Positions 1 through 64,000 of a DNA stretch of 64,000 nucleotides are shown piece by piece. This DNA is from Leptolyngbya iicbica LK (lineage in GTDB: Bacteria > Cyanobacteriota > Cyanobacteriia > Phormidesmidales > Phormidesmidaceae). The notes beneath the pieces are model-generated. The model did no database searches. It had not been told where the DNA came from and saw only the letters and a program-made list of their open reading frames with translations. A program made the translations under genes and the position numbers. Positions within the stretch are counted from its first letter, which is position 1; every line of letters starts with the position of its first letter. The DNA lies in contig NZ_QVFV01000009.1 of the NCBI RefSeq assembly GCF_004212215.1, positions 1 to 64,000 of the forward strand, written 5' to 3'.

Positions 1-36
1 CCCCATGGGAAATTAGCTCGGTGCCAGGTCCCTAAT

Positions 37-72
37 AACCGTCCTCTGTTGTTCCCGCAGCAGAGGACGGTT
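37..72. terminator. Hairpin terminator, possibly bidirectional
   Basis: A perfect 12 bp stem (37-48 pairs with 61-72) closes a 12-base loop and is followed by a T-rich stretch. It lies beyond the 3' end of the small minus-strand gene at 126-359 and probably ends that gene and/or a gene left of the window. Confidence 0.6.
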
Positions 73-125
73 TACTTTAAAATGAAAGACTCACCTAATC
101 TAAAAGCTCTATAGATTATGAACGC

Positions 126-359
126 CTAAGCCGCGCCAATGAGCGAAATTTCTACCAAGCTAGCGATCGCAACAGCAACCAACGCAACTAAGGCATAGCG
201 AGGAGCATGCCCGCCACCATAGGCCACGTTATCGGTACGACGCTGCAGGGCGGCGTAAATGTTGGGAGCACCCAGCATAAAGAAAATCAAGCCTAAAATG
301 CTCATACGAGGTTTTAGCTGGGGCTGAGGTGCGGCATTTGGACGAGTTGTTTCTAGCAT
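126..359 (-). CDS. Small two-helix membrane protein, unknown function
   Basis: A 77-residue protein that I do not recognise. A Pro/Gln-rich polar N-terminus (about residues 1-18) precedes a hydrophobic segment at about 20-38 and a second, Ala/Val-rich one at about 54-76. The loop between them holds QRRTDNVAYGGGHAPR. No Shine-Dalgarno is evident before either Met1 or Met19, so the start is uncertain; Met19 would give a 59-residue protein made almost entirely of the two helices. It stands alone, with a strong hairpin downstream at 37-72 and a 378 bp non-coding region upstream. Size and shape resemble small thylakoid or cell-membrane subunits, but nothing identifies a complex. Confidence 0.55.
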   Translation of the reverse strand: MLETTRPNAAPQPQLKPRMSILGLIFFMLGAPNIYAALQRRTDNVAYGGGHAPRYALVALVAVAIASLVEISLIGAA

Positions 360-737
360 GATTAGTGAGTGTAGGAGTGAACGACAGAGTTTAGTCGTCT
401 AGCCGAGTAATGCAGAATAAGCACGAGGCTGAATACCTATTGCATCATCCATCGTTTCAAAAGATTTCCTTTAGTTAAATCGTATTAAGATTGGCGGAAT
501 TTGCCCTGAGAAAACTTACTTACGTGTATTTTAATTTTGCCACGAATAAAATATGAGTGTTTTTGCGGGCATTGGTTGGGTGTCAGATTTGGCGGAGGGC
601 ACTGGGTAGGTCATCACTTATCGGTCAGGTGCTCACGACAAGAAAAGGTAGACCGCCAACGGGTGATCATGATGGGGCCACACTGTTTACGTAAGGATCA
701 GGGTGGCAAGTAAAGTATTTGCTTTTGCGGTGATGCT
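360..737. other. Intergenic region, AT-rich
   Basis: No convincing gene in 378 bp. The part near 460-560 is AT-rich and probably holds the promoter of the small gene at 126-359. I see no clear repeat or hairpin. Confidence 0.4.
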
Positions 738-1223
738 TTATGGCTGGTTATCACGGAGCCAGCCTTGATAACTGGGGAGATATCCTTGAACGTTGTCGTA
801 CCCCCAGAGATGCAGGGCCATGACGCCGAGTCCGGTGCGGTAGCCAGTGGAGCAATAGAGGATGACTGAGCGATCGCGGGGAATATCATCGAGATGGTCG
901 CCGAGCGATCTCAGAGGAATATTGACTGCATTGGGTAGATGCCCTCGCAAAAACTCCGTTGGCTCTCGCACATCCACCAGTAGCGGATTTTCAGTCTTTA
1001 GCTTGGCTTTCAGTTGGTCGGTTTTGAGAATGCCGTAAAAACCGGGAGGAATCTCTTTCAAAGTTTGCTCAATCAGGTGCTCACAGCTGTCTGATGCGGC
1101 CATGGTGGCATCACAAACGGGGGGCGTGGGGGCGGCGATCGCTCCGGAGAAATGATTCTGAATTCCCCAAATCCCCATCACCAGCGTGATCAATAAAAGG
1201 GGTTTGAGCCAACAAGATTTCAT
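738..1223 (-). CDS. Secreted rhodanese-like sulfurtransferase domain protein
   Basis: A 161-residue protein starting at the ATG at 1223, which has a good GGAG ribosome-binding site 7 bases upstream; a longer frame to 1292 lacks support. Residues 1-31 form a signal peptide (KSCWLK, then a hydrophobic run, ending near AIAA), so the protein is probably periplasmic or lumenal. The C-terminal ~100 residues are a single rhodanese domain with VDVREPTEF and the active-site loop CSTGYRTG, which has the CxxxxR form with the catalytic Cys present. Rhodaneses carry sulfur as a Cys persulfide; the partner here is unknown. The gene follows the propeller gene (1329-2393) on the same strand with a 105 bp gap, so co-transcription is possible. 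Confidence 0.85.
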   Translation of the reverse strand: MKSCWLKPLLLITLVMGIWGIQNHFSGAIAAPTPPVCDATMAASDSCEHLIEQTLKEIPPGFYGILKTDQLKAKLKTENPLLVDVREPTEFLRGHLPNAVNIPLRSLGDHLDDIPRDRSVILYCSTGYRTGLGVMALHLWGYDNVQGYLPSYQGWLRDNQP

Positions 1224-1328
1224 TATTATGCTCCTGCTTTTACTTACCTTAGGTACTTCGCTCAGATCTGTCCCAGGATTCTCATGGCACATGACTGTTG
1301 CAACAGTCCCACTGGCTGAACGGCTGGT

Positions 1329-2393
1329 CTACAGAGCACCAGGATTGGAAAAGCCAATATGCGGCACGCCTCGGCCTGTGCTTGTGCTGACCCAACCTAA
1401 CCCTTCGCGGGTACCTACCCACACTTTGTTACCGGTTTCGGGGGAGATTGCCAACGTTTGCCGACCAGGTAGGCCCAAGACCTCGCCAAAAATTTCGCCG
1501 TTGTAAGGGTTGAGGGTGACTAGTCCTGACTCGGTGCCGACCCACATGGCTTGATTGGCGTCCATGGCGAGGGACAGCACGTTTTGTCCCACCATAGTGC
1601 CGACTCGACGCACGAGCTGGCCATTATCCGGCGTCACGACAAACAAGCCGGCGGGTGTCCCCACCCAGAGATTCCCCTGGGCGTCACGGGTCAACGCTTG
1701 CACAATGTTGCCAGGAATGTTTCGCACCACTCGCATTTCGGCACCACTGGCAGTATTCACCTGGGTGAGACCGTTTAATGTGCCCACCCACAGGTGCCCA
1801 TTATTGTCGAGCTCCATGACGTTGGCGCTGACGCCCGATAGGCCGCGCAGGGTCGTCATTAGCAAGCCTTGGTCAGGACTCACCATGGCTAAGCCCTGAT
1901 CAGTGCCCACCCATAAAAAACCGCGAGTGTCGATCAGCAGCGACAAAACCCGATTGGAGGGGAGGGTAAAGTTGCTAGCGGTGACTTGATTGCTGCGCGG
2001 ATCAACCCGCACTAAGCCAGAATAGGTGCCCGCCCAAATGCGACCGACTCGATCTTGAGCCAGGGCGCTGATGGTGCGATCGGGCATAGTGATTTGCGCT
2101 TGCACCACGCCAGTTTCGGGATTGATGCGAGCAATTTGGCCGCGCCAAGTGCTGAGCCACAAACTGCCGGTGAAGTCTTTTTGGAGGGCGGGGATGCGAT
2201 AGTCAACAGCAACGCTACCCTGACTGATGACAGTGGGTTCTAAAGTGGCGTCAGTGGCGGCGTGGACGGTATCGGCTGAGGCGGCTGACGACACCGCTGC
2301 GATCGCCCAATTTGGCGATGTCGCGATCGCGCTCACTGGTATCGTTATTGCAACCAGGCCACTTACCAGTAGGCTAGTATTCACCCATTTCAT
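1329..2393 (-). CDS. Secreted seven-bladed beta-propeller (Reg_prop-type sensor domain only)
   Basis: A 354-residue protein. I chose the ATG at 2393, because the sequence GAGGTGAT just upstream matches the 16S tail and overlaps the earlier in-frame ATG at 2402. A signal peptide (residues 1 to about 37) is followed by seven similar repeats whose cores read L/I/M/V-W-V/A-G-T-x-x-G-L, for example LWVGTDQGLAMV, LWVGTLNGLTQV and VWVGTREGLGWV. Seven such blades make a complete propeller of the kind found in the periplasmic part of hybrid two-component sensors. Here there is no transmembrane helix, Y_Y_Y domain or kinase after it, so it is a free secreted propeller. Ligand and partner are unknown; the next gene on the strand is a secreted rhodanese. 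Confidence 0.8.
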   Translation of the reverse strand: MKWVNTSLLVSGLVAITIPVSAIATSPNWAIAAVSSAASADTVHAATDATLEPTVISQGSVAVDYRIPALQKDFTGSLWLSTWRGQIARINPETGVVQAQITMPDRTISALAQDRVGRIWAGTYSGLVRVDPRSNQVTASNFTLPSNRVLSLLIDTRGFLWVGTDQGLAMVSPDQGLLMTTLRGLSGVSANVMELDNNGHLWVGTLNGLTQVNTASGAEMRVVRNIPGNIVQALTRDAQGNLWVGTPAGLFVVTPDNGQLVRRVGTMVGQNVLSLAMDANQAMWVGTESGLVTLNPYNGEIFGEVLGLPGRQTLAISPETGNKVWVGTREGLGWVSTSTGRGVPHIGFSNPGAL

Positions 2394-2523
2394 GTCCGTC
2401 ACCTCTGCTGAACCACCTGACTCTTAAGCACCCATCCCGTCAGCTCGCGGATAGCCTATTCGGCTAAAGGGTACAGTAGTTTTTGAGAAACGGCACTGCC
2501 GATTTGGGAAACAGTAACGGGAA

Positions 2524-3129
2524 TTAGCCTTGGGCAGGCTCGGGAGTCTGGTCGGCAGATTCGATCGCTGTGGCCTCAGCCAGTTCGCGCTCTTTGTCGA
2601 GGCGGCGCTTGCGAGCATAGAGTTGAATCGTCACCGCCATGAAGAGCACCAGTCCGGCAATGAGCCAGGTAGTCGCATCAGTGGGCAACTGATTTTTAAA
2701 AATGACCAACATGACGATGACGACGAGCAGCAACGTAGGAGCCTCATTCAACGCCCGTAGTTGCTTACTGCCCCACTTACACTCGCCGCGCCAGAGCTGC
2801 TTCATCACTCGTCCGCAATAGTGGTGATAAAACAGCAGCGCTGCGACAAAGCCGAGCTTGGCGTGCATCCAGCCTTCCTTCAACCATTCTGGGTTAGTCC
2901 ACAGCAGGCCAACTGCCATCGCCACCGTCACTACCATTCCAGGTGTAGTGATGATGCGATATAACCGCTTTTCCATCAGGGTGTACTGGTTTTTGAGGAT
3001 AGTGGCGGCGGGCTCGGGTTCGGCCTCGGCCTCGACATGGTAGATAAACAGGCGCACGAGGTAAAACAGGCCCGCGAACCAAACGACAACGCCAATGATG
3101 TGAAACGCTTTGAACCAGTAATAAGGCAT
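2524..3129 (-). CDS. hemJ: Protoporphyrinogen IX oxidase HemJ
   Basis: A 201-residue integral membrane protein of the HemJ (CopD-like) family, which oxidises protoporphyrinogen IX to protoporphyrin IX on the shared heme/chlorophyll pathway in most cyanobacteria. The N-terminus YYWFKAFHIIGVVVWFAGLF carries the conserved first-helix His (HIIG). A second conserved segment has GWMHAKLGFV with the helix-3 His, followed by LLFYHHYCGR. Four hydrophobic segments are visible. The C-terminal ~30 residues are a charged, low-complexity tail. The start at 3129 fits the family N-terminus although no good Shine-Dalgarno precedes it. It is not clearly in an operon with its neighbours. Confidence 0.92.
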   Translation of the reverse strand: MPYYWFKAFHIIGVVVWFAGLFYLVRLFIYHVEAEAEPEPAATILKNQYTLMEKRLYRIITTPGMVVTVAMAVGLLWTNPEWLKEGWMHAKLGFVAALLFYHHYCGRVMKQLWRGECKWGSKQLRALNEAPTLLLVVIVMLVIFKNQLPTDATTWLIAGLVLFMAVTIQLYARKRRLDKERELAEATAIESADQTPEPAQG

Positions 3130-3437
3130 GGGGAGTTATCAAATCGCTGTTTGAACAATGCCGCACTAGTGCAACGGAATCTTGCAAAAGGTTAAGGCAC
3201 CGAAATTTATTGTGGGACAGGCGATCGCGATTTTGGCACGGTAACCGCTGCATCTTAACGTTTTGAGAAAAAGTGCGATCGTGGCGCTGGGGATCGTTGA
3301 TGTCTGGTGCGACGAAGCCCTTCGATTCCAGGCAAATGCTTGGCGATCAGAAACGTCTCTCAAGCTAAATAGATCGAACCGAAAGCTGACAAAGATGTTT
3401 GCCCTGGAAAATAAAGCAAAAAAGCAACTTACATTTG

Positions 3438-3443
3438 TATAAT
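3438..3443 (+). promoter_or_regulatory. Probable -10 element for the Lrp/AsnC gene
   Basis: TATAAT sits 38 bp before the chosen start codon of the Lrp-type regulator, within an AT-rich stretch after 350 bp of non-coding DNA. I see no good -35 box at the expected distance. Confidence 0.4.
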
Positions 3444-3480
3444 GTTATTCAAGGGTATTTTAATTTACAAAACAAAGTTA

Positions 3481-3951
3481 ATGAAGCCTGATGCATTGGA
3501 TTGCAAAATTTTGTCGGAGTTGGCCAATAAGGCACGGATGACCTGGGCCGAGTTAGCTGGTCAACTCGGCATCTCGCCTCCCGCTGCGGCCGATCGCGTT
3601 CGCAAACTAGAGGAAGCTGGCATCATTCGGGGCTACGTGACGCAAATCGATGCACCCAGGTTGGGGTATGACCTGGCGGCCTTTATCGCCGTCACGCTGG
3701 AACATCCCCGCGATCGCGATGGCTTTTTGGCCGCCGTGCAGAGCACACCCGAAATTTTGGAATGTCATCACATTGCTGGCGATGGCGATTATCTGCTGAA
3801 AGTGCGGTGTCGCGGCACGAGCGGACTCGAACACCTCATCACCGCTCAGCTCAAAGAACTTCCTGGCGTCACCCAAACCCGCACCACCATCGTGCTCTCT
3901 ACGGTCAAAGAAGCGATCGCCGTCCCCATCACCGATGCCTCCGCGCTCTAA
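3481..3951 (+). CDS. Lrp/AsnC family transcriptional regulator
   Basis: A 156-residue protein. The ATG at 3481 gives the usual family length and N-terminus (KPDALDCKILSEL); an upstream in-frame ATG at 3442 overlaps the likely -10 box and is rejected. Residues ~5-60 form the winged helix-turn-helix (MTWAELAGQLGISPPAAADRV). The C-terminal half is the RAM/AsnC ligand-binding ferredoxin-like domain (HHIAGDGDYLLKVRC is the typical GxxDY effector segment). Such proteins sense amino acids and assemble as octamers. A LysE-type amino-acid exporter starts 140 bp downstream in the same direction, the common sensor-exporter arrangement. Confidence 0.9.
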   Translation: MKPDALDCKILSELANKARMTWAELAGQLGISPPAAADRVRKLEEAGIIRGYVTQIDAPRLGYDLAAFIAVTLEHPRDRDGFLAAVQSTPEILECHHIAGDGDYLLKVRCRGTSGLEHLITAQLKELPGVTQTRTTIVLSTVKEAIAVPITDASAL

Positions 3952-4090
3952 GGCGATCTGCGGTGGTTCCTAAAACGGTTCCAGGCAAGGCATGCTCGAC
4001 TTTCAACCTTAGAGACTTAAGACAGTGGACTGCGAGCATGCCTCGCCCCGACGACTCATCCATCCTGCGCCCCTCACCCCATCCACCCCC

Positions 4091-4732
4091 ATGCTCTCCA
4101 CCTTTTCCACTGGTCTCATTCTCGGGCTATCGATCGCCGCTCCCGTTGGGCCGATCGGCATTCTTTGCATTCGGCGGACGCTGGTGATGGGGCAATGGGT
4201 CGGGTTGGTCTCTGGTTTGGGGGCGGCTACTGCTGACGGTCTATATGGCTGCATTGCGGGGTTTGGGCTGACGGCGATCGCCGATTTCCTCACCCATCAA
4301 TCCATGTGGCTCCGCATCGTGGGGGGACTGTTTCTCTGTTATTTGGGCATCACCACATTTCTGTCTAAACCACCGACAGAGCCCGCTGCCTTATCTGAAA
4401 CTGAGTTGTCGGCTGGAGAAACCGCATCGCTGCCGCGATCGCTCGTCAGCGCTTACGGGTCTACTCTGGCGTTAACGCTGACGAATCCGGCAACGATCTT
4501 GTCCTTTGCCGCGATCTTTGCCGGACTCGGCATTGTCGATTCAGCGCAGAGCTTTACCGACTCAGGGATTTTAGTTTTGGGGGTGTTTATCGGTTCTGCG
4601 CTGTGGTGGTTTTTCTTAAGTGGGTTGGTGAGCTTATTGCGAAACCGATTTACCCCGGCAGGACTGCGCTGGCTCAATCGCCTATCGGGCGTTATTTTGC
4701 TGGCGTTTGGGATGGTCGCCCTCACCCTGTGA
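4091..4732 (+). CDS. LysE/RhtB family amino-acid exporter
   Basis: A 213-residue membrane protein starting at the ATG at 4091 (LSTFSTGLILGLSIAAPVGP). The N-terminal motif APVGPIGILCIRRTL matches the conserved AxxPGP-like helix of the LysE/RhtB superfamily, and about six hydrophobic segments follow. The helix ALTLTNPATILSFAAIF carries the family's conserved N-P motif. A polar loop at about residues 96-118 separates the two halves. The family exports amino acids or related compounds using the proton gradient; the substrate cannot be read here. The upstream Lrp/AsnC gene probably controls it. Confidence 0.88.
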   Translation: MLSTFSTGLILGLSIAAPVGPIGILCIRRTLVMGQWVGLVSGLGAATADGLYGCIAGFGLTAIADFLTHQSMWLRIVGGLFLCYLGITTFLSKPPTEPAALSETELSAGETASLPRSLVSAYGSTLALTLTNPATILSFAAIFAGLGIVDSAQSFTDSGILVLGVFIGSALWWFFLSGLVSLLRNRFTPAGLRWLNRLSGVILLAFGMVALTL

Positions 4733-4925
4733 AATAAATAAATTACAGCGATGCTGCTCACCTGAGCCCAAGCGCCGGTTGCCGTCAGGAGAGGGCCATT
4801 CGTCCCTAATCACTAGCAAATTGCCTGGTTTCGTTGTTTTGACTGTGCGTCGGTGTCCGCGACGGTTGGCCTCAAATTTAAGTCGCTAGTAAAGCATTTA
4901 CATACTTGATATACCCCGCTGTGTA

Positions 4926-5016
4926 CCCTCACCCGAAATCCCTCTCCCAGAATGGGCGAGGGACTTTTCCGGCCCCCCTTCTCCCAAAACTGGGAGAAGG
5001 GGCAGGGGGATGAGGG
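4926..5016 (+). repeat. Dispersed ~92 bp palindromic repeat, copy 1
   Basis: A GC-rich intergenic repeat with nested inverted repeats (CTTCTCCC-AAAACT-GGGAGAAG at its right side). The reverse complement of 57932-58024 is clearly homologous along its whole length. The remainder of the 313 bp gap between the exporter gene and frmA holds nothing else I can name. Confidence 0.75.
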
Positions 5017-5045
5017 GGACTTGGTGCACGAAGTCTATGAACGCC

Positions 5046-6185
<1,140 letters not shown>

Positions 6186-6289
6186 TCAGCGTAACCCTAA
6201 TGCTTGATTAGGGTGGCCCTTTGGGCGGGGGAAATCTTACGGTTTGTGAATGGCGGCGTTGATGGTGATGTCATGCACCGCTGCACAGA

Positions 6290-8164
6290 TTACGGCGACT
6301 CGGCTGGTGCCAGCATGAGCAGGCCATCGACTTGCGCATAATCAGCTTGAAAAGAGACGTTACCGCTGAGGGCTTGCACGGTCGCCATTAACTGCCGAAA
6401 GTCCAGCGAGTCTGTTGCCTCGGGATCTGGGGGAAAGAAGCTGGATACGAGCGCCCGAATGGGGGCCGCATTGATAAAGAGGTAGCCCTGATTGGCTACG
6501 GGAAAGTCGCGAGTCGACTCGCTAAACCGAAACGCATTGGGCAGGGCTTGGGCGGGTTCGAGTTGTGCCAAATCGGCGAGGGCCTCAATGCTGGTGGTGA
6601 GCAATAGCGTGTCGTCCTCAACCCAGGTGCGACCCAAAAAGCTAACCGGTTCGTCAGCGGCGGACAGGCGATCGCCCCAACTGGTGGCCGCTTGCCCGCT
6701 CACAGTGGTGGATTCGACGGCGATGTCAAAGTTTGCTATTAAGTCATCGAGACTGGCAAAGGTGGCCTCGGCAGTGGGGCGATCGCTGGTTTGCAGGGCG
6801 ATCCCCAAGCCGATTTTCAACTCTGGCGTAATGTTGGTCAGGGGCGTTTTGCTGGTGGGGTAGAGAAACACCGTAAACCCGCGATCCATCCACCCAAACA
6901 CATCTTGATCCAGATCTAATCCGGTTAGGGCGGTGACGAAGCCTCTGGCTTGTTCCAAAAAGGGGCGAGTTTCTTCGCTGGCGGCCAAGGTTGTGGCGAT
7001 CTCTTGCCAAAACCCGGCCAGGTTTTGACCGCTGACCATGCCATAGCTATTGTCTGGAATGTAGGCCAGCACCTCTGTTGGGGTGGGTTGAATGGTTGCC
7101 GCCGTGGCTGAGAGTAGCGGGTCATTGTAATAGCCCCGTGCTTGCACTCGTAGCCCCCGCCCTTGGGGATAGACTAAGGCTTCAACCGTGCCCGCAAATT
7201 GCTGGGCTGCTAACTCAGGAAAATCGGCTGACAATAAATCTTGCGGCAAGGGCAAGTTAAACGGCAAGTCTGGTAGCGCCAGATCGACTGCCGAGAAGTT
7301 GACCAACTCCGCCAAATCGCCATGCAGGATCGCTAAGGCTGCGTCAGATTGAGGATGATTGAGGGTGCGCAAAAACTCCTCGGTTTGCGCCAGCGAGTTA
7401 GTCACCTCATCGGGACGCTGCGCGAGCCAAGTCTGAATGGCGGCTGGAGAGCGGGCGGCGATCAGAAATTCGGGAAATTGCGCGATCGCGAGCCCCGGCT
7501 CGATGGGCAGAGATGCCCAAAAGTCTTCTAGCTCACCATTGTCGACCGCTTCTGGAAACGTCGATGAATTTCCTTCGAGCTCCTTTTGGGAACTGGGCGA
7601 GCCATCGGCGGGGGCCTCCTCTGGGAGTGCCTCGGGTGTCATGGCATCGGGCTCGGCATACAGCGGCGGCCAGTAGTAAATCTCGACGTCCCCCACGGTC
7701 TGCAACTCGGGTTCACGCTCCTTTAATGCTGCGATCGCCCCTGGCAAGTCATCCTCAAAGACCCTGGCATAGGCGGCTGGATCGGCGATCGGCGCAATCA
7801 TCACCTCATGGTCTTCAAACCCAGCTTCAGTCGGGTTGTCTAGCGGCAACAGGGCCATTGCCACGTGGTCGCCCACCCAGGGCGCGACGGTTGCTTCATA
7901 AGCCAACTCGGGAATCAGCGGTAGCGTCCCCGGACTTGGCGCACCGACTCCCTGGGCTTGCAACTGCTGAAATAGCGCATATTGATTGAGTTGGTCCCAG
8001 GTCTCCTGCCGCATATCGAGCAGGATGGTGTAGGCCGTGTTGGGCGGCAGCAACTCCGCCGGTTCGGGATTGGCAAGACTGGGCAGGGCGGCGATCGCGG
8101 GTAGGGTCAATGCGATAGAGGTCACCGCGAGCGATCGCCAACCGGATTTCTGTATTTCTGCCAT
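6290..8164 (-). CDS. DUF3352 domain protein, probably exported
   Basis: A 624-residue protein. The ATG at 8164 is preceded by GAGAG and leads directly into a signal peptide (GWRSLAVTSIALTLPAIAALPSLANP); the frame extends further to 8284 without support. The body alternates segments such as LLPPNTAYTILLDMRQ, YIPDNSYGMVSGQ, LGIALQTSD and YLFINAAP, typical of the cyanobacterial DUF3352 family, whose function is not known. A Glu/Pro/Ser-rich linker lies at about residues 170-205. No enzymatic motif is visible. It is probably secreted to the periplasm or anchored by its signal peptide. The Uma2 gene upstream runs in the same direction with a 131 bp gap. Confidence 0.8.
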   Translation of the reverse strand: MAEIQKSGWRSLAVTSIALTLPAIAALPSLANPEPAELLPPNTAYTILLDMRQETWDQLNQYALFQQLQAQGVGAPSPGTLPLIPELAYEATVAPWVGDHVAMALLPLDNPTEAGFEDHEVMIAPIADPAAYARVFEDDLPGAIAALKEREPELQTVGDVEIYYWPPLYAEPDAMTPEALPEEAPADGSPSSQKELEGNSSTFPEAVDNGELEDFWASLPIEPGLAIAQFPEFLIAARSPAAIQTWLAQRPDEVTNSLAQTEEFLRTLNHPQSDAALAILHGDLAELVNFSAVDLALPDLPFNLPLPQDLLSADFPELAAQQFAGTVEALVYPQGRGLRVQARGYYNDPLLSATAATIQPTPTEVLAYIPDNSYGMVSGQNLAGFWQEIATTLAASEETRPFLEQARGFVTALTGLDLDQDVFGWMDRGFTVFLYPTSKTPLTNITPELKIGLGIALQTSDRPTAEATFASLDDLIANFDIAVESTTVSGQAATSWGDRLSAADEPVSFLGRTWVEDDTLLLTTSIEALADLAQLEPAQALPNAFRFSESTRDFPVANQGYLFINAAPIRALVSSFFPPDPEATDSLDFRQLMATVQALSGNVSFQADYAQVDGLLMLAPAESP

Positions 8165-8295
8165 GGTTGCTCTCGATAAAAAATGCTGGCCAGCGACAGT
8201 GTTCCCGCTTGGTCTACAGCAATTGCCAGCGATCGCCCTACACGATCCGAGAGCGATCGCCCGGCCAAATGAAAACCTGATCAACGGGTTGAGAT

Positions 8296-8850
8296 TTAGC
8301 CATCGAGACCGCGATACAGTTCAGCGATCGCAAATTGCAGGTCAATGCTCGTCAACGTCACCTGATCGCCCACCTCATAGATGGCTGTTTCCCAGGTGTG
8401 GGCCGCCGTCTGCCGACGGCACTCGACTCGCTGGCTGTCTTGAGAAATCAGCACGTATTCCTCTAGTGACTCCAATTGTTGGTAGTCGTCAAATTTTTCG
8501 CCAGTATCAAATACTTTGGTGCTGCTGGAGAGCACTTCTACAATCAGCTTTGGATAGCGTTTGACATAGCGGTCTTCGCGATCGCGGTCATCGCAGGTCA
8601 CAAAGGCATCGGGATAGTAGTAAAACTCGTCTTGGTAGTTGACTTTGACATCGCCGTTGTAAAGGCGGCAGGGGGAATCACTCAAGTGAGTGTTAACAAG
8701 GCTTAGAAGATTAATCGTGATGCGAGCATGATTGTCAGTACCGCCCACCATGGCGTAAACCAACCCCCGACGATACTCATGGCGGATGGGGTTATCGCGC
8801 TCAAGGTCGAGGTAATCATCGGGACTGATGTAGTGCGGAACGGCAACCAT
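8296..8850 (-). CDS. Uma2 family (DUF820) putative restriction-fold nuclease
   Basis: A 184-residue protein from the ATG at 8850 (VAVPHYISPDDYLDLE); the frame upstream to 8898 looks like leader. It has the Uma2 hallmarks: an N-terminal YLDLERDNPIRHEYRRG, the central YYYPDAFVTCDD and PKLIVEVLSSST, which carry the PD...(D/E)xK-like acidic residues, and a C-terminal EYVLISQDSQRVECRR. The family is strongly expanded in cyanobacteria; its biological role is unsettled, and mobile-element or defence functions have been suggested. It is complete, with no sign of decay. Confidence 0.88.
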   Translation of the reverse strand: MVAVPHYISPDDYLDLERDNPIRHEYRRGLVYAMVGGTDNHARITINLLSLVNTHLSDSPCRLYNGDVKVNYQDEFYYYPDAFVTCDDRDREDRYVKRYPKLIVEVLSSSTKVFDTGEKFDDYQQLESLEEYVLISQDSQRVECRRQTAAHTWETAIYEVGDQVTLTSIDLQFAIAELYRGLDG

Positions 8851-8987
8851 GAGGGTTAGCTGGAAAGCGTCTCTATCGCTATTGTAGCGATCGCCCAAAG
8901 CCTGTATTCATAGCGGTCATGCGATGACTTAAAGACAGCTGATATTAGATGATGCCCTTGGCCTGGCCGAGGCAAGCTGGCGGGAGA

Positions 8988-9662
8988 TCAGTCTTTTAAG
9001 ACGTAGCCGACCCCGCGCACCGTTTGAATCAGGCGCTTTTCGCCCTCGGCCTCTAACTTGAGGCGCAGGTAGCGGACATACACTTCGATGATGTTGGAAT
9101 CGCCCATAAAGTCGTAGCCCCAGACTTCTTCCAAAATGCGATCGCGGGTCAGAACCTGGCGCGGATTCGTCATCAAATAATCGAGCAGGTCAAATTCTTT
9201 GGCGGTAAGTTCGATTGCGCGATCGCCTCGCTTGACTTCGCGGGTTTTGCGGCTGAGGGTCAGATCTTGAAACTGCAGGGCATCGACCTCTTGGGGTTGG
9301 TTGCGGCGCAGGTGAGCCCGCACTCGCGCCAATAGTTCTTCGATGCTAAAGGGCTTGACCACGTAGTCATCGGCCCCGGCATCGAGCCCCGCAACGCGAT
9401 CGGCCACATCATCCTTTGCCGTCATGAGAATAATGGGCTCTTTGAAGCCCGTTGTGCGCAGGCGGCGGCACACTTCTACGCCGCTGAGTCCCGGCATCAT
9501 CCAGTCCAGCAGCACCAGGTCGGGTTCTGTATCGCGAGCGGCCATGAGCCCCGACAGACCATCGTGGGCCACCGTCACGTCATAAGACTCATAACCCAGT
9601 TCCAGTTCCACAAATTTGGCGAGTTTCACCTCATCTTCAATCAGTAAGATTTTGGGATTCAT
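8988..9662 (-). CDS. OmpR/PhoB-type response regulator
   Basis: A 224-residue two-domain regulator. The receiver domain has the acidic pocket (IED near residue 9), the phospho-acceptor Asp53 in LLDWMMPG, the conserved Thr in ILMTAKDD and the Lys in VVKPFS. The C-terminal winged helix contains LTAKEFDLLDYL and NIIEVYVRYLRLKLE. Its start lies 4 bp after the kinase stop, and the ribosome-binding site GGAG is inside the last kinase codons, so the two are translationally coupled. Overall sequence resembles the cyanobacterial ManR/RppA-like subgroup from memory, which is not enough to assign a symbol. Confidence 0.93.
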   Translation of the reverse strand: MNPKILLIEDEVKLAKFVELELGYESYDVTVAHDGLSGLMAARDTEPDLVLLDWMMPGLSGVEVCRRLRTTGFKEPIILMTAKDDVADRVAGLDAGADDYVVKPFSIEELLARVRAHLRRNQPQEVDALQFQDLTLSRKTREVKRGDRAIELTAKEFDLLDYLMTNPRQVLTRDRILEEVWGYDFMGDSNIIEVYVRYLRLKLEAEGEKRLIQTVRGVGYVLKD

Positions 9663-9666
9663 GGGG

Positions 9667-11112
9667 TCATTCTCCTTGGGTCAGGGGTAATTGAACGGTG
9701 AAGGTGCTACCAACTGCTGGCACCGACTGTACTTGGATGCGGCCATGCATTTGCGTCAACAATGTGTGGACGATCGCCAGCCCCAGCCCCGTGCCGCCCG
9801 TGGCGCGGGAGCGATCGACATCCACCCGATAAAACGGTTGAAAAATCGCGGTCTGTTCGGCCAGGGGAATGCCCCGCCCCTGGTCACAAACTTGTACCAC
9901 AGCTTGATCGGCTTGCCGACCAGCTCGCACGATAACTGGAGTCCCTGGGGGAGAGTAGTTCAGGGCATTTTCCAGCAGTTTGACGAAGACTTGCTGCAGG
10001 GCGTTGGCGTCGCCCCGCACCCATAGTGGCGCGGCTTGGATGTCGGCCTCAATGCGATCGCCCGCCGGATCTACCTGCATCACGGCGGCCAACAATACTG
10101 GCTTCACATCAATGGGGGCAGCGCCTATTTGTAGATGACCCATGCGCGCCCGCGTCAGCACCAGCAGATCATTCAAAATTTGAATGGTGCGATCGGCTTC
10201 GGCAGCGGCGGTTTCTAGACCGTCTCGCTGATCGGTTGTCAGCGTTTGGCAGCGGCGCAAGGTACTTTGCAAATAGCCCTGCACGAGGGTTAGGGGCGTA
10301 CGTAACTCGTGAGAGACATCACCCAGCAGACGGCGCTGCTGGGTCCAAGACTGGGCCAAACATTCCAGCGTGTGATCGAGGGCTAGGGCCAGCTCAGTCA
10401 CTTCAGTCGGGGCTTGGTCGAGCTGGAGTTGGGTGACATCCAGCGCCTCGGCGGTGACCCCCGCAACTTGTTGGCTCAGGGATTTTAAGGGGCGGAGCGA
10501 TCGCCCTACATACACGGCAATCAGGATCGCCAACACCACTACCGCGCTGCCGCTAATCACAACCAAGTGCCGCATCATCGCCAAGTAGGTCTGCCGCGCT
10601 TGGGTGACATCCTTAATGACATACAGGGCGCCCAGGTCTTGGCCTGCCATGTCAAAAGTGCTGACACACAGAGCCAATGAGCGATCGCCCACGGTGACTA
10701 ATTCCACGCGCGGCTGTGGCGGCAGAGTCTGTACAAATTCCGTTATGCCCGCTGCCTGCCACGACCCCATGCGCAGGGTTTCAGACTGTGCCCACATGGC
10801 CTCATCCGCCGTCCTCACCCAAATCGCCGTGTCGCCCATGGCCCGCTGATCAATGGCCTTTTGCACCGCCGCTTGGGTTGGCATCGTGGTGTCGTAGAGC
10901 GTGACGTCTTCACGAAATTGCTGGGATAGATCGGTGACCGCGATTTGTTGACTCGCTAATAAACTTTGCTGTAGCTGCCAGTTGAGCCACGCGGTGACGC
11001 TGCCAATGGTCAGGGCCGACGCCAATACTACCCCTGCGGTGAGGCGAAACCGCAGGGAATGGATATCTAGCCACGGCAAAACTTGGGACGGTTGGCGACG
11101 CAACGGGAGCAT
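9667..11112 (-). CDS. Membrane sensor histidine kinase
   Basis: A 481-residue kinase. A transmembrane helix at about 23-45 and another at about 182-203 bracket a periplasmic sensor of ~135 residues with no recognisable ligand motif. A HAMP-like stretch follows (SLRPLKSLSQQV). The dimerisation box is LLGDVSHELRTPLTLV with phospho-acceptor His268. The ATPase domain has LLENALNYSPPG (N box), DQGRGIP (G1) and GGTGLGLAIV (G2). All catalytic motifs are intact. It is the first gene of a two-gene operon with the response regulator at 8988-9662. The stimulus is not evident; no transporter or target gene lies beside it. Confidence 0.93.
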   Translation of the reverse strand: MLPLRRQPSQVLPWLDIHSLRFRLTAGVVLASALTIGSVTAWLNWQLQQSLLASQQIAVTDLSQQFREDVTLYDTTMPTQAAVQKAIDQRAMGDTAIWVRTADEAMWAQSETLRMGSWQAAGITEFVQTLPPQPRVELVTVGDRSLALCVSTFDMAGQDLGALYVIKDVTQARQTYLAMMRHLVVISGSAVVVLAILIAVYVGRSLRPLKSLSQQVAGVTAEALDVTQLQLDQAPTEVTELALALDHTLECLAQSWTQQRRLLGDVSHELRTPLTLVQGYLQSTLRRCQTLTTDQRDGLETAAAEADRTIQILNDLLVLTRARMGHLQIGAAPIDVKPVLLAAVMQVDPAGDRIEADIQAAPLWVRGDANALQQVFVKLLENALNYSPPGTPVIVRAGRQADQAVVQVCDQGRGIPLAEQTAIFQPFYRVDVDRSRATGGTGLGLAIVHTLLTQMHGRIQVQSVPAVGSTFTVQLPLTQGE

Positions 11113-11561
11113 ACATCAAACAGGAATCATTGATTATTACGCTACCAAGGGTTTCTGAGAAATGGCTGATTTTCCCTGCAGAGAATGCTTTGAACCGTAA
11201 CGTTTGGGTTAAACGCTCAATCACTCAGCACAGTCAGGACGATGATTGATGAGCATCCAACCAGAACGCCTCTGAAGCATTGTCTCGGAATTGCGTTGTC
11301 CACTCTCAGGTAGCCTGGGCTGACTTCTCAGGGAATATTCAGCCGCAATCGTTTTAATGTCGGATAAGTAAGCAACATGAATGGGCAGAAAGTGTCATGT
11401 TAATTGAGGTGTCTCGGTTAATGACATCTGAGTTCTGCCATCGGGAGCGCGATCGCCAACGATGCTTGATGTTCGCCGCCGACTTCCATCCGTGATTTTG
11501 AATGTCACCAACCGCCATTCAGTCACGCCAACTGCATTTGTTCTACTGTGTTTAACGCTTT
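11113..11561. other. Intergenic region between divergent kinase and arsS genes
   Basis: 449 bp that must hold promoters for both the histidine-kinase operon and arsS. I see no convincing -35/-10 pair, hairpin or repeat in it. Confidence 0.4.
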
Positions 11562-12575
11562 ATGGTCTTATCTTCCAACAGTCTCCAAGCCACTGCATCG
11601 GCTAATGCTTTTGAAACGGCTCTAGGCAGTCCGCTCACCAAGCAAAACATTCAGGTATTGCAGATTAATTTGGGGCGACGGTGTAATTTGTCTTGCACCC
11701 ACTGCCATGTGGAGGCAGGGCCACATCGGACTGAGGAATTAACGCCTGCCGTCCTGGCGCAACTGCTCGAAATCCTCGATCGCTTCCCACAAATTCGCAC
11801 GGTGGATTTGACCGGCGGTGCCCCCGAGATGAACTATGGCTTTCGGCCTTTGGTCGAACGTGCCCACGCCCTGGGCAAAGAAATCATTGTGCGCTCCAAC
11901 CTGACTATCTTTTTTGAGCCCGGCTTTGCGGATCTGCCTGCCTATTTTACACAGCATCAGGTGCGCGTGGTGGCTTCCTTACCCTGCTATTTGCCTGACA
12001 ATGTGGATAGTATGCGGGGCCAGGGCGTTTATGACAGCTCCATCCGCGCCATTCAGCAGCTCAATGCCCTGGGCTATGGCACTGACCCTAATCTCATTTT
12101 GGATCTGGTCTACAATCCCCCCATTCCCAAAGATGAGAATTTCCGGCTGACCCCGAGTCAAGCGGCTTTAGAGGGCGATTACAAAGCGTATTTGGCGGAA
12201 AATTTTGACATCGCCTTTAATCAATTGCTGACGATCACCAATATTCCTATTGGTCGCACCCGCTTTCAGCTCGAACATCGCGGACTGCTGGCTCCTTATA
12301 CCGAGTTTTTGGCGGCCCACCACAATCCGGCCAATGTCTCGGGGCTCATGTGCCGCAATGAACTTTCGATTGACTATGAGGGGCGGGTTTACGACTGCGA
12401 CTTTAACCAGATGGCTGGGGTTTCCGCCTGCACGCCTGACGGTGAGCCGATCACGTTGGAGCGGCTATTGGCTGCCGAGTCGTTGGATGTGATCGCCACA
12501 GTCCAAACGCGCCCCTATTGCTACGGCTGTACGGCAGGCAGTGGGTCGAGCTGTGGGGGGGCCCTGACCAACTAA
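11562..12575 (+). CDS. arsS: ArsS-type radical SAM protein (arsenosugar biosynthesis)
   Basis: A 337-residue radical SAM enzyme. The cluster-binding CxxxCxxC is at Cys41, Cys45 and Cys48 (RRCNLSCTHCHVEAGP). The following LTGGAPEMN is the GGxP-like SAM segment. The C-terminal Cys-rich region (LMCRNELSIDYEGRVYDCDFN, then CYGCTAGSGSSCGG) is typical of the ArsS/TIGR04167 family. ArsS is assigned to forming arsenosugars from a SAM-derived adenosyl arsenical. The usual partner methyltransferase arsM is not in the window. Two VTT-domain membrane proteins follow in the same direction, a frequent neighbourhood for this family. Confidence 0.88.
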   Translation: MVLSSNSLQATASANAFETALGSPLTKQNIQVLQINLGRRCNLSCTHCHVEAGPHRTEELTPAVLAQLLEILDRFPQIRTVDLTGGAPEMNYGFRPLVERAHALGKEIIVRSNLTIFFEPGFADLPAYFTQHQVRVVASLPCYLPDNVDSMRGQGVYDSSIRAIQQLNALGYGTDPNLILDLVYNPPIPKDENFRLTPSQAALEGDYKAYLAENFDIAFNQLLTITNIPIGRTRFQLEHRGLLAPYTEFLAAHHNPANVSGLMCRNELSIDYEGRVYDCDFNQMAGVSACTPDGEPITLERLLAAESLDVIATVQTRPYCYGCTAGSGSSCGGALTN

Positions 12576-12669
12576 CTACGCCAGCGATCGGGGTGGGGCG
12601 TGGTTCGACCTTGATGGCTCGTTTGTTTCACGACCCTTTGACCGCGATCGCTCCTACTCAGGCAAAACC

Positions 12670-13479
12670 ATGACCTTTCTCAATCATCAACTTCCCGTAA
12701 GCTTAAAACGACGGCCTCGCCGTTGGTTGCAATTCAGTGGACTCACCATGCTCACGATGCTATTAATGCCCATATTGCCAGCGCTGGCCCAGGCGACAGC
12801 AGCCGAATCCGGGCCGGGGTTAGTGGCTCAGATTCAAGGGGCGTTGGTTAATGCGTTGGCCTGGGTCGATAGTTTGGGATTGATCGCCCCCATTGCCTTT
12901 ATTGGGCTATACGTCATCGTGACCGTAGCGTTTATTCCCGCTTCGGTGGTGACGCTGGGGGCCGGGGTCGTCTTCGGCGTCGTCAAAGGCTCGCTATATG
13001 TCTTTATTGGGGCCATGCTGGGGGCGACAGCGGCATTTTTAGTGGGGCGCTATGTGGCCCGCGACTGGGTGAGCAAAAAGGTCGCTAGCAATGAGAAATT
13101 TAAGGTGATTGATGAAGCGATCGCTCGCGAAGGTCGCAAAATTATTTTCCTCATCCGCTTATCCCCAGCTTTTCCGTTTAACCTGCTGAACTATGCCCTG
13201 GGACTCACCAAGGTATCTTTGAAAGACTATGTGCTGGGCACCACGGGCATCATTCCCGGCACCATCATGTACGTCTACTTAGGCTCGCTGGCGGGCAATT
13301 TGGCCACCCTGGGTACAGGCGAAACCCCCAGCAACCCGACGATCACCTGGACAATTCGGATTGTGGCGTTTATTGCCACCGTTGCGGTCACGGTTTACGT
13401 GACTCGCATTGCTCGCCAAGCCCTGCAAGCATCAGTGCCCGACGTGACCGATGACAATGGCGAAGCGATGTCGGCTTAG
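12670..13479 (+). CDS. TVP38/TMEM64 family (VTT domain) membrane protein
   Basis: A 269-residue membrane protein. An N-terminal basic stretch (LKRRPRRWLQF) and hydrophobic segment form a signal anchor, then the VTT (SNARE-associated, DedA-like) core: IPASVVTLGAGVVFGVVKGSLYVFIGAMLGATAAFLVGRYVARDW, an amphipathic segment, and LIRLSPAFPFNLLNYALGLTKVSLKDYVLGTTGIIPGT with its conserved R-x-S-P and G-x-x-P residues. The family contains lipid scramblase or transporter-like proteins. It starts 95 bp after arsS, so co-transcription and a role with arsenical or metal handling are plausible but unproven. Confidence 0.88.
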   Translation: MTFLNHQLPVSLKRRPRRWLQFSGLTMLTMLLMPILPALAQATAAESGPGLVAQIQGALVNALAWVDSLGLIAPIAFIGLYVIVTVAFIPASVVTLGAGVVFGVVKGSLYVFIGAMLGATAAFLVGRYVARDWVSKKVASNEKFKVIDEAIAREGRKIIFLIRLSPAFPFNLLNYALGLTKVSLKDYVLGTTGIIPGTIMYVYLGSLAGNLATLGTGETPSNPTITWTIRIVAFIATVAVTVYVTRIARQALQASVPDVTDDNGEAMSA

Positions 13480-13534
13480 AGCCGATCCGGAAACCCCCGA
13501 CAGCGATCAAACAGATCGCCTTGATATACCGTAG

Positions 13535-13551
13535 GGTGGGCACCGCCCACC
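13535..13551. repeat. Short inverted repeat (GGTGGGC-ACC-GCCCACC)
   Basis: A perfect 7 bp stem with a 3-base loop between the two VTT genes, within the GTAGGGTGGGC context common in cyanobacterial intergenic repeats. It could act as a weak terminator or RNA-stabilising hairpin; there is no T-run. Confidence 0.5.
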
Positions 13552-13594
13552 GTCTTGACTGAAACGCTGTCCGTAGATTCTCCGCTCTCCGCTC

Positions 13595-14251
13595 ATGAGT
13601 ACCGTGTTTCGCAAAAAGGTTTTCTGGGTTTTGGTGTCGTTGGGCTTGATCCTGGCGCTATGTTTGCGAAATTTATCCCTGCTGTTTGATCCCGAAGCTT
13701 TGCTAGCGGCGTTTACGGGTTTGGGACCGTGGGCGGCACCGGCGTTTGTGGCGGCGCATGTACTCGCCACGATGGTGGGCGTCCCTGCGACGCTGTTGGT
13801 GCTGCTGGGTGGCGCTAAATTTGGTCTCTGGTGGGGCTCGCTGTGGTCGCTGATTGGGGCAACAGTGGGGGCGACGGCGGCGTTTTGGGTGGCTCGATAT
13901 TTACTGCAAGATTGGTTTCGTCAGCGGTTTGCCGAGCGCAAGATCTATCGCAATATCGACAAGCTGATGGATACCCATTCCTTTAACTGCGTGTTAGCAG
14001 TGCGCTTTGCGCCGTTGTCGCCATTTTGTCTGGTTAACTTTTTGTTTGGCCTTACGTCGGCTCCGGTGAGTGCGTTTTTTTGGGGCACGTTAATCGGCAT
14101 CGCTCCCGGCACGGTAGCGTATACGTGGATTGGGCTGGCCGGGTTAGAGGCGATTCAGGGCAAAGGATTGTGGCCGCTAACGTTGGCCATGAGTTTCTTG
14201 GGAGTGCTCTCGATTGTGCCGATTTTGTTGCGGCGGCGGCGACTCAGTTAG
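13595..14251 (+). CDS. Second TVP38/TMEM64 family (VTT domain) membrane protein
   Basis: A 218-residue paralogue of the protein encoded at 12670-13479. It has the same order of elements: VPATLLVLLGGAKFGLWWGSLWSLIGATVGATAAFWVARYLLQDW, then VRFAPLSPFCLVNFLFGLTSAPVSAFFWGTLIGIAPGT. The R-F-x-P-L-S-P and G-I-A-P-G-T motifs correspond to those of the first copy. It ends with a basic tail (RRRRLS). The two copies are too different to be a recent duplication. It lies 115 bp downstream of the first, probably in one transcript with arsS. Confidence 0.87.
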   Translation: MSTVFRKKVFWVLVSLGLILALCLRNLSLLFDPEALLAAFTGLGPWAAPAFVAAHVLATMVGVPATLLVLLGGAKFGLWWGSLWSLIGATVGATAAFWVARYLLQDWFRQRFAERKIYRNIDKLMDTHSFNCVLAVRFAPLSPFCLVNFLFGLTSAPVSAFFWGTLIGIAPGTVAYTWIGLAGLEAIQGKGLWPLTLAMSFLGVLSIVPILLRRRRLS

Positions 14252-14304
14252 CTGTTGCTGCTTTGGCAATCCGCAGACAGGTGCCGAGAGCCCAAAAGCT
14301 GAAA

Positions 14305-14362
14305 GCATGGGAATTGCATCTAAGTGTGGACAGCCGTCTCGGCTGTTCTGGGGCAGGCAAGA
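14305..14362 (-). repeat. Dispersed hairpin repeat, copy C
   Basis: On the minus strand this reads the same core as the copies at 52966-53059 and 63174-63271: ...ACAGCCG-AGA-CGGCTGT... followed by CCACACTTAGAT and AATTCCC. It sits between the second VTT gene and the convergent Cache-HAMP gene. Confidence 0.75.
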
Positions 14363-14397
14363 TGCGTTGCACAACAGGTGAATGGCATGCGGCGGGA

Positions 14398-15849
14398 TTA
14401 ATCACGATCGCGATTGCGCAGCGCTTTGGCCTTGATCGCCAGATCTCTAAAGAAATCCGTATCGACAATTTCTTTCACCTGCTGGCTGCGCTTGGTTTCA
14501 TCAATTTCGACCCGCAGGTTTTGGACTTGTAGGCGCAGCTGTTGCTCCCGCTGGTGTACTTGAATCGCCATCTTGCGAAAGATGCGAGCCAGTTGACCGA
14601 TTTCATCCTGGCGATCGCTGGTTTCGCCCAGTTGATCAGGGTTGAAGTTATCGGCTTCGATGTCTGCTGCCGCTTGGGCGATGCCCAAAATCGGCCGGGC
14701 AATGAGCCGCTCAGCCAATACCACCGCAACGATCGCAATGCCCCCGGTAAACACCACGACCCCAGCGAGTAAACGCCGCTTATTGCGGTTGATCTCGACG
14801 GTGTAAGTCGCTTCGGGAATGACCGTGCCGACTAGCCAATCGAGCTGCCCGACTGGAGTCAGGGCGATGTGATAAATGTCGCCCGTTTCAGACTCTTGGT
14901 ACACGAACCGCTGCCAAGCCTCTAGATTTTCGACGTCAAATTCCTGGGCTTGGAGCGTTTCGCTGGCATATTGCAGCAGCGGATTTTGCACGTCTGTGAG
15001 CTGAGTCAGCTGGGCGTCTGTCTCGCCCGCCGTTTGGTCGGGAGTGACTTCGGCCTTGTCGGTGGAAGCAATCAACTCGCCTTGAGAATTGACGATGAAG
15101 GTCTCACCAGGGCGATCGCCCTGGAGCTGTTCTAAATAATCTGACAGTTGATTGAGTTCGATGCCGACCCCGATGACCCCTTGCAATTCCCCATCCGTTT
15201 TGACTGCCTTGGTCAGATCGACCCCCGGCGTCCCCGAGGAGCGGTATACATACACCGTCCACGATCGCTGATCAGGAGCCGCCGCCGTGGCCTGAAACCA
15301 CGGACGAGCGGGGGCATAGTAAGACGGATTCATTTCAAAACTTTTGCTTTCCAGCGGTGTTAAGACCGCATCTTGAATCGAATAACTATTGATGTTGGTA
15401 AACGTCGTCTCAGTGTCAGGATCCCAATCGCGATCGTGGAAGTGTAATTCGCCGTTGGCAGTGCGTTGCGCCCCAAAAAAGTCGCCATTCGCGTCGCCAT
15501 ACTGCACCCAGGTAAAGGTCGGGCTCGCAGCCAGCACATTTAAGAAAAAGAACTCGCGGTTTTCTGCGTCCGATAAGTCGAGCAGATTACGGTTGAGGCC
15601 CGCTTCGATAAACTGTTGTGCTGAGGCAGCATTGCTAAATAGCCGTTCCACTTCTTTTGAGGTGCCAACGGCAATTTCTTTATTCGTTTGGTCAATGATG
15701 GTCTCGATGTTGCGGCGCGAAATCCAAGCCCACGGCAGGTAAACCATGGCCGCCGTAGCCGTCACCGTCAGCAACATTGCGCTAACGAGAGTTGCTTTGA
15801 GGCCCAATGAAGGCCGTCGTTTGGAAAACAAAGCCGCAATGCGAGTCAT
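14398..15849 (-). CDS. Cache-HAMP membrane sensor without output domain
   Basis: A 484-residue protein from the ATG at 15849 (TRIAALFSKRRPSLGLK); a longer frame to 16053 is not used. A first membrane helix at about 17-40 is followed by a ~310-residue extracellular double-Cache region (segments such as YYAPARPWFQATAAA, VDLTKAVKTDGELQGVIGVGIEL and LDWLVGTVIPEATY). A second helix lies at about 375-397, then a HAMP domain (RLIARPILGIAQAAADIEADNF) and a coiled coil ending in IVDTDFFRDLAIKAKALR. That ending normally leads into a cyclase, phosphatase or kinase domain, but a stop codon follows. It is either a truncated receptor or an adaptor that signals through its coiled coil. Confidence 0.82.
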   Translation of the reverse strand: MTRIAALFSKRRPSLGLKATLVSAMLLTVTATAAMVYLPWAWISRRNIETIIDQTNKEIAVGTSKEVERLFSNAASAQQFIEAGLNRNLLDLSDAENREFFFLNVLAASPTFTWVQYGDANGDFFGAQRTANGELHFHDRDWDPDTETTFTNINSYSIQDAVLTPLESKSFEMNPSYYAPARPWFQATAAAPDQRSWTVYVYRSSGTPGVDLTKAVKTDGELQGVIGVGIELNQLSDYLEQLQGDRPGETFIVNSQGELIASTDKAEVTPDQTAGETDAQLTQLTDVQNPLLQYASETLQAQEFDVENLEAWQRFVYQESETGDIYHIALTPVGQLDWLVGTVIPEATYTVEINRNKRRLLAGVVVFTGGIAIVAVVLAERLIARPILGIAQAAADIEADNFNPDQLGETSDRQDEIGQLARIFRKMAIQVHQREQQLRLQVQNLRVEIDETKRSQQVKEIVDTDFFRDLAIKAKALRNRDRD

Positions 15850-16058
15850 GGTGCAGAGCAATGATGGGGTTTGAACGGTGGTGAGTACGCCGGAGATGAA
15901 TGCCGGGCTTGCCCCAACCAACCGATGGGGCCAGGGTGAGCTAGCTGGGTGGCTGATGCAGTTACCCATCGGGCAGTCTGGGCCGCACTGTAGAACGGCA
16001 GTCGCCAACGGGGTAAACGGGCTACGCTGGTGGCCAGCGATCGCCCCTGGCAAGTCTG

Positions 16059-16240
16059 GCTAGCCACGTAGTCACTATTTAGCGTCAACACGCTCATTCA
16101 GAACTGAATCCCCTCCTGGGAGGGGCGAAGGGGTGGGTCGGCCCTGTACTCAAGGGGTTAAACCCACCCTGCCCTGCGGGCACCCCTCCAGTGGAGGGGA
16201 TCTTGCGGAACGCTAAACAGATACGCCACGTAGTTCTAGC
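16059..16240. mobile_element. MITE-like element with imperfect terminal inverted repeats
   Basis: Left end 16059-16085 and right end 16210-16240 are inverted copies: both begin GCTAG, contain CTACGTG/CACGTAG and end in TTTAGCGT. Inside lies a large GC-rich inverted repeat (ATCCCCTCC...GGAGGGGAT). The right end shares GTATCTGTTTAG with the element at 52928-53181. No open frame is present, so it would be non-autonomous. The rest of the 672 bp gap upstream of padR shows nothing I can name apart from the repeats at the padR start. Confidence 0.55.
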
Positions 16241-16496
16241 TTTCCCGAATTTTATCGAGACTCCATCGTGAGACTAGCGCTTGAGAATATAGTCTATGTG
16301 CAATTTCCGATAGGCTTTATGGGAAATTAAGAAAGAAATAGGTTAAGAGTGCCGTGATACGGTCGCTGGTGGCTGCATGGTTCACGACAGCAGCCCCCCA
16401 ATTGGGTAGCTTAAATAGCTGCTTAGTCCCTTACCATCGCTGTCCATAGAGACCCATTGCCTGCACGCGATCGCCGATGCCCCCACTGACTACTAT

Positions 16497-16520
16497 GTAT
16501 TAGTGAGTATTAGTGAATAC
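16497..16520. promoter_or_regulatory. Tandem 10 bp repeat, probable PadR operator
   Basis: GTATTAGTGA occurs twice head to tail (16497-16506 and 16507-16516), followed by ATAC, so the outer GTATT and AATAC also form an inverted pair. Period 10 is one helical turn. The site ends one base before the ATG of the PadR gene, so binding could block transcription start or translation. Confidence 0.5.
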
Positions 16521-16521
16521 G

Positions 16522-17079
16522 ATGGCTCTAGCCCATGCCATTCTAGTGACCTTGCTCGATAGCCCCAGTAGCGGATACGACCTGGCCAGACAATTTGACG
16601 GGGCGGTGGGCTTTTTTTGGCAGGCCAGCCATCAGCAAATCTATCGCGAACTGGCTAAGCTCGAAGCCAGCGGCATCATCACCTCAGAAACAGTGCTGCA
16701 AGAGACTCGCCCCAATAAAAAACTGTATGCCATCACCGATCGCGGCACCGCCATGCTGACCGAGTGGCTGCACACCCCCAGCGACCTCAGCCCCATTAAA
16801 GACGATCTGCTGGTCAAGCTCTTTGGGGGCCACCTGGTCGAGCCCACCGTTCTCTTGCAAGAACTGCGCCAACACCGCAAGCAGCATCAGACCCGATTGG
16901 TGGAATATCAGGCGATCGAAGAGCGCTTCTTTCCTGATGTTGAGGCGCTATCGCCCAAAGCACTGTACCAGTACCTCACCCTGCGCAACGGCATTCAGTA
17001 CGAACAAGGCTGGCTGAAATGGTGCGAAGAAGCCCTATCGACGTTGCAGCCTTTAGCTACGTCGAATGCTGAGGAGTAA
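16522..17079 (+). CDS. PadR family transcriptional regulator
   Basis: A 185-residue protein from the ATG at 16522; a GTG at 16513 is an alternative start but lies inside the repeated motif. Residues ~1-85 form the PadR winged helix: ALAHAILVTLLDSPSSGYDLA, FWQASHQQIYRELAKLEASGII and TRPNKKLYAITDRGTAMLTEWL. A C-terminal helical dimerisation domain follows (LLQELRQHRKQHQTRLVEYQAIEE). PadR proteins repress genes for phenolic-acid or drug response and commonly their own gene. No target operon is adjacent. No Shine-Dalgarno is visible. Confidence 0.88.
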   Translation: MALAHAILVTLLDSPSSGYDLARQFDGAVGFFWQASHQQIYRELAKLEASGIITSETVLQETRPNKKLYAITDRGTAMLTEWLHTPSDLSPIKDDLLVKLFGGHLVEPTVLLQELRQHRKQHQTRLVEYQAIEERFFPDVEALSPKALYQYLTLRNGIQYEQGWLKWCEEALSTLQPLATSNAEE

Positions 17080-17521
17080 GTGATGGCGCGATTGCCCAAA
17101 TTACCCTCACTCCGTAAAAACCCGTAAAAACGTCCTGATCCGCGAAACTTGTTTTGAAATAAGAACCAGGGATACTTTACGGCGGCATTTGTCGGCATCA
17201 GCCTGCTGAAATCTTTTAACCACGGGATATTGGCGGGATAGCCATGAATAACCGTCAAGGTTTCAGTTCCCAGACAGCCTGATTCAGTTTGATGCGATGG
17301 GATTTTACATTTCGGTCGCTTTTGTGAAGAGGTCGCGAAGTGTTGCGTTACACCGTTGTTATACCTAGACCGTCCCGATAGATTTAATTTGTCCACAAAC
17401 ACTTATGTGTAATTACTGGCAATTGGCTGAACTCAGAAGTTGTGGATAACCACTGAGTGTGTCTGCCTGTTTCTGCCTTTGCATCTCACACATTTCGTTC
17501 ACTTGAAAAGGAATCAAAATT
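17080..17521. other. Intergenic region before the first PEP-CTERM gene
   Basis: 442 bp with no supported gene. An open frame on the minus strand (16995-17402) overlaps the end of padR and has no protein-like features. A good ribosome-binding site (AAGGAA) for the next gene lies at its right end. Confidence 0.4.
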
Positions 17522-18100
17522 ATGCTCAAGCAAAGTTTATATGCGCTAGCAGGTGCAGCTATCATCGGTACTAGTTTTGTCGGCGCTGCCGAGGCTCAAG
17601 TTCAATGTTCGACTGATAACTTGGGGGGGGCCGTAGATTGTGAGGGTCCTGTAGAGGGAAACCCTTCTAACGACATTGATTCAACTGACTTTTTCTTCGG
17701 TAAAGACGATTGGATGCAGGCGCTCAAAGTCGATATCGGAACAAACACTGTAGATGGTGGCTTAACAGTGGATGGAACTGGCACCTCCGGTACTTATAGT
17801 CTGACGGGTCTAGATGCCAATCATCATTACATGATTACCCTAAAGGGCGGGAATAGTTTCAGTGCGTACTTGTTGGAGCAGGGTGTTACTTCATTTACGA
17901 ACGAAATCTGGAATACAGATGGCATCTACAAGGGAAACAACGTTAATAATCCTGGCCCTGACTTGTCCAACTTCGTAGTGTGGAAAAACCGAATCGATGA
18001 CAACGGTGGCGGCGAGAAGATTCCTGAGCCCGCTGCAATGGCTGGTCTGATGGCCGTCGGTGCTGGTATCGTGATCAACCGCCGTAAGAAGTCTCAGTAA
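17522..18100 (+). CDS. PEP-CTERM exosortase-sorted surface protein
   Basis: A 192-residue exported protein with a good AAGGAA ribosome-binding site. A signal peptide (residues 1-25, ending AAEAQ) is followed by a ~140-residue domain rich in Gly, Asp, Asn and Thr. The C-terminus is a PEP-CTERM signal: IPEPAAMAGLMAVGAGIVIN, then RRKKSQ. Exosortase would cleave in the PEP region and transfer the protein to the envelope or matrix. No exosortase gene is in the window. Only two Cys are seen in the mature part (CSTDNLGGAVDC), which could form a disulfide. A clear terminator follows. Confidence 0.85.
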   Translation: MLKQSLYALAGAAIIGTSFVGAAEAQVQCSTDNLGGAVDCEGPVEGNPSNDIDSTDFFFGKDDWMQALKVDIGTNTVDGGLTVDGTGTSGTYSLTGLDANHHYMITLKGGNSFSAYLLEQGVTSFTNEIWNTDGIYKGNNVNNPGPDLSNFVVWKNRIDDNGGGEKIPEPAAMAGLMAVGAGIVINRRKKSQ

Positions 18101-18158
18101 TCTCGAACCTACATATCTGTTTGGTTCTGTTTTGCACATTTGAGTACAACTTTTACAC

Positions 18159-18188
18159 CTCCCTGTGAGTCATTTGGCTGGCAGGGAG
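18159..18188 (+). terminator. Intrinsic terminator after the first PEP-CTERM gene
   Basis: CTCCCTG (18159-18165) pairs with CAGGGAG (18182-18188) and is followed directly by CTTTTTG. It ends the 17522-18100 transcript. Confidence 0.75.
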
Positions 18189-18342
18189 CTTTTTGTTGTT
18201 TGCTGCTCATTTGTAACAGTTACTCAACCCTTATTGCGTAATGGTACGCACCTTCGAGTCGTCGGATACCACCTGGGCATGTTGAAACTGCTGGTCAGGG
18301 CACAGCCGCTTGGCTGTCGGTAGAACTCAACTGAGGAAATCT

Positions 18343-19194
18343 ATGATGTTGCACAAGATGACAGTTGCGGTGGCGGGCAGTTTAGCCTGGGCGATGGTCA
18401 GTGCCGGGGCAGGAGTAGCCCAGGTTGACTATGCCCAAGACAGCTTTACTGATGGGGTGGCGGGCAGTGTCAATGGTGCTAACTCAGCTTACGAGTTATA
18501 CGGCACGGGTTATCGGCAGGTGGGCAGTCAGCTCGTTGTGGGCATTAGCAGCAACCTGCCGTTTGGCGGGGCCAGTGCTCAGGGGGGGCTCAACGGCACG
18601 ATCTCTTGGGGCGATATGTTTTTTAACTTTGCCCCCGAGCAAGATTTTACGTCAGCTTTGACCAGTGGCCAGGTGTATGGGGTCCGCTTTGCTGAGGCCA
18701 ATGATTCGTCTGTGGCGCTGGGTGTTTATCAAGTGGATGCAGTGTCCAGCGTTACGGGAGTCAATAGCGGCTTTAACAGCCTCAGCGCTTATCGCAATAA
18801 TGCCGGTACCGTGAATCCGACTTTAGGCGATGTGTACTTACTCGATGATGCCTTCGACTATCTACCGCAAACTGAGAGCAACAATATGATCAGCAGCACG
18901 AGCGGCGGCACTTTAGGCGATGTCGAAGTTTTAGATGCCGCAGCGTTGACTAGCTACGGATTTGATTTCGATAGCAACCTCGATCAGACTGGGAGCCAGA
19001 CTTACGGCTTCAAGTTCGACATTTCTAAATTGCCGGGGGGCCGCTTTATCGCGCACCTGTGGGCTGAGTGCTTTAACGAAGGCACGGCCTTTGAAGGGGA
19101 AATTGCCTCGGTGCCGGAGCCGACTTCGGCGCTGGCGTTGGCCGTCGTCGGTGGTGTCGCCTGGGCGCGCAAGCGGAAGGCTAGCAACGCTTAA
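18343..19194 (+). CDS. Second PEP-CTERM (exosortase-dependent) surface protein
   Basis: A 283-residue protein. The ATG at 18343 has GAGGA 5 bases upstream; an earlier in-frame start at 18310 is not used. The signal peptide ends near GVAQV. The body is an all-beta-looking, Gly/Ser/Asn-rich region, with a C-terminal module containing YGFKFDISKLPGGRFIAHLW and AECFNEG, typical of the cyanobacterial XDD-type exosortase-dependent proteins as I recall them. The sorting signal is SVPEPTSALALAVVGGVAWA plus RKRKASNA. It is unrelated in sequence to the preceding PEP-CTERM protein, and the terminator between them means separate transcripts. Confidence 0.82.
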   Translation: MMLHKMTVAVAGSLAWAMVSAGAGVAQVDYAQDSFTDGVAGSVNGANSAYELYGTGYRQVGSQLVVGISSNLPFGGASAQGGLNGTISWGDMFFNFAPEQDFTSALTSGQVYGVRFAEANDSSVALGVYQVDAVSSVTGVNSGFNSLSAYRNNAGTVNPTLGDVYLLDDAFDYLPQTESNNMISSTSGGTLGDVEVLDAAALTSYGFDFDSNLDQTGSQTYGFKFDISKLPGGRFIAHLWAECFNEGTAFEGEIASVPEPTSALALAVVGGVAWARKRKASNA

Positions 19195-19231
19195 GCGATC
19201 GCACCTTCTAAATTAATTGGATCAACTGCAT

Positions 19232-19267
19232 ACCGCTGCTGGCGATCGCTTGATTGCTGGCAGCGGT
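19232..19267 (+). terminator. Intrinsic terminator after the second PEP-CTERM gene
   Basis: ACCGCTGC (19232-19239) pairs with GCAGCGGT (19260-19267), followed by TTTGTC. The 20-base loop contains a HIP1 site. Confidence 0.6.
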
Positions 19268-19413
19268 TTTGTCATTGTTGGCAGATTGGGGACCGCTACG
19301 GGGGGGGGGACGGTCTGTGAGGTTTTGTGTGGCGATCGCCGACTTCGCCTGACCCATCAAAGGCCCAGAGTAAAATCTGGTAAACAGTTTGAGTCATTGT
19401 TAGCGAGGCCGCA

Positions 19414-20121
19414 ATGGAAATTATTGGCATTATTTTGTTAGTGATCAGCGCCATTATGTTTTTCACGCGGCGCAACCAACAGCAAAAGCTCTTTAGCATC
19501 AAGCGGGCGCGATCGGTGACGGCAGCAGAGTTGACCGATATGGCCGGGGCGATCGCGGATGAAATTGGGGGCGGCAACTGGCGAGATTACGTCAAGTTAT
19601 GGGGCCAGATCACGACTGACGAACCACTACAGTCAGAGCATCAGCAAGCTCCTTGCGTGTATTACGTTTCCACCGTGACCCGCGAATATGAAGAGAAAAA
19701 CGAAGAGGGCAAGCTGGTGCGCAAAACCGAGCAGGTGTCGCGCCATCGCCAGTTCACTAAATTTTGGCTCAAGGACGACACGGGGAGCATTGTGGTGAAT
19801 CCAGATGGAGCGGCGATCGACACCGTCGAAATTATGAATGAGTTGCGAGAGGAGCGATCGGGGGCTACCCTGGGCTACCGTTACCAAGAGTCTGTATTGC
19901 CTGTGGGCAAAGAGGTCTTGGTGTTGGGTGCGGTCAGTGATGCGACCGGCAAGGTGGTGATTGGGCAACCGACCCAAACCGATCACAAGTATCTGATTTC
20001 CCTCAAAGATGAGGAGCACTTGGCGATCGCCACTTCCCGCAGTGCCCAAAATATGGGCATTGCGATGTTTGTCATGTTGGGGTTGGGGGCCGTTTTACTC
20101 ATTTGGGGGCTGGTGTTTTAA
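19414..20121 (+). CDS. GIDE-domain membrane protein (MULAN/MUL1-like fold)
   Basis: A 235-residue protein with a transmembrane helix at each end (EIIGIILLVISAIMFF and MGIAMFVMLGLGAVLLIWGLVF). The soluble middle contains QAPCVYYVSTVTREYEEK, FWLKDDTGSIVVNPDGA and LPVGKEVLVLGAV, characteristic of the GIDE domain, best known from the mitochondrial E3 ligase MUL1. The bacterial versions lack the RING finger, and so does this one, so database names mentioning ubiquitin ligase are misleading. Function in bacteria is unknown. GAGG precedes the ATG at suitable distance. Confidence 0.82.
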   Translation: MEIIGIILLVISAIMFFTRRNQQQKLFSIKRARSVTAAELTDMAGAIADEIGGGNWRDYVKLWGQITTDEPLQSEHQQAPCVYYVSTVTREYEEKNEEGKLVRKTEQVSRHRQFTKFWLKDDTGSIVVNPDGAAIDTVEIMNELREERSGATLGYRYQESVLPVGKEVLVLGAVSDATGKVVIGQPTQTDHKYLISLKDEEHLAIATSRSAQNMGIAMFVMLGLGAVLLIWGLVF

Positions 20122-20693
20122 AGATAGCTGGGGCCGCTGCTGGCGGCGTCACCAGAGTCTGCCGTCAGCGATCGCCGTGAAGCATCAAGTAAAATCACTG
20201 AAGTCGCTGGTCCCAAATACTCAAAACGAGTCCGTTTGATTACGCAATCAGTCTGCAAATGCCGACTTTTATAGGCTGGAAAAATCCAGCAGTGCTGTCT
20301 TTTTGCGAAAAATTTGTGCGATCGCTAAACAGAACCAGTATATTTAACAGGAAATTAAAGAAGTGACGAACGAGCATTGAGGGCTAATGTTTTTTTGATG
20401 AGGTGGGGTGAAAGTTATGCCGTCAACGGTTGAATTTTGCTGCTGTTAAAGCTGTGGCCCTAGCTTTCTGGTTGATGACGGGCGATCGCGAGAGACGGTC
20501 TTAAGTGGGCAAACTAGTACTGTCTACGTAACACGTTTCTTCGCTGGGTTCGTTTTGACACCCACCATTCACTCACCGAGGCAGCCATTTAACCCAGGCG
20601 ACTGGGTCAGGCAACGCCCTCGGATACATGTGGCCTTCGTCACCCTGAGCCAGGGGCATCACCGTTCACGTTCTGTCGTCTTCTTGCGCCACC
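20122..20693. other. Intergenic region, nothing identified
   Basis: 572 bp. A short hairpin GCTGGA-AAAA-TCCAGC near 20277 could close the GIDE transcript, but it has no immediate T-run. A 36-codon frame near 20260 has no protein-like character. No repeat shared with the rest of the window was seen. Confidence 0.35.
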
Positions 20694-21107
20694 ATGGCAA
20701 ACGCCACTGCTTCCACCGTCCCAACTGATTTGACTTCCCCTGTTAAAACCTCACTGAAAATCACCGACATCCTGGGGATAGCGCTGTTTGATCTCAGCGG
20801 TCTACCCCGGGAGTATTTTGTTACTGAGGAAAATCCGACGACGGGCTGGGTGCAAATTGTCTTTCAAGCGTTGGGGTTGCGATCGCTCCTCACATCCTCC
20901 CTAGAGCTCGAAGGCTTTCACCAGATCACGATCAATTTGGAAGCCACCACCGCGATGGTTGTGCGCCGCAAAAAGGATTACATTGCGCTGCAGTTTAAGG
21001 GCAAACTGGCGCTGCAGAATCCCGCTGATGAAGAGCGCCTGTTGAACCTGATTGCGGCCTTAAACCCCGATAAGCTAAGGCAGCATCCCCACTTCCAGGT
21101 CTACTAA
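20694..21107 (+). CDS. Roadblock/LC7-like small protein
   Basis: A 137-residue soluble protein. After a Ser/Thr-rich leader of ~20 residues, the order of segments ILGIALFDLSGLPREYFVT, GWVQIVFQALGLRSLL, FHQITINLEATTAMVVRRKKDYIALQFKG and a final helix fits the alpha-beta Roadblock/LC7 fold, which in bacteria often works with small GTPases or as a dimerising signalling module. I cannot name a subfamily. No GTPase gene is adjacent. Its TAA overlaps the TAG of the convergent carotenoid oxygenase gene in the four bases 21104-21107. Confidence 0.6.
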   Translation: MANATASTVPTDLTSPVKTSLKITDILGIALFDLSGLPREYFVTEENPTTGWVQIVFQALGLRSLLTSSLELEGFHQITINLEATTAMVVRRKKDYIALQFKGKLALQNPADEERLLNLIAALNPDKLRQHPHFQVY

Positions 21108-22543
21108 GCCGGACGCCAGGTGCCGTGGAAGCTGTGGGGCACCACTTGCGGCAAGAGCAACCGACAGACCGGAGCATCGGTCAGGCGATCGATGTCATAA
21201 ATCCACAGTTCGCTTTGATGCGCCCCACCGTCATACACGACCGATAGCACCCAACCAGACGGCGTATCATTGCCTGCTTTCGGCACATAAATCGGCTCTG
21301 ATGGGTAACGGTCGGAGCCAGCCTCGGCAATGGTGAGCTTTTCGGTGTCGGGGTCAAAGCGGGCGATCGCCCGAAACAGTTCGCCCTCGGTGTCTGGCTC
21401 TGAGGGCTGCATAGACAGGTAGGTCGGGGCCGTCACGGTGGGTTGATCTTCCGCAATGTGGGGAAATTCGCAGTGGTTGGCAATCAAGCAGGTTTGCGAT
21501 CGCACTCGCGCCGTTTGCGGTTCCACACAAATGCGCCAAAATTCGCCGTCCGCTTTGGTTTTGATCTGCCCGGCAGCGATTTCTTTCAACTGTTGATTGG
21601 TGGCAAAGTCGGGGTAGCGCACCACCTCCAGCACGATATCGCCGTCTTTGTTGACGAAGCCTTTGCCAAAGTGCCACTGATACCAGGGATCCACCGCTTC
21701 GGAACTAACCACCTCCAGGGTTTCCGCATCCACGACCACCAGTTGGGTGCCATGCTTGGGCTGCCACATTAGCGCATCGCTAAAGCTTTGAAAGCCCAGC
21801 ACTGCCGGGAGCGGATTCAGCCGGACGGGCGGTACACAAAAAACGAGGTAGCGATCGGCCAACACAAAATCGTGGATGAGGGGAATGCCGTTCAGCGGCA
21901 CCGACTCCTTTTTCTCGATGTGGCCCTGAGCGTCACTGCGGTAAAGGTTCAGTGTCGCATTGGCCCCGGCGACAATCCCAAAATTAAAGATGTGCCCGGT
22001 TTGGGGATGGCGTTTGGGATGGGCCGAATAAGGCTCATTATCGGTCAGTTGCCCCAGCGGATGCACGCCTTTAGTTTCCAAAGTATGCAAATCCAGTTGG
22101 TGGGGCCAGCCGCCTTCCCACAGGGCCAGTAGCTTGTCGGGCAGGGCAAGCACCGAGGTGTTGCCCGCATTTTTGAGCTGAGCCTTCCACCGCTGCCAAA
22201 TGGGGCCAGGCGCCAAGCTGCCATAGCCGCTGTAAAGAAACTGCTCGGCCTGTTCTTCTTCGGTGAATCCAGCGGAACGCACGTAGCGATAGATGCCCTG
22301 GGCCTGTCCATCGGCAAAATGCACTGCCAGCACCGCGCCATCCCCATCAAACCAGTGGCTCACCCGCTGGCCCTGCCGTTCGAGCCGCCCTGGCCCATTG
22401 CGATAGAGACTGCCCCGCAGATCGGCGGGAATGGCTCCAGAGATTACGGTGAGGGGCGTGAGAGGAAATTCTTGGGCGGGTTGGGCGATCGCTTGTGCCC
22501 AGGCTTTTTGCTGTGTCGGGAGGGACGGAGCCGCAGTCGTCAT
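21104..22543 (-). CDS. Carotenoid / apocarotenoid cleavage oxygenase
   Basis: A 479-residue protein from the ATG at 22543 (TTAAPSLPTQQKAWAQA). It is a full-length seven-bladed carotenoid oxygenase. Early motifs are IPADLRGSLYRNGPGRLE and HWFDGDGAVLAV. The four iron-ligand histidines fit SAHPKRHPQTG, GIPLIHDFVL, YQWHFGKG and the C-terminal VPHSFHGTW. The lack of a signal peptide agrees with the apocarotenoid-15,15'-oxygenase (retinal-forming) group, but substrate choice cannot be read from sequence alone. It converges on the roadblock-like gene, sharing the bases of both stop codons. Confidence 0.9.
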   Translation of the reverse strand: MTTAAPSLPTQQKAWAQAIAQPAQEFPLTPLTVISGAIPADLRGSLYRNGPGRLERQGQRVSHWFDGDGAVLAVHFADGQAQGIYRYVRSAGFTEEEQAEQFLYSGYGSLAPGPIWQRWKAQLKNAGNTSVLALPDKLLALWEGGWPHQLDLHTLETKGVHPLGQLTDNEPYSAHPKRHPQTGHIFNFGIVAGANATLNLYRSDAQGHIEKKESVPLNGIPLIHDFVLADRYLVFCVPPVRLNPLPAVLGFQSFSDALMWQPKHGTQLVVVDAETLEVVSSEAVDPWYQWHFGKGFVNKDGDIVLEVVRYPDFATNQQLKEIAAGQIKTKADGEFWRICVEPQTARVRSQTCLIANHCEFPHIAEDQPTVTAPTYLSMQPSEPDTEGELFRAIARFDPDTEKLTIAEAGSDRYPSEPIYVPKAGNDTPSGWVLSVVYDGGAHQSELWIYDIDRLTDAPVCRLLLPQVVPHSFHGTWRPA

Positions 22544-22604
22544 AGATTCGTTCAGGAAATTATTTGGCGTCCCTTTATTGTGCAAGAAAGTGGCCGCTAG
22601 TAGG

Positions 22605-22622
22605 GGCGTACGGCCGTACGCC
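22605..22622. repeat. Perfect 18 bp palindrome upstream of the carotenoid oxygenase
   Basis: GGCGTACGG is followed at once by its reverse complement CCGTACGCC. It lies 62 bp upstream of the oxygenase start and inside a TAGGGGCG context that recurs at 52928 and 57180, so it may be a repeat remnant or an operator. Confidence 0.45.
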
Positions 22623-22740
22623 TCATCAGGTATTGGGCTCTCTCCCATGACCATCTCCCCTTATGTCCGCGCTGCAAGCAACGTCGGGGTAGCGTCATAA
22701 TGAAGTAGCGATCGCGCTCCTGTCGTCTTTGCCGAGCAGC

Positions 22741-24351
22741 ATGAAGCGGTTTACGGAACTTTTTCAGGCAGTGGATGCCACCACCTCAACCAACGCCAAA
22801 GTTGAGGCCCTCCGTCAATATTTTGTGGAAGAAGCCCCCGTCAACGCCGTGTGGGCGCTGTATTTGCTGCTGAGCAAGACCCGTCGCCGGTTGGTGACCT
22901 CTCGCGTGCTGCGCGATGTGTATCTCAGCATTTCCAACATTCCGGAATGGCTGTTCAAAGACTGCTACTCCCACGTGGGCGACTCTGCCGAGGTGATCGC
23001 GCTGCTGCTGCGCGATACCCCGCTTCAGGGCAAGTCGGCGGCAGACATTCCCCTGCACCAGTGGATGGAAGATATCATTCCCCTGGTAAAAGCAGCGGAA
23101 ACCGACGAGGAGCGGCACGAGCTGATTGTGTCGTGGTGGCGATCGCTGGACGATTATGAAATTTTTGTCCTGAACAAAGTCTTGACCGGAGCCTTTCGGG
23201 TGGGGGCGTCGAGCAAGCTGGTGATTAAGGGATTGTCGAAGGCGTCGGGCATTCCTGAGGCGGTGCTGGCCCACCGCCTGATGGGGGACTTTGAACCGAC
23301 GGTCGAGTTTTACGAGAATTTGCTGAGTGAAGAGGCGGTTGAAACCGCTCCCAGTCAGCCCTATCCCTTTTTTCTGGCGTCGCAGATTGATGAGGCAAAG
23401 TTCCGCGAGGAAGAGATGGGCAACTGGCTGGCGGAGTGGAAGTGGGACGGCATTCGCGCCCAGGTGATCAAGCGAGCGGATGAGGTGTTCATCTGGTCAC
23501 GGGGCGAAGATTTAGTCACTGAGCAGTTTCCCGAAATTGTCGAGGCGTTTCAGGCCCTTCCCAATGGTCATGTGCTGGATGGCGAAATTCTCTGTTGGGA
23601 GGGCGATCGCCCCCTCACTTTCAACCATTTGCAAAAGCGCCTGGGCCGCAAGCGGGTCACGAAAAAAGTCATGGCCGAAAGTCCCGTGCGCTTCATTGCC
23701 TACGACCTGTTGGAACATGCGGGTCACGATATTCGCGAAAAGACGTTGCGCGATCGCAAGCACCTGCTGTCCGAGCTGCTCCAGGCCCACCCCGACGAGC
23801 GAGTGGATCGATCTATGCCGCTGGAGTTTCAGTCCTTTGCTGATTTGGAGGCGAGGCGATCGAAATCGCGGGACGAAGGTGCCGAAGGGCTGGTGATCAA
23901 AGCCTGGGACAGTCCCTATTTGGTGGGCCGCAAGCGGGGCTACTGGTGGAAGTACAAAGTTGACCCGATGACCCTGGATGCGGTGTTGATCTACGCCCAG
24001 GCGGGCAGCGGCAAACGGGCGAACCTGTTCACCGATTACACCTTTGCGCTGTGGCAGGGGGAAGAACTGGTGCCCTTTGCCAAAGCTTATTCGGGACTGG
24101 ACAACGCCGAAATCGACAAGCTGGACAAATGGATTCGCCGCCACACGATTGAGCGCTTTGGCCCGGTGCGATCGGTGGAACCCACCCATGTTTTCGAAAT
24201 TGGTTTCGAGGGCATTGCTGAATCGAAGCGCCATAAATCCGGCATTTCGGTGCGCTTTCCCCGTATTCTGCGCTGGCGCGACGATAAGCCCGTCGCCGAA
24301 GCCGACACTCTCGACAATGCCAAAGTTCTGCTCCAGCAATATCAATCTTGA
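22741..24351 (+). CDS. ATP-dependent DNA ligase
   Basis: A 536-residue ligase from the ATG at 22741 (KRFTELFQAVDATTSTNAK). Residues ~1-200 form the helical N-terminal DNA-binding domain. The adenylation domain carries motif I EWKWDGIRAQ with the nucleophile Lys234, then IWSRGEDL (motif Ia/III region), VLDGEILCW, EGLVIKAWDSPY and WWKYK (motif V). The C-terminal OB domain ends with IGFEGIAESKRHKSGISVRFPRILRWRDD (motif VI region). This large three-domain type is accessory in bacteria, which replicate with an NAD-dependent ligase, and is usually linked to DNA repair. The exonuclease, Lhr-type helicase and phosphoesterase that often accompany it are not adjacent. Confidence 0.93.
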   Translation: MKRFTELFQAVDATTSTNAKVEALRQYFVEEAPVNAVWALYLLLSKTRRRLVTSRVLRDVYLSISNIPEWLFKDCYSHVGDSAEVIALLLRDTPLQGKSAADIPLHQWMEDIIPLVKAAETDEERHELIVSWWRSLDDYEIFVLNKVLTGAFRVGASSKLVIKGLSKASGIPEAVLAHRLMGDFEPTVEFYENLLSEEAVETAPSQPYPFFLASQIDEAKFREEEMGNWLAEWKWDGIRAQVIKRADEVFIWSRGEDLVTEQFPEIVEAFQALPNGHVLDGEILCWEGDRPLTFNHLQKRLGRKRVTKKVMAESPVRFIAYDLLEHAGHDIREKTLRDRKHLLSELLQAHPDERVDRSMPLEFQSFADLEARRSKSRDEGAEGLVIKAWDSPYLVGRKRGYWWKYKVDPMTLDAVLIYAQAGSGKRANLFTDYTFALWQGEELVPFAKAYSGLDNAEIDKLDKWIRRHTIERFGPVRSVEPTHVFEIGFEGIAESKRHKSGISVRFPRILRWRDDKPVAEADTLDNAKVLLQQYQS

Positions 24352-24356
24352 ACCAA

Positions 24357-24412
24357 AGGGGACGCACCCTTCTAAAGGGTGCGTCCCCTAGCTTTTAGAG
24401 GGTGCGTCCCCT
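24357..24412. terminator. Strong hairpin plus a third copy of its arm, between convergent genes
   Basis: AGGGGACGCACCCTT (24357-24371) pairs over 15 bp with 24375-24389 around a CTA loop. The right arm is repeated at 24398-24412. It separates the convergent ligase and opcA genes and probably terminates both. The extra arm allows two alternative hairpins. Confidence 0.7.
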
Positions 24413-24418
24413 AACGCG

Positions 24419-25759
24419 TCAAGGACACAGGCGCAAAATCTGATCCGCCGTAGCCAGACTCTCTTGATACAGCACATCTTCGCCCCAGCGCTGGAGCTGC
24501 TGACTCAAAATTAAATCGGCCCGCTGGTCAGAAATGGCGCTCACCTCTTCGACGCGACAAGCCTGGGCTCCGCCCCCCGCTTCCATCCGCATACAGCCTG
24601 TCGTCTCCGAACAGAGGATGGTGCAGCAGTCGGCTTCTTGATTGTCGGAGGTCAGTCGGATACCGACCAAATCGCCGATCACTTCGCCGACATCCGCTAC
24701 AGGAATCGCCGCCAGTTCTGCCTCAACCTCACGCTGGCCGCCCAGGCTGCTCTTGAAGTAGACCTTCCGAATGCCATAATCGCCCCCTTCTTCCACATAG
24801 CGGGTCGGCGTCCACCCCAGGCGACTAGCAATCCACCCGAGAAACATCAAAGCCTGGGCCGCGTTACCCGGTTCGTGGTCGATGCTGATGTGATCGATTT
24901 CCGCCAGGGCATCCCGCCGCTCCGGGGGATCAAAGGCCTCCGCTGTCAGCTCTTGCCAGGGGAAGAGACGGTGCCAGTTGAGATCGGCGATATATTTGCC
25001 TGTCTCAGTAATTTCTTGAATTTTATTGAGTTCTGACTCGGCATCGCTGAAGTAACTGGAATCGACAATCAGGCAGTTGCTAGTCTCGGAAAGCTGGCTG
25101 AATAGAGACTGTTCGGGGTTTGGGGTCGCCTTCCACCAAACGAATTTGGGCAAATCGCCAATCATCAGTGAAGAGACAACGCCAGCGACCTGTTCCAGGG
25201 CCTTTTTAGAGCCGCGCAGGGTAATGTACTCGCAGCAGATCAGATTGCTGACGTTGCGCTTTTGTACGGGGCAATAGGCTGACACTTGAGCGGTGACGCT
25301 CTCGTCGTCGCCATCCAGCGTGGGGCAAAGGGTAATGACCCGGCAGGGGTTTTGGGCCGCGATCGCCTCATTCAGATTAAAGCCCCGCAAATCGGCATTT
25401 GAAAAGGCTTTTTGGCTGTCAGATAAGTTGGCATACTCTTGCCGCAGGCGGGCCAGCGTCACCTCATCGACTCGCCCCGTGACCCGCAGACCATAGGCCA
25501 TCTGCGCTTGGCGAATCGCTTCTCGCGTTTTGGGGCCGTGCAGCCCATCAATCACGTCTTTGTAAAACGTCAACGCGGCCAGCAATTGCTGAAACTCTTC
25601 GGGTTCGTACACCACGATGCTAAAGGTGCTAGCGCGAGTCGCGACCGGAGCCGTAGCGCCATCGTTTTGACTCCGCCAAATATTCCGCAGTTCGCTCTCA
25701 ATTTCTTCGATCGAAATGCCTTTCGGTTTTTGTAGCGCAACAAGGGGGGTAGTGGTCAT
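24419..25759 (-). CDS. opcA: Glucose-6-phosphate dehydrogenase assembly protein OpcA
   Basis: A 446-residue protein starting at the ATG at 25759 (TTTPLVALQKPKGISIEEIE). Residues ~55-120 resemble a peptidoglycan-binding-like helical domain (FYKDVIDGLHGPKTREAIRQ, AYGLRVTGRVDEVTLARLRQEY), which cyanobacterial OpcA proteins carry. The remainder is the OpcA domain (CCEYITLRGSKKALEQVAGVV, LPKFVWWKATPNPEQSLFSQ). OpcA promotes assembly and activation of G6PDH and links it to redox control. It lies 143 bp after zwf on the same strand, the conserved fbp-zwf-opcA order. Confidence 0.93.
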   Translation of the reverse strand: MTTTPLVALQKPKGISIEEIESELRNIWRSQNDGATAPVATRASTFSIVVYEPEEFQQLLAALTFYKDVIDGLHGPKTREAIRQAQMAYGLRVTGRVDEVTLARLRQEYANLSDSQKAFSNADLRGFNLNEAIAAQNPCRVITLCPTLDGDDESVTAQVSAYCPVQKRNVSNLICCEYITLRGSKKALEQVAGVVSSLMIGDLPKFVWWKATPNPEQSLFSQLSETSNCLIVDSSYFSDAESELNKIQEITETGKYIADLNWHRLFPWQELTAEAFDPPERRDALAEIDHISIDHEPGNAAQALMFLGWIASRLGWTPTRYVEEGGDYGIRKVYFKSSLGGQREVEAELAAIPVADVGEVIGDLVGIRLTSDNQEADCCTILCSETTGCMRMEAGGGAQACRVEEVSAISDQRADLILSQQLQRWGEDVLYQESLATADQILRLCP

Positions 25760-25902
25760 ATCAGCTTCAGAGATGAGGGACAGAGTCGATACCGTCGTCA
25801 AAGTCGTCGAGCAAATCGGGCAAATCAGGTCGCCAGTCGGGGGGCGGGTGCGAGCTTATGGTACCGAATTTCCCCAGATTGCTGGAGAAACCCAGGATAC
25901 GG

Positions 25903-27432
25903 TTAGAGTCGGCGCCAGCGGCGGCCATCGCAATTCAGCAGCAACTCTGACTCCACCGGCCCCCAGGTGCCCGCTTCATACATCGGGATGGCATCGGGAT
26001 CTGCTGGCGCATCCCAAACTTCCAACAGCGGCGTTAGCATCCGCCAAGAGGCTTCCACTTCATCACCGCGCGTAAACAGCGTTTGGTCACCCAACATGCA
26101 ATCGACCAGCAGGCGACCGTAGGCTTCTGTGCTGGGCTTGCCAAAGGCGGCGTCATAGCGGAAATCCATTTCCACCGATCGCGTCCGCAGTGAGTTCCCT
26201 GGCGTCTTCACCTCAAACCGCATCGAGATGCCCTCGTCCGGCTGAATCCGCAGCGCCAACACGTTGTGGTTCAACTGCTTCGCCGCCGACTGAAACATCA
26301 TGTACGGCACTTCTTTAAAGTGAATGGAAATTTCCGACACCTTTTTCGGCATCCGCTTGCCCGTGCGCATGTAAAAAGGCACCCCTTTCCAACGCCAGTT
26401 GTCGACCATCAGCTTCAATGCGGCATAGGTCGGCGTCGTCGAGGTGTCGCTGGCCCCCTCTTCTGAGCGATAGCTGGGCACCTGTTTGTTGTTCATCCAA
26501 CCCGGCGCATACTGACCCCGCACGGCACATTTCGAGAGGTCTTCTAAGTCTGCCAAGTGGGTAGCTTGCAGCACCTTTACCTTTTCACTGCGAATGCTGT
26601 CGGCATCAAGGGAATTCGGTGCTTCCATGGCGGTCAGACAAAAGAGCTGCATCAGGTGGTTTTGCACCATGTCCCGCAGCGCGCCTGAGGTTTCGTAATA
26701 GCCCGCGCGCCCTTCCAAGCCCACCGTTTCGGCCACGGTGATTTGTACGTGATCGACAAACTGCCGATTCCACAAGGGCTCAAAGATGGCATTCGCAAAC
26801 CGAAAGACCATCAGGTTTTGGACCGTTTCTTTGCCCAGGTAATGGTCAATGCGGTAGACCTGTTCTTCTTTGCAGACGTCTTGCACGACCCGGTTCAGTA
26901 CCCGCGCGGAGCCGATATCTTTGCCAAAGGGCTTTTCAATCACTAACCGTTGCTTAGTGGGATCGCTCAACATGCCCGCCCCACCCAGCTGTCGCGCTGC
27001 CTCACCGAAGAAACGGGGCGCAACCGAGAGGTAAAACACGCGATTACCGCGTGTGCCGCGTTTCTCATCCAACTCAGACAAAAAGGCTTTGAGCTTTTGA
27101 TAGCTTTCGGGCTTGTCGATATTGGCGGGGCAATAGTACAGCCCCTCAGCAAAGTTGTTCCAAATTGCTTCGTTGCCGAGGCCGCTGCCAAACTCTTCCA
27201 CCCCTTCGCGCATGTGCTCACGAAAAAAGTCGTGGCTCCACTCGCGCCGCGCCACCCCCACGATCGTGAGTTCCGGCGGCAAGCGGCGATCGAGCTTCAT
27301 CTGGTACAGCGCGGGCACGAGCTTGCGCTGGGTAAGGTCACCAGAAGCACCGAAGATGACCAAAATTTGCGGGTCAGGAATGCGATCTTGTTGCAGGCCA
27401 ACGCGCAAAGGATTTTCGAGCAGACTAACCAT
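25903..27432 (-). CDS. zwf: Glucose-6-phosphate 1-dehydrogenase
   Basis: A 509-residue enzyme for the first step of the oxidative pentose phosphate pathway. The NADP-binding motif is [19 protein letters not shown] and the active-site signature is [21 protein letters not shown] and the C-terminal [11 protein letters not shown] are also present. Cyanobacterial G6PDH is oxidation-activated through Cys residues and OpcA. The protein has several Cys, but I cannot name the regulatory pair by eye. It sits between fbp (126 bp upstream) and opcA. Confidence 0.96.
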
Positions 27433-27558
27433 AAATATTGCTGGGGGCTAAAGGAACAGATACCAGTCGAACGATGGACTAAAAAATCGATCCGGGCGTT
27501 TAGCAAAATGAATCACAGCAACCGACAAGGGCGATCGCTCTTCCATTAACGAGAAAAA

Positions 27559-28614
27559 CTAGGGAGCCGCGATCGCGGCTTGTTCCCGCAGGCGCTCTTG
27601 AATAAACGATTCCACCAGGGACACATCTTCGGTGCTGCCAATCACTAACGGCGTGCGCTGGTGTAATTCTGTCGGCACCACATCGAGCAGCCGTTCTGTG
27701 CCAGTACTCGCACTGCCACCCGCTTGTTCAATCAAAAAGGCCAAAGGCGCAGTTTCATAGAGCAGGCGCAACTTACCCTCGGGCTTTTTCTTGGTGCCGG
27801 GATACAAGAAGACGCCCCCCTGCATCAAAATTCGGTGAAAATCTCCTACCAGGGCACCGCTGTACCGTGATGAGTAACCCTCATGGCGATGCACATAGCG
27901 CGTGAAGTCGCGAATCGACTCTTCCCACTGCCAAAAGTTGCCCTCGTTCACGCTGTAGGTTGGCCCGTGCTGGGGCACCTGAATGTTCTCAGCGGTCAGA
28001 ATGAATTCGCCCAGGCTGGGGTCGAGGGTGAAAGAATGCACACCATTGCCAATGGAATACACCAGCACCGTGGTTGGACCGTAGAGAATGTAGCCCGCAG
28101 CCAACTGATCGCGACCGTGGGTGAGCAGATCAGACGCTGATTGGTCTAAGTCGTCATCGGTTTGGCGACGAATGGCAAAGATTGAGCCGACATTCAAATT
28201 AATGTCAACGTTAGAAGAGCCATCAATCGGGTCGTATAGCAGGGTATAGCGGCCAATGGGACAGTTCTCGGGAATGTAGTAGGGCTTGTCCATTTCCTCC
28301 GACGCCAGCCGACAGACCAAGCCACTCTGCTTAAATACCGAGATAAAGACATCGTTGGCGAAAACATCCATTTTCTTGACGTCTTCACCCTGCACATTGG
28401 TTTTGCCGGTAAAGCCGAGGGTGTCTGCCACCAGACCCGCCCGGGACAAGTGTCGCGCAATCAGCTTGCCCGCTAGAGCAATCCGGTTCATTAGGGCGCT
28501 TAAATCCTGAGCTTCAGGACCAAAGCTCTGGAGCTGTTGCAGCACGTGGCGCGACAGCGTTGTGCAGTCACGGTCAAGGGTATGTTCGGAAGACGGTTGA
28601 TAACTTTCAACCAT
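27559..28614 (-). CDS. fbp: Class I fructose-1,6-bisphosphatase
   Basis: A 351-residue enzyme. The ATG at 28614 has AGGAG 6 bases upstream, which decides against an in-frame start 24 bp earlier. The metal and substrate motifs are present: [30 protein letters not shown] and [24 protein letters not shown]. It dephosphorylates FBP for the Calvin cycle and gluconeogenesis. Position as first gene of fbp-zwf-opcA is conserved in cyanobacteria. The divergent pgi gene starts 343 bp away. Confidence 0.96.
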
Positions 28615-28957
28615 GCAGGACTCCTGTGAGGACGGCAATCACGAGGGACTGGACAGGCAAAGCACAGAGCTAAGTGAAAAAGCGATCGCACCTGCGACCA
28701 GTCAAACTCTAGCCTTCATAGTAAAAAGCCTGCCGCGAAAGCCCAGAAGTCTTTATGTCAGCTAAAGATTAGCCTATGCAGAAGATTGATTTTTGCGCGG
28801 GTCAGCGGGGCTTATCGGCTGGCGGCAATCCTGTCCTGACACAAAACAACAACTTTCAATAAAAGTGCATCGCCATTACCGATTCCTGAGACCGTGTTTC
28901 CCTACACTGATTTGAGGTTAATCTCATACATGCGCTGCATTGCACAGGAAGACTGAT
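28615..28957. promoter_or_regulatory. Divergent promoter region fbp / pgi
   Basis: 343 bp between two outward-facing genes of sugar-phosphate metabolism. Both start codons have clear ribosome-binding sites at its ends. I cannot place -35/-10 pairs with confidence, and no NtcA-type GTA-N8-TAC site was evident. Confidence 0.5.
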
Positions 28958-30547
28958 ATGGATGAACTTGCACTCTGGCAACGTTATCAAGACTGGCTCT
29001 ATCGGCATGAAGATTTAGGTCTCTATCTCGATATCAGCCGCATCCGGTTTGATGACGCCTTTGTGAATCAGATGCTGCCCAAATTTGCCAAAGCGTTTGA
29101 CGATATGGCAGCGCTGGAAAATGGCGCGATCGCCAACCCTGACGAAAATCGCATGGTTGGTCACTACTGGCTCCGCGATCCCGATCGCGCCCCCTCTGCG
29201 GCGCTAAAGCAAGACATCCTTTCCACCCTGCAAGACATCAAAACCTTCACCCAGCAGGTTCATACCGGGGCGCTCTATCCCCCCGGTCAAGAAAAGTTCA
29301 CCGACTTACTGTGCATCGGCATTGGCGGTTCGGCCTTGGGGCCACAATTCGTTTCCCAAGCGTTAACGACCGATCAGCCCCCGCTCACCGCGCACTTTAT
29401 TGACAATACTGATCCCGCTGGCATTGACCGGGTGCTCAATCGCTTAGGCGATCGCCTCGCCACCACCCTGGTCATTGTCACCTCCAAATCTGGCGGCACC
29501 CCCGAAACCCGCAACGCCATGGTGGAAGTGCAGCACCGATTTGACACCATGGGCCTGCATTTTGCCAAGCAGGCTGTCGCCGTGACCGGCATCGACAGCA
29601 ATTTAGAAAAAGTCGCCAAGTCCCAGGGGTGGTTAGGGACCTTTCCGATGCACGGTTGGGTCGGTGGCCGCACCTCCGAGCTATCCGCCGTGGGCCTACT
29701 TCCTGCCGCCCTCGAAGGCATCGATATCATCGCCATTTTGCAAGGGGCCAAAGTGATGGATGCGGCGACACGGGTTGCCGACTTGCACCAAAATCCCGCC
29801 GCGATGCTGGCCCTGAGTTGGTACTACGTGGGCGAAGGGCACGGCCTCAAAGACATGGTGCTGCTGCCCTACAAAGACAGCCTGGCCCTCTTTAGCCGCT
29901 ACCTGCAGCAGTTGGTGATGGAATCCCTCGGCAAGGAGCGTGATTTAGACGGCAATGTGGTCAATCAGGGCATTGCCGTGTACGGCAACAAGGGGTCAAC
30001 CGACCAACACGCCTACGTGCAGCAACTGCGGGAAGGGGTTAATAACTTCTTTGTGACCTTCATCGAGGTGTTGCAAGACCGCCAGGGTGATTCCATCCCG
30101 ATTGACCAGGGCGCCACAGCCGGTGATTTTCTCAATGGCTTCCTCCTCGGCACTCGCCAAGCCCTGTTTGAAAATCAGCGCGATTCCATCACCATCACTG
30201 TGCCCAACGTCACGCCCGCTATCGTCGGGGCTCTGATTGCCCTGTATGAGCGCGCCGTGGGTCTCTATGCCTCGCTGGTGAATATCAATGCCTATCACCA
30301 ACCCGGTGTGGAAGCCGGGAAGAAAGCCGCTGCCGGCATTTTGGATTTGCAATCAAAGGCGATCGCGGCCGTTCAAAATACTTCGCATCCGATCACGATT
30401 AAAGAACTGGCCGCCAGAATTGGCGCCGAAAAAGATATCGAAACGCTGTACCAAATCCTGCGGCATTTAGATGCCAATCAGCGCCATATTCAGCTCTCAG
30501 GCTCCCTCACTCAGTTAGACCAACTTCAGGTCATGAGCCAGCCCTAA
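28958..30547 (+). CDS. pgi: Glucose-6-phosphate isomerase
   Basis: A 529-residue enzyme interconverting glucose-6-P and fructose-6-P. The ATG at 28958 follows AGGA at good spacing; an in-frame TTG at 28940 is not needed. The conserved segments are [46 protein letters not shown] and [12 protein letters not shown] (catalytic His region). A final conserved Lys lies in the C-terminal helix region. It is transcribed divergently from fbp-zwf-opcA and ends before a strong hairpin. Confidence 0.96.
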
Positions 30548-30553
30548 AACTGC

Positions 30554-30588
30554 TCGCCCAACAGCGCAGGCTGATTGCTGTTGGGCGA
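30554..30588. terminator. Hairpin between convergent pgi and Lin0512 genes
   Basis: TCGCCCAACAGC (30554-30565) pairs perfectly with 30577-30588 around an 11-base loop. There is no long T-run, but the position between convergent genes fits termination. Confidence 0.6.
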
Positions 30589-30599
30589 CTGGCCACAGA

Positions 30600-30962
30600 T
30601 TATTCAGGAATGGAAACCGTGACTGCGGCGATCGCGACATACATATCGTCGTTTTTGTCATCCAGTTCGGCGATCGCCTTGCCGACCACCACCATACCGC
30701 CATCCTCTAGCGTTAACGTTTTTTGTCCAAACGGTAATACCGCGAGCACTTCATCCTGACGGACGGCATCGGGAAACGGTACCGCTACCTGCACATCCAC
30801 CAGCATTTCGTTGGGATGTCCTAGCCCCGCCACTTCCCACACCCCGGGCAGGGCATTGTGCGCGATCGCATTCCGCACCGCCCGCGCTGCCGCCACCGTC
30901 GGATCCTGACCATGTTGGTCAACGCCCATCCCCATTTCAATTACCAACCGTTTCGGGGCCAT
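30600..30962 (-). CDS. Lin0512 family protein
   Basis: A 120-residue soluble protein recognisable by VIEMGMGVDQHGQDPTVAAARAVRNAI near the start and VQVAVPFPDAVRQDEVLAVLPFGQ in the middle, which define the Lin0512 family. Members are small, assemble into rings and have no assigned reaction. It is complete, ending VAIAAVTVSIPE. It shares strand and a 60 bp junction with the membrane protein at 31015-31539 but is not obviously functionally linked to it. Confidence 0.85.
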   Translation of the reverse strand: MAPKRLVIEMGMGVDQHGQDPTVAAARAVRNAIAHNALPGVWEVAGLGHPNEMLVDVQVAVPFPDAVRQDEVLAVLPFGQKTLTLEDGGMVVVGKAIAELDDKNDDMYVAIAAVTVSIPE

Positions 30963-31014
30963 GCTGCTCCTTGTTTTTATCCGTATTGACGATTTGCCAA
31001 TATACCGCAGCGGA

Positions 31015-31539
31015 TCATGATGCCGAATTGGCCATGGGCGATCGATAGCCCTGAATGTTTTCTGGACGGAAGCGGCGAATAATCGGCGTAGCTATCCGAA
31101 TTTCGGCATCGGAGCCCCGCACCACCACCAAATATTTACCCGCATTTAAGCGATTGCGATAAGACAGGGCATCGCCACTGCCAAAAGCCGCCGCAGTCCC
31201 ACCGCCGACAAAAAAGGCCCCCATCGCCCCCGATCCGGCCCCCAGAAGGCCGCCGATGATTTGGTTGCCAGTCGTGCCAGCCCAAGGAAACGTATCTAGC
31301 CCCGTAATCGCGTTAAACCCAAACCCCGCAATAAAGCCAAACGGCACCAGCCAAAACATCATCAATCGCACTTGCTTCCAAGCTTGGTTCGCGGGATCAA
31401 TCAGGCCAAACTCGTCGGCACTTTTATACCCCTTGCCCAAAATCGTCACCTCGTCCATCCCAAACTTGGCTTCCTCTAGTGCCGAGTACGCGCCCTCTGC
31501 TTTCATGCGATCGCTCAAAACCGCGATTAGATAATTCAT
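31015..31539 (-). CDS. Membrane protein with split alpha/beta halves and glycine-zipper helices
   Basis: A 174-residue protein of unknown function. The N-terminal ~40 residues (YLIAVLSDRMKAEGAYSALE, then FGMDEVTILGKG) form a beta-alpha-beta-like half. Two hydrophobic, glycine-rich helices follow (MMFWLVPFGFIAGFGFNAIT and IIGGLLGAGSGAMGAFFVGG). A second beta-strand-rich half closes it (KYLVVVRGSDAEIRIATPII). This half-helices-half plan is shared with the protein at 60432-60935 and resembles the YflT/general-stress-protein family. It is probably a membrane stress protein; the reaction or partner is unknown. Confidence 0.65.
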   Translation of the reverse strand: MNYLIAVLSDRMKAEGAYSALEEAKFGMDEVTILGKGYKSADEFGLIDPANQAWKQVRLMMFWLVPFGFIAGFGFNAITGLDTFPWAGTTGNQIIGGLLGAGSGAMGAFFVGGGTAAAFGSGDALSYRNRLNAGKYLVVVRGSDAEIRIATPIIRRFRPENIQGYRSPMANSAS

Positions 31540-31926
31540 CGCTCACTCAAACTACTCACGACATTCCCAAACCAACTGTGGGGTGAGGCATGACACGCTA
31601 CTACCCGTCATCTCAAGATAAGCAGAAATGTGCAGTTCCCATCCATACAGCCTTTCAATTATTACGTGCCGTAGATAATCCGTTAACGGGGCGAACGGCC
31701 AATGTTTATCCCTCAGCCAGCCCTTCCGGCATTTCCGCCATCCACGCTGTCGCCCCTTTTCGCACTGCTCACTTCCGGACAGCTGACACCCAAAACCGTG
31801 AGCTGTATAGCTTTGTTCCGCTGCCAACCAGCAAAAAGACATGCGAGGGGGCACTGCCAACAGGGTAATATGGCTAGATATGCAGTTGTATCTGTGGCAT
31901 CGTTGTTGCTCACCTTTTAGGAAATT
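31540..31926. other. Intergenic region upstream of psb27
   Basis: 387 bp. A fragment reading GTTAACGGGGCGAACGGCC near 31680 resembles the TAGGGGCGAANGGCCGTTCG repeats seen elsewhere in the window. A 92-codon plus-strand frame (31590-31868) lacks protein-like composition. The psb27 promoter should lie at the right end. Confidence 0.4.
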
Positions 31927-32331
31927 ATGAGACAGTTCATGACGCGCTTGTTAGCAATCGTTTTAGTTGCAGTCGTTGGTTTAGCTGGCTGTAGCAATGC
32001 CGGTGTGAGCGGCAAGATGACGGGTGATTATAAGCAAGACACCCTGACCGTCGTCGAAGAATTGAGAACTGCCATCAACGTGGCTCCAGACGATCCCGAG
32101 AAAGGGACCGCTGAAGTCAATGCCCGTAACATCATCAATGACTACTTTTCCTATTACCGTCGCGATAATGCGATTGATGGATTGAGTTCCTTTGCAACTC
32201 TCCGCACCGCTCTCAACGGTTTGGCTGGGCATTACAGTTCATATCCCAATCGCCCCATTCCAGAGAAACTCAAGAAGCGCCTAGAACAAGAGTTCAAACA
32301 AGTTGAGGCAGCTCTCAAACGCGGAGCCTAA
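31927..32331 (+). CDS. psb27: Photosystem II assembly lipoprotein Psb27
   Basis: A 134-residue lipoprotein. AGGA lies 5 bases before the ATG. The signal peptide ends in the lipobox LAGC (Cys22), so the mature protein is lipid-anchored on the lumenal side of the thylakoid. The mature domain is a four-helix bundle with GDYKQDTLTVVEELRTAI, NARNIINDYFSYYRRDNAI, SFATLRTALNGLAGHYSSYP and a final charged helix. Psb27 binds CP43 during assembly and repair of photosystem II, keeping the manganese cluster unassembled. It is followed by a hairpin and the ribosomal gene run. Confidence 0.95.
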   Translation: MRQFMTRLLAIVLVAVVGLAGCSNAGVSGKMTGDYKQDTLTVVEELRTAINVAPDDPEKGTAEVNARNIINDYFSYYRRDNAIDGLSSFATLRTALNGLAGHYSSYPNRPIPEKLKKRLEQEFKQVEAALKRGA

Positions 32332-32353
32332 TGGACTAAACCTCAACTCGCGA

Positions 32354-32388
32354 TGAAGGCGTTGTTCAGTTGCTGGACAGCGCCTTCA
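32354..32388 (+). terminator. Hairpin after psb27
   Basis: TGAAGGCG (32354-32361) pairs with CGCCTTCA (32381-32388), and the loop can form a further short stem. No T-run follows, so it may be a 3' stabiliser or weak terminator. The rest of the gap to rpmJ holds only the promoter listed separately. Confidence 0.45.
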
Positions 32389-32590
32389 CTATATGCAGAA
32401 ACAATTCAGCGATCGCACCGATATTGCCAAGGTTAGGCAATCGCCCTGAGCCACGATTCTGACGGCAACCTTTAGGCGTCTTGAAAATCGCCCTCCCTCA
32501 ACCATTGGCTTGCAGGTAGTTTGGCTTTCGGCACCATTCGATCCAAATTAATGACTTGTGACTCTGGCAATGCATCGAAATAAATAATAT

Positions 32591-32620
32591 TTGACTAAGG
32601 CAACTCGGCTTTGCTAGAAT
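32591..32620 (+). promoter_or_regulatory. Promoter of the rpmJ-rpsM-rpoA ribosomal run
   Basis: TTGACT (32591-32596) and an extended -10 element TGCTAGAAT (TAGAAT at 32615-32620) are separated by 18 bp. Transcription would start near 32627, about 28 bp before the rpmJ ATG. It is the best sigma-70-type match I found in the window. Confidence 0.65.
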
Positions 32621-32654
32621 CGCAATTCTGTAGTGGAGTGCTGAGAACTGGGAC

Positions 32655-32768
32655 ATGAAAGTCCGCGCATCCGTCCGAAGAATGTGTGATAAATGTCGCG
32701 TCATTCGCCGAAAAGGCCGAGTGATGGTGATTTGTTCAAACCCTAAGCATAAGCAACGACAAGGATAA
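32655..32768 (+). CDS. rpmJ: 50S ribosomal protein L36
   Basis: A 37-residue protein read directly from the sequence: [20 protein letters not shown] at the start, then [17 protein letters not shown]. The C-C-C-H zinc ligands (Cys11, Cys14, Cys27, His32) are intact, so this is the zinc-binding form. It opens the ribosomal run and is followed by rpsM after 129 bp. infA, which usually precedes rpmJ in cyanobacteria, is not here. Confidence 0.95.
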
Positions 32769-32897
32769 ATTCTTGTTATTTTAGCTGCTTAAACGGGTTT
32801 TCAACATAAACTAGGGTGTTCTGTGCACCTAGCAGTTTAGAATCTCACGGCTAAGCTGCAACTAGATCAGATGAGATTCATGGGGAGAAGATAGTCA

Positions 32898-33278
32898 GTG
32901 GCACGGATTGCTGGCGTAGACCTGCCAAGAGACAAGCGGGTTGAAATTGGTCTGACATATATTTACGGCATTGGCTTGAGTCGGTCGAAAGCAATTATCG
33001 AGAAAACAGGGGTCAATCCCGATACTCGAGTGCGTGACCTGACTGACTCTGACGTTGCGAGCTTGCGTGATTCTGTTGAGAACGACTACCAAGTCGAAGG
33101 TGACTTGCGTCGTTTGGAAGGACTGAACATCAAGCGATTGATGGATATTGGTTGTTATCGTGGGCGGCGGCATCGGGCAGGTCTACCTGTTCGAGGTCAG
33201 CGAACTCGCACTAACTCTCGTACCCGGCGTAGCGGCAAGCGCACTGTCGCAGGCAAGAAGAAAGCGCCTAAAAAGTAA
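32898..33278 (+). CDS. rpsM: 30S ribosomal protein S13
   Basis: A 126-residue protein with a GTG start ([20 protein letters not shown]). Conserved segments are [19 protein letters not shown], the central [20 protein letters not shown] and the basic C-terminal tail [20 protein letters not shown]. It contacts the head of the 30S subunit and the P-site tRNA. It is second in the rpmJ-rpsM-rpsK-rpoA-rplQ order typical of the alpha operon. Confidence 0.97.
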
Positions 33279-33374
33279 CGTAAACATTAGGTGTATCTTG
33301 AGTCACGTCTGCTCCTGTAGGCGGTTTCTCAAGATGCGCCTGTTTTGCTGATAAGAAGTAGTAGCAGGCAGCAG

Positions 33375-33767
33375 ATGGCTAAACCGACAAAAAAATCAGG
33401 CGGGCGTAAAGTAAAAAAGAATATTCCTAACGGGGTTGCCCACATTCAGTCCACGTTCAATAACACCATTGTGACCATTACTGATACCAATGGTGGCGCT
33501 GTTTCTTGGTCCTCAGCTGGCGCGAGCGGTTTCAAGGGCGCTAAAAAGGGGACTCCTTTTGCGGCTCAAACTGCCGCTGATAGTGCGGCTCGTCGAGCCA
33601 TGGATCAAGGCATGCGACAGATTGAGGTCATGGTCAGTGGCCCTGGGGCTGGCCGCGAAACGGCGATTCGAGCCCTGCAAGCTGCTGGACTGGAAATTAC
33701 CTTGATTCGCGACGTTACTCCAATTCCCCACAACGGCTGTCGTCCACCTAAGCGTCGTCGCGTTTAG
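33375..33767 (+). CDS. rpsK: 30S ribosomal protein S11
   Basis: A 130-residue protein; the ATG at 33375 gives the normal N-terminus [20 protein letters not shown], and an in-frame upstream start at 33345 is not needed. [39 protein letters not shown] and [18 protein letters not shown] are all characteristic. It binds 16S rRNA in the platform of the 30S subunit. rpoA follows after 49 bp. Confidence 0.97.
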
Positions 33768-33816
33768 TGGGAGACATCTTTACGAGTATTGGTCAAAGTA
33801 GAGCGAGGGCACATCA

Positions 33817-34764
33817 GTGGCACAATTTCAGGTCGAATGCGTAGAATCATCGATTGGTGACGATCAAAGTCATTTCAGTCGTTTTGTTATTGAACCTTTA
33901 GAGCGCAGCCAGGGCATCACTGTCGGGAATGCGCTGCGACGGGTCTTGCTATCCAACTTAGAAGGCACTGCGATTACTGCAGTGCGGATTGCGGGAGCAA
34001 CCCACGAGTTTTCGACTGTGCCAGGTGTGCGCGAAGACGTTTTGGATGTGCTCTTGAACATGAAGGAAATTGTGCTCAAGAGCTATTCCGCGCAACCGCA
34101 AATTGGTCGATTGCTGGTGCAGGGACCAACCAAGGTGACAGCGGGTCACTTTGATTTGCCGTCAGAAGTGGAGGTGATTGACCCTGAACAGTATGTTGCC
34201 ACTGTTGCTGAAGGCCACACTCTAGAAATGGAGTTCCGCATTGAACGGGGCACTGGCTATCGAGCGATTGAGCGGAGTCATGACGAAGCTGCAGCGCTTG
34301 ATTTCATGCAAATTGATGCCATTTTTATGCCTGTCAGAAAGGTGAATTACACCGTTGAAGACGTCATGGAAGGCGGCGCATTAGAAAAAGACCGTCTGAT
34401 CATGGAAGTGACGACGAATGGTAGTCTGACTCCCCAACAGGCAATGAGCGAGGCAGCAGCAATTTTGGTTTCCTTGTTCAATCCACTTAAGGACGTCACT
34501 TTAGAGCCTAAATCTGAAGAAGAGCCTAAAGAGGAAGATCCCGCCAACCATATCCCGATTGAAGAGCTGCAACTTTCAGTCAGAGCTTATAACTGTCTGA
34601 AGCGGGCCCAGGTTAATTCGGTTGCCGATCTTTTGGATTTCACTCAGGAAGACCTTTTGGAAATCAAGAACTTTGGTCAGAAGTCGGCTGATGAAGTGAT
34701 TGAGGCGCTGCAGCAGCGTTTGGGAATTACGCTGCCAGCTGAAAAGTCTGCGAAAACTTCTTAG
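33817..34764 (+). CDS. rpoA: RNA polymerase alpha subunit
   Basis: A 315-residue subunit with a GTG start (AQFQVECVESSIGDDQSHFS). The N-terminal assembly domain has FVIEPLERSQGITVGNALRRVLLSNLEGTAITAVRI and HEFSTVPGVREDVLDVLLNMKEIVLKS. An acidic linker (SEEEPKEEDPANH) leads to the C-terminal DNA-contacting domain with IEELQLSVRAYNCLKRAQVNSVADLLDFTQEDLLEIKNFGQKS. All expected parts are present. Confidence 0.97.
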   Translation: MAQFQVECVESSIGDDQSHFSRFVIEPLERSQGITVGNALRRVLLSNLEGTAITAVRIAGATHEFSTVPGVREDVLDVLLNMKEIVLKSYSAQPQIGRLLVQGPTKVTAGHFDLPSEVEVIDPEQYVATVAEGHTLEMEFRIERGTGYRAIERSHDEAAALDFMQIDAIFMPVRKVNYTVEDVMEGGALEKDRLIMEVTTNGSLTPQQAMSEAAAILVSLFNPLKDVTLEPKSEEEPKEEDPANHIPIEELQLSVRAYNCLKRAQVNSVADLLDFTQEDLLEIKNFGQKSADEVIEALQQRLGITLPAEKSAKTS

Positions 34765-34863
34765 TGAAGTGCGCTAGCTCAGGTGAACTGAGCTGCTATG
34801 TCCGAGGCTCTCTGCTTCGGTTTTTTATTGTTGATTTGTGTGAACGCAAAGGGGGAAATCGAT

Positions 34864-35214
34864 ATGCGACATGGGTGTCGTGTTCCACAGTTGGGTAAAC
34901 CGGCGGACCAACGTCGGGCATTGTTGCGATCGCTCACCACTGAGTTGATCCGTAACGGTCAAATCACTACCACTAAGGCCCGAGCTAAGGCGGTACGTTC
35001 TGAAGCTGATCGGATGATTACGTTGGCTAAGGACGGTTCACTAGCGGCTCGCCGTCAGGCGCTAGGGTACATCTATGATTCTAAATTGGTGCATGCTTTA
35101 TTTGAGCAAGCTCCTGAGCGTTATAGCGATCGCCAAGGTGGCTACACCCGCGTGCTCCGCACTGTGCGGCGACGGGGTGACAACGCTGAAATGGCGATCA
35201 TCGAGCTGACTTAA
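34864..35214 (+). CDS. rplQ: 50S ribosomal protein L17
   Basis: A 116-residue protein from the ATG at 34864 ([20 protein letters not shown]). [21 protein letters not shown] and the C-terminal [23 protein letters not shown] are the family signatures. An in-frame ATG at 34798 would add a hydrophobic leader foreign to L17 and is rejected. The preceding AAAGGGGGAAA serves as ribosome-binding site. truA follows after 19 bp. Confidence 0.96.
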
Positions 35215-35233
35215 CCTCTGTACCATTCTGGCT

Positions 35234-36118
35234 ATGTCTTCCAAGAGTCCTTTGTTAGAAACGTCAGCTGTCGCTTCAGCGGCTCCCGATACTGAGTATC
35301 ACCGGGTCGCACTTGTTGTGCAGTACGTGGGGACTCACTTCCATGGATGGCAGCGACAGCCTCGTGAACGTACCGTACAGGGCGATATCGAAGCTGCTAT
35401 CGCAACTGTTTTGGGGCAGCCCGTTACCCTATGTGGAGCGGGAAGAACCGATACAGGCGTGCATGCAGCGGCTCAAGTTGCTCATTTCTCTGCTCCGCAG
35501 CTGATTCCGGCTCATCGTTGGGCTAGCATTTTGAATGGCCGTTTACCCGAAGACATTATCATTCGTGCTTCGGCGGCTGTTCCTGATGATTGGCACGCTC
35601 AGTTTTCAGCCCAGTGGCGACGTTATCGATACACGCTGTATACCCACCCGATTCCTAACCTGTTTGTCCGGCCGTTTTCTTGGCACTACTATTACGAGTC
35701 CTTGAGTACAGTGCGGATGCAGGCAGCCCTCGATCTCTTAGTGGGCTATCACGATCTGACAGCATTTCAGCGGGCTGGTTCAAAACGATCCCATGCTTGG
35801 GTTGAGTTGCAAAGCGCTGAGTGCCAGCGACGCGATTCCTTTGTCACGGTGGAACTGCAAGCCAACGGTTTCTTGTACGGCATGGTGCGTCTGTTGATGG
35901 GGATTTTGGTGCAGGTCGGGCGCGGGCTCCTAAGTGTTGAGGAGTTTACTCAGCTCTGGCGCTGTCAGCAACGTGAGCGGGTTAAATATGCCGCGCCGGC
36001 TGGTGGACTTTGTCTATTACGGGTCGGGTATGAATACTTCCCCTTTGCCCCCGATGTTTGGTACGACACCCAGCCACACTTTGCTTTGCCCTTAGTTTCT
36101 GCCCCCATCGCAGTTTAG
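35234..36118 (+). CDS. truA: tRNA pseudouridine(38-40) synthase TruA
   Basis: A 294-residue enzyme forming pseudouridine at positions 38-40 of the anticodon arm. Key motifs are VQYVGTHFHGWQRQP, the catalytic Asp in CGAGRTDTGVHAAAQVAHF, WHAQFSAQWRRYRYTLY and ELQANGFLYGMVRLLMGILVQVGRG. The leader (about 25 residues before YHRVALVVQYVG) and the C-terminal tail are a little longer than in enterobacterial TruA. The rplQ-truA-rplM order is conserved in cyanobacteria. Confidence 0.95.
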   Translation: MSSKSPLLETSAVASAAPDTEYHRVALVVQYVGTHFHGWQRQPRERTVQGDIEAAIATVLGQPVTLCGAGRTDTGVHAAAQVAHFSAPQLIPAHRWASILNGRLPEDIIIRASAAVPDDWHAQFSAQWRRYRYTLYTHPIPNLFVRPFSWHYYYESLSTVRMQAALDLLVGYHDLTAFQRAGSKRSHAWVELQSAECQRRDSFVTVELQANGFLYGMVRLLMGILVQVGRGLLSVEEFTQLWRCQQRERVKYAAPAGGLCLLRVGYEYFPFAPDVWYDTQPHFALPLVSAPIAV

Positions 36119-36173
36119 CAAAACTACTTTTGCTCGCAATCTTGATCACCTTCGTTGAATGTTCTGAAAAACC

Positions 36174-36629
36174 ATGACTAAGACCTACACCCCACCTATC
36201 GATACGATTGAGCGTAAATGGTACGTCGTTGATGCGGCGGATCAGCGGCTAGGCCGACTCGCTACTGAAATTGCTACTGTTCTACGCGGTAAGAATAAAC
36301 CCACCTTCACGCCGAACATGGATACGGGAGACTTTGTCGTTGTCGTGAATGCCGATAAGGTGGTGGTGACTGGCAACAAGGCGAGTCAAAAGCTTTATCG
36401 TCGCCACTCCGGTCGGCCCGGTGGCATGAAGGTTGAGACGTTCAATCAGCTGCAAGACCGGATTCCTGAGCGCATTATTGAAAAAGCCGTGAAAGGCATG
36501 TTGCCCAAGAATGCCCTGGGGCGCAAGCTGTTTACTAAGCTAAAAGTCTATGCTGGGCCAGAGCATCCCCATGCGGCTCAGCAGCCTGAGACCCTTGTTA
36601 TCAACACCATTCCTGGAGGAGAAGCCTAA
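36174..36629 (+). CDS. rplM: 50S ribosomal protein L13
   Basis: A 151-residue protein with [39 protein letters not shown] and [20 protein letters not shown]. It is an early-assembly protein of the 50S subunit. Its TAA overlaps the ATG of rpsI by one base (TAATG), implying translational coupling. Confidence 0.97.
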
Positions 36630-37042
36630 TGCAAGCGACTGATAATACTGACCGCGTGGTTTATTGGGGCACTGGTCGACGGAAATCAGCGATCGCCCGA
36701 GTTCGTCTAGTGCCTGGCAGCGGCGATATCAAAATCAACAATCGCCCCGGAACCGAGCATTTGCAAGGGAACCCTGCTTACCTGGCTACGGTAAAAGCGC
36801 CCTTAGAAACCTTAGGGTTAGAAAATGAGTACGACGTGTTGGTGAATGTCCGCGGCGGTGGCCTGACTGGACATGCTGATGCCATCAAAATGGGCGTTGC
36901 ACGGGCATTATGCGAACTGGATCCCGAAAATCGTAAACCGCTCAAAGTAGAAGGTTATCTGACTCGTGATCCTCGTTGTAAAGAACGGAAGAAGTACGGC
37001 TTGAAGAAGGCTCGTAAAGCTCCTCAATTCTCCAAACGTTAA
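36629..37042 (+). CDS. rpsI: 30S ribosomal protein S9
   Basis: A 137-residue protein with [39 protein letters not shown] and the conserved C-terminus [16 protein letters not shown], whose last residues reach the P-site tRNA. GGAGG inside the end of rplM provides the ribosome-binding site. Start overlaps the rplM stop. Confidence 0.97.
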
Positions 37043-37107
37043 TCGTTGTTGGTTCGCCTTTTAAGGTGAACTGCATCAGTTTTTGACCAAACATTTAGGA
37101 AGTATCC

Positions 37108-37356
37108 ATGCCTAAGCCTGAAATTCATCCAGAGTGGTATCCCGAAGCTAAAGTTTTTTGTGATGGTCAGTTAGTTATGACCGTTGGCTCAACAAAGCCT
37201 GAACTGCATGTTGATGTGTGGTCTGGCAATCATCCTTTCTACACCGGCACTCAAAAGATTATTGATACCGAAGGTCGAGTCGAGCGCTTTATGCGTAAGT
37301 ACGGCATGTCTGATACACCTGCCAATACCGAAGGTGATGCGAAGTCAGATGCTTAG
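37108..37356 (+). CDS. rpmE: 50S ribosomal protein L31
   Basis: An 82-residue protein: PKPEIHPEWYPEAKVFCDGQ, then TKPELHVDVWSGNHPFYTGT and RVERFMRKYG. Only one Cys remains (FCDGQ), and the CxxC pair of zinc-binding L31 is absent, so this looks like the non-zinc (C-minus) form of the long cyanobacterial L31. The C-terminal tail (TPANTEGDAKSDA) is acidic. It lies between rpsI and prfA. Confidence 0.94.
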   Translation: MPKPEIHPEWYPEAKVFCDGQLVMTVGSTKPELHVDVWSGNHPFYTGTQKIIDTEGRVERFMRKYGMSDTPANTEGDAKSDA

Positions 37357-37420
37357 CGATCGCAGCCTTAGCGCTACTTTGCGCATCTAGTTGTTGTGAT
37401 CGGAGTCACTTTGTCCCGCT

Positions 37421-38521
37421 ATGGCCGAAGCCTACCTTATTGACAAGCTCAATTCAGTCCATCAAACCTTCCATGAGTTGACACGACGTTTGGCTGATCC
37501 AGATGTCGCGAGCGATCCGGATGAATTTCAGCGGATTGCTAAGGCCCGTTCTTCCTTAGAAGAGACGGTGATGACCTACGACACTTGGAAAGGTTTGCAG
37601 GAAGAGTTGGCTGGTGCCCAGGAGATTGTGCGGGAAGCGAGTGGCGATCCCGACTTAAGAGAGATGGCCGCTCAAGAGGTCGCTGACCTGCAAGAGCAGT
37701 TAGGGACGTTGGAAGAGCGGTTAAAGATCTTGCTGCTGCCTAAGGATCCCAATGATGAGAAAAACATCATGCTAGAGGTCAGAGCTGGAGCAGGGGGCGA
37801 TGAGGCAAGTATCTGGGCGGGCGATCTCGTCAGAATGTATTCTCGATACGCTGAGTCGCAGAGCTGGCGTATCAAGCTCTTGAGCGAGTCTACGGCGGAT
37901 ATGGGTGGCTTTAAAGAAGCCATTCTCGAAATTCAGGGAGACAGCGTTTACAGCAAGCTCAAGTATGAGTCTGGTGTGCATCGAGTGCAACGAGTACCCG
38001 TCACCGAAGCGGGTGGTCGTGTGCATACTTCGACGGCAACAGTGGCCATTATGCCGGAGGTAGACGATGTCGAGATTCATATCGACCCCACTGAGGTAGA
38101 AATTTCCACCGCTCGTTCTGGTGGTGCAGGTGGTCAGAACGTCAACAAGGTGGAAACAGCTGTCGATCTGTTTCACAAGCCTACTGGCATTCGCATTTTT
38201 TGTACTGAGGAGCGATCGCAGCTGCAAAACCGAGAGCGGGCGATGCAGATTTTGCGGGCCAAGCTTTATGAAATGAAGTTACAAGAGCAGCAAGCGGAAG
38301 TCACTTCAATGCGCCGCTCGCAGGTGGGGACTGGGTCGCGCTCTGAAAAAATTCGCACCTATAACTACAAAGACAATCGCATTACCGATCACCGTCTCAA
38401 TCAGAACTTTTCGCTATCGCCGGCATTGGAAGGCAATATTGAAGACATGATCCAGTCTTGCATTACTCAAGACCAACAAAGACAGCTTGAAGCTTTGGCG
38501 ACTTCAGAGCCTGCTGCGTAG
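37421..38521 (+). CDS. prfA: Peptide chain release factor 1
   Basis: A 366-residue class I release factor. The catalytic GGQ is in [18 protein letters not shown], and [20 protein letters not shown] is the preceding conserved stretch. The PxT-type codon-recognition segment fits RVPVTE and its surroundings, and no S-P-F motif is seen, so it is RF1 (UAA/UAG) rather than RF2. It is the last gene of the ribosomal run. Confidence 0.96.
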
Positions 38522-38617
38522 ACTCAACCGCGGATTTTGGCAACAGAAAGCCTGTACCTTTCGTGTCATGACGTCTAGGTTTTATTAGACTGGAAGCTGC
38601 CGAATTCTCGGTTCTAT

Positions 38618-39874
38618 ATGGCACGGTTTCTCCATCTCGCGGATATCCATTTGGGTTTTGACCGCTACAACAGCCCCGAGCGGACTAAAGATTTCTTCTT
38701 TGCGTTGTCAGATGCGATCCAGAAGTATGCCATCGCTGCCGCAGTGGATTTTGTCATTATTGCTGGCGACTTATTCGAGCATCGTGTGATTCAGCCAGCG
38801 GTGCTCAATCAAGCTCAGTTGTGTTTTCAACAGCTTCAAGCGGCTAATATTCCTGTCTTGGCGATCGAAGGCAACCACGACAATACGCCCTATGGCACCT
38901 CGACCAGTTGGCTCAAGTATCTGTCGCAGTGGGGCATGTTGAAGCTGCTGGAGCCAGGTAACTTGGCTGCTGGTGAGCCGCTTTATTCGCCTTGGAATGA
39001 ATCGCATAAGAAGGGCGGTTACATTGACTTACCCTGTGGTGTCAGAGTCATTGGTTCGGCCTGGTATGGGGCGGCAGCGGCTCGGGCGATCGAACAAATT
39101 GCTGCTGCCATTCAGGCGTTGCCACCGGGGCCAGACACCACAGTCCTGTTGTTTCATCACGGTCTCGAAGGGCAGATTGCTCGGTATAACGGAGCGCTGC
39201 GATATTCAGAACTCTTGCCGCTGCAAGAGGCAGGGGTGGACTATCTAGCGCTAGGCCATATTCATAAAAACTACAGCGAAGGGGGGTGGGTCTTTAACCC
39301 GGGGTCGCTGGAGGCTAACAATGTCGAAGAAGCTGGCTTTGCCCGGGGAGCATATCTGGTCGAAGTGAATGCGGACGGTATTCAGGCTGAACTGAAGCAA
39401 GACTATCGGCAGCGGCCAATCGTTCGGCTAGTGGCCAAAACTCAAGACAGTGATAGCGAAACCGATGTAGTGGCTAAAGCAACTCAGACGGTGGAAGTGG
39501 CGATCGCAGCGGGCCAACTCGTGCCAGAGCAACAACCGATTGTCGAACTCCGCATTGAAGGACAAGTGGGGTTTGAGCGCTTAGAACTGGATACTAAGCA
39601 GCTCCAAAAAGATTTGCAAGCCTTGGCCCAGGCTTTAGTGTTTCTGCTGAAGTATGACGTCGAGGAAAAAGAGCTTGCCGAACCCATTGCGAATGAGGCG
39701 AGTCGTGACCTGATTGAACGGAGCGCGTTTAAAGATCTATTGACAGCGCATCGCGATTACAAAAAACGAGCTGACAGGTTATCCGAAGGGCTGATTGATC
39801 TCAAAGCAAAGCGCTTGTTGGGACAAGCAGATGAAGCCCTTTATCAGTATCTTGATCAACTATTAGCCCAGTAA
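38618..39874 (+). CDS. SbcD/Mre11-like DNA repair exonuclease
   Basis: A 418-residue metallophosphoesterase. Phosphodiesterase motifs are LHLADIHLGFD (motif I), VIIAGDLFEH (II), IEGNHD (III), LLFHHGLEG (IV) and YLALGHIHKNY (V), all with metal ligands intact. The C-terminal ~170 residues are helical and charged, with a possible coiled coil near the end (DYKKRADRLSEGLIDLKAKR). It is the nuclease type that pairs with an SbcC/Rad50-like ATPase. No such gene is adjacent. The start at 38618 matches the family N-terminus. Confidence 0.88.
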   Translation: MARFLHLADIHLGFDRYNSPERTKDFFFALSDAIQKYAIAAAVDFVIIAGDLFEHRVIQPAVLNQAQLCFQQLQAANIPVLAIEGNHDNTPYGTSTSWLKYLSQWGMLKLLEPGNLAAGEPLYSPWNESHKKGGYIDLPCGVRVIGSAWYGAAAARAIEQIAAAIQALPPGPDTTVLLFHHGLEGQIARYNGALRYSELLPLQEAGVDYLALGHIHKNYSEGGWVFNPGSLEANNVEEAGFARGAYLVEVNADGIQAELKQDYRQRPIVRLVAKTQDSDSETDVVAKATQTVEVAIAAGQLVPEQQPIVELRIEGQVGFERLELDTKQLQKDLQALAQALVFLLKYDVEEKELAEPIANEASRDLIERSAFKDLLTAHRDYKKRADRLSEGLIDLKAKRLLGQADEALYQYLDQLLAQ

Positions 39875-39942
39875 AACTTGGTATTGGTTTTCTAACGAAG
39901 GATGGCTAAAGCGAATATTCGTAGTGCCTTAACTTCCTCCAT

Positions 39943-40125
39943 CTAGTGGCGTTTACGGGCTTTCCAGGTGCCACCGTAGGTGTAGTGAGGATTATTTTGC
40001 TGAACGGTAGGCCAGCAGTGAGGACAGACAAACTGCCAACGTCCCGACTCGTCTATTTGCACTCGGTACAGTACGGTAGCCATCGTCTGACAGCGATCGC
40101 ACTGCTTTTCGCGGACCCGTGCCAT
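39943..40125 (-). CDS. Small zinc-ribbon-like conserved protein
   Basis: A 60-residue protein with two CxxC pairs, CDRC (Cys9 and Cys12) and CPHC (Cys34 and Cys37), about 21 residues apart, as in a zinc ribbon. It ends with a basic tail (GTWKARKRH). I do not recognise a named family. It lies 28 bp before the DUF3288 gene's end on the same strand, so the two may be co-transcribed, with DUF3288 first. Confidence 0.65.
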   Translation of the reverse strand: MARVREKQCDRCQTMATVLYRVQIDESGRWQFVCPHCWPTVQQNNPHYTYGGTWKARKRH

Positions 40126-40153
40126 TAATCTTGTTCAACTCCTAGCCGTAACT

Positions 40154-40438
40154 TCAGCTCCAATCTTCGCGGTTGCGTCCCAGATTTTGATAAATGCCAC
40201 CTTGGGCATGGAGCTCACGGGTCTTGGTGTACAGCTCTTCTTCGGTCAGGCCGATCTTTTTAAGGGCTTTGTCTAAATCGCGCTGAATATCGCGCGCGCC
40301 CTGAAAGCCTTTGTAGCGAATGATGAGGCGAGCCAGTTCCGACAGGTTGTAGTCGGTCACTTCGCCTTGCAAAAGTTGATTGACGATCGCGCGATCGCCT
40401 TTATATTGCGGATGTTCCTGATCGGTACTTTCAGTCAT
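40154..40438 (-). CDS. DUF3288 family protein
   Basis: A 94-residue cyanobacterial protein from the ATG at 40438 (TESTDQEHPQYKGDRAIVNQ). The family core is visible as LLQGEVTDYNLSELARLIIRYKGFQGARDIQRDLDKALKKIGLTEEEL, and it ends with GGIYQNLGRNREDWS. No function is known for DUF3288. It is complete. gnd lies upstream on the same strand, with its stop 94 bp away. Confidence 0.85.
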   Translation of the reverse strand: MTESTDQEHPQYKGDRAIVNQLLQGEVTDYNLSELARLIIRYKGFQGARDIQRDLDKALKKIGLTEEELYTKTRELHAQGGIYQNLGRNREDWS

Positions 40439-40531
40439 ATTTCGCGAACCCAACGACAAGGGCAGAGAACTGGATAATCACCCTAACATTCTCTGCCCCG
40501 GCTACTGACTATTTTTCTGGTCAGAAATGGC

Positions 40532-42013
40532 CTACACTGCGGCTTTGCTCGGTGCTGCCGTCCACTCATGGTGAACGAAGTTGCCCCGAGGCTCGTCAAC
40601 CCGCTCGAAGGTGTGCGCCCCAAAGTAGTCGCGCTGCGCCTGGGTCAGGTTTTGCGGCAAGCGATCGCGGCGATAACTATCAAAGTAATCTAGCGATGCA
40701 CTAAAGGCTGGCACCGGAATACCCGCCTGCGCGGCTAACACGATCACCTCTCGCCAAGCCGCTTGGCGATCGAGAATAGTCTGCTTGAACTCAGGAGCCA
40801 GCAGCAGGTTTGCCAGCTGACCATTCTCGTCATAAGCGTGCTTAATCTTGTTCAAGAACCGCGCCCGAATGATGCAGCCACCTTTCCAGATGCGGGCTGT
40901 CTCGCCCAAGTTGATCTTGCCGTCAAACAGCTCTTGGTTGCCCTTGGAAATCAGGTCCATGCCCTGGGCATAGGAACAGATTTTGGAGCAGTACATCGCA
41001 TCGCGAATCTTGTCGATCATGGCCTTCTTGTCACCGGTAAAGGTGAAAGCTGGGCCGCTCAACTCTTTTGACGCGGCCACTCGCTGATCCTTCAGCGAAG
41101 ACATGATGCGGGCATCTACTGCGGCGCCGATGGTGGGAATGGCAATGCCCATTTCCAAGGCGTTGGTCGCCGTCCACAGACCAGTCCCTTTTTGGCCCGC
41201 TGCATCCACAATCAGCTCGACCAGGGGCTTACCCGTCTTTTCATCCATGTTGGTGAAAATGTCTTTGGTAATTTCGACGAGGTAAGAGTCCAGTTCTGGC
41301 GTGTCGTACCACTCGTTAAACACTTCGTAGAGTTCTTCGTGGTTTAAGCCTAAAACGCTCTTCATCAGGTCGTAGGCTTCGGCGATGATTTGCATGTCGC
41401 CGTACTCGATGCCGTTGTGCACCATCTTGACGAAGTGTCCGGCCCCACCCGGACCGATGTAGGTGACGCAGGGGCCATCATCCACCTGGGCGGCAATCTT
41501 GGTGACGATCGCCTCAATTTCTCGATAGGCCGCTTCGGTGCCCCCCGGCATTAGACTGGGGCCGAGCAATGCACCTTCTTCACCGCCGCTGACGCCCATG
41601 CCAATGAAGCCGAGGCCAGTGGGTTCGAGTTCTTCCGTCCGCCGCTGGGTGTCGGTGTAGAGGGAGTTGCCACCGTCGATGATCATGTCCCCTTTTTCAA
41701 GTAGGGGCTTGAGTTGCTCAATCACGGCGTCAACGGCGCGACCCGCTTTGACCATCACCAAAATGCGGCGAGGACGTTCCAACGCTTGCACAAAGGATTC
41801 TAAGCTGTAGGCCGCAAATACGGGCTTGTTGGGGTCTGCATCGCTGTCTTTGGCGACTTCGAGGTTGAACTCGGTTTGTGCCCGTTTGACAAAGTTGTCC
41901 GTCTTTTCGGGCGAACGGTTGTAGACCGCGACGGGAAAGCCCTTGCTTTCGACATTTAGGGCCAGGTTTTCACCCATGACCGCCAGGCCGATTACGCCAA
42001 ACTTCTGTGCCAT
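40532..42013 (-). CDS. gnd: 6-phosphogluconate dehydrogenase, decarboxylating
   Basis: A 493-residue enzyme of the oxidative pentose phosphate pathway producing ribulose-5-P, CO2 and NADPH. The ATG at 42013 (AQKFGVIGLAVMGENLALNV) gives the normal dinucleotide-binding N-terminus; the frame continues to 42127 without support. The catalytic segments are MGVSGGEEGAL, GPGGAGHFVKMVHNGIEYGD and, at the C-terminus, RDYFGAHTFERVDEPRGNFVHHEW. It lies ~13 kb from zwf/opcA, giving the window both dehydrogenases of the pathway. Confidence 0.96.
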   Translation of the reverse strand: MAQKFGVIGLAVMGENLALNVESKGFPVAVYNRSPEKTDNFVKRAQTEFNLEVAKDSDADPNKPVFAAYSLESFVQALERPRRILVMVKAGRAVDAVIEQLKPLLEKGDMIIDGGNSLYTDTQRRTEELEPTGLGFIGMGVSGGEEGALLGPSLMPGGTEAAYREIEAIVTKIAAQVDDGPCVTYIGPGGAGHFVKMVHNGIEYGDMQIIAEAYDLMKSVLGLNHEELYEVFNEWYDTPELDSYLVEITKDIFTNMDEKTGKPLVELIVDAAGQKGTGLWTATNALEMGIAIPTIGAAVDARIMSSLKDQRVAASKELSGPAFTFTGDKKAMIDKIRDAMYCSKICSYAQGMDLISKGNQELFDGKINLGETARIWKGGCIIRARFLNKIKHAYDENGQLANLLLAPEFKQTILDRQAAWREVIVLAAQAGIPVPAFSASLDYFDSYRRDRLPQNLTQAQRDYFGAHTFERVDEPRGNFVHHEWTAAPSKAAV

Positions 42014-42481
42014 AAAAAAAGTCTCTCTGAACTTGCCTAAGCGAACAATATGAGTGCTGATAGCAGGGGTGCCCTCAAACGACGCTTTGGGTGTTGTGCC
42101 CATGCACATCCCAGGGCAGTGCGTCACAGCGAGATGTGTACAGGTTAGTCAACTTTTTTGGAAGACTGGGCATCCCAAAGGTTTTCTTTGGAATAGGCCT
42201 GAGAAATCTCTATCCCAAGACCGATAGTGTTAGGGAACCGTGATTTTTGGTTGAATTGAGCAGGCGTAAGGGGCAGGGCGGTGTCCAAATGCTCGGAGGT
42301 TGCGCTGCTGAGCTAGGATGCGCCATTACATGATGCTCGAATCAAAGGATTGCATCTTCTCTAGTGAGGTTGGCCGATGCTCAAAAATTGTCGATCGCTC
42401 AGATTGCTCTGAGAAGAGCGGACTCGAAATCGAATTGTGTTGGCCGTTAGAATTGCTTCATACCCTTCTGATTCACCTGCG
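42014..42481. other. Intergenic region between gnd and the toxin-antitoxin pair
   Basis: 468 bp with no supported gene. It should contain the promoters of gnd (leftward) and of the antitoxin (rightward). I see no clear palindrome of the kind antitoxins bind. Confidence 0.35.
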
Positions 42482-42748
42482 ATGATCCCCCAAGAGCTGC
42501 GAGAACAAGCTATGCAGTTGCCGATTACTGAGCGTTGGCAACTTGTGCAAATGTTGCTGTCTTCCATTCAGCAAGAGACGCAGACCGCTACCAATGAGGC
42601 TGATGAGTCAACTCAATCACCAACCGAAATCGGCATCGCGATCGCCCACTTGCATCCCTGGACTCAGAGTTTTGTCGGTCTCCTGCCAGCGACTTCAGAA
42701 GATCTGCAGGCAACCTATGTCGATTACTTAGAGGAGAAATACGCTTGA
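42482..42748 (+). CDS. Probable antitoxin of a PIN-domain module
   Basis: An 88-residue acidic protein from the ATG at 42482 (IPQELREQAMQLPITERWQL). The N-terminal helices (ITERWQLVQMLLSSIQQ) resemble the small helical domain found in many cyanobacterial antitoxin-like proteins placed before PIN toxins. A polar linker leads to a C-terminal tail ending YVDYLEEKYA, which would be the toxin-binding part. Identification rests mainly on its overlap with the PIN gene: its TGA shares bases with the TTG start of the toxin. Confidence 0.7.
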   Translation: MIPQELREQAMQLPITERWQLVQMLLSSIQQETQTATNEADESTQSPTEIGIAIAHLHPWTQSFVGLLPATSEDLQATYVDYLEEKYA

Positions 42749-43161
42749 GGCGAGTCTTACTGGATTGTGATGTGATTTTGGATGTATTTCTCACACGTCA
42801 GCCCTTTGTGCTCAACTCGGCTCAAGTATTGGATGCTGCTGCTACTGCAAAAGTGGAAGGGTGTTTGGCTGGTCACGCAGTCACGAATATCTACTACATT
42901 TTGCGTCGTCAACTGGGGCGAGATGCGACTCATCAAGCCCTCCGAAAATTGCTGGAACGCCTGCGAGTGGCGAGCATCACTGATGAGGTTGTTAAAGCGG
43001 CCTTGCAAAGTCCGATGAGTGATTTTGAAGATGCCGTTACTGTTGAGGCTGCCAAAGCGGCGGGTATAGATTCAACTGTGACGCGCAATCTCCCAGATTT
43101 TGCCGCGGCTTCGATTCTGGTATTGCCGCCTGAAGGCTTACTGGAGCAGTTAGCCGAATAA
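42745..43161 (+). CDS. PIN-domain toxin (VapC-like RNase)
   Basis: A 138-residue PIN-domain protein with a TTG start, supported by GAGGAG 8 bases upstream and a TTGA overlap with the antitoxin. The acidic metal site fits Asp7 and Asp9 (LLDCDVILDVFL), Glu95/Asp96 (SDFEDAVTVEAA) and Asp118 (TRNLPDF). PIN toxins cleave RNA, often tRNA or rRNA. The non-ATG start would keep toxin translation below that of the antitoxin. It is complete and looks functional. Confidence 0.87.
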   Translation: MRRVLLDCDVILDVFLTRQPFVLNSAQVLDAAATAKVEGCLAGHAVTNIYYILRRQLGRDATHQALRKLLERLRVASITDEVVKAALQSPMSDFEDAVTVEAAKAAGIDSTVTRNLPDFAAASILVLPPEGLLEQLAE

Positions 43162-43213
43162 TCCGTAACCTGGGAGCCGCGATCGCCGCCGGGGATGAAC
43201 GGGGTACTGTTCC

Positions 43214-43708
43214 TCACGACGCGGTTGACCGTGCAAGGGTAAAGAGGACGGCAGCGATCGCGGCGGCGACGGTCCGCACGTGGTTCCAAACTGTCCAATC
43301 GTTCAGATATTGAGCCCAGAGGGTGGCTCCGGCGGCACTGTCCGGATTGACCACAGCAAGGGCGTCGTTGAGGGGGACGTTGCCCGCGATGGTGACGCCA
43401 ATGGTGCCGACAAGATAGAGCACCGTCCCCGCTAGCCAAAACAGCGCCCCTGGTTGGTTAAACGGGCGGAAGGTGGTCAAGGCCAAGAGTAACCCGATTA
43501 GCCCCGGCCCGAAGAAGACCACCATGAACCAGGGATTGATCACAGTAATATTGATGGCTTGCATGGCGGCAATGCCAGCGGCGGCGGTTTGCTGGCCGAG
43601 AGCCTGCATGACAAAGGTGGAAAAAGCAAAGAAAATCCCGGCGGTGAGGGCACTCGCGATCGCGACGAATAGGCTGATGGGTGAACGAATGGTTTGAGTA
43701 ACGGTCAT
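43214..43708 (-). CDS. DUF1772 (anthrone oxygenase-like) membrane protein A
   Basis: A 164-residue protein with four hydrophobic segments, from the ATG at 43708 (TVTQTIRSPISLFVAIASAL). The DUF1772 signature residues are visible: a helix ending in FFAFSTFVMQAL, NVPLNDALAVVNPD and WTVWNHVRTV. In fungi related proteins oxidise anthrones to anthraquinones; the bacterial role is not established. It is the third gene of a leftward set with a second DUF1772 gene and an NmrA-like protein, divergent from an AraC regulator. Confidence 0.82.
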   Translation of the reverse strand: MTVTQTIRSPISLFVAIASALTAGIFFAFSTFVMQALGQQTAAAGIAAMQAINITVINPWFMVVFFGPGLIGLLLALTTFRPFNQPGALFWLAGTVLYLVGTIGVTIAGNVPLNDALAVVNPDSAAGATLWAQYLNDWTVWNHVRTVAAAIAAVLFTLARSTAS

Positions 43709-43872
43709 GTCGCCTCTTAGGGAGAAGTGTGTGTTGAGGGATGGGGCGGGCAATCGACGGCTGTGGACTGATGGCTGCGGTTTGGTCACCTGACTCCACT
43801 GGGGTCAACACAGCGGAATTGGGTTTGCGAGGCCAACCACCGACTGCTAGTCGAACTGGACATCGCGGCGCT

Positions 43873-44376
43873 TCAAAGGCTAAAGAGCAGAATCATAAAC
43901 AGCACCGATGCCAGGCTCGCAAACGGGGTTCTGACTAAGTTCCAGCGATTCCAACCGGGTTCAAAATTGCGCCGCGCCGCCTTCAGGGCTGGGGCATCCA
44001 TGGCATCGACGTTGAGCGCTTGGAGGCGATTGTTGAGCGGTACGTTAATGGTGAAAGTCGAAAGTTGGACGCCCAGGATGTAAATGAGAGGAGCCGCGAT
44101 CAATAGCAGGCGCTGCATTCCCGCTAACTGTCCGAAGCCCAGTCCTGCTGCGGTCACCGCCGCTACGATGGAGCCCATCCAGACGGCCACCATGATGGGC
44201 TGATTGTTTTGGATGACCCCGTCAATGACCTGAAAGGCTCGGATGAATTCGCGATCACCCAGCGTTTTGATGCCGGGCATGACGACGGTGGCAAAGGCAA
44301 ACAGAAAACCTGCTACTAGGGAACACAGTAAAGTGGCCAAAATCAGCACAAGTTGAAATGTGAATGCAGTGGACAT
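43873..44376 (-). CDS. DUF1772 (anthrone oxygenase-like) membrane protein B
   Basis: A 167-residue paralogue of the preceding protein, from the ATG at 44376 with AAGGA 9 bases upstream. It has the same helical plan (LVAGFLFAFATVVMPGIKTL), INVPLNNRLQALNVD and WNRWNLVRTPFASLAS. The shared NVPLN and W-N-x-x-R-T residues probably form the active or ligand site. Low overall identity with copy A indicates an old duplication or a heteromeric pair. Confidence 0.82.
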   Translation of the reverse strand: MSTAFTFQLVLILATLLCSLVAGFLFAFATVVMPGIKTLGDREFIRAFQVIDGVIQNNQPIMVAVWMGSIVAAVTAAGLGFGQLAGMQRLLLIAAPLIYILGVQLSTFTINVPLNNRLQALNVDAMDAPALKAARRNFEPGWNRWNLVRTPFASLASVLFMILLFSL

Positions 44377-44496
44377 GGTGCAAGGTCCTTGATTTGAAAT
44401 GTCAGTTGTCGCAGAAGAGGTCGTCCTCCCAGGGAAACCGCGATCGCGCGGACGGCTTCGCCGATTTCCCCAGGGGCGATAGATGCCAGTCGCCAT

Positions 44497-45126
44497 TTAG
44501 TAAGACAAGCTGGCGGCTTGATACAGAGAGGATTGATCCGAGAGTTGCTTGAGGATGAAATCCGCCACGTCGGCCCGAGAAATTTGGAGGGTGATGTTGC
44601 GATCGCTGCTGGGAAAGTTGTGGCGATATTCTCCGGTCAGTGGGCCATCGGTTAGGGCTCCTGGACGCACGATGGTCCAATCCAGGTTGCTGTTGCGCAC
44701 CAGGGCTTCCTGTCGTTCGTGGTCGGCAAACACCTGGCGCAAAATGAAGCCAAACATGACGTATTTCCAGTAGAAGTCCAGATTGCCCCAGCTATCTCCC
44801 GTGCCCAGGGTTGAAAGGCAAATCAGTCGGCGTAGCCCCACCTTTTCCATCGCCTGGATGATTTGTCGGGTGCCCTCTGAGCGAATGGTGCTCTTTAAGT
44901 TTTTGCCCGCCCCCAGCACACACACGACAGCGTCTTTTCCCCGAATGGCCTGTTCGACTGCCGAGGCATCCATCACATCCCCTTGAGTGAGGTTGAGTTG
45001 TGGATGTTGAATATCGAGCTTGGACAAATTGCGGGCAAAGGCGGTGACGGTATGTCCCTGTTCCAGAGCCTGCTGAACGACCTGCGCACCGACAGTTCCA
45101 GTCGCACCAAAGATTACGAGTTGCAT
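44497..45126 (-). CDS. NmrA/SDR-like NAD(P)-binding protein
   Basis: A 209-residue atypical short-chain dehydrogenase starting at the ATG at 45126, with GAGGA 7 bases upstream. The nucleotide-binding motif is VIFGATGTVGAQVVQQAL. It continues with LTQGDVMDASAVEQAI, KDAVVCVLGAG, LICLSTLGTGDS and WTIVRPGALTDGPLTGEY. The length and the lack of a classical YxxxK put it in the NmrA/YwnB-like group, which may be a reductase or a redox sensor. It is the first gene of the leftward set with the two DUF1772 genes. Confidence 0.85.
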   Translation of the reverse strand: MQLVIFGATGTVGAQVVQQALEQGHTVTAFARNLSKLDIQHPQLNLTQGDVMDASAVEQAIRGKDAVVCVLGAGKNLKSTIRSEGTRQIIQAMEKVGLRRLICLSTLGTGDSWGNLDFYWKYVMFGFILRQVFADHERQEALVRNSNLDWTIVRPGALTDGPLTGEYRHNFPSSDRNITLQISRADVADFILKQLSDQSSLYQAASLSY

Positions 45127-45339
45127 GGATTGATTCCTCAATGAAGACATCCTTAGCCTACGGAGAGGGGCGGGGTGGCGCTTTCACGTTTTTGCGAGAC
45201 TGTCACTTTCTTGCGGTGAGTTGCCTCGTCCGGGGGGACAACCTAAAATAAACGCAACCTTTTTCGCCGTTCACGGGTTTGGGTGGCGGCAATTGCTTAG
45301 AGATATCGAGCCGCTTGCATACATCGCCAGTAGGAACCT

Positions 45340-46221
45340 GTGGAACTGATGGCCGCTTCGCAACCGCAATCAGATTTGCCGCCAGAGTCGCCGCCTGCGA
45401 TCGCCAGCTCGCCCCAAACACCCGACATTCAGCTCGAGCATTTGCAATATCCACCGGGGGAAGGCATCGTTCACAGCCCCGATCGCCACACATTGTTTGT
45501 CAGTCTGACTCCGCGTCCGATTCGGTATCATCAGGCGCAAGACGGGAAGTGCCATGATGCGCTCTATCGCCATGGCGATTTCACCGTGACGCCTGCTGAT
45601 TTGTCATTTTTTGCGCGCTGGCAAGATACCGAAAATTGTTTGCAGTTGCAGGTCAGCGATCGCTGGCTGCGCTCGGTGGCCCAGGAAACGCTGGCTGGTG
45701 TGGGCGATCGCCTGACACTGGTGCCCACCTTTCAGAGTCGCAGTGGACAAATTGCCGCGATCGCCACGCTGATGCTAACTGAGTTGCAGCATCAACACCC
45801 CGGTGGGGCACTGTACTTAGATTCCTTAGCTCAAGCTCTGACGGTGCAACTGCTGCGACAACATGGCAGCACTCAGGCGCAACTGCCTCAATACGAGGGG
45901 GGCTTGCCGCCTTATCAACTGCGCCAGGTTTTGGACTACGTGGACAACCATCTCACCCACGACATCAAATTGGCTGATTTGGCCCAGCTCTTGACCATGA
46001 GCCCGTTTCACTTTGGCCGCATGTTCAAACAATCGATTGGGGTGTCGCCCCATCAATATGTGATTCAGCAGCGGGTCGAGCGGGCCAAGCGTTTGTTAAA
46101 ACAGGGCGATCGCCCCATTATCGATATCGCCTTCGATTGCGGCTTTAGCAGCCATAGTCACCTGACCAAGCAGTTTCGGCAACTCACTGGGGTGACGCCC
46201 ACTGCTTTTCGAAAGGGGTAG
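45340..46221 (+). CDS. AraC family transcriptional regulator
   Basis: A 293-residue regulator; the GTG at 45340 follows GGA closely, and an ATG at 45349 is the alternative start. The N-terminal ~180 residues form an effector domain of a cyanobacterial AraC subgroup (HSPDRHTLFVSLTPRPIRYH). The C-terminal double helix-turn-helix is complete: KLADLAQLLTMSPFHFGRMFKQSIG and IIDIAFDCGFSSHSHLTKQFRQLTGVTPTAFR. It faces away from the NmrA-DUF1772 genes across a 213 bp gap, so it is the likely regulator of that set. Confidence 0.9.
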   Translation: MELMAASQPQSDLPPESPPAIASSPQTPDIQLEHLQYPPGEGIVHSPDRHTLFVSLTPRPIRYHQAQDGKCHDALYRHGDFTVTPADLSFFARWQDTENCLQLQVSDRWLRSVAQETLAGVGDRLTLVPTFQSRSGQIAAIATLMLTELQHQHPGGALYLDSLAQALTVQLLRQHGSTQAQLPQYEGGLPPYQLRQVLDYVDNHLTHDIKLADLAQLLTMSPFHFGRMFKQSIGVSPHQYVIQQRVERAKRLLKQGDRPIIDIAFDCGFSSHSHLTKQFRQLTGVTPTAFRKG

Positions 46222-46448
46222 CGATCGCGGCCATCCGATGCATCCATCGTCCCCGTTCTCTCAAGCCTCCTTCCCCGTCCCTCTTCTCTCACGCCAGAGA
46301 AGCGGCTGAATTGCCCCTTCAACCTCTATTAACGCACGCCCATCATCTCAACCCTTCTCCCCGAAAATACGGTAAGTCGGCTTTTGTCTCTCCTCCATTT
46401 GCTTGAGAAAAGGAAGAATTTATAGCCGAGAGATTTTGCATAAAAAAG

Positions 46449-46477
46449 AGGCATCTCTTTACATCAAAGAGATGCCT
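46449..46477 (-). terminator. Intrinsic terminator of hsp20
   Basis: AGGCATCTCTTT (46449-46460) pairs perfectly with 46466-46477 around a 5-base loop, and on the minus strand it is followed by CTTTTTTATG. It ends the leftward hsp20 transcript. Confidence 0.9.
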
Positions 46478-46520
46478 AAAGATTCTAGCTATCGATTGAT
46501 CGCTTAGTGCTGTAGAGCCA

Positions 46521-46964
46521 CTAGCTAAGCGAAATTTTGACAACTTTATTGCGCTCTTCTGCTGCTTTGGGCAAGTGCAACTTCAGAATTCCATCGTTGT
46601 AGTCAGCAGTGGCGCTGCTGTTGTCAATGCGAGTCGACAGTGGGATGACGCGACGGAATGAACCATAGTGAAATTCACTGCGAGTCATGCCATTTTCTTC
46701 GGTCGTTTCTTCCGATTTGCGTTCGCCACTAATGACGACCGAGTCTTCTGTGACTTGAATGTCAACGTCTTCTGGTTTCAAACCCGGCAATTCGACTTTC
46801 AGGGCGATCGCGTCATCGGTTTCGGTCAATTCAGCCGCTGGCATGAAGCCTTTGAAGGTAACATCGTCATCTCTGAAGGGGCTGATAGAGTCAAATAAAC
46901 GGTTCATTTCTCTTTGCAGCGAGCCAAATTCACCAAAGGGTGTTTGACGAAGTGCAAGTGTCAT
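46521..46964 (-). CDS. Hsp20 / alpha-crystallin small heat-shock protein
   Basis: A 147-residue small heat-shock protein with a perfect GGAGG 7 bases before its ATG. The N-terminal arm (FGEFGSLQREMNRLFDSISP) precedes the alpha-crystallin domain (DAIALKVELPGLKPEDVDIQ, VVISGERKSEE, SFRRVIPLSTRIDNSSATAD, then NDGILKLHLPKA), which ends in the C-terminal IxI-like VVKISL motif. It is an ATP-independent chaperone that holds unfolding proteins, as Hsp17/HspA does in other cyanobacteria. It is monocistronic, with a strong terminator. Its 5' leader contains a hairpin just upstream of the ribosome-binding site. Confidence 0.95.
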   Translation of the reverse strand: MTLALRQTPFGEFGSLQREMNRLFDSISPFRDDDVTFKGFMPAAELTETDDAIALKVELPGLKPEDVDIQVTEDSVVISGERKSEETTEENGMTRSEFHYGSFRRVIPLSTRIDNSSATADYNDGILKLHLPKAAEERNKVVKISLS

Positions 46965-46996
46965 AAAAACAACCTCCTGAGCTCTCGATTAACGGC

Positions 46997-47013
46997 TCCT
47001 ATTGGGAATAGGA
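46997..47013 (-). promoter_or_regulatory. 5' leader hairpin of hsp20, possible RNA thermometer part
   Basis: TCCTATT and AATAGGA form a 7 bp stem with a 3-base loop about 10-25 bases upstream of the GGAGG of hsp20. The UCCU in this arm could instead pair with the AGGA of the ribosome-binding site. No CIRCE (TTAGCACTC) element was seen. The remaining gap to 47497 is AT-rich with nothing else identified. Confidence 0.35.
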
Positions 47014-47497
47014 CTCCGGCTAGCGGAAAGTTGGCAACGGCCAATAACTCTGGTCAACTAACTTTCACAATTAAATCTTATCAACTTGCTGAGATTGCTG
47101 ATTTCGGTTTAGAGCACCTGTTTAATTAGGGTTTTCCTTACTGTTTGGAAGTAGATCGGTTTTCCAGAACATTTAATTCGGTTGTCCAATTTTTATGCGT
47201 TTCTTAAAATTCTGGCCACAATTTTTTGTCTGATAATCTTCAGAACGTAGCTAGTCCTTTAGGCTGGGAATGCGCCAAAATTGTCGGCAGAAGCAGCCAC
47301 GGCAGGCCCCAAATTAATTCGTGAAAGATAAATTTTTCTATCGGGATTGACCGATTATTTTGTATTCAGCCGTGATTGACTGACTTTTGTCGCTGAGTGT
47401 GAGGTTATGTGAATCTGAGCAGCGATCGCGTTCTCACCCGCTGCAAAATAGCCTTAGCACACGAGTGCTCTATGAATGTCATTAGTGGTTCTCTATT

Positions 47498-48154
47498 ATG
47501 GTTGCTTATTACTCCCCCGCTGCAACCGGCCTGGAAAACGACACAGAAACCAAAATTTTGCAGGCGGCTCAGCAACTGTTTGCCCGCCAGGGATATGGCG
47601 GCACCACGACCCGCGATCTCGCGCAGGCGGCAGGCGTCGCCGAGGGGACGCTGTTTCGACATTTTGAAAGCAAGAAGGCCATTTTGCTGAAGGTGGCGGC
47701 GGATGGGTGGACCGAGTTGCTCACCGACCTGCTGACTGAGCTGAGCGAGATGGCGAACTACAAGGCGATCGATCAGGTCATGCAGCATCGCATTGACGAC
47801 ATTCCCCGCAATGCTGATTTGATGCGGGTGTGCTTTATGGAAGCCCAACTGCATCCAGAGTTGCAGGGGCCGGTGCAGGGCGAAATGCTAGCCAAAATGG
47901 TCGATGTGACGGAAGCCTTTTTTCAAACCGCGATTGATCGCGGCATCTATCGTCCCCTCAATCCTCGGGTGTTAGCCCAAATCTTCTTGGGGATGTTTGC
48001 GATCGCGGGCTTTACCCACTCAGCGCTGGGCGACCAAGCCAACACGTCGGAGCAGGTGCAAGCCTTTGCTCAAGGACTGTCCGATGTCTTTCTGAATGGT
48101 GTCTTGACTGAGCGTGACTGTGCGACTGAGACACAGCCGGTGCTCGATCGATAG
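47498..48154 (+). CDS. TetR/AcrR family transcriptional regulator
   Basis: A 218-residue regulator. The N-terminal helix-turn-helix is complete: ETKILQAAQQLFARQGYGGTTTRDLAQAAGVAEGTLFRHFESKKAIL. The C-terminal ligand domain is helical (ADLMRVCFMEAQLHPELQGP), with IDRGIYRPLNPRVLAQIFLG typical of the family. Ligand and target are unknown. The next gene on the strand is the ATPase at 48402 after 247 bp; a regulatory link is possible but not shown. Confidence 0.9.
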   Translation: MVAYYSPAATGLENDTETKILQAAQQLFARQGYGGTTTRDLAQAAGVAEGTLFRHFESKKAILLKVAADGWTELLTDLLTELSEMANYKAIDQVMQHRIDDIPRNADLMRVCFMEAQLHPELQGPVQGEMLAKMVDVTEAFFQTAIDRGIYRPLNPRVLAQIFLGMFAIAGFTHSALGDQANTSEQVQAFAQGLSDVFLNGVLTERDCATETQPVLDR

Positions 48155-48401
48155 GGCACTGCTCGGCAAGTTACTCGTCGGTCACATGGCCTGGAGGGTG
48201 GTGATGTGGTCGCAGCATGATGCCGCTGGCAATTTGCAGGATCGCTCGGAGGAGTGCGATCTCGTCCCAACCGTGCGCTGCTAAAGTTGGCTTGCTATCA
48301 AAGCGGTGAAACTGCACTGACGGTCCATCTGCTGACACATCTCCTAAAATTGCAGTACCCCTGAAATGCACGTTTCTGAACTGTGGTGAGATAGTGCGAC
48401 T

Positions 48402-49751
48402 GTGAGCGAAAAACTGCTGACCCAGATTTACAACGCCTTTGACCCCAAGCGCCCGTTAGAGCCGGACGACCCGTTTTATGTGCAATGCCATGAGGTGCGG
48501 GGTGATGAGAACATCATCAACGAAGTGGGGCGCAACATCATTCGCTCGAATCAGCCGACGTATCAGCTTTACACCGGGCATCGGGGCGTCGGCAAATCCA
48601 CAGAACTGCGGCGACTGCGGCGGTATCTGGAGTCGCAGCAGCGCAAAGTTGTCTACTTTGAAGCGACGGATGATCTGGACGACACCGACGCCAAGTACAC
48701 GGATATTTTGCTGGCCTGCACGCGGCACCTGCTCGATGACCTCCAGCGACAGGCGAATCCGGGGCCGTTGGTGGGCTGGCTTAGGTCGCGCTGGCAATCG
48801 TTGAAAGATCTGGCCCTGACCGAAATCGAGTTTGATGATTTAACGCTACAGCAGCAGATTGGGCAGTTCACCACGTTAACGGCAACGCTGCGCCAGGTGC
48901 CGACGACGCGAAAAACGATTCGAGAACAGGTGGATATTCACTCGATTTCGCTGATTGACGCGCTGAACGAATTTATTGCTGAGGCCCAACGCAACCTGGC
49001 AGCGCAAGAACTGGTGGTGATTGCCGACAACCTTGACCGGATTGGCCTGATTCGGCAGGACGATGGCAAGACCAACCACGATGAAATCTTTATTGACTAC
49101 AGCAGTCAGATGTGTCGGCTGGCCTGCAATGTGATCTACACGGTGCCGATTTCGCTGGTGTACTCGAACCGATCGTCGCAACTGCGGGACAACTATGGCG
49201 ATATTCATGTGTTGCCAATGGTGATGGTACGGCGGCGCGACGGCACGATTCATGAGCCGGGATTGGCCAAAATGAAGGAGCTGGTGGCGAAGCGAGTAGG
49301 GCATTTTACCGACCGGGCGCTGGTGCCAGAGGTCTTTGAAACGGAGACCGTACTCGACAGCTTGTGCTTGATCAGTGGGGGGCACATGCGAGAGCTGATG
49401 CAGTTGGTGCAAACCGCGCTGAACTGGACGGATGAGTTGCCCATCCGGCGGCAGGCGATGTTGCGGGCTGTTGCCAAGGGGCGCGAAGACTATCGCAATG
49501 CGGTGGATGAGGTGGACTGGGCGAAGCTGGCGGAGGTGGCTCAGACGAAGCGCATTCCCAATGATGACGACTATCGCGAACTGCTGTTTAACCGCTGCGT
49601 GTTGGAATATCGCCTGGTGGAAGAGGCTGATGATGATTTGCGGATCGTGCGCTGGCACGACGTGCATCCGCTGATTCAAAAACTGGAACCGTTTGTGAAC
49701 GCGGTGGAGCAACATCAAGCCGCGCAGGAGGATGAGTCCCATGGCGATTGA
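48402..49751 (+). CDS. P-loop ATPase (AAA/ORC-like) of a two-gene ATPase-TPR unit
   Basis: A 449-residue protein with a GTG start. The Walker A motif GHRGVGKST is at residues 59-67 and a Walker B-like LVVIADNLD at about 204-212. A sensor-2 type SGGHMREL lies at about 325-332. The C-terminal ~60 residues (LLFNRCVLEYRLVEEADDDL, then VRWHDVHPLIQKL) look like a winged helix. This layout is that of AAA_16/ORC-like ATPases used in signalling and conflict systems; I do not recognise a named family. Its last ten bases overlap the start of the TPR gene, and that gene's ribosome-binding site AGGAGG lies inside this one, so the two are translationally coupled. Confidence 0.75.
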   Translation: MSEKLLTQIYNAFDPKRPLEPDDPFYVQCHEVRGDENIINEVGRNIIRSNQPTYQLYTGHRGVGKSTELRRLRRYLESQQRKVVYFEATDDLDDTDAKYTDILLACTRHLLDDLQRQANPGPLVGWLRSRWQSLKDLALTEIEFDDLTLQQQIGQFTTLTATLRQVPTTRKTIREQVDIHSISLIDALNEFIAEAQRNLAAQELVVIADNLDRIGLIRQDDGKTNHDEIFIDYSSQMCRLACNVIYTVPISLVYSNRSSQLRDNYGDIHVLPMVMVRRRDGTIHEPGLAKMKELVAKRVGHFTDRALVPEVFETETVLDSLCLISGGHMRELMQLVQTALNWTDELPIRRQAMLRAVAKGREDYRNAVDEVDWAKLAEVAQTKRIPNDDDYRELLFNRCVLEYRLVEEADDDLRIVRWHDVHPLIQKLEPFVNAVEQHQAAQEDESHGD

Positions 49752-51252
49752 CCCGCTAGACCAACTCGACCTGTCGGAACTGCCGGACTACGACGCTGAC
49801 GCGGAGTATGGGGCGCTGCTGCGGGCGTTGCGGCGGCAAGAGGGCTTTGGCATTTTGTTTGTGCGCTGCTCGCCGAGTCAGGGCCGCCAGCTGATTGACG
49901 AATTGAAACAAGATTTACCACAGAAGCGCTGTGCAGAGTTGACGCTGAGGGAGCCGCTAAAAGATGGGGACTTTTTTGGGTTTGCGGCTGCATTTGTGGC
50001 GGAGCATCCGGCGGATGTGGTGTTTGTGCAGGGCATGGAGCACTCGCTGCTGGATTATGAGGAAACCAAGCGACAAAGCGGCTGGACGAAAGCGGAGATT
50101 CAGAACTATAGCTGGAAAGACGTACCGCCCATTTTGCGGAATCTGAACCAGCAGCGAGATCGCTTTCGCAATGAGCTGCCTGTATGTTTTGTGTTTCTAG
50201 TGCCGCTGTTTTTGGTGAAGTACCTGAAGCGCCGGGCACCGGACTTTTTTGATTGGCGATCGGGCGTGTTTGAGCTGCAAGATGACGACGCCACCCTGAA
50301 GCAGCAGGTGGAAGACTGTCGTCTCGAAGACCCGAGCCAAATTAAGAATCTCTCAGCGGGCGAACGGATTCAGCGGGCTTTGGAAATTAAAGATTTGCTG
50401 GATAATCCCACTATCCAGAGCGACCAGCAGTTTCGGTTGTTGTATGACTTAGGCCTCATTCAGTTTGAGAATCAGGATAGCCGCAGCGGCTGGGTAAGCT
50501 GGGACAAGGCGAGTCATGTTCCTGTCTGCGAAGCCGAAAGCTTATATCTACAAGGCAACGTTCTTTACAAACTCAGGCGCTATGAGGAGGCCATTGCCAG
50601 CTATGAGTGCGCCGTCAAGATAAAACCCGACTATCACGAAACTTGGTATAACTGCGGTCTTGCCCTCCATAATTTAGGGCGCTACGAGGAGGCCATTGCC
50701 AGCTATGAGCGCACCGCCGACATCGAACCAGATAATCATTACGCGTGGTACGGCCGCAGCCTTGCCCTCTACAACTTAAGGCGCTACGAAGAGGCCATTG
50801 CCAGCTATGAGCGCGCCGTTGACATCGAACCAGATAATCACTATGCGTGGTACGGCCGCGGTCTTGCTCTCTATAACTTAAGGCGCTATGAAGAGGCCAT
50901 TGCCAGCTATGAGCGCACCGTCGACATCGAACCAGATAATTACCACTCGTGGTACGGCCGCGGTCTTGCCCTCTATAACTTAAGGCGCTACGAAGAGGCC
51001 GTTGCCAGCTATGAGCGCGCCGTCGAGATTAAACCTGACTACCACGAAGCGTGGTACAACCGCGGCATTGCCCTCGATGACTTAGGGCGCTATGAGGACG
51101 CGATCGCTAGCTATGATAAAGCGCTAGAAATTAGGCCGGATTATGAACTTGCTCAGGACAACCGTCAGATTGCTCTTAAAAAGCTGAGATCGCCTTTAAG
51201 GAGGCTAACGTCTTGGTTTCAAGGTTGGTTTGGTAACCAGGCAGTGAGCTAA
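49741..51252 (+). CDS. TPR-repeat protein with N-terminal NTPase-like domain, partner of the ATPase
   Basis: A 503-residue protein. The ATG at 49741 lies 9 bases after AGGAGG; an ATG at 49732 touches the same AGGAGG and is too close. Residues 1 to about 215 form a domain with strands GFGILFVRCSPS, DVVFVQGMEHSLL and ELPVCFVFLVPLFLVKYL. That resembles the beta-strand order of a P-loop NTPase, but there is no Walker A Gly-Lys-Ser/Thr. Irregular helices then lead into six 34-residue TPR units (residues ~278-481) with consensus RRYEEAIASYERAVDIEPDN. The C-terminus is basic. The protein is probably cytosolic, with the TPRs acting as a protein-binding surface. The domain pairing suggests a sensing or scaffold subunit for the ATPase; function unknown. 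Confidence 0.75.
   Translation: MAIDPLDQLDLSELPDYDADAEYGALLRALRRQEGFGILFVRCSPSQGRQLIDELKQDLPQKRCAELTLREPLKDGDFFGFAAAFVAEHPADVVFVQGMEHSLLDYEETKRQSGWTKAEIQNYSWKDVPPILRNLNQQRDRFRNELPVCFVFLVPLFLVKYLKRRAPDFFDWRSGVFELQDDDATLKQQVEDCRLEDPSQIKNLSAGERIQRALEIKDLLDNPTIQSDQQFRLLYDLGLIQFENQDSRSGWVSWDKASHVPVCEAESLYLQGNVLYKLRRYEEAIASYECAVKIKPDYHETWYNCGLALHNLGRYEEAIASYERTADIEPDNHYAWYGRSLALYNLRRYEEAIASYERAVDIEPDNHYAWYGRGLALYNLRRYEEAIASYERTVDIEPDNYHSWYGRGLALYNLRRYEEAVASYERAVEIKPDYHEAWYNRGIALDDLGRYEDAIASYDKALEIRPDYELAQDNRQIALKKLRSPLRRLTSWFQGWFGNQAVS
50572..51183 (+). repeat. Six tandem 102 bp TPR-coding repeats
   Basis: Units start at 50572, 50674, 50776, 50878, 50980 and 51082. Units 3 and 4 differ at only 8 of 102 bases by my count, including synonymous sites, which indicates recent expansion or gene conversion. 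The outer units 1 and 6 are more diverged. Confidence 0.85.
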
Positions 51253-51316
51253 ACCACGTCGAAGTCCAGAACTGGAGCGGTGAGGTCGGATTTCCCTGGC
51301 TGAAGCTAGATGAGAC

Positions 51317-51449
51317 CTAAGAGCGGCGGATGTTGAGGCAGCACCACTCCTGCCGTCGCCACAGCGTCGCCACCACCCAACCATGCTGCTCTAGCGTGTC
51401 CGTTACTAGCTCCGACTGCTTTAGCAAAATACTGCTAAGAATACCCTAG
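51317..51449 (-). pseudogene. Relic of a second prmA 3' end
   Basis: Ungapped alignment with the 3' end of intact prmA (53179-53311) gives about 79% base identity (28 differences in 133 by my count). On the minus strand it encodes 42 residues, [20 protein letters not shown] and onward to CCLNIRRS, of which 37 match PrmA, ending in the same TAG. An in-frame TAG precedes GIL, so only the C-terminal part remains. It lies 65 bp after the TPR gene, in the same orientation as intact prmA. The remaining sequence to 51724 shows only a 13-codon frame near 51592. Confidence 0.8.
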
Positions 51450-51724
51450 ATCCAGTTGCAGGATGAGTAGTACGCGGTAAGCTTTCCAACCAACCATTAA
51501 GATTTTGGTGCAATCACACATCCGCCAGATTGCCACCGTGTGAACTCGTTATACTACAAATAATCCTTGAATTTAGTCGGGAAGGTGTTTTATGGCTGAG
51601 TCGGTAATCAACGCTACGCAACTCTTGATTTAATCGGCAAGGTCAGAAGCTGCTGCTTCACTCTCGATAGTTTCGAGTTCCTTAAGGACCTTGCCTAGCA
51701 ATTGGTTTCTTAGAGGACAAAGCA

Positions 51725-52798
51725 TTGAATTTAGAACAGTTTGGCTGGTGCGCCAACAGCACCAGTGCGCTTGCGTTTGCAAGTTTTGAGCAAGCTGCTT
51801 GGGTGGCCGCTCGCGTCATTGCGGAGCAACGGGGCGCCTATCGGGTTCACACCGGCACCGTCGCATACCCGGCGCAAATAACGGGGCAGTTGCAGCACCG
51901 TACGGTTGACCCATTAATGTTGCCTGCGGTGGGTGACTGGGTGGTTGTAGAACCCCATGCCACACAAAATACCGCCACCATTCACCAAGTGTTGCCCCGG
52001 ACGAGTCAGTTTGTCCGCAAGGTCGCGGGTACGACAACGGCGGGTCAGGTTGTGGCTGCCAATGTGGATACGGTTTTCCTGATGTCGGGATTGGACGGCG
52101 ACTTTAACCTGCGGCGCATTGAGCGGTATTTGGTCACCGCTTGGGATAGTGGGGCGAGTCCCGTCATTGTGTTGAATAAGGTCGATGTCTGCACGGATGT
52201 GGCCGCAACGATCGCCCAGGTGGCGGCGATCGCGATTGGGGTGCCCATTCATGCCGTTAGTGCCGAACTCGGGCGGGGGCTGTCACAGCTCGATCCCTAT
52301 TTGCAACCGGGCAAAACCGTTGCCCTCATTGGTTCATCGGGGGTGGGCAAATCGACCTTGACCAACTATCTGCTGGGTGATGCCCAACAAAGCACTCAAG
52401 CTGTCAGGGCTGACGATAGCCGTGGCCGTCATACCACCACCCATCGGCAACTCATCCGCCTACCGTCCGGGGCTTTATTGATTGACACACCGGGCATGCG
52501 AGAGCTGCAGCTTTGGCAGGTGGGTGCCGGCTTGTCAGAAACCTTTGCCGACATTGAGGCACTGGCCGCTGATTGCAAGTTCCGCGATTGTCAGCATGAC
52601 CAAGAACCCGGTTGTGCTGTGCAAGCGGCGATCGCGGCGGGGCAACTGACCGCTCAGCGCCTACAAAGCTATCAAAAGCTTCAGCGTGAGCAGCAATGGA
52701 TCGAACAGCGTCGTGAGGGACATGCTCACCAAAACACCAAGCGCCGCTGGAAACAGATCACGAAAACCATGCGGCAACGACAGCAGCCTCTGTCGTAG
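51725..52798 (+). CDS. rsgA: Ribosome biogenesis GTPase RsgA
   Basis: A 357-residue circularly permuted GTPase with a TTG start preceded by GAGGA. An OB-fold N-terminal domain (VGDWVVVEPHATQNTATIHQ) is followed by the permuted GTPase motifs: G4 VIVLNKVDV, then G1 LIGSSGVGKST, and G3 LLIDTPGMREL. The C-terminal zinc lobe has the C-x-H-x-C pattern (DCKFRDCQHDQEPGC). RsgA matures the 30S subunit. The gene lies between the prmA relic and the MITE-like element, alone on its strand. Length is normal. Confidence 0.94.
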   Translation: MNLEQFGWCANSTSALAFASFEQAAWVAARVIAEQRGAYRVHTGTVAYPAQITGQLQHRTVDPLMLPAVGDWVVVEPHATQNTATIHQVLPRTSQFVRKVAGTTTAGQVVAANVDTVFLMSGLDGDFNLRRIERYLVTAWDSGASPVIVLNKVDVCTDVAATIAQVAAIAIGVPIHAVSAELGRGLSQLDPYLQPGKTVALIGSSGVGKSTLTNYLLGDAQQSTQAVRADDSRGRHTTTHRQLIRLPSGALLIDTPGMRELQLWQVGAGLSETFADIEALAADCKFRDCQHDQEPGCAVQAAIAAGQLTAQRLQSYQKLQREQQWIEQRREGHAHQNTKRRWKQITKTMRQRQQPLS

Positions 52799-52927
52799 GG
52801 GCGAGCAATATCGGTCGGAGCAAGGCGATCGGCAATGATGATTAAGGGGTCAATACCATCGTCAAATTGCGCGCTTACAGTCGCGATCGCCTTTCATCCC
52901 AACGCCTGTTTACAATACCCCCACATG

Positions 52928-53181
52928 TAGGGGCGAAGGCCGTTCGGTATCTGTTTAGGAATCAGGATTTTATAAAACCTAAGTTTTTTCGGTAGCCTTT
53001 TGCCTGCACTTGAACAGCCGAGACGGCTGTTCACACTTAATTAAGTTCCCATTCCTTAGTGGGGATTGAGATCCTCCGCTGTCGCTGCCCCCTTGCCAAG
53101 GGGGCTCAGAATATCTTGTTAAGGGGAATTTAGGGGGATCAGTAGCAGCCTGATGCTAAATAGATACGCCGTTTGCCCCTA
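52928..53181. mobile_element. MITE-like element abutting the prmA stop codon
   Basis: The left end 52928-52966 and right end 53149-53181 are imperfect inverted repeats. Both share TAGGGGC at the tip, then GTATCT(G/A)TTTAG and ATCAGG. The interior contains hairpin-repeat copy A (52966-53059) and a GCCCCCTT-GCC-AAGGGGGC hairpin near 53088. The last three bases (53179-53181) are the prmA TAG on the minus strand. No open frame is present. Confidence 0.6.
52966..53059 (+). repeat. Dispersed hairpin repeat, copy A
   Basis: Begins GATTTTATAAAA, contains GAACAGCCG-AGA-CGGCTGTTC (a 9 bp stem) and ends TTCCCATTCCTTAG. It aligns over its full length with copy B at 63174-63271 and in its core with copy C at 14305-14362. 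Confidence 0.8.
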
Positions 53182-54075
53182 TGAGCGGCGAATATTTAAA
53201 CAGCACCACTCTTTGCGCCGCCACAGGGTGGCGACGACCCAGCCATGCTGCTCCAGCGTGTCGGCCACCAGCTTCGACTGCTCCAGCAAAATGCCGCTGA
53301 GAATGCCCCAGCTCTGGGGATGGGCGATTTCGCTGAGCTGCGGGATCAGATCGACAATCACCTCTGCCAGAATATTGCAGAGAATGCCGTCGACGGGTTT
53401 TTCCAGGGTCTTCATCAGGGTATCGAGACTGCCCTGTTGAACCTCGATTTGAGGAGCGGTGAATCCATTGAGGGCCGCATTTTCTTGGGTGGCGCGCACC
53501 GCCAGGGCATCCAGATCGACGGCGTAGGCGTGCTTGGCGCCCAGCAGCAGCGCCGCAATAGAGAGAATGCCAGAGCCGCAGCCAATATCCGCTACCGTCA
53601 CGTCGGGGGTGTCGGAGTCGACGCGCATTTCCAACGATTCCAGGCAGAGTTGGGTGGTGGGGTGGGTGCCTGTGCCGAACGCCGCCCCCGGATCGAGTTG
53701 CAGGATCAGGCGATCGCTGCCCTCGGGCTTATCCATCCAGGCGGGATTGATGATCAGGCGATCGCCGATCTCCTGGGGCGACCAGTGATCTTTCCAGCTT
53801 TTCGACCAGTCTTCTTCGTCAATCAGCCGCCAGGTCGTTTGGGGAATGGCCAGCTGTGAACAAATCGCGTCTTGCTTGATGCGCAACGCCAGGGCCGCCA
53901 AGTCCAGCAGCTCAAACTCATCCTGCGGAAAATACGCCTGAATCTGCCGAAAGTGAGTCCGCCGCTGGCTGGCAGTGCCGTGCCCCCCAAAGGTTTCAAA
54001 CCGCCAAAAGACGGTATCTTCCAACGCGGGGTCGCACAAAACCTGAACTTCCCACCAGCTATTGACCAAGGTCAT
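53179..54075 (-). CDS. prmA: Ribosomal protein L11 methyltransferase
   Basis: A 298-residue SAM-dependent enzyme that methylates ribosomal protein L11. The N-terminal substrate-binding domain carries [20 protein letters not shown] and [17 protein letters not shown]. The catalytic domain has [25 protein letters not shown], motif [35 protein letters not shown] and [14 protein letters not shown]. It lies 32 bp after serA on the same strand and is probably co-transcribed with it. Its stop codon forms the tip of the MITE-like element. A diverged copy of its 3' end lies at 51317-51449. Confidence 0.94.
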
Positions 54076-54107
54076 GGATTCTCTCTCGCGTGCAGAGCAG
54101 ATGCGAT

Positions 54108-55691
54108 CTAAAGGCTCACGGTATAAGCATCCCGAATGCCGGGCACCTTTGTAATCTCATCTAAGATACCCTCTGGCAGGGGATCATCGATACTCAGCAC
54201 CATCACCGCATCGCCCCGCACAATTTTGCGGCCCACCTGCATACTGGCAATGTTGACGTTGAAACTGCCCAACAGCGAGCCAATTTTGCCGATGATGCCC
54301 GGCATGTCGCGGTGCAGGGTAAACAGCATGTGCTTGGTCGGCGGCACGTTGATGGGGAATTCGTCGATATCAGTAACGCGAATCTCGCTGCCCCCCAACA
54401 AGACGCCACTGACGGAATGCTCGCCCAGGGAGCCGACAGCGGTCAGGCGCAGGGAGCTGGTGTAGCCTTTTACGTCGGTGTCGCGGGTTTCGATGACGTG
54501 AATGCCCCGCTCTTTGGCCTCAATGTTGGCGTTGACGTAGTTCACTCGCTCTTGCAAGGCGTGGGAGAGTAAGCCTTTCAGCGCCGCAATGACGACGGGC
54601 TGGCTATCTTTTTGTGCCAGTTCGCCCTGCATTTGCACATTCAGCGACTCGATGCGACCGCCCGCCAGTTGGCCCACCAGGTTGCCCAGGGTTTCTGCCA
54701 GTTGCAGATAGGGGCGCATTTGCTCCATCACGTCGGCTCGTAGACCGGGGATGTTCACCGCTGATTTAGCAGGCAAGCCCAGCAGCACATCGCGAATTTG
54801 TTCGGCGACATCGGTGGCGACGTTGATCTGGGCTTCTTCGGTCGAAGCGCCGAGGTGCGGAGTCAAGATGGCTTTGCGGTCGAGCGATCGCAACGGCGAA
54901 TCCGGCCCCAGGGGTTCTTCCGCGTACACGTCCAAGGCGGCTCCGGCAATCACGTCTTTGCTCAGGGCATCGGCCAACGCTACCTCGTCGATAATGCCGC
55001 CCCGCGCACAGTTGATAATGCGGGTGGTGGGCTTCATGGTGGCCAGGGTCTTGGCGTTGATCAGGTTCGCTGTTTCGGGGGTTTTGGGCAGGTGCAGGGT
55101 GATGTAGTCAGCCTCGCGGAACAGCAAATCCAGTTCGACCAGCCGACAGCCCAGTTTTTCGGCCCGATCCGCCGAGATAAACGGGTCATAGGCCAGCAGC
55201 TTCATGCCCAACGCCCGCGCCACGGTCGCCACGTGGGAACCGATTTTGCCCAGACCCACGACGCCCAGGGTCTTTTTATACACTTCGACGCCTGTAAAAG
55301 CTTTGCGATTCCACTCGCCCGCTTTAACCGACTGATCCGCGACGGGGATGTAGCGCGACAGGGACAGCATCATCGCCAGGGCATGTTCTGCGGCGGCGAT
55401 GGTGTTGCCCTCGGGGGAGTTCACCACCACGATGCCGCGTCGGGTGGCGGCGGGGACATCCACATTATCGACGCCGACCCCAGCCCGACCGATGATTTTG
55501 AGGTTTTGCCCCGCGTCAATCACGGCTTGGGTGACTTTGGTGCCCGAACGAATCATCAGCGCATCGTAGTCCCCGATGATGTTGGCGAGTTCGTCGGGAG
55601 AAAGCTTGGTCTGCACGTCCACTTGAGCGACCTGCGACAAAATATCAATGCCGGCCTGATCGATGGGGTCAGATACTAAAACCTTGGGCAT
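54108..55691 (-). CDS. serA: D-3-phosphoglycerate dehydrogenase
   Basis: A 527-residue type-I enzyme for the first step of serine synthesis. It has the NAD motif [19 protein letters not shown], the substrate/catalytic region [18 protein letters not shown] with LDVYAEEPL and the catalytic His in [13 protein letters not shown]. The intervening ASB domain follows ([16 protein letters not shown]). The C-terminal ACT domain ([20 protein letters not shown], then [10 protein letters not shown]) is complete and may sense serine. It precedes prmA in the same transcript direction. Confidence 0.96.
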
Positions 55692-55829
55692 GGTGAGTCA
55701 GAGATAATGAGGTGCCTGCGCGTGGGAAATTGCTGATGGTGGCAAGAACCAACAGTCGCCCTCAATAGGGCTCCAGCAAATTTCCAGATGCCATTCTACT
55801 GCATGACTGCGGCCTGCACACGGCGAATG

Positions 55830-57074
55830 CTAGGTCGCATCGAAGGTTTCAAACAGCTTGACCAGCACTACATTGGAAAACAAAAAGCCCTCGGGATCGG
55901 TGAACCTGACCACGGTTGCCCGTTCCTCTTCGTCAGCGACCCAGCCTTGGCGGCGGTAAGGTCGCAGACATTTCTGCAACTGGGTAACTCGTTCCTCACC
56001 AAATTCTTCTACCAAATCTTTTAAGGAAATGCCTTCGGCCAGGCGCAGGCCCATCATCAAGCGATCGAGCCAGCGATCGCCCGTCGTCACGGACTCCAAA
56101 TCCAACTGTCCCCCCGCCGCCGCATAGGTTTGCAGCCAGTCGGCATAGTCATGGGTGGTGCGGGGCCGCTGAAACCGCTGGCCCTGGGTGTAGCTCGCGG
56201 CCCCCATGCCAAAGCCATAAAATGGGCGATTTTCCCAATACACCCGGTTGTGCTGGCACTGATAGCCGGGTTTGGCGTAGTTCGAGACTTCGTAATGGTC
56301 GTAGCCCGCTGCAGTGAGGAGCGATTGGGCCAGACGATACATTTCCGCGGTCTGGTCGTCCGTCGGCAGGGGATCGGCCCCAGCGGTGTAGCGGCGATGG
56401 AAGACGGTATTGGGCTCTACCGTCAGATCATAAATAGAGAGGTGTTGAGGGTTATAGGCGATCGCCGTCTCCAGCGCAATTTTCCAGGTCTCGACGGTCT
56501 GGTGGGGCAGGCCAGAAATCAGATCCAGACTCCACCCGGGAATGGCGGCAGCGTGGAGAGCTGCAATGGCCTGCTGCACGTCCGCCAGTCGATGGGTGCG
56601 ACCACACGCTTCCAGTTGTGTATCGGTGAAGGACTGCACGCCCAGACTGACCCGATTCACGCCTAGTTGCCGCAACGCCGTGAGCGCCACCCGGTCAAAG
56701 GTCCCGGGGTCCATTTCCATGGAAATTTCCGCGTTCGGCTTGATGCCAAAGCGATCGCTCAACGCCTGCAAAATCTGCTCCACCTGGGCCACTGCCAGCA
56801 GCGACGGTGTGCCCCCGCCAAAGAAGACCGTTTTCAGTGGGGCTCCCAGGGCAGGCGTCACCTGAATTTCTTGGCACAGGGTATCGACGTAGGACTGGAT
56901 GCGGGGCGACGTTTCACCCCGCGCGCGATCGCCCGCCACCGCAATGGGAAAGTCGCAGTAAAAACACCGCCGCCGACAAAAGGGTATGTGAACGTAGGCC
57001 GCCTGGGGGGCAGCCAGTCCGGGATGTGAGGCTACAACGGCGGGGGAATTCTGCACGGTGGAATTAGACGACAT
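55830..57074 (-). CDS. hemW: HemW-type radical SAM heme chaperone
   Basis: A 414-residue protein of the HemN/HemW superfamily. The cluster motif is in YVHIPFCRRRCFYCDFPI (CxxxCxxC). GGGTPSLL, EMDPGTF, VNRVSLGVQSFTD and SLDLISGLPHQT follow, and the C-terminal HemW region has WLDRLMMGLRLAEGISL. The Cys pattern and length place it with HemW rather than with oxygen-independent coproporphyrinogen oxidase (HemN). HemW is thought to insert heme into respiratory proteins. It is divergent from the gene at 57266. Confidence 0.92.
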   Translation of the reverse strand: MSSNSTVQNSPAVVASHPGLAAPQAAYVHIPFCRRRCFYCDFPIAVAGDRARGETSPRIQSYVDTLCQEIQVTPALGAPLKTVFFGGGTPSLLAVAQVEQILQALSDRFGIKPNAEISMEMDPGTFDRVALTALRQLGVNRVSLGVQSFTDTQLEACGRTHRLADVQQAIAALHAAAIPGWSLDLISGLPHQTVETWKIALETAIAYNPQHLSIYDLTVEPNTVFHRRYTAGADPLPTDDQTAEMYRLAQSLLTAAGYDHYEVSNYAKPGYQCQHNRVYWENRPFYGFGMGAASYTQGQRFQRPRTTHDYADWLQTYAAAGGQLDLESVTTGDRWLDRLMMGLRLAEGISLKDLVEEFGEERVTQLQKCLRPYRRQGWVADEEERATVVRFTDPEGFLFSNVVLVKLFETFDAT

Positions 57075-57178
57075 CCAAAATCACGAATAGACAGACCATA
57101 TTTGATGGTATCGCTCCTATTTCTGGTGTGGGCGGGTTGGGGCCGAGCCGTGATGGCATCTGTTTCCCCACATATCCT

Positions 57179-57251
57179 GTAGGGGCGAGGCATTCTCGAA
57201 GTAACGGTTCGGGATCACCAGCATGTGATTTCGAGAATGCCTCGCCCCTAC
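57179..57251. repeat. Perfect 22 bp inverted repeat with 29-base loop
   Basis: The arms 57179-57200 and 57230-57251 are exact reverse complements (TAGGGGCGAGGCATTCTCGA core). The loop holds a smaller ATCAC...GTGAT pair. The element lies between hemW and the divergent gene at 57266, whose start is 15 bp to the right. The TAGGGGCG tip matches those at 22601 and 52928. Confidence 0.8.
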
Positions 57252-57265
57252 GTAACCATTCACCC

Positions 57266-57847
57266 ATGACCCTAATTATCTGCCCTGGTATTCATGATGT
57301 GGCGCTGAGCGATCGCTTCCTCGCTGCCCTGAACCAGCAACTAACCACCATTGGCAGTACGCTACACATTGCCGAAGGTCAGGTTTTCCCCAGCGATCGT
57401 GAGGCTCCCTTCAATGGCCTGGCGGTCTGGTCATTTTTGCAAGAACAAGCGAATCCTGCCGAACCGCTGGTGCTGATTGGGTTTAGTGCCGGGGTGGTGG
57501 GGGCGATCGCGGCAGCGAACCTGTGGCAAGGGCAGGGGCGCATGGTTGCGGCGGCGATCGCGGTGGATGGGTGGGGGGTGCCGCAGGTGGGCGACTTTCC
57601 GCTGTATCGGGTCAGCCACGACTATTTCACCCACTGGAGTTCCGCTGTGCTGGGGGCGGGGGCCGACAGTTTCTATGCCGATCCGCCCGTGGATCATCTG
57701 GATTTGTGGCAATTTCCCGATCGCGCTGCTGGCTTTTGGGTGTCGTCATCCGCGCGAGGCCGCCCCACGACGAAAGCGACAACCGCGATCGCGTTCATTG
57801 CCGCCATAATTTGCCAATATGAGGGCGCGAGCCCCAGCGATCGCTGA
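57266..57847 (+). CDS. Alpha/beta-hydrolase-like conserved protein
   Basis: A 193-residue protein from the ATG at 57266 (TLIICPGIHDVALSDRFLAA); longer frames run through the inverted repeat. The early strand LIICPGIHD and the elbow VLIGFSAGVVGAIAAANLW (G-F-S-A-G, Ser as putative nucleophile) are those of an alpha/beta hydrolase. A later HDYFTHW could contribute catalytic residues, but the order and the short length are unusual. I know no substrate. The next gene, a membrane protein, follows in the same direction. Confidence 0.65.
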   Translation: MTLIICPGIHDVALSDRFLAALNQQLTTIGSTLHIAEGQVFPSDREAPFNGLAVWSFLQEQANPAEPLVLIGFSAGVVGAIAAANLWQGQGRMVAAAIAVDGWGVPQVGDFPLYRVSHDYFTHWSSAVLGAGADSFYADPPVDHLDLWQFPDRAAGFWVSSSARGRPTTKATTAIAFIAAIICQYEGASPSDR

Positions 57848-57931
57848 TTTCCCCTTGCTCAAGTCGAGGCCCAATGCCTCTTGAGACGGCCATGAACAAC
57901 TTGCTGAACCAGCTGTTTGCCCTCACCCGTT

Positions 57932-58024
57932 CCCTCATCCCCCAGCCCCTTCTCCCAAAACTGGGCGCAGGGGGGCCGGAAAAAGTCTCTCTCCCAGTTT
58001 TGGGAGAGGGATTTAGGGTGAGGG
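57932..58024 (-). repeat. Dispersed ~92 bp palindromic repeat, copy 2
   Basis: The reverse complement matches 4926-5016 across its length. On the plus strand its right end supplies GGGAGAGGG and, 8 bases on, a GTG that is in frame with the downstream membrane-protein gene. Confidence 0.8.
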
Positions 58025-59103
58025 CCAAACGGTCACGGCGAGGGCGATCGCTCCCCTGGTTGCTGAGTGGCCTGGGGCTCGTTTGGGCGATCGCGCTGTT
58101 GCCCCCGGCTCAGGCCAACATGGCGAATCCGGAGTGGCCCGGTCATTTGCTCACCGAACCGTGGACGGATGTGGCGACCCTAGCGATCGTGCACGAGGAC
58201 TTGGTGCTCGATTTGCGCCCGCTGGAAACCGAACGTTACGCGCATATACAAGCCACTTACACCATCAACAATCCGGGAGAAGCAACCACCGTGGCGCTGT
58301 TGTTTGCTGCCCCTGGGCTGGAATCGGGCACCGTCACGCTGGATGGAACGCAGGCTATCGCTGCCACCCCAACTGCTGCCCCCACCATTCCCGACGACTG
58401 GGACGACGCCAGCTTTTATCAAGAAGTCCAGGGGCTAGAATTTCAGGTGCCGCTGAGTTCGGGGCAGCACGAGATCGCGGTGAATTACCAAGGCTTGCCC
58501 AGCAGCGACGACGCGGGCGTCTATCGGGAATACACGCTGCAATATTGGCTGGCCCCCGCCCGCCAGTGGCAGTCTTTCGGCACCCTTACGGTGGACGTGT
58601 TTGCGCCTTCTAACTGGGAAACGATGTTCGATCCCGATTTGGCGGGAGTCGAGGCGGGTCACTGGCAACAAACCTTTGATGGCCTGCCCGGTGATGTCCT
58701 GACGATCGCCAGTCGGCCCCTGATTTCACCGATCGCGGGCTTTTTGCGGGGGCTGTCACTGGTGGTTGGCGTGGCGATCGCCTTTGCCGTTACGGGTTGG
58801 CTGTACTACTGGCTCGGAGGCATTTCCCAGCGTCACGCTTGGTCGGGCGGGGGGCTCGTGCTGACTTTCCTCCTGGTCATGCCCCTTAGCATTCCTCTGT
58901 TTTGGGGCCTCAGCGGGCTTGGGGTGTGGGGCAGCGAGTCGTTGTTAAGCGGTGCCCATTTGGGCGTTAGCTACCGCTATTCCCGCATGATGATGATGCT
59001 CCTGGGAGGCGTGATCGCTGCTCCCGCCGGGTTGCTGACCGCCATCTTTGGCTTTGTGTATGGGCGCCAGCAGCGGCCGCCTCAGCCTGTGATCGACCGT
59101 TAA
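58018..59103 (+). CDS. Exported membrane protein; start apparently supplied by a repeat
   Basis: A 361-residue protein if it starts at the GTG at 58018, which has a GGAGAGG ribosome-binding site. That start gives a well-formed signal peptide (RAKRSRRGRSLPWLLSGLGL, ending PAQAN). The frame stays open to an ATG at 57874, but those ~48 residues are translated repeat. The exported domain (about residues 35-235) is beta-rich with IVHEDLVLDLRPLETERYAH and IQATYTINNPGEATTVALLF. Three hydrophobic helices follow (GLSLVVGVAIAFAVTGWLYY; GLVLTFLLVMPLSIPLFWGL; MMMLLGGVIAAPAGLLTAIF). No known family recognised. Confidence 0.7.
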   Translation: MRAKRSRRGRSLPWLLSGLGLVWAIALLPPAQANMANPEWPGHLLTEPWTDVATLAIVHEDLVLDLRPLETERYAHIQATYTINNPGEATTVALLFAAPGLESGTVTLDGTQAIAATPTAAPTIPDDWDDASFYQEVQGLEFQVPLSSGQHEIAVNYQGLPSSDDAGVYREYTLQYWLAPARQWQSFGTLTVDVFAPSNWETMFDPDLAGVEAGHWQQTFDGLPGDVLTIASRPLISPIAGFLRGLSLVVGVAIAFAVTGWLYYWLGGISQRHAWSGGGLVLTFLLVMPLSIPLFWGLSGLGVWGSESLLSGAHLGVSYRYSRMMMMLLGGVIAAPAGLLTAIFGFVYGRQQRPPQPVIDR

Positions 59104-59321
59104 TCTGGAAATCATTGCCCGATCGCGATCGGGCTCAACCTTATGAACGGTCGAGCCTTGAGTTCAGTACCTGATGGTTTTCAGGAGATGGGCCAACGAA
59201 GCGTAATCCGTCATAAGGCTGGCATCTCACTAGAGTCGCGATCGCTGAAACTCCGCTTTACCTTGCCCACCCTCACGAGTCAGGCGGTACCCTAGCAGTA
59301 GCAATCTGCTTGTGCTCCCTC

Positions 59322-60260
59322 ATGCTGCAATTTCTTCCTCCCGGCTTTGAGCAAAAGGTCACGGCCACGTCCTTGGGCATCATGGCCTACTACACCCAAG
59401 CTGCCGATCGCCGATGGGCGACTGCGTCTGATGCCGCTGAACCAGCCACCTTAGTCTGTCTGCACAGTTTAGGCGGTGGCTCATCGGCCTACGAATGGTC
59501 AAAGATTTACGGGGCTTTGGCGGCGGACTACCGGATCATTGCGCCCGATCTGGTGGGGTGGGGGCAGTCGGCGCATCCCGAGCGCGAGTATTGCACCGAG
59601 GATTATTGCGACATCATTGCGCATTTAATCGAACAGGTGGCCGGGGCTCCGGCGATCGTGGCGGCCACCTCGTTAACGGCAGGAGTGGTGGTGCGCTTGG
59701 CGATTCAGCGGCCCGAACTGTTTCAGGCTTTATTTTTGGTATCACCGTCCGGCAATGACGATTTTGGCGTGGGCTATGGCTACAGCCTGCCGGCCATTTT
59801 GGCGGGCACCCCCGTCATCGATCGCCTCATTTACCAATTCGGCGCCGCCAACGAAACGGCAGTCACTCAGTTTCTTACCAACTTTCTGTTTGCCCATCCC
59901 GATCGCATCACGGCAGAAATTGTGCAGGCTTACACCACCTGTACCCAACAACCCAATGCCGAATACTCCGCGCTGGCTTCCCTCAAAGGGAATGTCTGCT
60001 TTGACCTGACCCGCTACATTGGCCAACTTACCGTGCCCACCACCATCGTCGTGGGCGAAAAGTCCCGATTTAATCGCCCTGACAAAACCAAGCGTATGGC
60101 CGCCATGAACCGCGCCGCCATCCAAACCGTTCATGTGGTGCCCGATGTCGGTGTGTTGCCCCATGTTGAAGAGCCGTCGGTGGTGGTGGGGCTGCTACGA
60201 GCGTTTCTGCGCCAAACGTTAGCCACTGAACGCCCGTCCTCCGTCCCGGTGCTCAGCTAA
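59322..60260 (+). CDS. Alpha/beta hydrolase
   Basis: A 312-residue protein from the ATG at 59322 (LQFLPPGFEQKVTATSLGIM), four codons inside a longer frame. The core fold is clear: LVCLHSLGGGSSAYEWSKIY (oxyanion-hole region), YRIIAPDLVGWGQSAHPERE, the elbow IVAATSLTAGVVVRLAI and a late VLPHVEEPSVVV supplying the catalytic His. The elbow reads A-T-S-L-T rather than the usual G-x-S-x-G, though Ser is kept. Similar proteins in cyanobacteria and plants lack a defined substrate. It stands alone. Confidence 0.85.
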   Translation: MLQFLPPGFEQKVTATSLGIMAYYTQAADRRWATASDAAEPATLVCLHSLGGGSSAYEWSKIYGALAADYRIIAPDLVGWGQSAHPEREYCTEDYCDIIAHLIEQVAGAPAIVAATSLTAGVVVRLAIQRPELFQALFLVSPSGNDDFGVGYGYSLPAILAGTPVIDRLIYQFGAANETAVTQFLTNFLFAHPDRITAEIVQAYTTCTQQPNAEYSALASLKGNVCFDLTRYIGQLTVPTTIVVGEKSRFNRPDKTKRMAAMNRAAIQTVHVVPDVGVLPHVEEPSVVVGLLRAFLRQTLATERPSSVPVLS

Positions 60261-60374
60261 TCGAAGTTGATTTGCTCTTGGCAGTTCACTGCCAGGCCGC
60301 ATCTTGCTCTGGCTGATCGACAATGGCAGCACGTAACGTCCAAAGTTCAAAACGGACCTTTCACCACCAAAAAA

Positions 60375-60397
60375 CGGGAGCGCCGATGACGCTCCCG
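60375..60397 (-). terminator. Intrinsic terminator of the 60432-60935 gene
   Basis: CGGGAGCG (60375-60382) pairs with CGCTCCCG (60390-60397); on the minus strand it is followed by TTTTTTGG. Confidence 0.88.
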
Positions 60398-60431
60398 CAA
60401 GTATTGAAATGAGTTTCGTTAGCCGTCGTGC

Positions 60432-60935
60432 TTAGCTAGCCGTGGGATAGCCCAAAACCTCGCGGGCTTGGTTGAGTGCTTCGGCATCACCCTCGACCAT
60501 GAGCTGAAAGCGGCGAGGCACATCTGGGTTGCCCTTTTGCTTTTGGGCGGGCAGTTGAGCATTGCGAATCCGGTTGCCCGTAAACAGACCGAAGATTGCC
60601 CCAGCCGCAATAAAGGCCACGATGGAGAACTGATTAAACGTCGTGTTCACCAGATCGCCGTAGGCAATGGTGGAGTAGATGGCGACAAAGACGACGCCGA
60701 CCACACCGCCGGAAAAGGCCCCAATCAGCAACCCCGCTTCTGGGCCGACGGTCGTGCCCATTGCGGCCACCTCTTCATAGGTGTTGATGTCGCCTTCGAT
60801 GCTGATGTTGCTCAGGGATAAGTCTTCCTGCTCATGCAACAAATTTTGGGCGGCCTCAGCCGCTTGGCGATTGTCAAACACTGCCAGCTGTTGAGTTTGA
60901 GTGGTGGGCCGCTGTTGTGTTGTTTGGGCTGTCAT
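60432..60935 (-). CDS. General-stress-type membrane protein (YflT-like halves around two helices)
   Basis: A 167-residue protein. The N-terminus is Gln/Thr-rich, then QLAVFDNRQAAEAAQNLLHE and ISIEGD form a beta-alpha-beta-like half as in YflT/17M general stress proteins. Two helices follow (AGLLIGAFSGGVVGVVFVAI and FSIVAFIAAGAIFGLFTGN), the first glycine-rich. The last part (RFQLMVEGDAEALNQAREVL) is a second short alpha/beta piece. The same plan is seen in the protein at 31015-31539. Function is unknown, with a stress-linked membrane role inferred from the family. A strong terminator follows. Confidence 0.7.
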   Translation of the reverse strand: MTAQTTQQRPTTQTQQLAVFDNRQAAEAAQNLLHEQEDLSLSNISIEGDINTYEEVAAMGTTVGPEAGLLIGAFSGGVVGVVFVAIYSTIAYGDLVNTTFNQFSIVAFIAAGAIFGLFTGNRIRNAQLPAQKQKGNPDVPRRFQLMVEGDAEALNQAREVLGYPTAS

Positions 60936-61176
60936 AAAGTGTTGTCCGTTACTGCGTCTCCGTTTAACGAGGCGACGGTGTAGCCGCGATCGCTAAACGC
61001 ATACTTTTACCTTGACGAAAAAATTACCGATACCGACTCCGTTAGTAGAGGGATTTGCGATCGCTGAAAGATGGAAAGTGGAGGGAGCGGGGAAGTCGGG
61101 GGGCAGTTGCCAGGCATCTTGTCGGCATGGCAGGCTCAGGGGGAAAAGGGCGGACATCGGTGAGGAGATGACAGGG

Positions 61177-62526
61177 ATGGGGCGGCGATGGTCAAGGCAG
61201 GTGCAATGGGGCCTCTGGGGGATGCTGCTGAGCTTCCTATGCGTGGTGATGTGGCCGGGGGTGTTGGCGGCTCAGAACAATGGCGCGATCGCGGAACCGG
61301 CACCCGCTGCCACGACGACGATGCAAGAAGCCGTCTTTTTTGCCGATGTGCTGGTGCGGGGGCAACCCGTGCTGCAAGTGGGCAGCGTGGGCGAACTGAG
61401 CGCGACCGAGCGGGCTCAACAGATTAGCCGCCGCATTGCGGGCCTGGTGCAACAACCGCAACCGCTAGATGCAGTCCAAGTGCGGTATGACCGCTCCCGT
61501 AACCTGGCAACCCTGCAACTCAACAATCGAGTGATCATGACCGTGACGCCCCAGGATGCGCTGGATTTTGACACCACTGTAGAGGCGCTAGCCCAGGAAT
61601 GGGCGCAAAAACTCAATGCCTCGTTCGAGCAGCCGAATCTGGTCATAGAAGTGGCGGGAAGACTAGAGGGCACTCTCGTTCAATTGCGGCGCGGCATTCT
61701 CAATAATCTCTCGTCGATGATTGGCGCACTTTTGGTGCTGCTGTTGACCTGGCTGGCGGCGAAGGGGGTGTCGCGGGGCAGCTATCTCTGGGCCGAAAAG
61801 ACGGAGGGCGATCGCGCTACCGAAATTCTGATCAGTCGCCTGAGTTATGGCGCGGTTTGGTTTATTGGCTGCGTCATCGCCCTGGGCGTATTGGGACTGA
61901 ACTTTGCGGCCTTGCTCGGCACCTTGGGACTCACCAGCGTGGCGATCGGCTTTGGCCTCAAGGATATTCTGAGTAATTACCTGTCGGGGCTGATTTTGCT
62001 GGCGGCGCGGCCCTTTCGCATTGGTGATGAAGTGGTGATCGATCAATATGAGGGGCGCGTGGTGCAGGTGCAGTTGCGGGTCACCACGGTGCAAACTTAC
62101 GACGGTCGGCAGGTTTACATTCCCAATCAAGAGGTCTTTCAGAGCAGCATTACCAACAACACCGCGTCACCCGTGCGGCGCAGTAGCGTGCTGGTGGGCA
62201 TTGACTATGAGGCGGATCTGCGACAGGCGAAAACCGAAATTCTGACGGCGATCGCCCCCGTTGATGGCATCGAAGCTGACCCACCCCCCATCGTTTTGGT
62301 GCAAGAGTTGGCGGCCAGCACCGTCAATCTCGAAGTGCTCTTTTGGGTCAACTCGCGCCGCAAGTCGTTTTTGCAAGTCACCTCTGAGGCCCGCCAGGCC
62401 ATCAAAGAGCGCTTGGAAGCCGCTGGTATCGAGATGCCCACCGACATTTACACGCTCAACTTCCGCAATCCCCCCCCGTTTGAATCATTTCACCCCGGTT
62501 CGGGAGCCAATGCGCCACCGAGCTAA
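61177..62526 (+). CDS. MscS-family mechanosensitive channel
   Basis: A 449-residue channel. GAGGAG lies 9 bases before the ATG at 61177; the ATG at 61168 touches it and is too close. A signal peptide (GRRWSRQVQWGLWGMLLSFL, ending VLAAQ) leads to a ~135-residue periplasmic domain, then membrane helices at about 170-190 and 215-240. The pore helix LLGTLGLTSVAIGFGLKDIL is typical MscS TM3, followed by LILLAARPFRIGD. The C-terminal beta domain has VQTYDGRQVYIPNQEVFQSS and VNLEVLFWVN. The channel opens under membrane tension and releases osmolytes. Confidence 0.9.
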   Translation: MGRRWSRQVQWGLWGMLLSFLCVVMWPGVLAAQNNGAIAEPAPAATTTMQEAVFFADVLVRGQPVLQVGSVGELSATERAQQISRRIAGLVQQPQPLDAVQVRYDRSRNLATLQLNNRVIMTVTPQDALDFDTTVEALAQEWAQKLNASFEQPNLVIEVAGRLEGTLVQLRRGILNNLSSMIGALLVLLLTWLAAKGVSRGSYLWAEKTEGDRATEILISRLSYGAVWFIGCVIALGVLGLNFAALLGTLGLTSVAIGFGLKDILSNYLSGLILLAARPFRIGDEVVIDQYEGRVVQVQLRVTTVQTYDGRQVYIPNQEVFQSSITNNTASPVRRSSVLVGIDYEADLRQAKTEILTAIAPVDGIEADPPPIVLVQELAASTVNLEVLFWVNSRRKSFLQVTSEARQAIKERLEAAGIEMPTDIYTLNFRNPPPFESFHPGSGANAPPS

Positions 62527-62733
62527 GCCGCTGCCTGAACCGCCGAGAGCATCGCCATGGTGCCCAATTCCGTCCCCAACTCAGGCGGCATGGCCAGCGA
62601 TCGATCTCTATAGAACGAGGGAGGAATGTGGCCGGAATCCCTGATGGATTGTCGCTTTTGAGCGATGTCGTCGCTGGGGGTAGCCACCTATGGTTTAAAC
62701 AGATGCACGCAAAAGGAGGGCGATATCCCAAAT

Positions 62734-63087
62734 ATGGATACTCAAACTCAATCAACTAATAATCAATCGATTCGTCAGCCTTTGACGCCCGAGCAAGTCT
62801 CGCCCGAGCAGGCCCAAGCTAATGCCGCCGCCATGCAGGAAGGCAATCCGACGTTGAATCCTGGCGACATTATAAATCGCGAATTGACCTTGGAAGAGAA
62901 GGCGAAAAAAGTCGCGGTGAACGTGGCAGACATTACTGGTGACAAGATTGTCGTCCCGACCTATTTCATCGTGGATGACCCCGAGGAAGGTCAGAAAGCG
63001 CTACACCATATCCACGATGCGGAAGAGATTTCCGACGTGATTCGCCAAGCTCGGGTCGATGAAAATGGCGATCGCACTTGGTGGTAA
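62734..63087 (+). CDS. Small conserved soluble protein, unknown function
   Basis: A 117-residue acidic protein from the ATG at 62734 (DTQTQSTNNQSIRQPLTPEQ); GGAGG lies 14 bases upstream, a rather long spacing. The first ~60 residues are Gln/Pro/Ala-rich and probably disordered. The rest is alpha/beta-like: ELTLEEKAKKVAVNVADITG, DKIVVPTYFIVDDPEEGQKA and VIRQARVDENGDRTWW. I do not recognise a family. It is monocistronic, closed by a strong terminator. Confidence 0.6.
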   Translation: MDTQTQSTNNQSIRQPLTPEQVSPEQAQANAAAMQEGNPTLNPGDIINRELTLEEKAKKVAVNVADITGDKIVVPTYFIVDDPEEGQKALHHIHDAEEISDVIRQARVDENGDRTWW

Positions 63088-63124
63088 GCCACGCACCAAG
63101 AACGTGATCACGCTGATCATCGCC

Positions 63125-63147
63125 AGTCCCAGGAATTTCCTGGGACT
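63125..63147 (+). terminator. Intrinsic terminator
   Basis: AGTCCCAGGA (63125-63134) pairs with 63138-63147 around a 3-base loop, followed by seven T residues. It ends the 62734-63087 transcript. Confidence 0.92.
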
Positions 63148-63173
63148 TTTTTTATCGCGTTGCTAAGAAGAAA

Positions 63174-63271
63174 GATTTTATAAAATCCAAGTTTTGTCGG
63201 GCAAGCATCTGGCCTGCTCCGGCACAGCCGAGACGGCTGCCCACACTTAGATCAAATTCCCGTAATAAGGA
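63174..63271 (+). repeat. Dispersed hairpin repeat, copy B
   Basis: Begins GATTTTATAAAA, contains CAGCCG-AGA-CGGCTG and CCCACACTTAGAT, and ends near TAATAAGGA. It is homologous to copy A (52966-53059) in the same orientation. Confidence 0.8.
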
Positions 63272-63292
63272 ATCAGGTCGTAGTTGTAGCGC

Positions 63293-63391
63293 TTGTAGTA
63301 TTTGTAGTATATACTAGGCAGATTCATATCGAACTCATGGTTTTGTCATGGCGAAGTTCGCAGACGTTATTCAATACTACAAAAACTACAA
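63293..63391. promoter_or_regulatory. Inverted repeat spanning the ABC exporter start codon
   Basis: The arm at 63293-63310 (built from tandem TTGTAGTAT units) is the reverse complement of 63374-63391, with one mismatch in 18. The right arm is the coding sequence for residues QYYKNYK of the exporter. The ATG at 63348 lies in the 63-base loop. Confidence 0.5.
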
Positions 63392-64000
63392 GGCGATCGC
63401 AGTCTTCAGCATTGCCGCCAGCAGTCTCTTTGAGCTGCTGGATCTGGTGGTGCCCTATGCGATCGGTCAGCTGCTCAACCTGCTGTCAGACCGTCCGGTG
63501 GACCGTCTCGCGCAGGGATTGGCAGATGGGCTGGCGGGACTGGCCGGGGTGGAGGTGACGCGATCGCTGACCCTCGGCCTGCTGCTGGGGATGATTTTCC
63601 TGGTGACGGTCGTCCGCGCCCCGATTGAGCCGTGGCTGGGCGTCTGGTTCCACTGGGACATCGCTCTCAAAAGCCGCCGCGACCACTCAGTAGAGGTGGT
63701 GAAAAAGCTGCTCAGCTTGCCCCTCGGCTTTTACGACGAAAACAACCCCGGACGCATTGCCGGACGGGTCGCACGGGGTCTGTCGAACCACACCTGGACC
63801 TATCCCGAAATCGCGGGACAGCTTTTCCCGAAGCTGGTGCGGGTGGCGGGCATCTTTTGCATTATCGCCATCATCGATTGGCGCATCGCCGGACTCTTCT
63901 TCCTGTCCTTTGTGGCGATTCTGGCGTTCAGTATGCGCGACCTGATTCGGCTGAACCGCAAAGAGCAAGCCCTTGACAAGTACATGGAGACGACGGAGAG
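63348..64000 (+). CDS. ABC transporter, N-terminal membrane domain (partial, runs off the window)
   Basis: The first 217 codons, open at the right edge. The ATG at 63348 gives AKFADVIQYYKNYKAIAVFS. The hydrophobic segments IAVFSIAASSLFELLDLVVP, SLTLGLLLGMIFLVTVVRAP, VRVAGIFCIIAIIDWRIAGL and FFLSFVAILAFSM fit the helices of a type IV (exporter) ABC fold. The coupling-helix region LLSLPLGFYDENNPGRIAGR, with FYDENNPG, is diagnostic. The nucleotide-binding domain should lie beyond the window. Substrate unknown. Confidence 0.88.
   Translation, partial: MAKFADVIQYYKNYKAIAVFSIAASSLFELLDLVVPYAIGQLLNLLSDRPVDRLAQGLADGLAGLAGVEVTRSLTLGLLLGMIFLVTVVRAPIEPWLGVWFHWDIALKSRRDHSVEVVKKLLSLPLGFYDENNPGRIAGRVARGLSNHTWTYPEIAGQLFPKLVRVAGIFCIIAIIDWRIAGLFFLSFVAILAFSMRDLIRLNRKEQALDKYMETTE

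Follow-up and report, generated by a model that had tools for sequence, protein, structure and literature searches.

Background

The closest precedent for the gene pair analysed here, as compared by published description and not by sequence, appears to be the nSTAND2 two-gene system. In the part of its description available to us, the operon encodes one active STAND module and one module with eroded NTP motifs, the eroded one is fused to variable modules, most commonly GT4 or HEPN, a conserved arginine finger is found in both proteins and a hetero-multimer is proposed (Kaur et al. 2021, PMC8195603). An inactive STAND domain that stays constant while its modules are swapped is also described for the iSTAND/iSTAND2 MoxR-vWA ternary systems, which are concentrated in cyanobacteria among others (accessible parts of PMC7159879 and PMC8195603). 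MalT and PH0952 are STANDs in which ATPase and TPR sensor arm form a single chain (PMC6468293, in part). Anti-phage STANDs (Avs, bacterial NLRs) combine a STAND core with variable repeat sensors and TIR or peptidase effectors in single-chain tripartite proteins, and the available portion of PMC10907252 mentions no dead AAA+ partner for them.

Active and inactive AAA+ subunits also meet in one assembly in ORC, which was returned by our fold search. Likewise, the clamp-loader delta prime is an inactive AAA+ subunit assembled with active ones. These, however, are DNA replication machines whose sequences are not close to those studied here.

We hereby analyse two genes, A and B, from Leptolyngbya iicbica LK (NZ_QVFV01000009.1); the window is the whole stretch of 64,000 nt, and genes A and B in it are called the window pair. 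The pair seems to be a modular sensing system not described before. As in nSTAND2, its operon has an active and an eroded module, as judged by motif, and variable modules are attached to the eroded one; here they are TPR, WD40-nSTAND1, NACHT, HEAT, CHAT or HetZ-like, in contrast to the GT4 and HEPN of the published account. It differs from the iSTAND systems because no MoxR or vWA gene was recognised beside the window pair and the partner is a predicted ORC/STAND-type ATPase; unlike MalT and PH0952, it splits ATPase and TPR arm between two proteins, the arm carrying a putative dead AAA+ domain of its own. Should the pair indeed be a split STAND, it would show that an NLR-like switch can have its ATPase and its sensor encoded by different genes and joined by a dead AAA+ domain, and what the dead domain and the exchanged arms do would become directly testable.

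Results and discussion

Gene A encodes a putative AAA+ ATPase

The features of the pair are collected in Table 1.

Table 1. Coordinates of the A-B pair and of the adjacent relic in the window
Feature	Position	Strand	Basis or remark
Gene A, AAA+ ATPase (ORC/Cdc6-STAND-TnsC type; lid, winged-helix-like end)	48402..49751	+	449 aa, GTG start
Walker A of A, GHRGVGKST (residues 59-67)	48576..48602	+	sequence
Walker B of A, VVIADNLDR (strand)	49014..49040	+	sequence
Sensor-2-like GGHMR of A	49377..49391	+	sequence; conservation of G327 and R330
C-terminal winged-helix-like region of A (residues 370-447)	49509..49742	+	modelled as two helices, a beta hairpin and a further helix
AGGAGG ribosome-binding site of B, within gene A	49726..49731	+	sequence
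Gene B, predicted dead AAA+ domain and TPR arm	49741..51252	+	other possible ATG at 49732
N-domain of B, predicted AAA+ core lacking Walker A (residues 20-195 in the numbering from 49732)	49789..50316	+	AlphaFold, Foldseek, VIA
Invariant N139-x-x-R142 of the N-domain	50146..50157	+	116/116
Six TPR units of B	50554..51153	+	Pfam; 102-bp DNA repeat at 50575-51116
Relic of the prmA 3' end, outside the pair	51316..51452	-	79% over 137 bp against intact prmA; where convergent prmA would end in the L257 layout

With its Walker A, its Walker B and a predicted AAA+ fold with lid, A is a member of the ORC/Cdc6-STAND-TnsC group of AAA+ ATPases. The AlphaFold model (pLDDT 94.2) matches TnsC (Z 14.7), Orc/Cdc6 (14.6) and CED-4 (13.0) by VIA, and the Pfam family AAA_16 is hit at E 8e-8, slightly above its cut-off. 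The P-loop ATPase Sll1717 family (NF047389) reaches only 17.9 bits, under the curated cut-off of 75, and a PDB sequence search gives weak P-loop matches (best E 0.0012) together with unrelated ones. A Walker A, a Walker B-like strand, a sensor-2 arginine motif and a winged-helix-like end had been named in the preliminary description, and all of them were found in the sequence or the model. GxxxxGK[ST] is present in all 116 paired A's, 64 of which were retrieved through this motif, and also in 52 of the 52 retrieved by other routes. Among the 116 pairs, R298 and G327 are invariant, D209 is found in 115 and R330 in 113.

Gene B carries a domain outside the Pfam and NCBIfam families and a TPR arm

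Two in-frame ATGs are available for B, at 49732 and 49741; since AGGAGG abuts the former and stands 9 bases before the latter, the start is likely at 49741. B thus has a ribosome-binding site of its own, and the 11-base overlap with A that had been described stands. The TPR region consists of six stretches of Pfam TPR_1, and the DNA that encodes it is a tandem array of 102 bp in 5.3 copies, with 83% matches.

Residues 1-228 of B have a best E of 0.14 against Pfam and no match at E up to 1 against NCBIfam; a housekeeping family was likewise not matched in either database. The best reading of this N-domain is an AAA+ core lacking Walker A. Its AlphaFold model has a pLDDT of 89.6, its best Foldseek match is an ORC chain (E 1.8e-4), with IstB and Hda also matched, and its best VIA match is TnsC (Z 11.1, 145 residues, 3.7 A); to judge by their titles, the 50 structures listed are all AAA+ proteins or complexes containing them. 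The degenerate NTPase-like domain without Walker A, followed by six TPRs, is therefore recovered as a domain of about 200 residues with a predicted AAA+ fold. We term it dead because GxxxxGK[ST] occurs in 0 of 116 N-domains. Profile comparison finds no similarity between the N-domain and A (hhalign probability 0.2), and the Foldseek TM-scores by query length are low, about 0.3-0.4, for the listed matches of both models, so that it is the predicted structure that carries the dead-AAA+ reading. In the PDB sequence search, an N-domain alignment extending over the first TPR retrieves TPR proteins and one phosphate-transport regulator (E 0.89).

Conservation inside the N-domain is concentrated on N139 and R142 (116/116) and on D171, present in all 115 domains having a residue at that place; R168 is an arginine in only 84 of 116 pairs. 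We consider R142 and R168 as hypothetical arginine fingers acting in trans on A. Set beside the nSTAND2 finger, the candidates are R142 of the N-domain and R298 of A, both 116/116, and R330 of A, 113/116, their role as fingers being putative.

Conservation and linkage of the pair

A pair was accepted when an N-domain match of at least 120 residues lay no more than 700 nt downstream of an A of at least 400 aa, identical A's being removed; genes were called by a plain longest-ORF script, which makes start positions rough. The 116 pairs comprise 64 from loci L105-L183, 40 from L065-L104 and 12 from others. L105-L183, gathered irrespective of B as the best 80 matches to the motif GHxGxGKSTE, form the A-anchored set, in which Walker A is present by construction because of this retrieval. 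L065-L104 were hand-picked, partly knowing the N matches, and were therefore kept out of it.

In the A-anchored set, which belongs nearly entirely to the window's own clade (one of 64 pairs lies outside), 63 of 66 complete A homologues have the N-domain within 700 nt downstream, corresponding to 62 of 65 distinct A sequences; L127 and L128 are one locus counted double. The neighbourhood survey that had been proposed thus finds A and B regularly adjacent, and 30 A/N gene overlaps occur, 24 of exactly 4 bases. Eight of 126 loci fail the pair criterion. An A-TIR gene sits between A and B in L094 and L187, where a single B with two N-domains accompanies A and A-TIR, giving two A's to two dead domains; in L222 the genes are adjacent and the called ORF start overlaps too far; in L100, L109 and L114 the N-domain is at 2.3-2.8 kb; and L105, about 70% identical to A, and L184 are without it. 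When clusters are counted, A and N stand 1:1 in 114, in four others a single A goes with two N-proteins; 12 A's and 13 N's are partnerless, several of them from a split or truncated gene or a contig end. Among the proteins returned, no natural fusion of A to the N-domain was noticed.

Distances among A's correlate with those among B's over the 116 pairs (r=0.93, a value reached in 0 of 999 permutations), and within the window's clade r is 0.87; correlation of this kind is also expected from simple co-inheritance.

Homologues of the N-domain, for which Pfam and NCBIfam have no model, were yet found in 35 of the 194 cyanobacterial genomes sampled. For homologues of A the figure is 48 of 194, a genome giving as many as 10 matches. 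Elsewhere the N-domain is rare (5/149 and 6/229 genomes), and the pair is found in a few Acidobacteriota and gammaproteobacteria; in these other phyla A adjoins N in 12 of the 14 loci fetched out of 18 N rows, two of the 12 (L231, L232) repeating loci first found through A. Because it recurs across the cyanobacterial phylum and beyond, the pair is not a product of chance. A was matched in none of 50,697 phage records and in 9 of 72,556 plasmid records, all below 60% identity, and a single scan of viral contigs gave 2 loci.

Arms, fused domains and neighbouring genes

The C-terminal arm of B varies among relatives between TPR, nSTAND1-WD40, NACHT, HEAT, CHAT and HetZ-like regions; arms and following genes taken together include CHAT, which is caspase-like, NACHT, HEAT, SpoIIE, nSTAND1, WD40 and HetZ-like. 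In a tally of 134 N-proteins with our own query set, which contained no GT4 or HEPN, most arms are TPR only, with no recognised effector. Pfam and NCBIfam results are the best 25 families listed, and among these no GT4 or HEPN was found by Pfam in six arm proteins and seven arm segments. Twelve complete B's match both the TPR and the HEAT query, HEAT possibly overlapping a TPR, and HEAT arms are claimed only for L163 and L171, where Pfam identifies them.

The B of L065 is a fusion with a HetZ-related protein 2 (513 bits, cut-off 400); this is one of 50 listed matches and an extra copy, the same genome having a lone HetZ too. Bare N-domains are followed by a HetZ-like gene in L115 (554 bits, under its cut-off of 612) and by a SpoIIE phosphatase gene in L112. 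In L184 the relative of A is itself fused to a SAV_2336 domain, with a MoxR gene beside it.

Neighbouring genes were sampled as 100 of the 229 eligible within 2.5 kb, against all 50 eligible beyond 5.5 kb. The near set, twice as large, matches 72 PADLOC families at 1e-10, each in at most 2 of its 100 genes, and the far set 10, counts of families from which we read neither an enrichment nor the lack of one; SngC, PDC-S17, PDC-S03, mads_3, BrxHI, GajB and others match one or two near genes each. Among the 100 neighbours no third conserved gene was found, the commonest Pfam family occurring in 5. PADLOC-DB 2.0.0 gives no strong system match for the pair itself (A best with PDC-S20, E 0.0011; B with TPR models only), in line with the previous failure to recognise a named system. 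A literature search found no paper on this pair, preprints and most subscription papers being outside its coverage.

A proposed split switch and its alternatives

We consider it fairly probable that A and B together make up a STAND-like AAA+ switch split over two proteins: the active subunit would assemble with the dead one, and the arm of B would sense or act. The reading draws on computed results: the predicted fold classes, the Walker A missing from B, the conservation of A and B as a pair, the correlated distances and the swapping of arms. From these we infer that A would bind and hydrolyse ATP, and that the N-domain would pack on A, probably beside its nucleotide site, coupling the state of A to the arm of B. 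At the window locus the TPR solenoid, as a presumed sensor, would bind a signal protein or a target; ATP loading together with release of the arm would then let A and B form a signalling multimer. In relatives the arm or fused domain (TIR, CHAT, NACHT, nSTAND1-WD40, HetZ-like) is a plausible output. A heterodimer of the degenerate domain with the ATPase had already been suggested; operon conservation, correlated distances and the two loci with two A's and two dead domains favour it, the contact itself being presumed.

Adjacency and correlated distances would, in fact, also be compatible with co-inherited operon neighbours whose products make no contact, but we hold this to be quite improbable, as A and N stay together while arms swap and two A's accompany two N-domains in L094 and L187. 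Even less credible, to the point of being very improbable, is a transposition helper with a TnsC-like A and B as target selector: TnsC is the best structural match of A, tied with Orc/Cdc6, but no transposase was seen by eye among the ORFs around the window pair, and none is in the 25 Pfam families met most often in the 100 neighbours. That the pair belongs to the nSTAND2 two-gene family itself, with TPR replacing the usual effectors, is unlikely; the plan is the same, an operon of an active and an eroded STAND module with the latter fused to variable modules, but the commonest nSTAND2 modules, GT4 and HEPN, are absent from the proteins and segments scanned.

A more serious, still doubtful alternative is a regulatory or developmental cyanobacterial module, not immune, in which A and B would pass information on an internal state to the control of transcription or of sigma factors. 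The HetZ-related fusion, the HetZ-like and SpoIIE phosphatase genes after bare N-domains, the prmA-serA-hemN neighbourhood common to the window and a same-genus genome, the lack of a recurrent defence family among the 100 sampled neighbours and the rarity of the N-domain outside cyanobacteria all agree with it. On the other hand, TIR, CHAT, NACHT and nSTAND1-WD40 partners are part of the usual domain repertoire of conflict systems (PMC7159879, PMC8195603, as far as available), and the HetZ fusion, being an extra copy, resembles the capture of a host protein as bait. Domain fusions are what suggests a role in conflict, and defence against invaders or self-recognition seems somewhat more likely than purely developmental use, by a small margin.

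Within the split-switch reading, a broader generalisation can be put forward tentatively: A and B may represent a general split-NLR platform, whose constant ATPase and constant dead AAA+ docking domain could accept sensors or effectors of any kind (TPR, WD40-STAND, NACHT, CHAT, TIR, or host regulators that have been captured, HetZ among them). The dead domain would gate the ATPase in trans, and cyanobacteria would have a set of paralogous switches for immunity or self-recognition. A HetZ-like arm would connect such switches with cyanobacterial cell-fate control.

The prmA relic

By profile scan the neighbours in the window are TetR, RsgA and PrmA, and serA and hemN were recognised by eye; the pair stands beside prmA-serA-hemN, with rsgA between. 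The prmA relic next to B, previously taken as a sign of an insertion or recombination boundary, is real. In the same-genus genome L257, the pair lies directly beside an intact prmA, convergent and 49 bases apart, and rsgA is elsewhere. This synteny rules out the relic as an edge of the pair, and the relic instead marks a later insertion of rsgA.

The two proteins of the pair

Gene A encodes an ATPase whose Pfam match to AAA_16 (8e-8) lies barely over the cut-off, the AAA, KAP and STAND families being weaker. Its AlphaFold model (60 aligned sequences; pLDDT 94.2, pTM 0.91) has an AAA+ core with a helical lid, and at the C-terminus a helix-helix-hairpin-helix region that resembles a winged helix. 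The top Foldseek match is archaeal Cdc6/Orc1 (2.1e-6; TM-score low, 0.38 by query length); in VIA-align, where rows for A no more than 1 apart count as tied, A aligns with TnsC (Z 14.7, 291 residues, 4.3 Å), Drosophila ORC and archaeal Orc/Cdc6 (14.6), an archaeal Walker-type ATPase (14.4) and CED-4 (13.0). GxxxxGK[ST] is present in all 116 A's paired with a B, of which 64 had been retrieved through a motif of that type and 52 had not. P249, R298 and G327 are kept in 116/116, and K65 (115), W418 (115), R33 (114) and P15 (109) are invariant wherever the sequence has a residue at that position.

Gene B has two possible ATG starts, 49732 and 49741. Because an AGGAGG abuts the former and stands 9 bases from the latter, B likely starts at 49741 and overlaps A by the same 11 bases that the preliminary description had given; residues of B are numbered here from 49732. 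For its front domain (N-domain; residues 1-228), no Pfam match has an E-value below 0.14 and NCBIfam gives none at E up to 1. The AlphaFold model (64 sequences; pLDDT 89.6, pTM 0.84) has five strands alternating with helices, and Foldseek matches it best to ORC chains, at 1.8e-4, and to the IstB AAA+ domain, at 4.5e-4; TM-scores by query length are about 0.3. The VIA-align list, a re-examination of Foldseek's own matches, is headed by Vibrio cholerae TnsC (Z 11.1, 145 residues, 3.7 Å), and all 50 rows listed are, by title, AAA+ proteins or complexes containing them. FVRCSPSQG occupies the P-loop position, the Walker B strand VVFVQ continues into G-M-E, and GxxxxGK[ST] occurs in 0/116 N-domains. 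The earlier reading of this domain as NTPase-like thus gains a predicted AAA+ fold, and its lack of Walker A holds throughout the sample. N139 and R142 are kept in 116/116, D171 in 115 (one gap) and G101 in 108. A and the N-domain could not be joined by sequence-profile comparison.

Coordinates of the features discussed (window unless a locus, i.e. a homologous region from another genome or contig, is named)
Feature	Position	Strand	Remarks
Gene A	48402-49751	+	449 aa, GTG start
AGGAGG	49726-49731
prmA 3'-end relic	51316-51452		137 bp, 79% to intact prmA 3' end
rsgA	51725-52798		with relic, separates pair from intact prmA
A / A-TIR / B unit	L187:7989-15496; L094:3370-10670		B with two N-domains + nSTAND1
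B with HetZ-related protein 2 module	L065:10706-13135		N-domain + TPRs + module
A relative without B	L105:4002-6056
ATPase fusion	L184:6339-9263		Nostoc plasmid
Paralogous pair, window's genome	L104:6563-10632		contig C2
N-domain gene, IMG/VR	L063:4953-5933		no A in flanks examined
N-domain gene, IMG/VR	L064:1-375		cut by contig end

Conservation of the pair

Among 194 cyanobacterial genomes, homologues of A occur in 48 and of the window's N-domain in 35; within the window's family, 55/63 genomes carry an A homologue. The preliminary description had proposed a survey of gene neighbourhoods, and such a survey finds the pair conserved: among complete A's found regardless of B and with 700 bases of downstream room, 63/66 have a same-strand N-domain gene within the next 700 bases (62/65 distinct A's, one locus being double; the set is almost wholly the window's clade). 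Thirty of the 63 pairs overlap, 24 by exactly 4 bases. Across all census loci the figure is 118/126, the exceptions being L094, L187, L222, L100, L109, L114, L105 and L184. The pairwise distances among A's track those among N's, with r=0.93 over 116 pairs and 0.87 inside the clade (84 pairs), against maxima of 0.23 and 0.19 in 999 permutations; since shared descent alone can yield such values, the correlation shows joint inheritance and not contact.

The nearest relative of A (about 70% identical) among the best 79 of 561 relatives named in an A-only genome scan, at L105, has no B; the gene that follows it encodes 164 aa, matches neither Pfam nor NCBIfam, and to the eye has a hydrophobic stretch.

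Beyond cyanobacteria, the all-clade N-domain profile (A5) matched 5/149 genomes from the phylum to which an Acidobacteria MAG belongs and 6/229 from the class that includes a Chromatiaceae MAG, centre genomes included. Of 18 N rows, 14 loci were fetched, and A adjoins N in 12 (exceptions L225 and L226), two of which, L231 and L232, had originally been retrieved through A. Two N-domain genes lie on IMG/VR contigs, that of L064 near genes phage-like by eye.

Arms and stoichiometry

The six TPRs of the preliminary description were found again after the window's N-domain. Their DNA is a 102-bp tandem array (5.3 copies, 83% matches), which points to growth by duplication. Length after the N-domain ranges from 8 to 1432 residues in 54 complete B's of loci found through A. 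Among 134 distinct N-domain proteins, complete B's carry TPRs only (71), TPRs with a HEAT query match that may overlap them (12 more), nSTAND1 with WD40 (13) or nSTAND1 without it (5); seven proteins have little besides the N-domain, CHAT, HetZ-like, NACHT and NACHT-HEAT arms have one complete case each, and the remainder are truncated or unassigned. By Pfam, the arm is CHAT in L133 (3.8e-54), NACHT with HEAT in L163 and HEAT in L171; N-NACHT arms recur at two non-cyanobacterial loci (L219, L221). After a short N-domain protein, the next gene encodes a SpoIIE phosphatase in L112 (Pfam 5.4e-58) and a HetZ-related protein in L115 (NCBIfam 554 bits, under the cut-off of 612). In L065 the arm itself is HetZ-related protein 2 (NCBIfam 513 bits, cut-off 400), one fused form of 809 aa among 50 matches listed, the protein elsewhere having frames of 316-463 aa; a lone copy is also present in that genome, the fusion being the second. 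A paralogous pair in the genome of the window has nSTAND1 on its B, in place of TPRs.

In L094 and L187, the latter on a Calothrix plasmid, the order is A, an A-TIR fusion and a single B with two N-domains. L094 has a clear TIR match (Pfam TIR_2, 1.2e-31), L187 a weak but consistent one (NCBIfam, 4.1e-5). The ratio is one A to one N in 114 other clusters and one A to two N-proteins in four. In L066, L067, L068 and L119 a single A is flanked by two N-domain genes, with a short TPR-less copy beside a TPR copy in three of them. In L184 an A-like ATPase domain is fused C-terminal to a SAV_2336 N-terminal domain, directly downstream of a MoxR ATPase gene.

A putative divided STAND-like switch

STAND proteins are described as closed with ADP, and open and multimeric with ATP (PMC6468293, in part). 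By analogy, A would act as the ATP switch and the dead AAA+ domain of B would dock on it and pass its state to the arm, dividing the logic of one STAND protein between two genes. Contact, ATP dependence and output are our inference; a docking role for the N-domain fits the loci with two A's and two N-domains, the swapping of arms around an unchanging A and N, and the invariance of N139-R142.

Our literature searches listed no publication describing the pair. The nearest published system, compared by description, is the two-gene nSTAND2 operon, which shares its plan and differs in its modules, most commonly GT4 or HEPN in the portion of PMC8195603 used; iSTAND systems require MoxR and vWA genes, neither of which was seen at the window's pair. 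We regard the pair as a variation on a known theme, in which an active and an inactive STAND-like partner are combined with swappable modules.

TIR, NACHT, caspase-like and other STAND modules belong to the vocabulary of conflict systems (PMC7159879, PMC8195603, both in part), and we judge immunity or self-recognition to have about an even chance of being the purpose. Against conflict use count the bare TPRs of most arms, the lack of a clear defence signal among sampled neighbour genes, and the absence of A from all phage records searched. Regulation, at which the SpoIIE and HetZ-like partners hint, we put at about one chance in three.

The prmA relic and rsgA

The prmA relic had been read as suggesting an insertion or recombination boundary; that it bounds the pair is not borne out by the same-genus genome of L257. 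There hemN, serA and prmA are followed by B and A in convergent orientation; a gap of 49 bases separates prmA from B, and rsgA sits at another place in the genome. Intact prmA is whole, PF06325 spanning almost its full length. At the rsgA loci fetched from five same-genus genomes, neither prmA nor serA nor the pair adjoins rsgA. From the gene order of L257, the one genome on which the older arrangement is judged, the relic would be the prmA end point of that arrangement and rsgA the incomer, which appears to have moved in between the pair and prmA.
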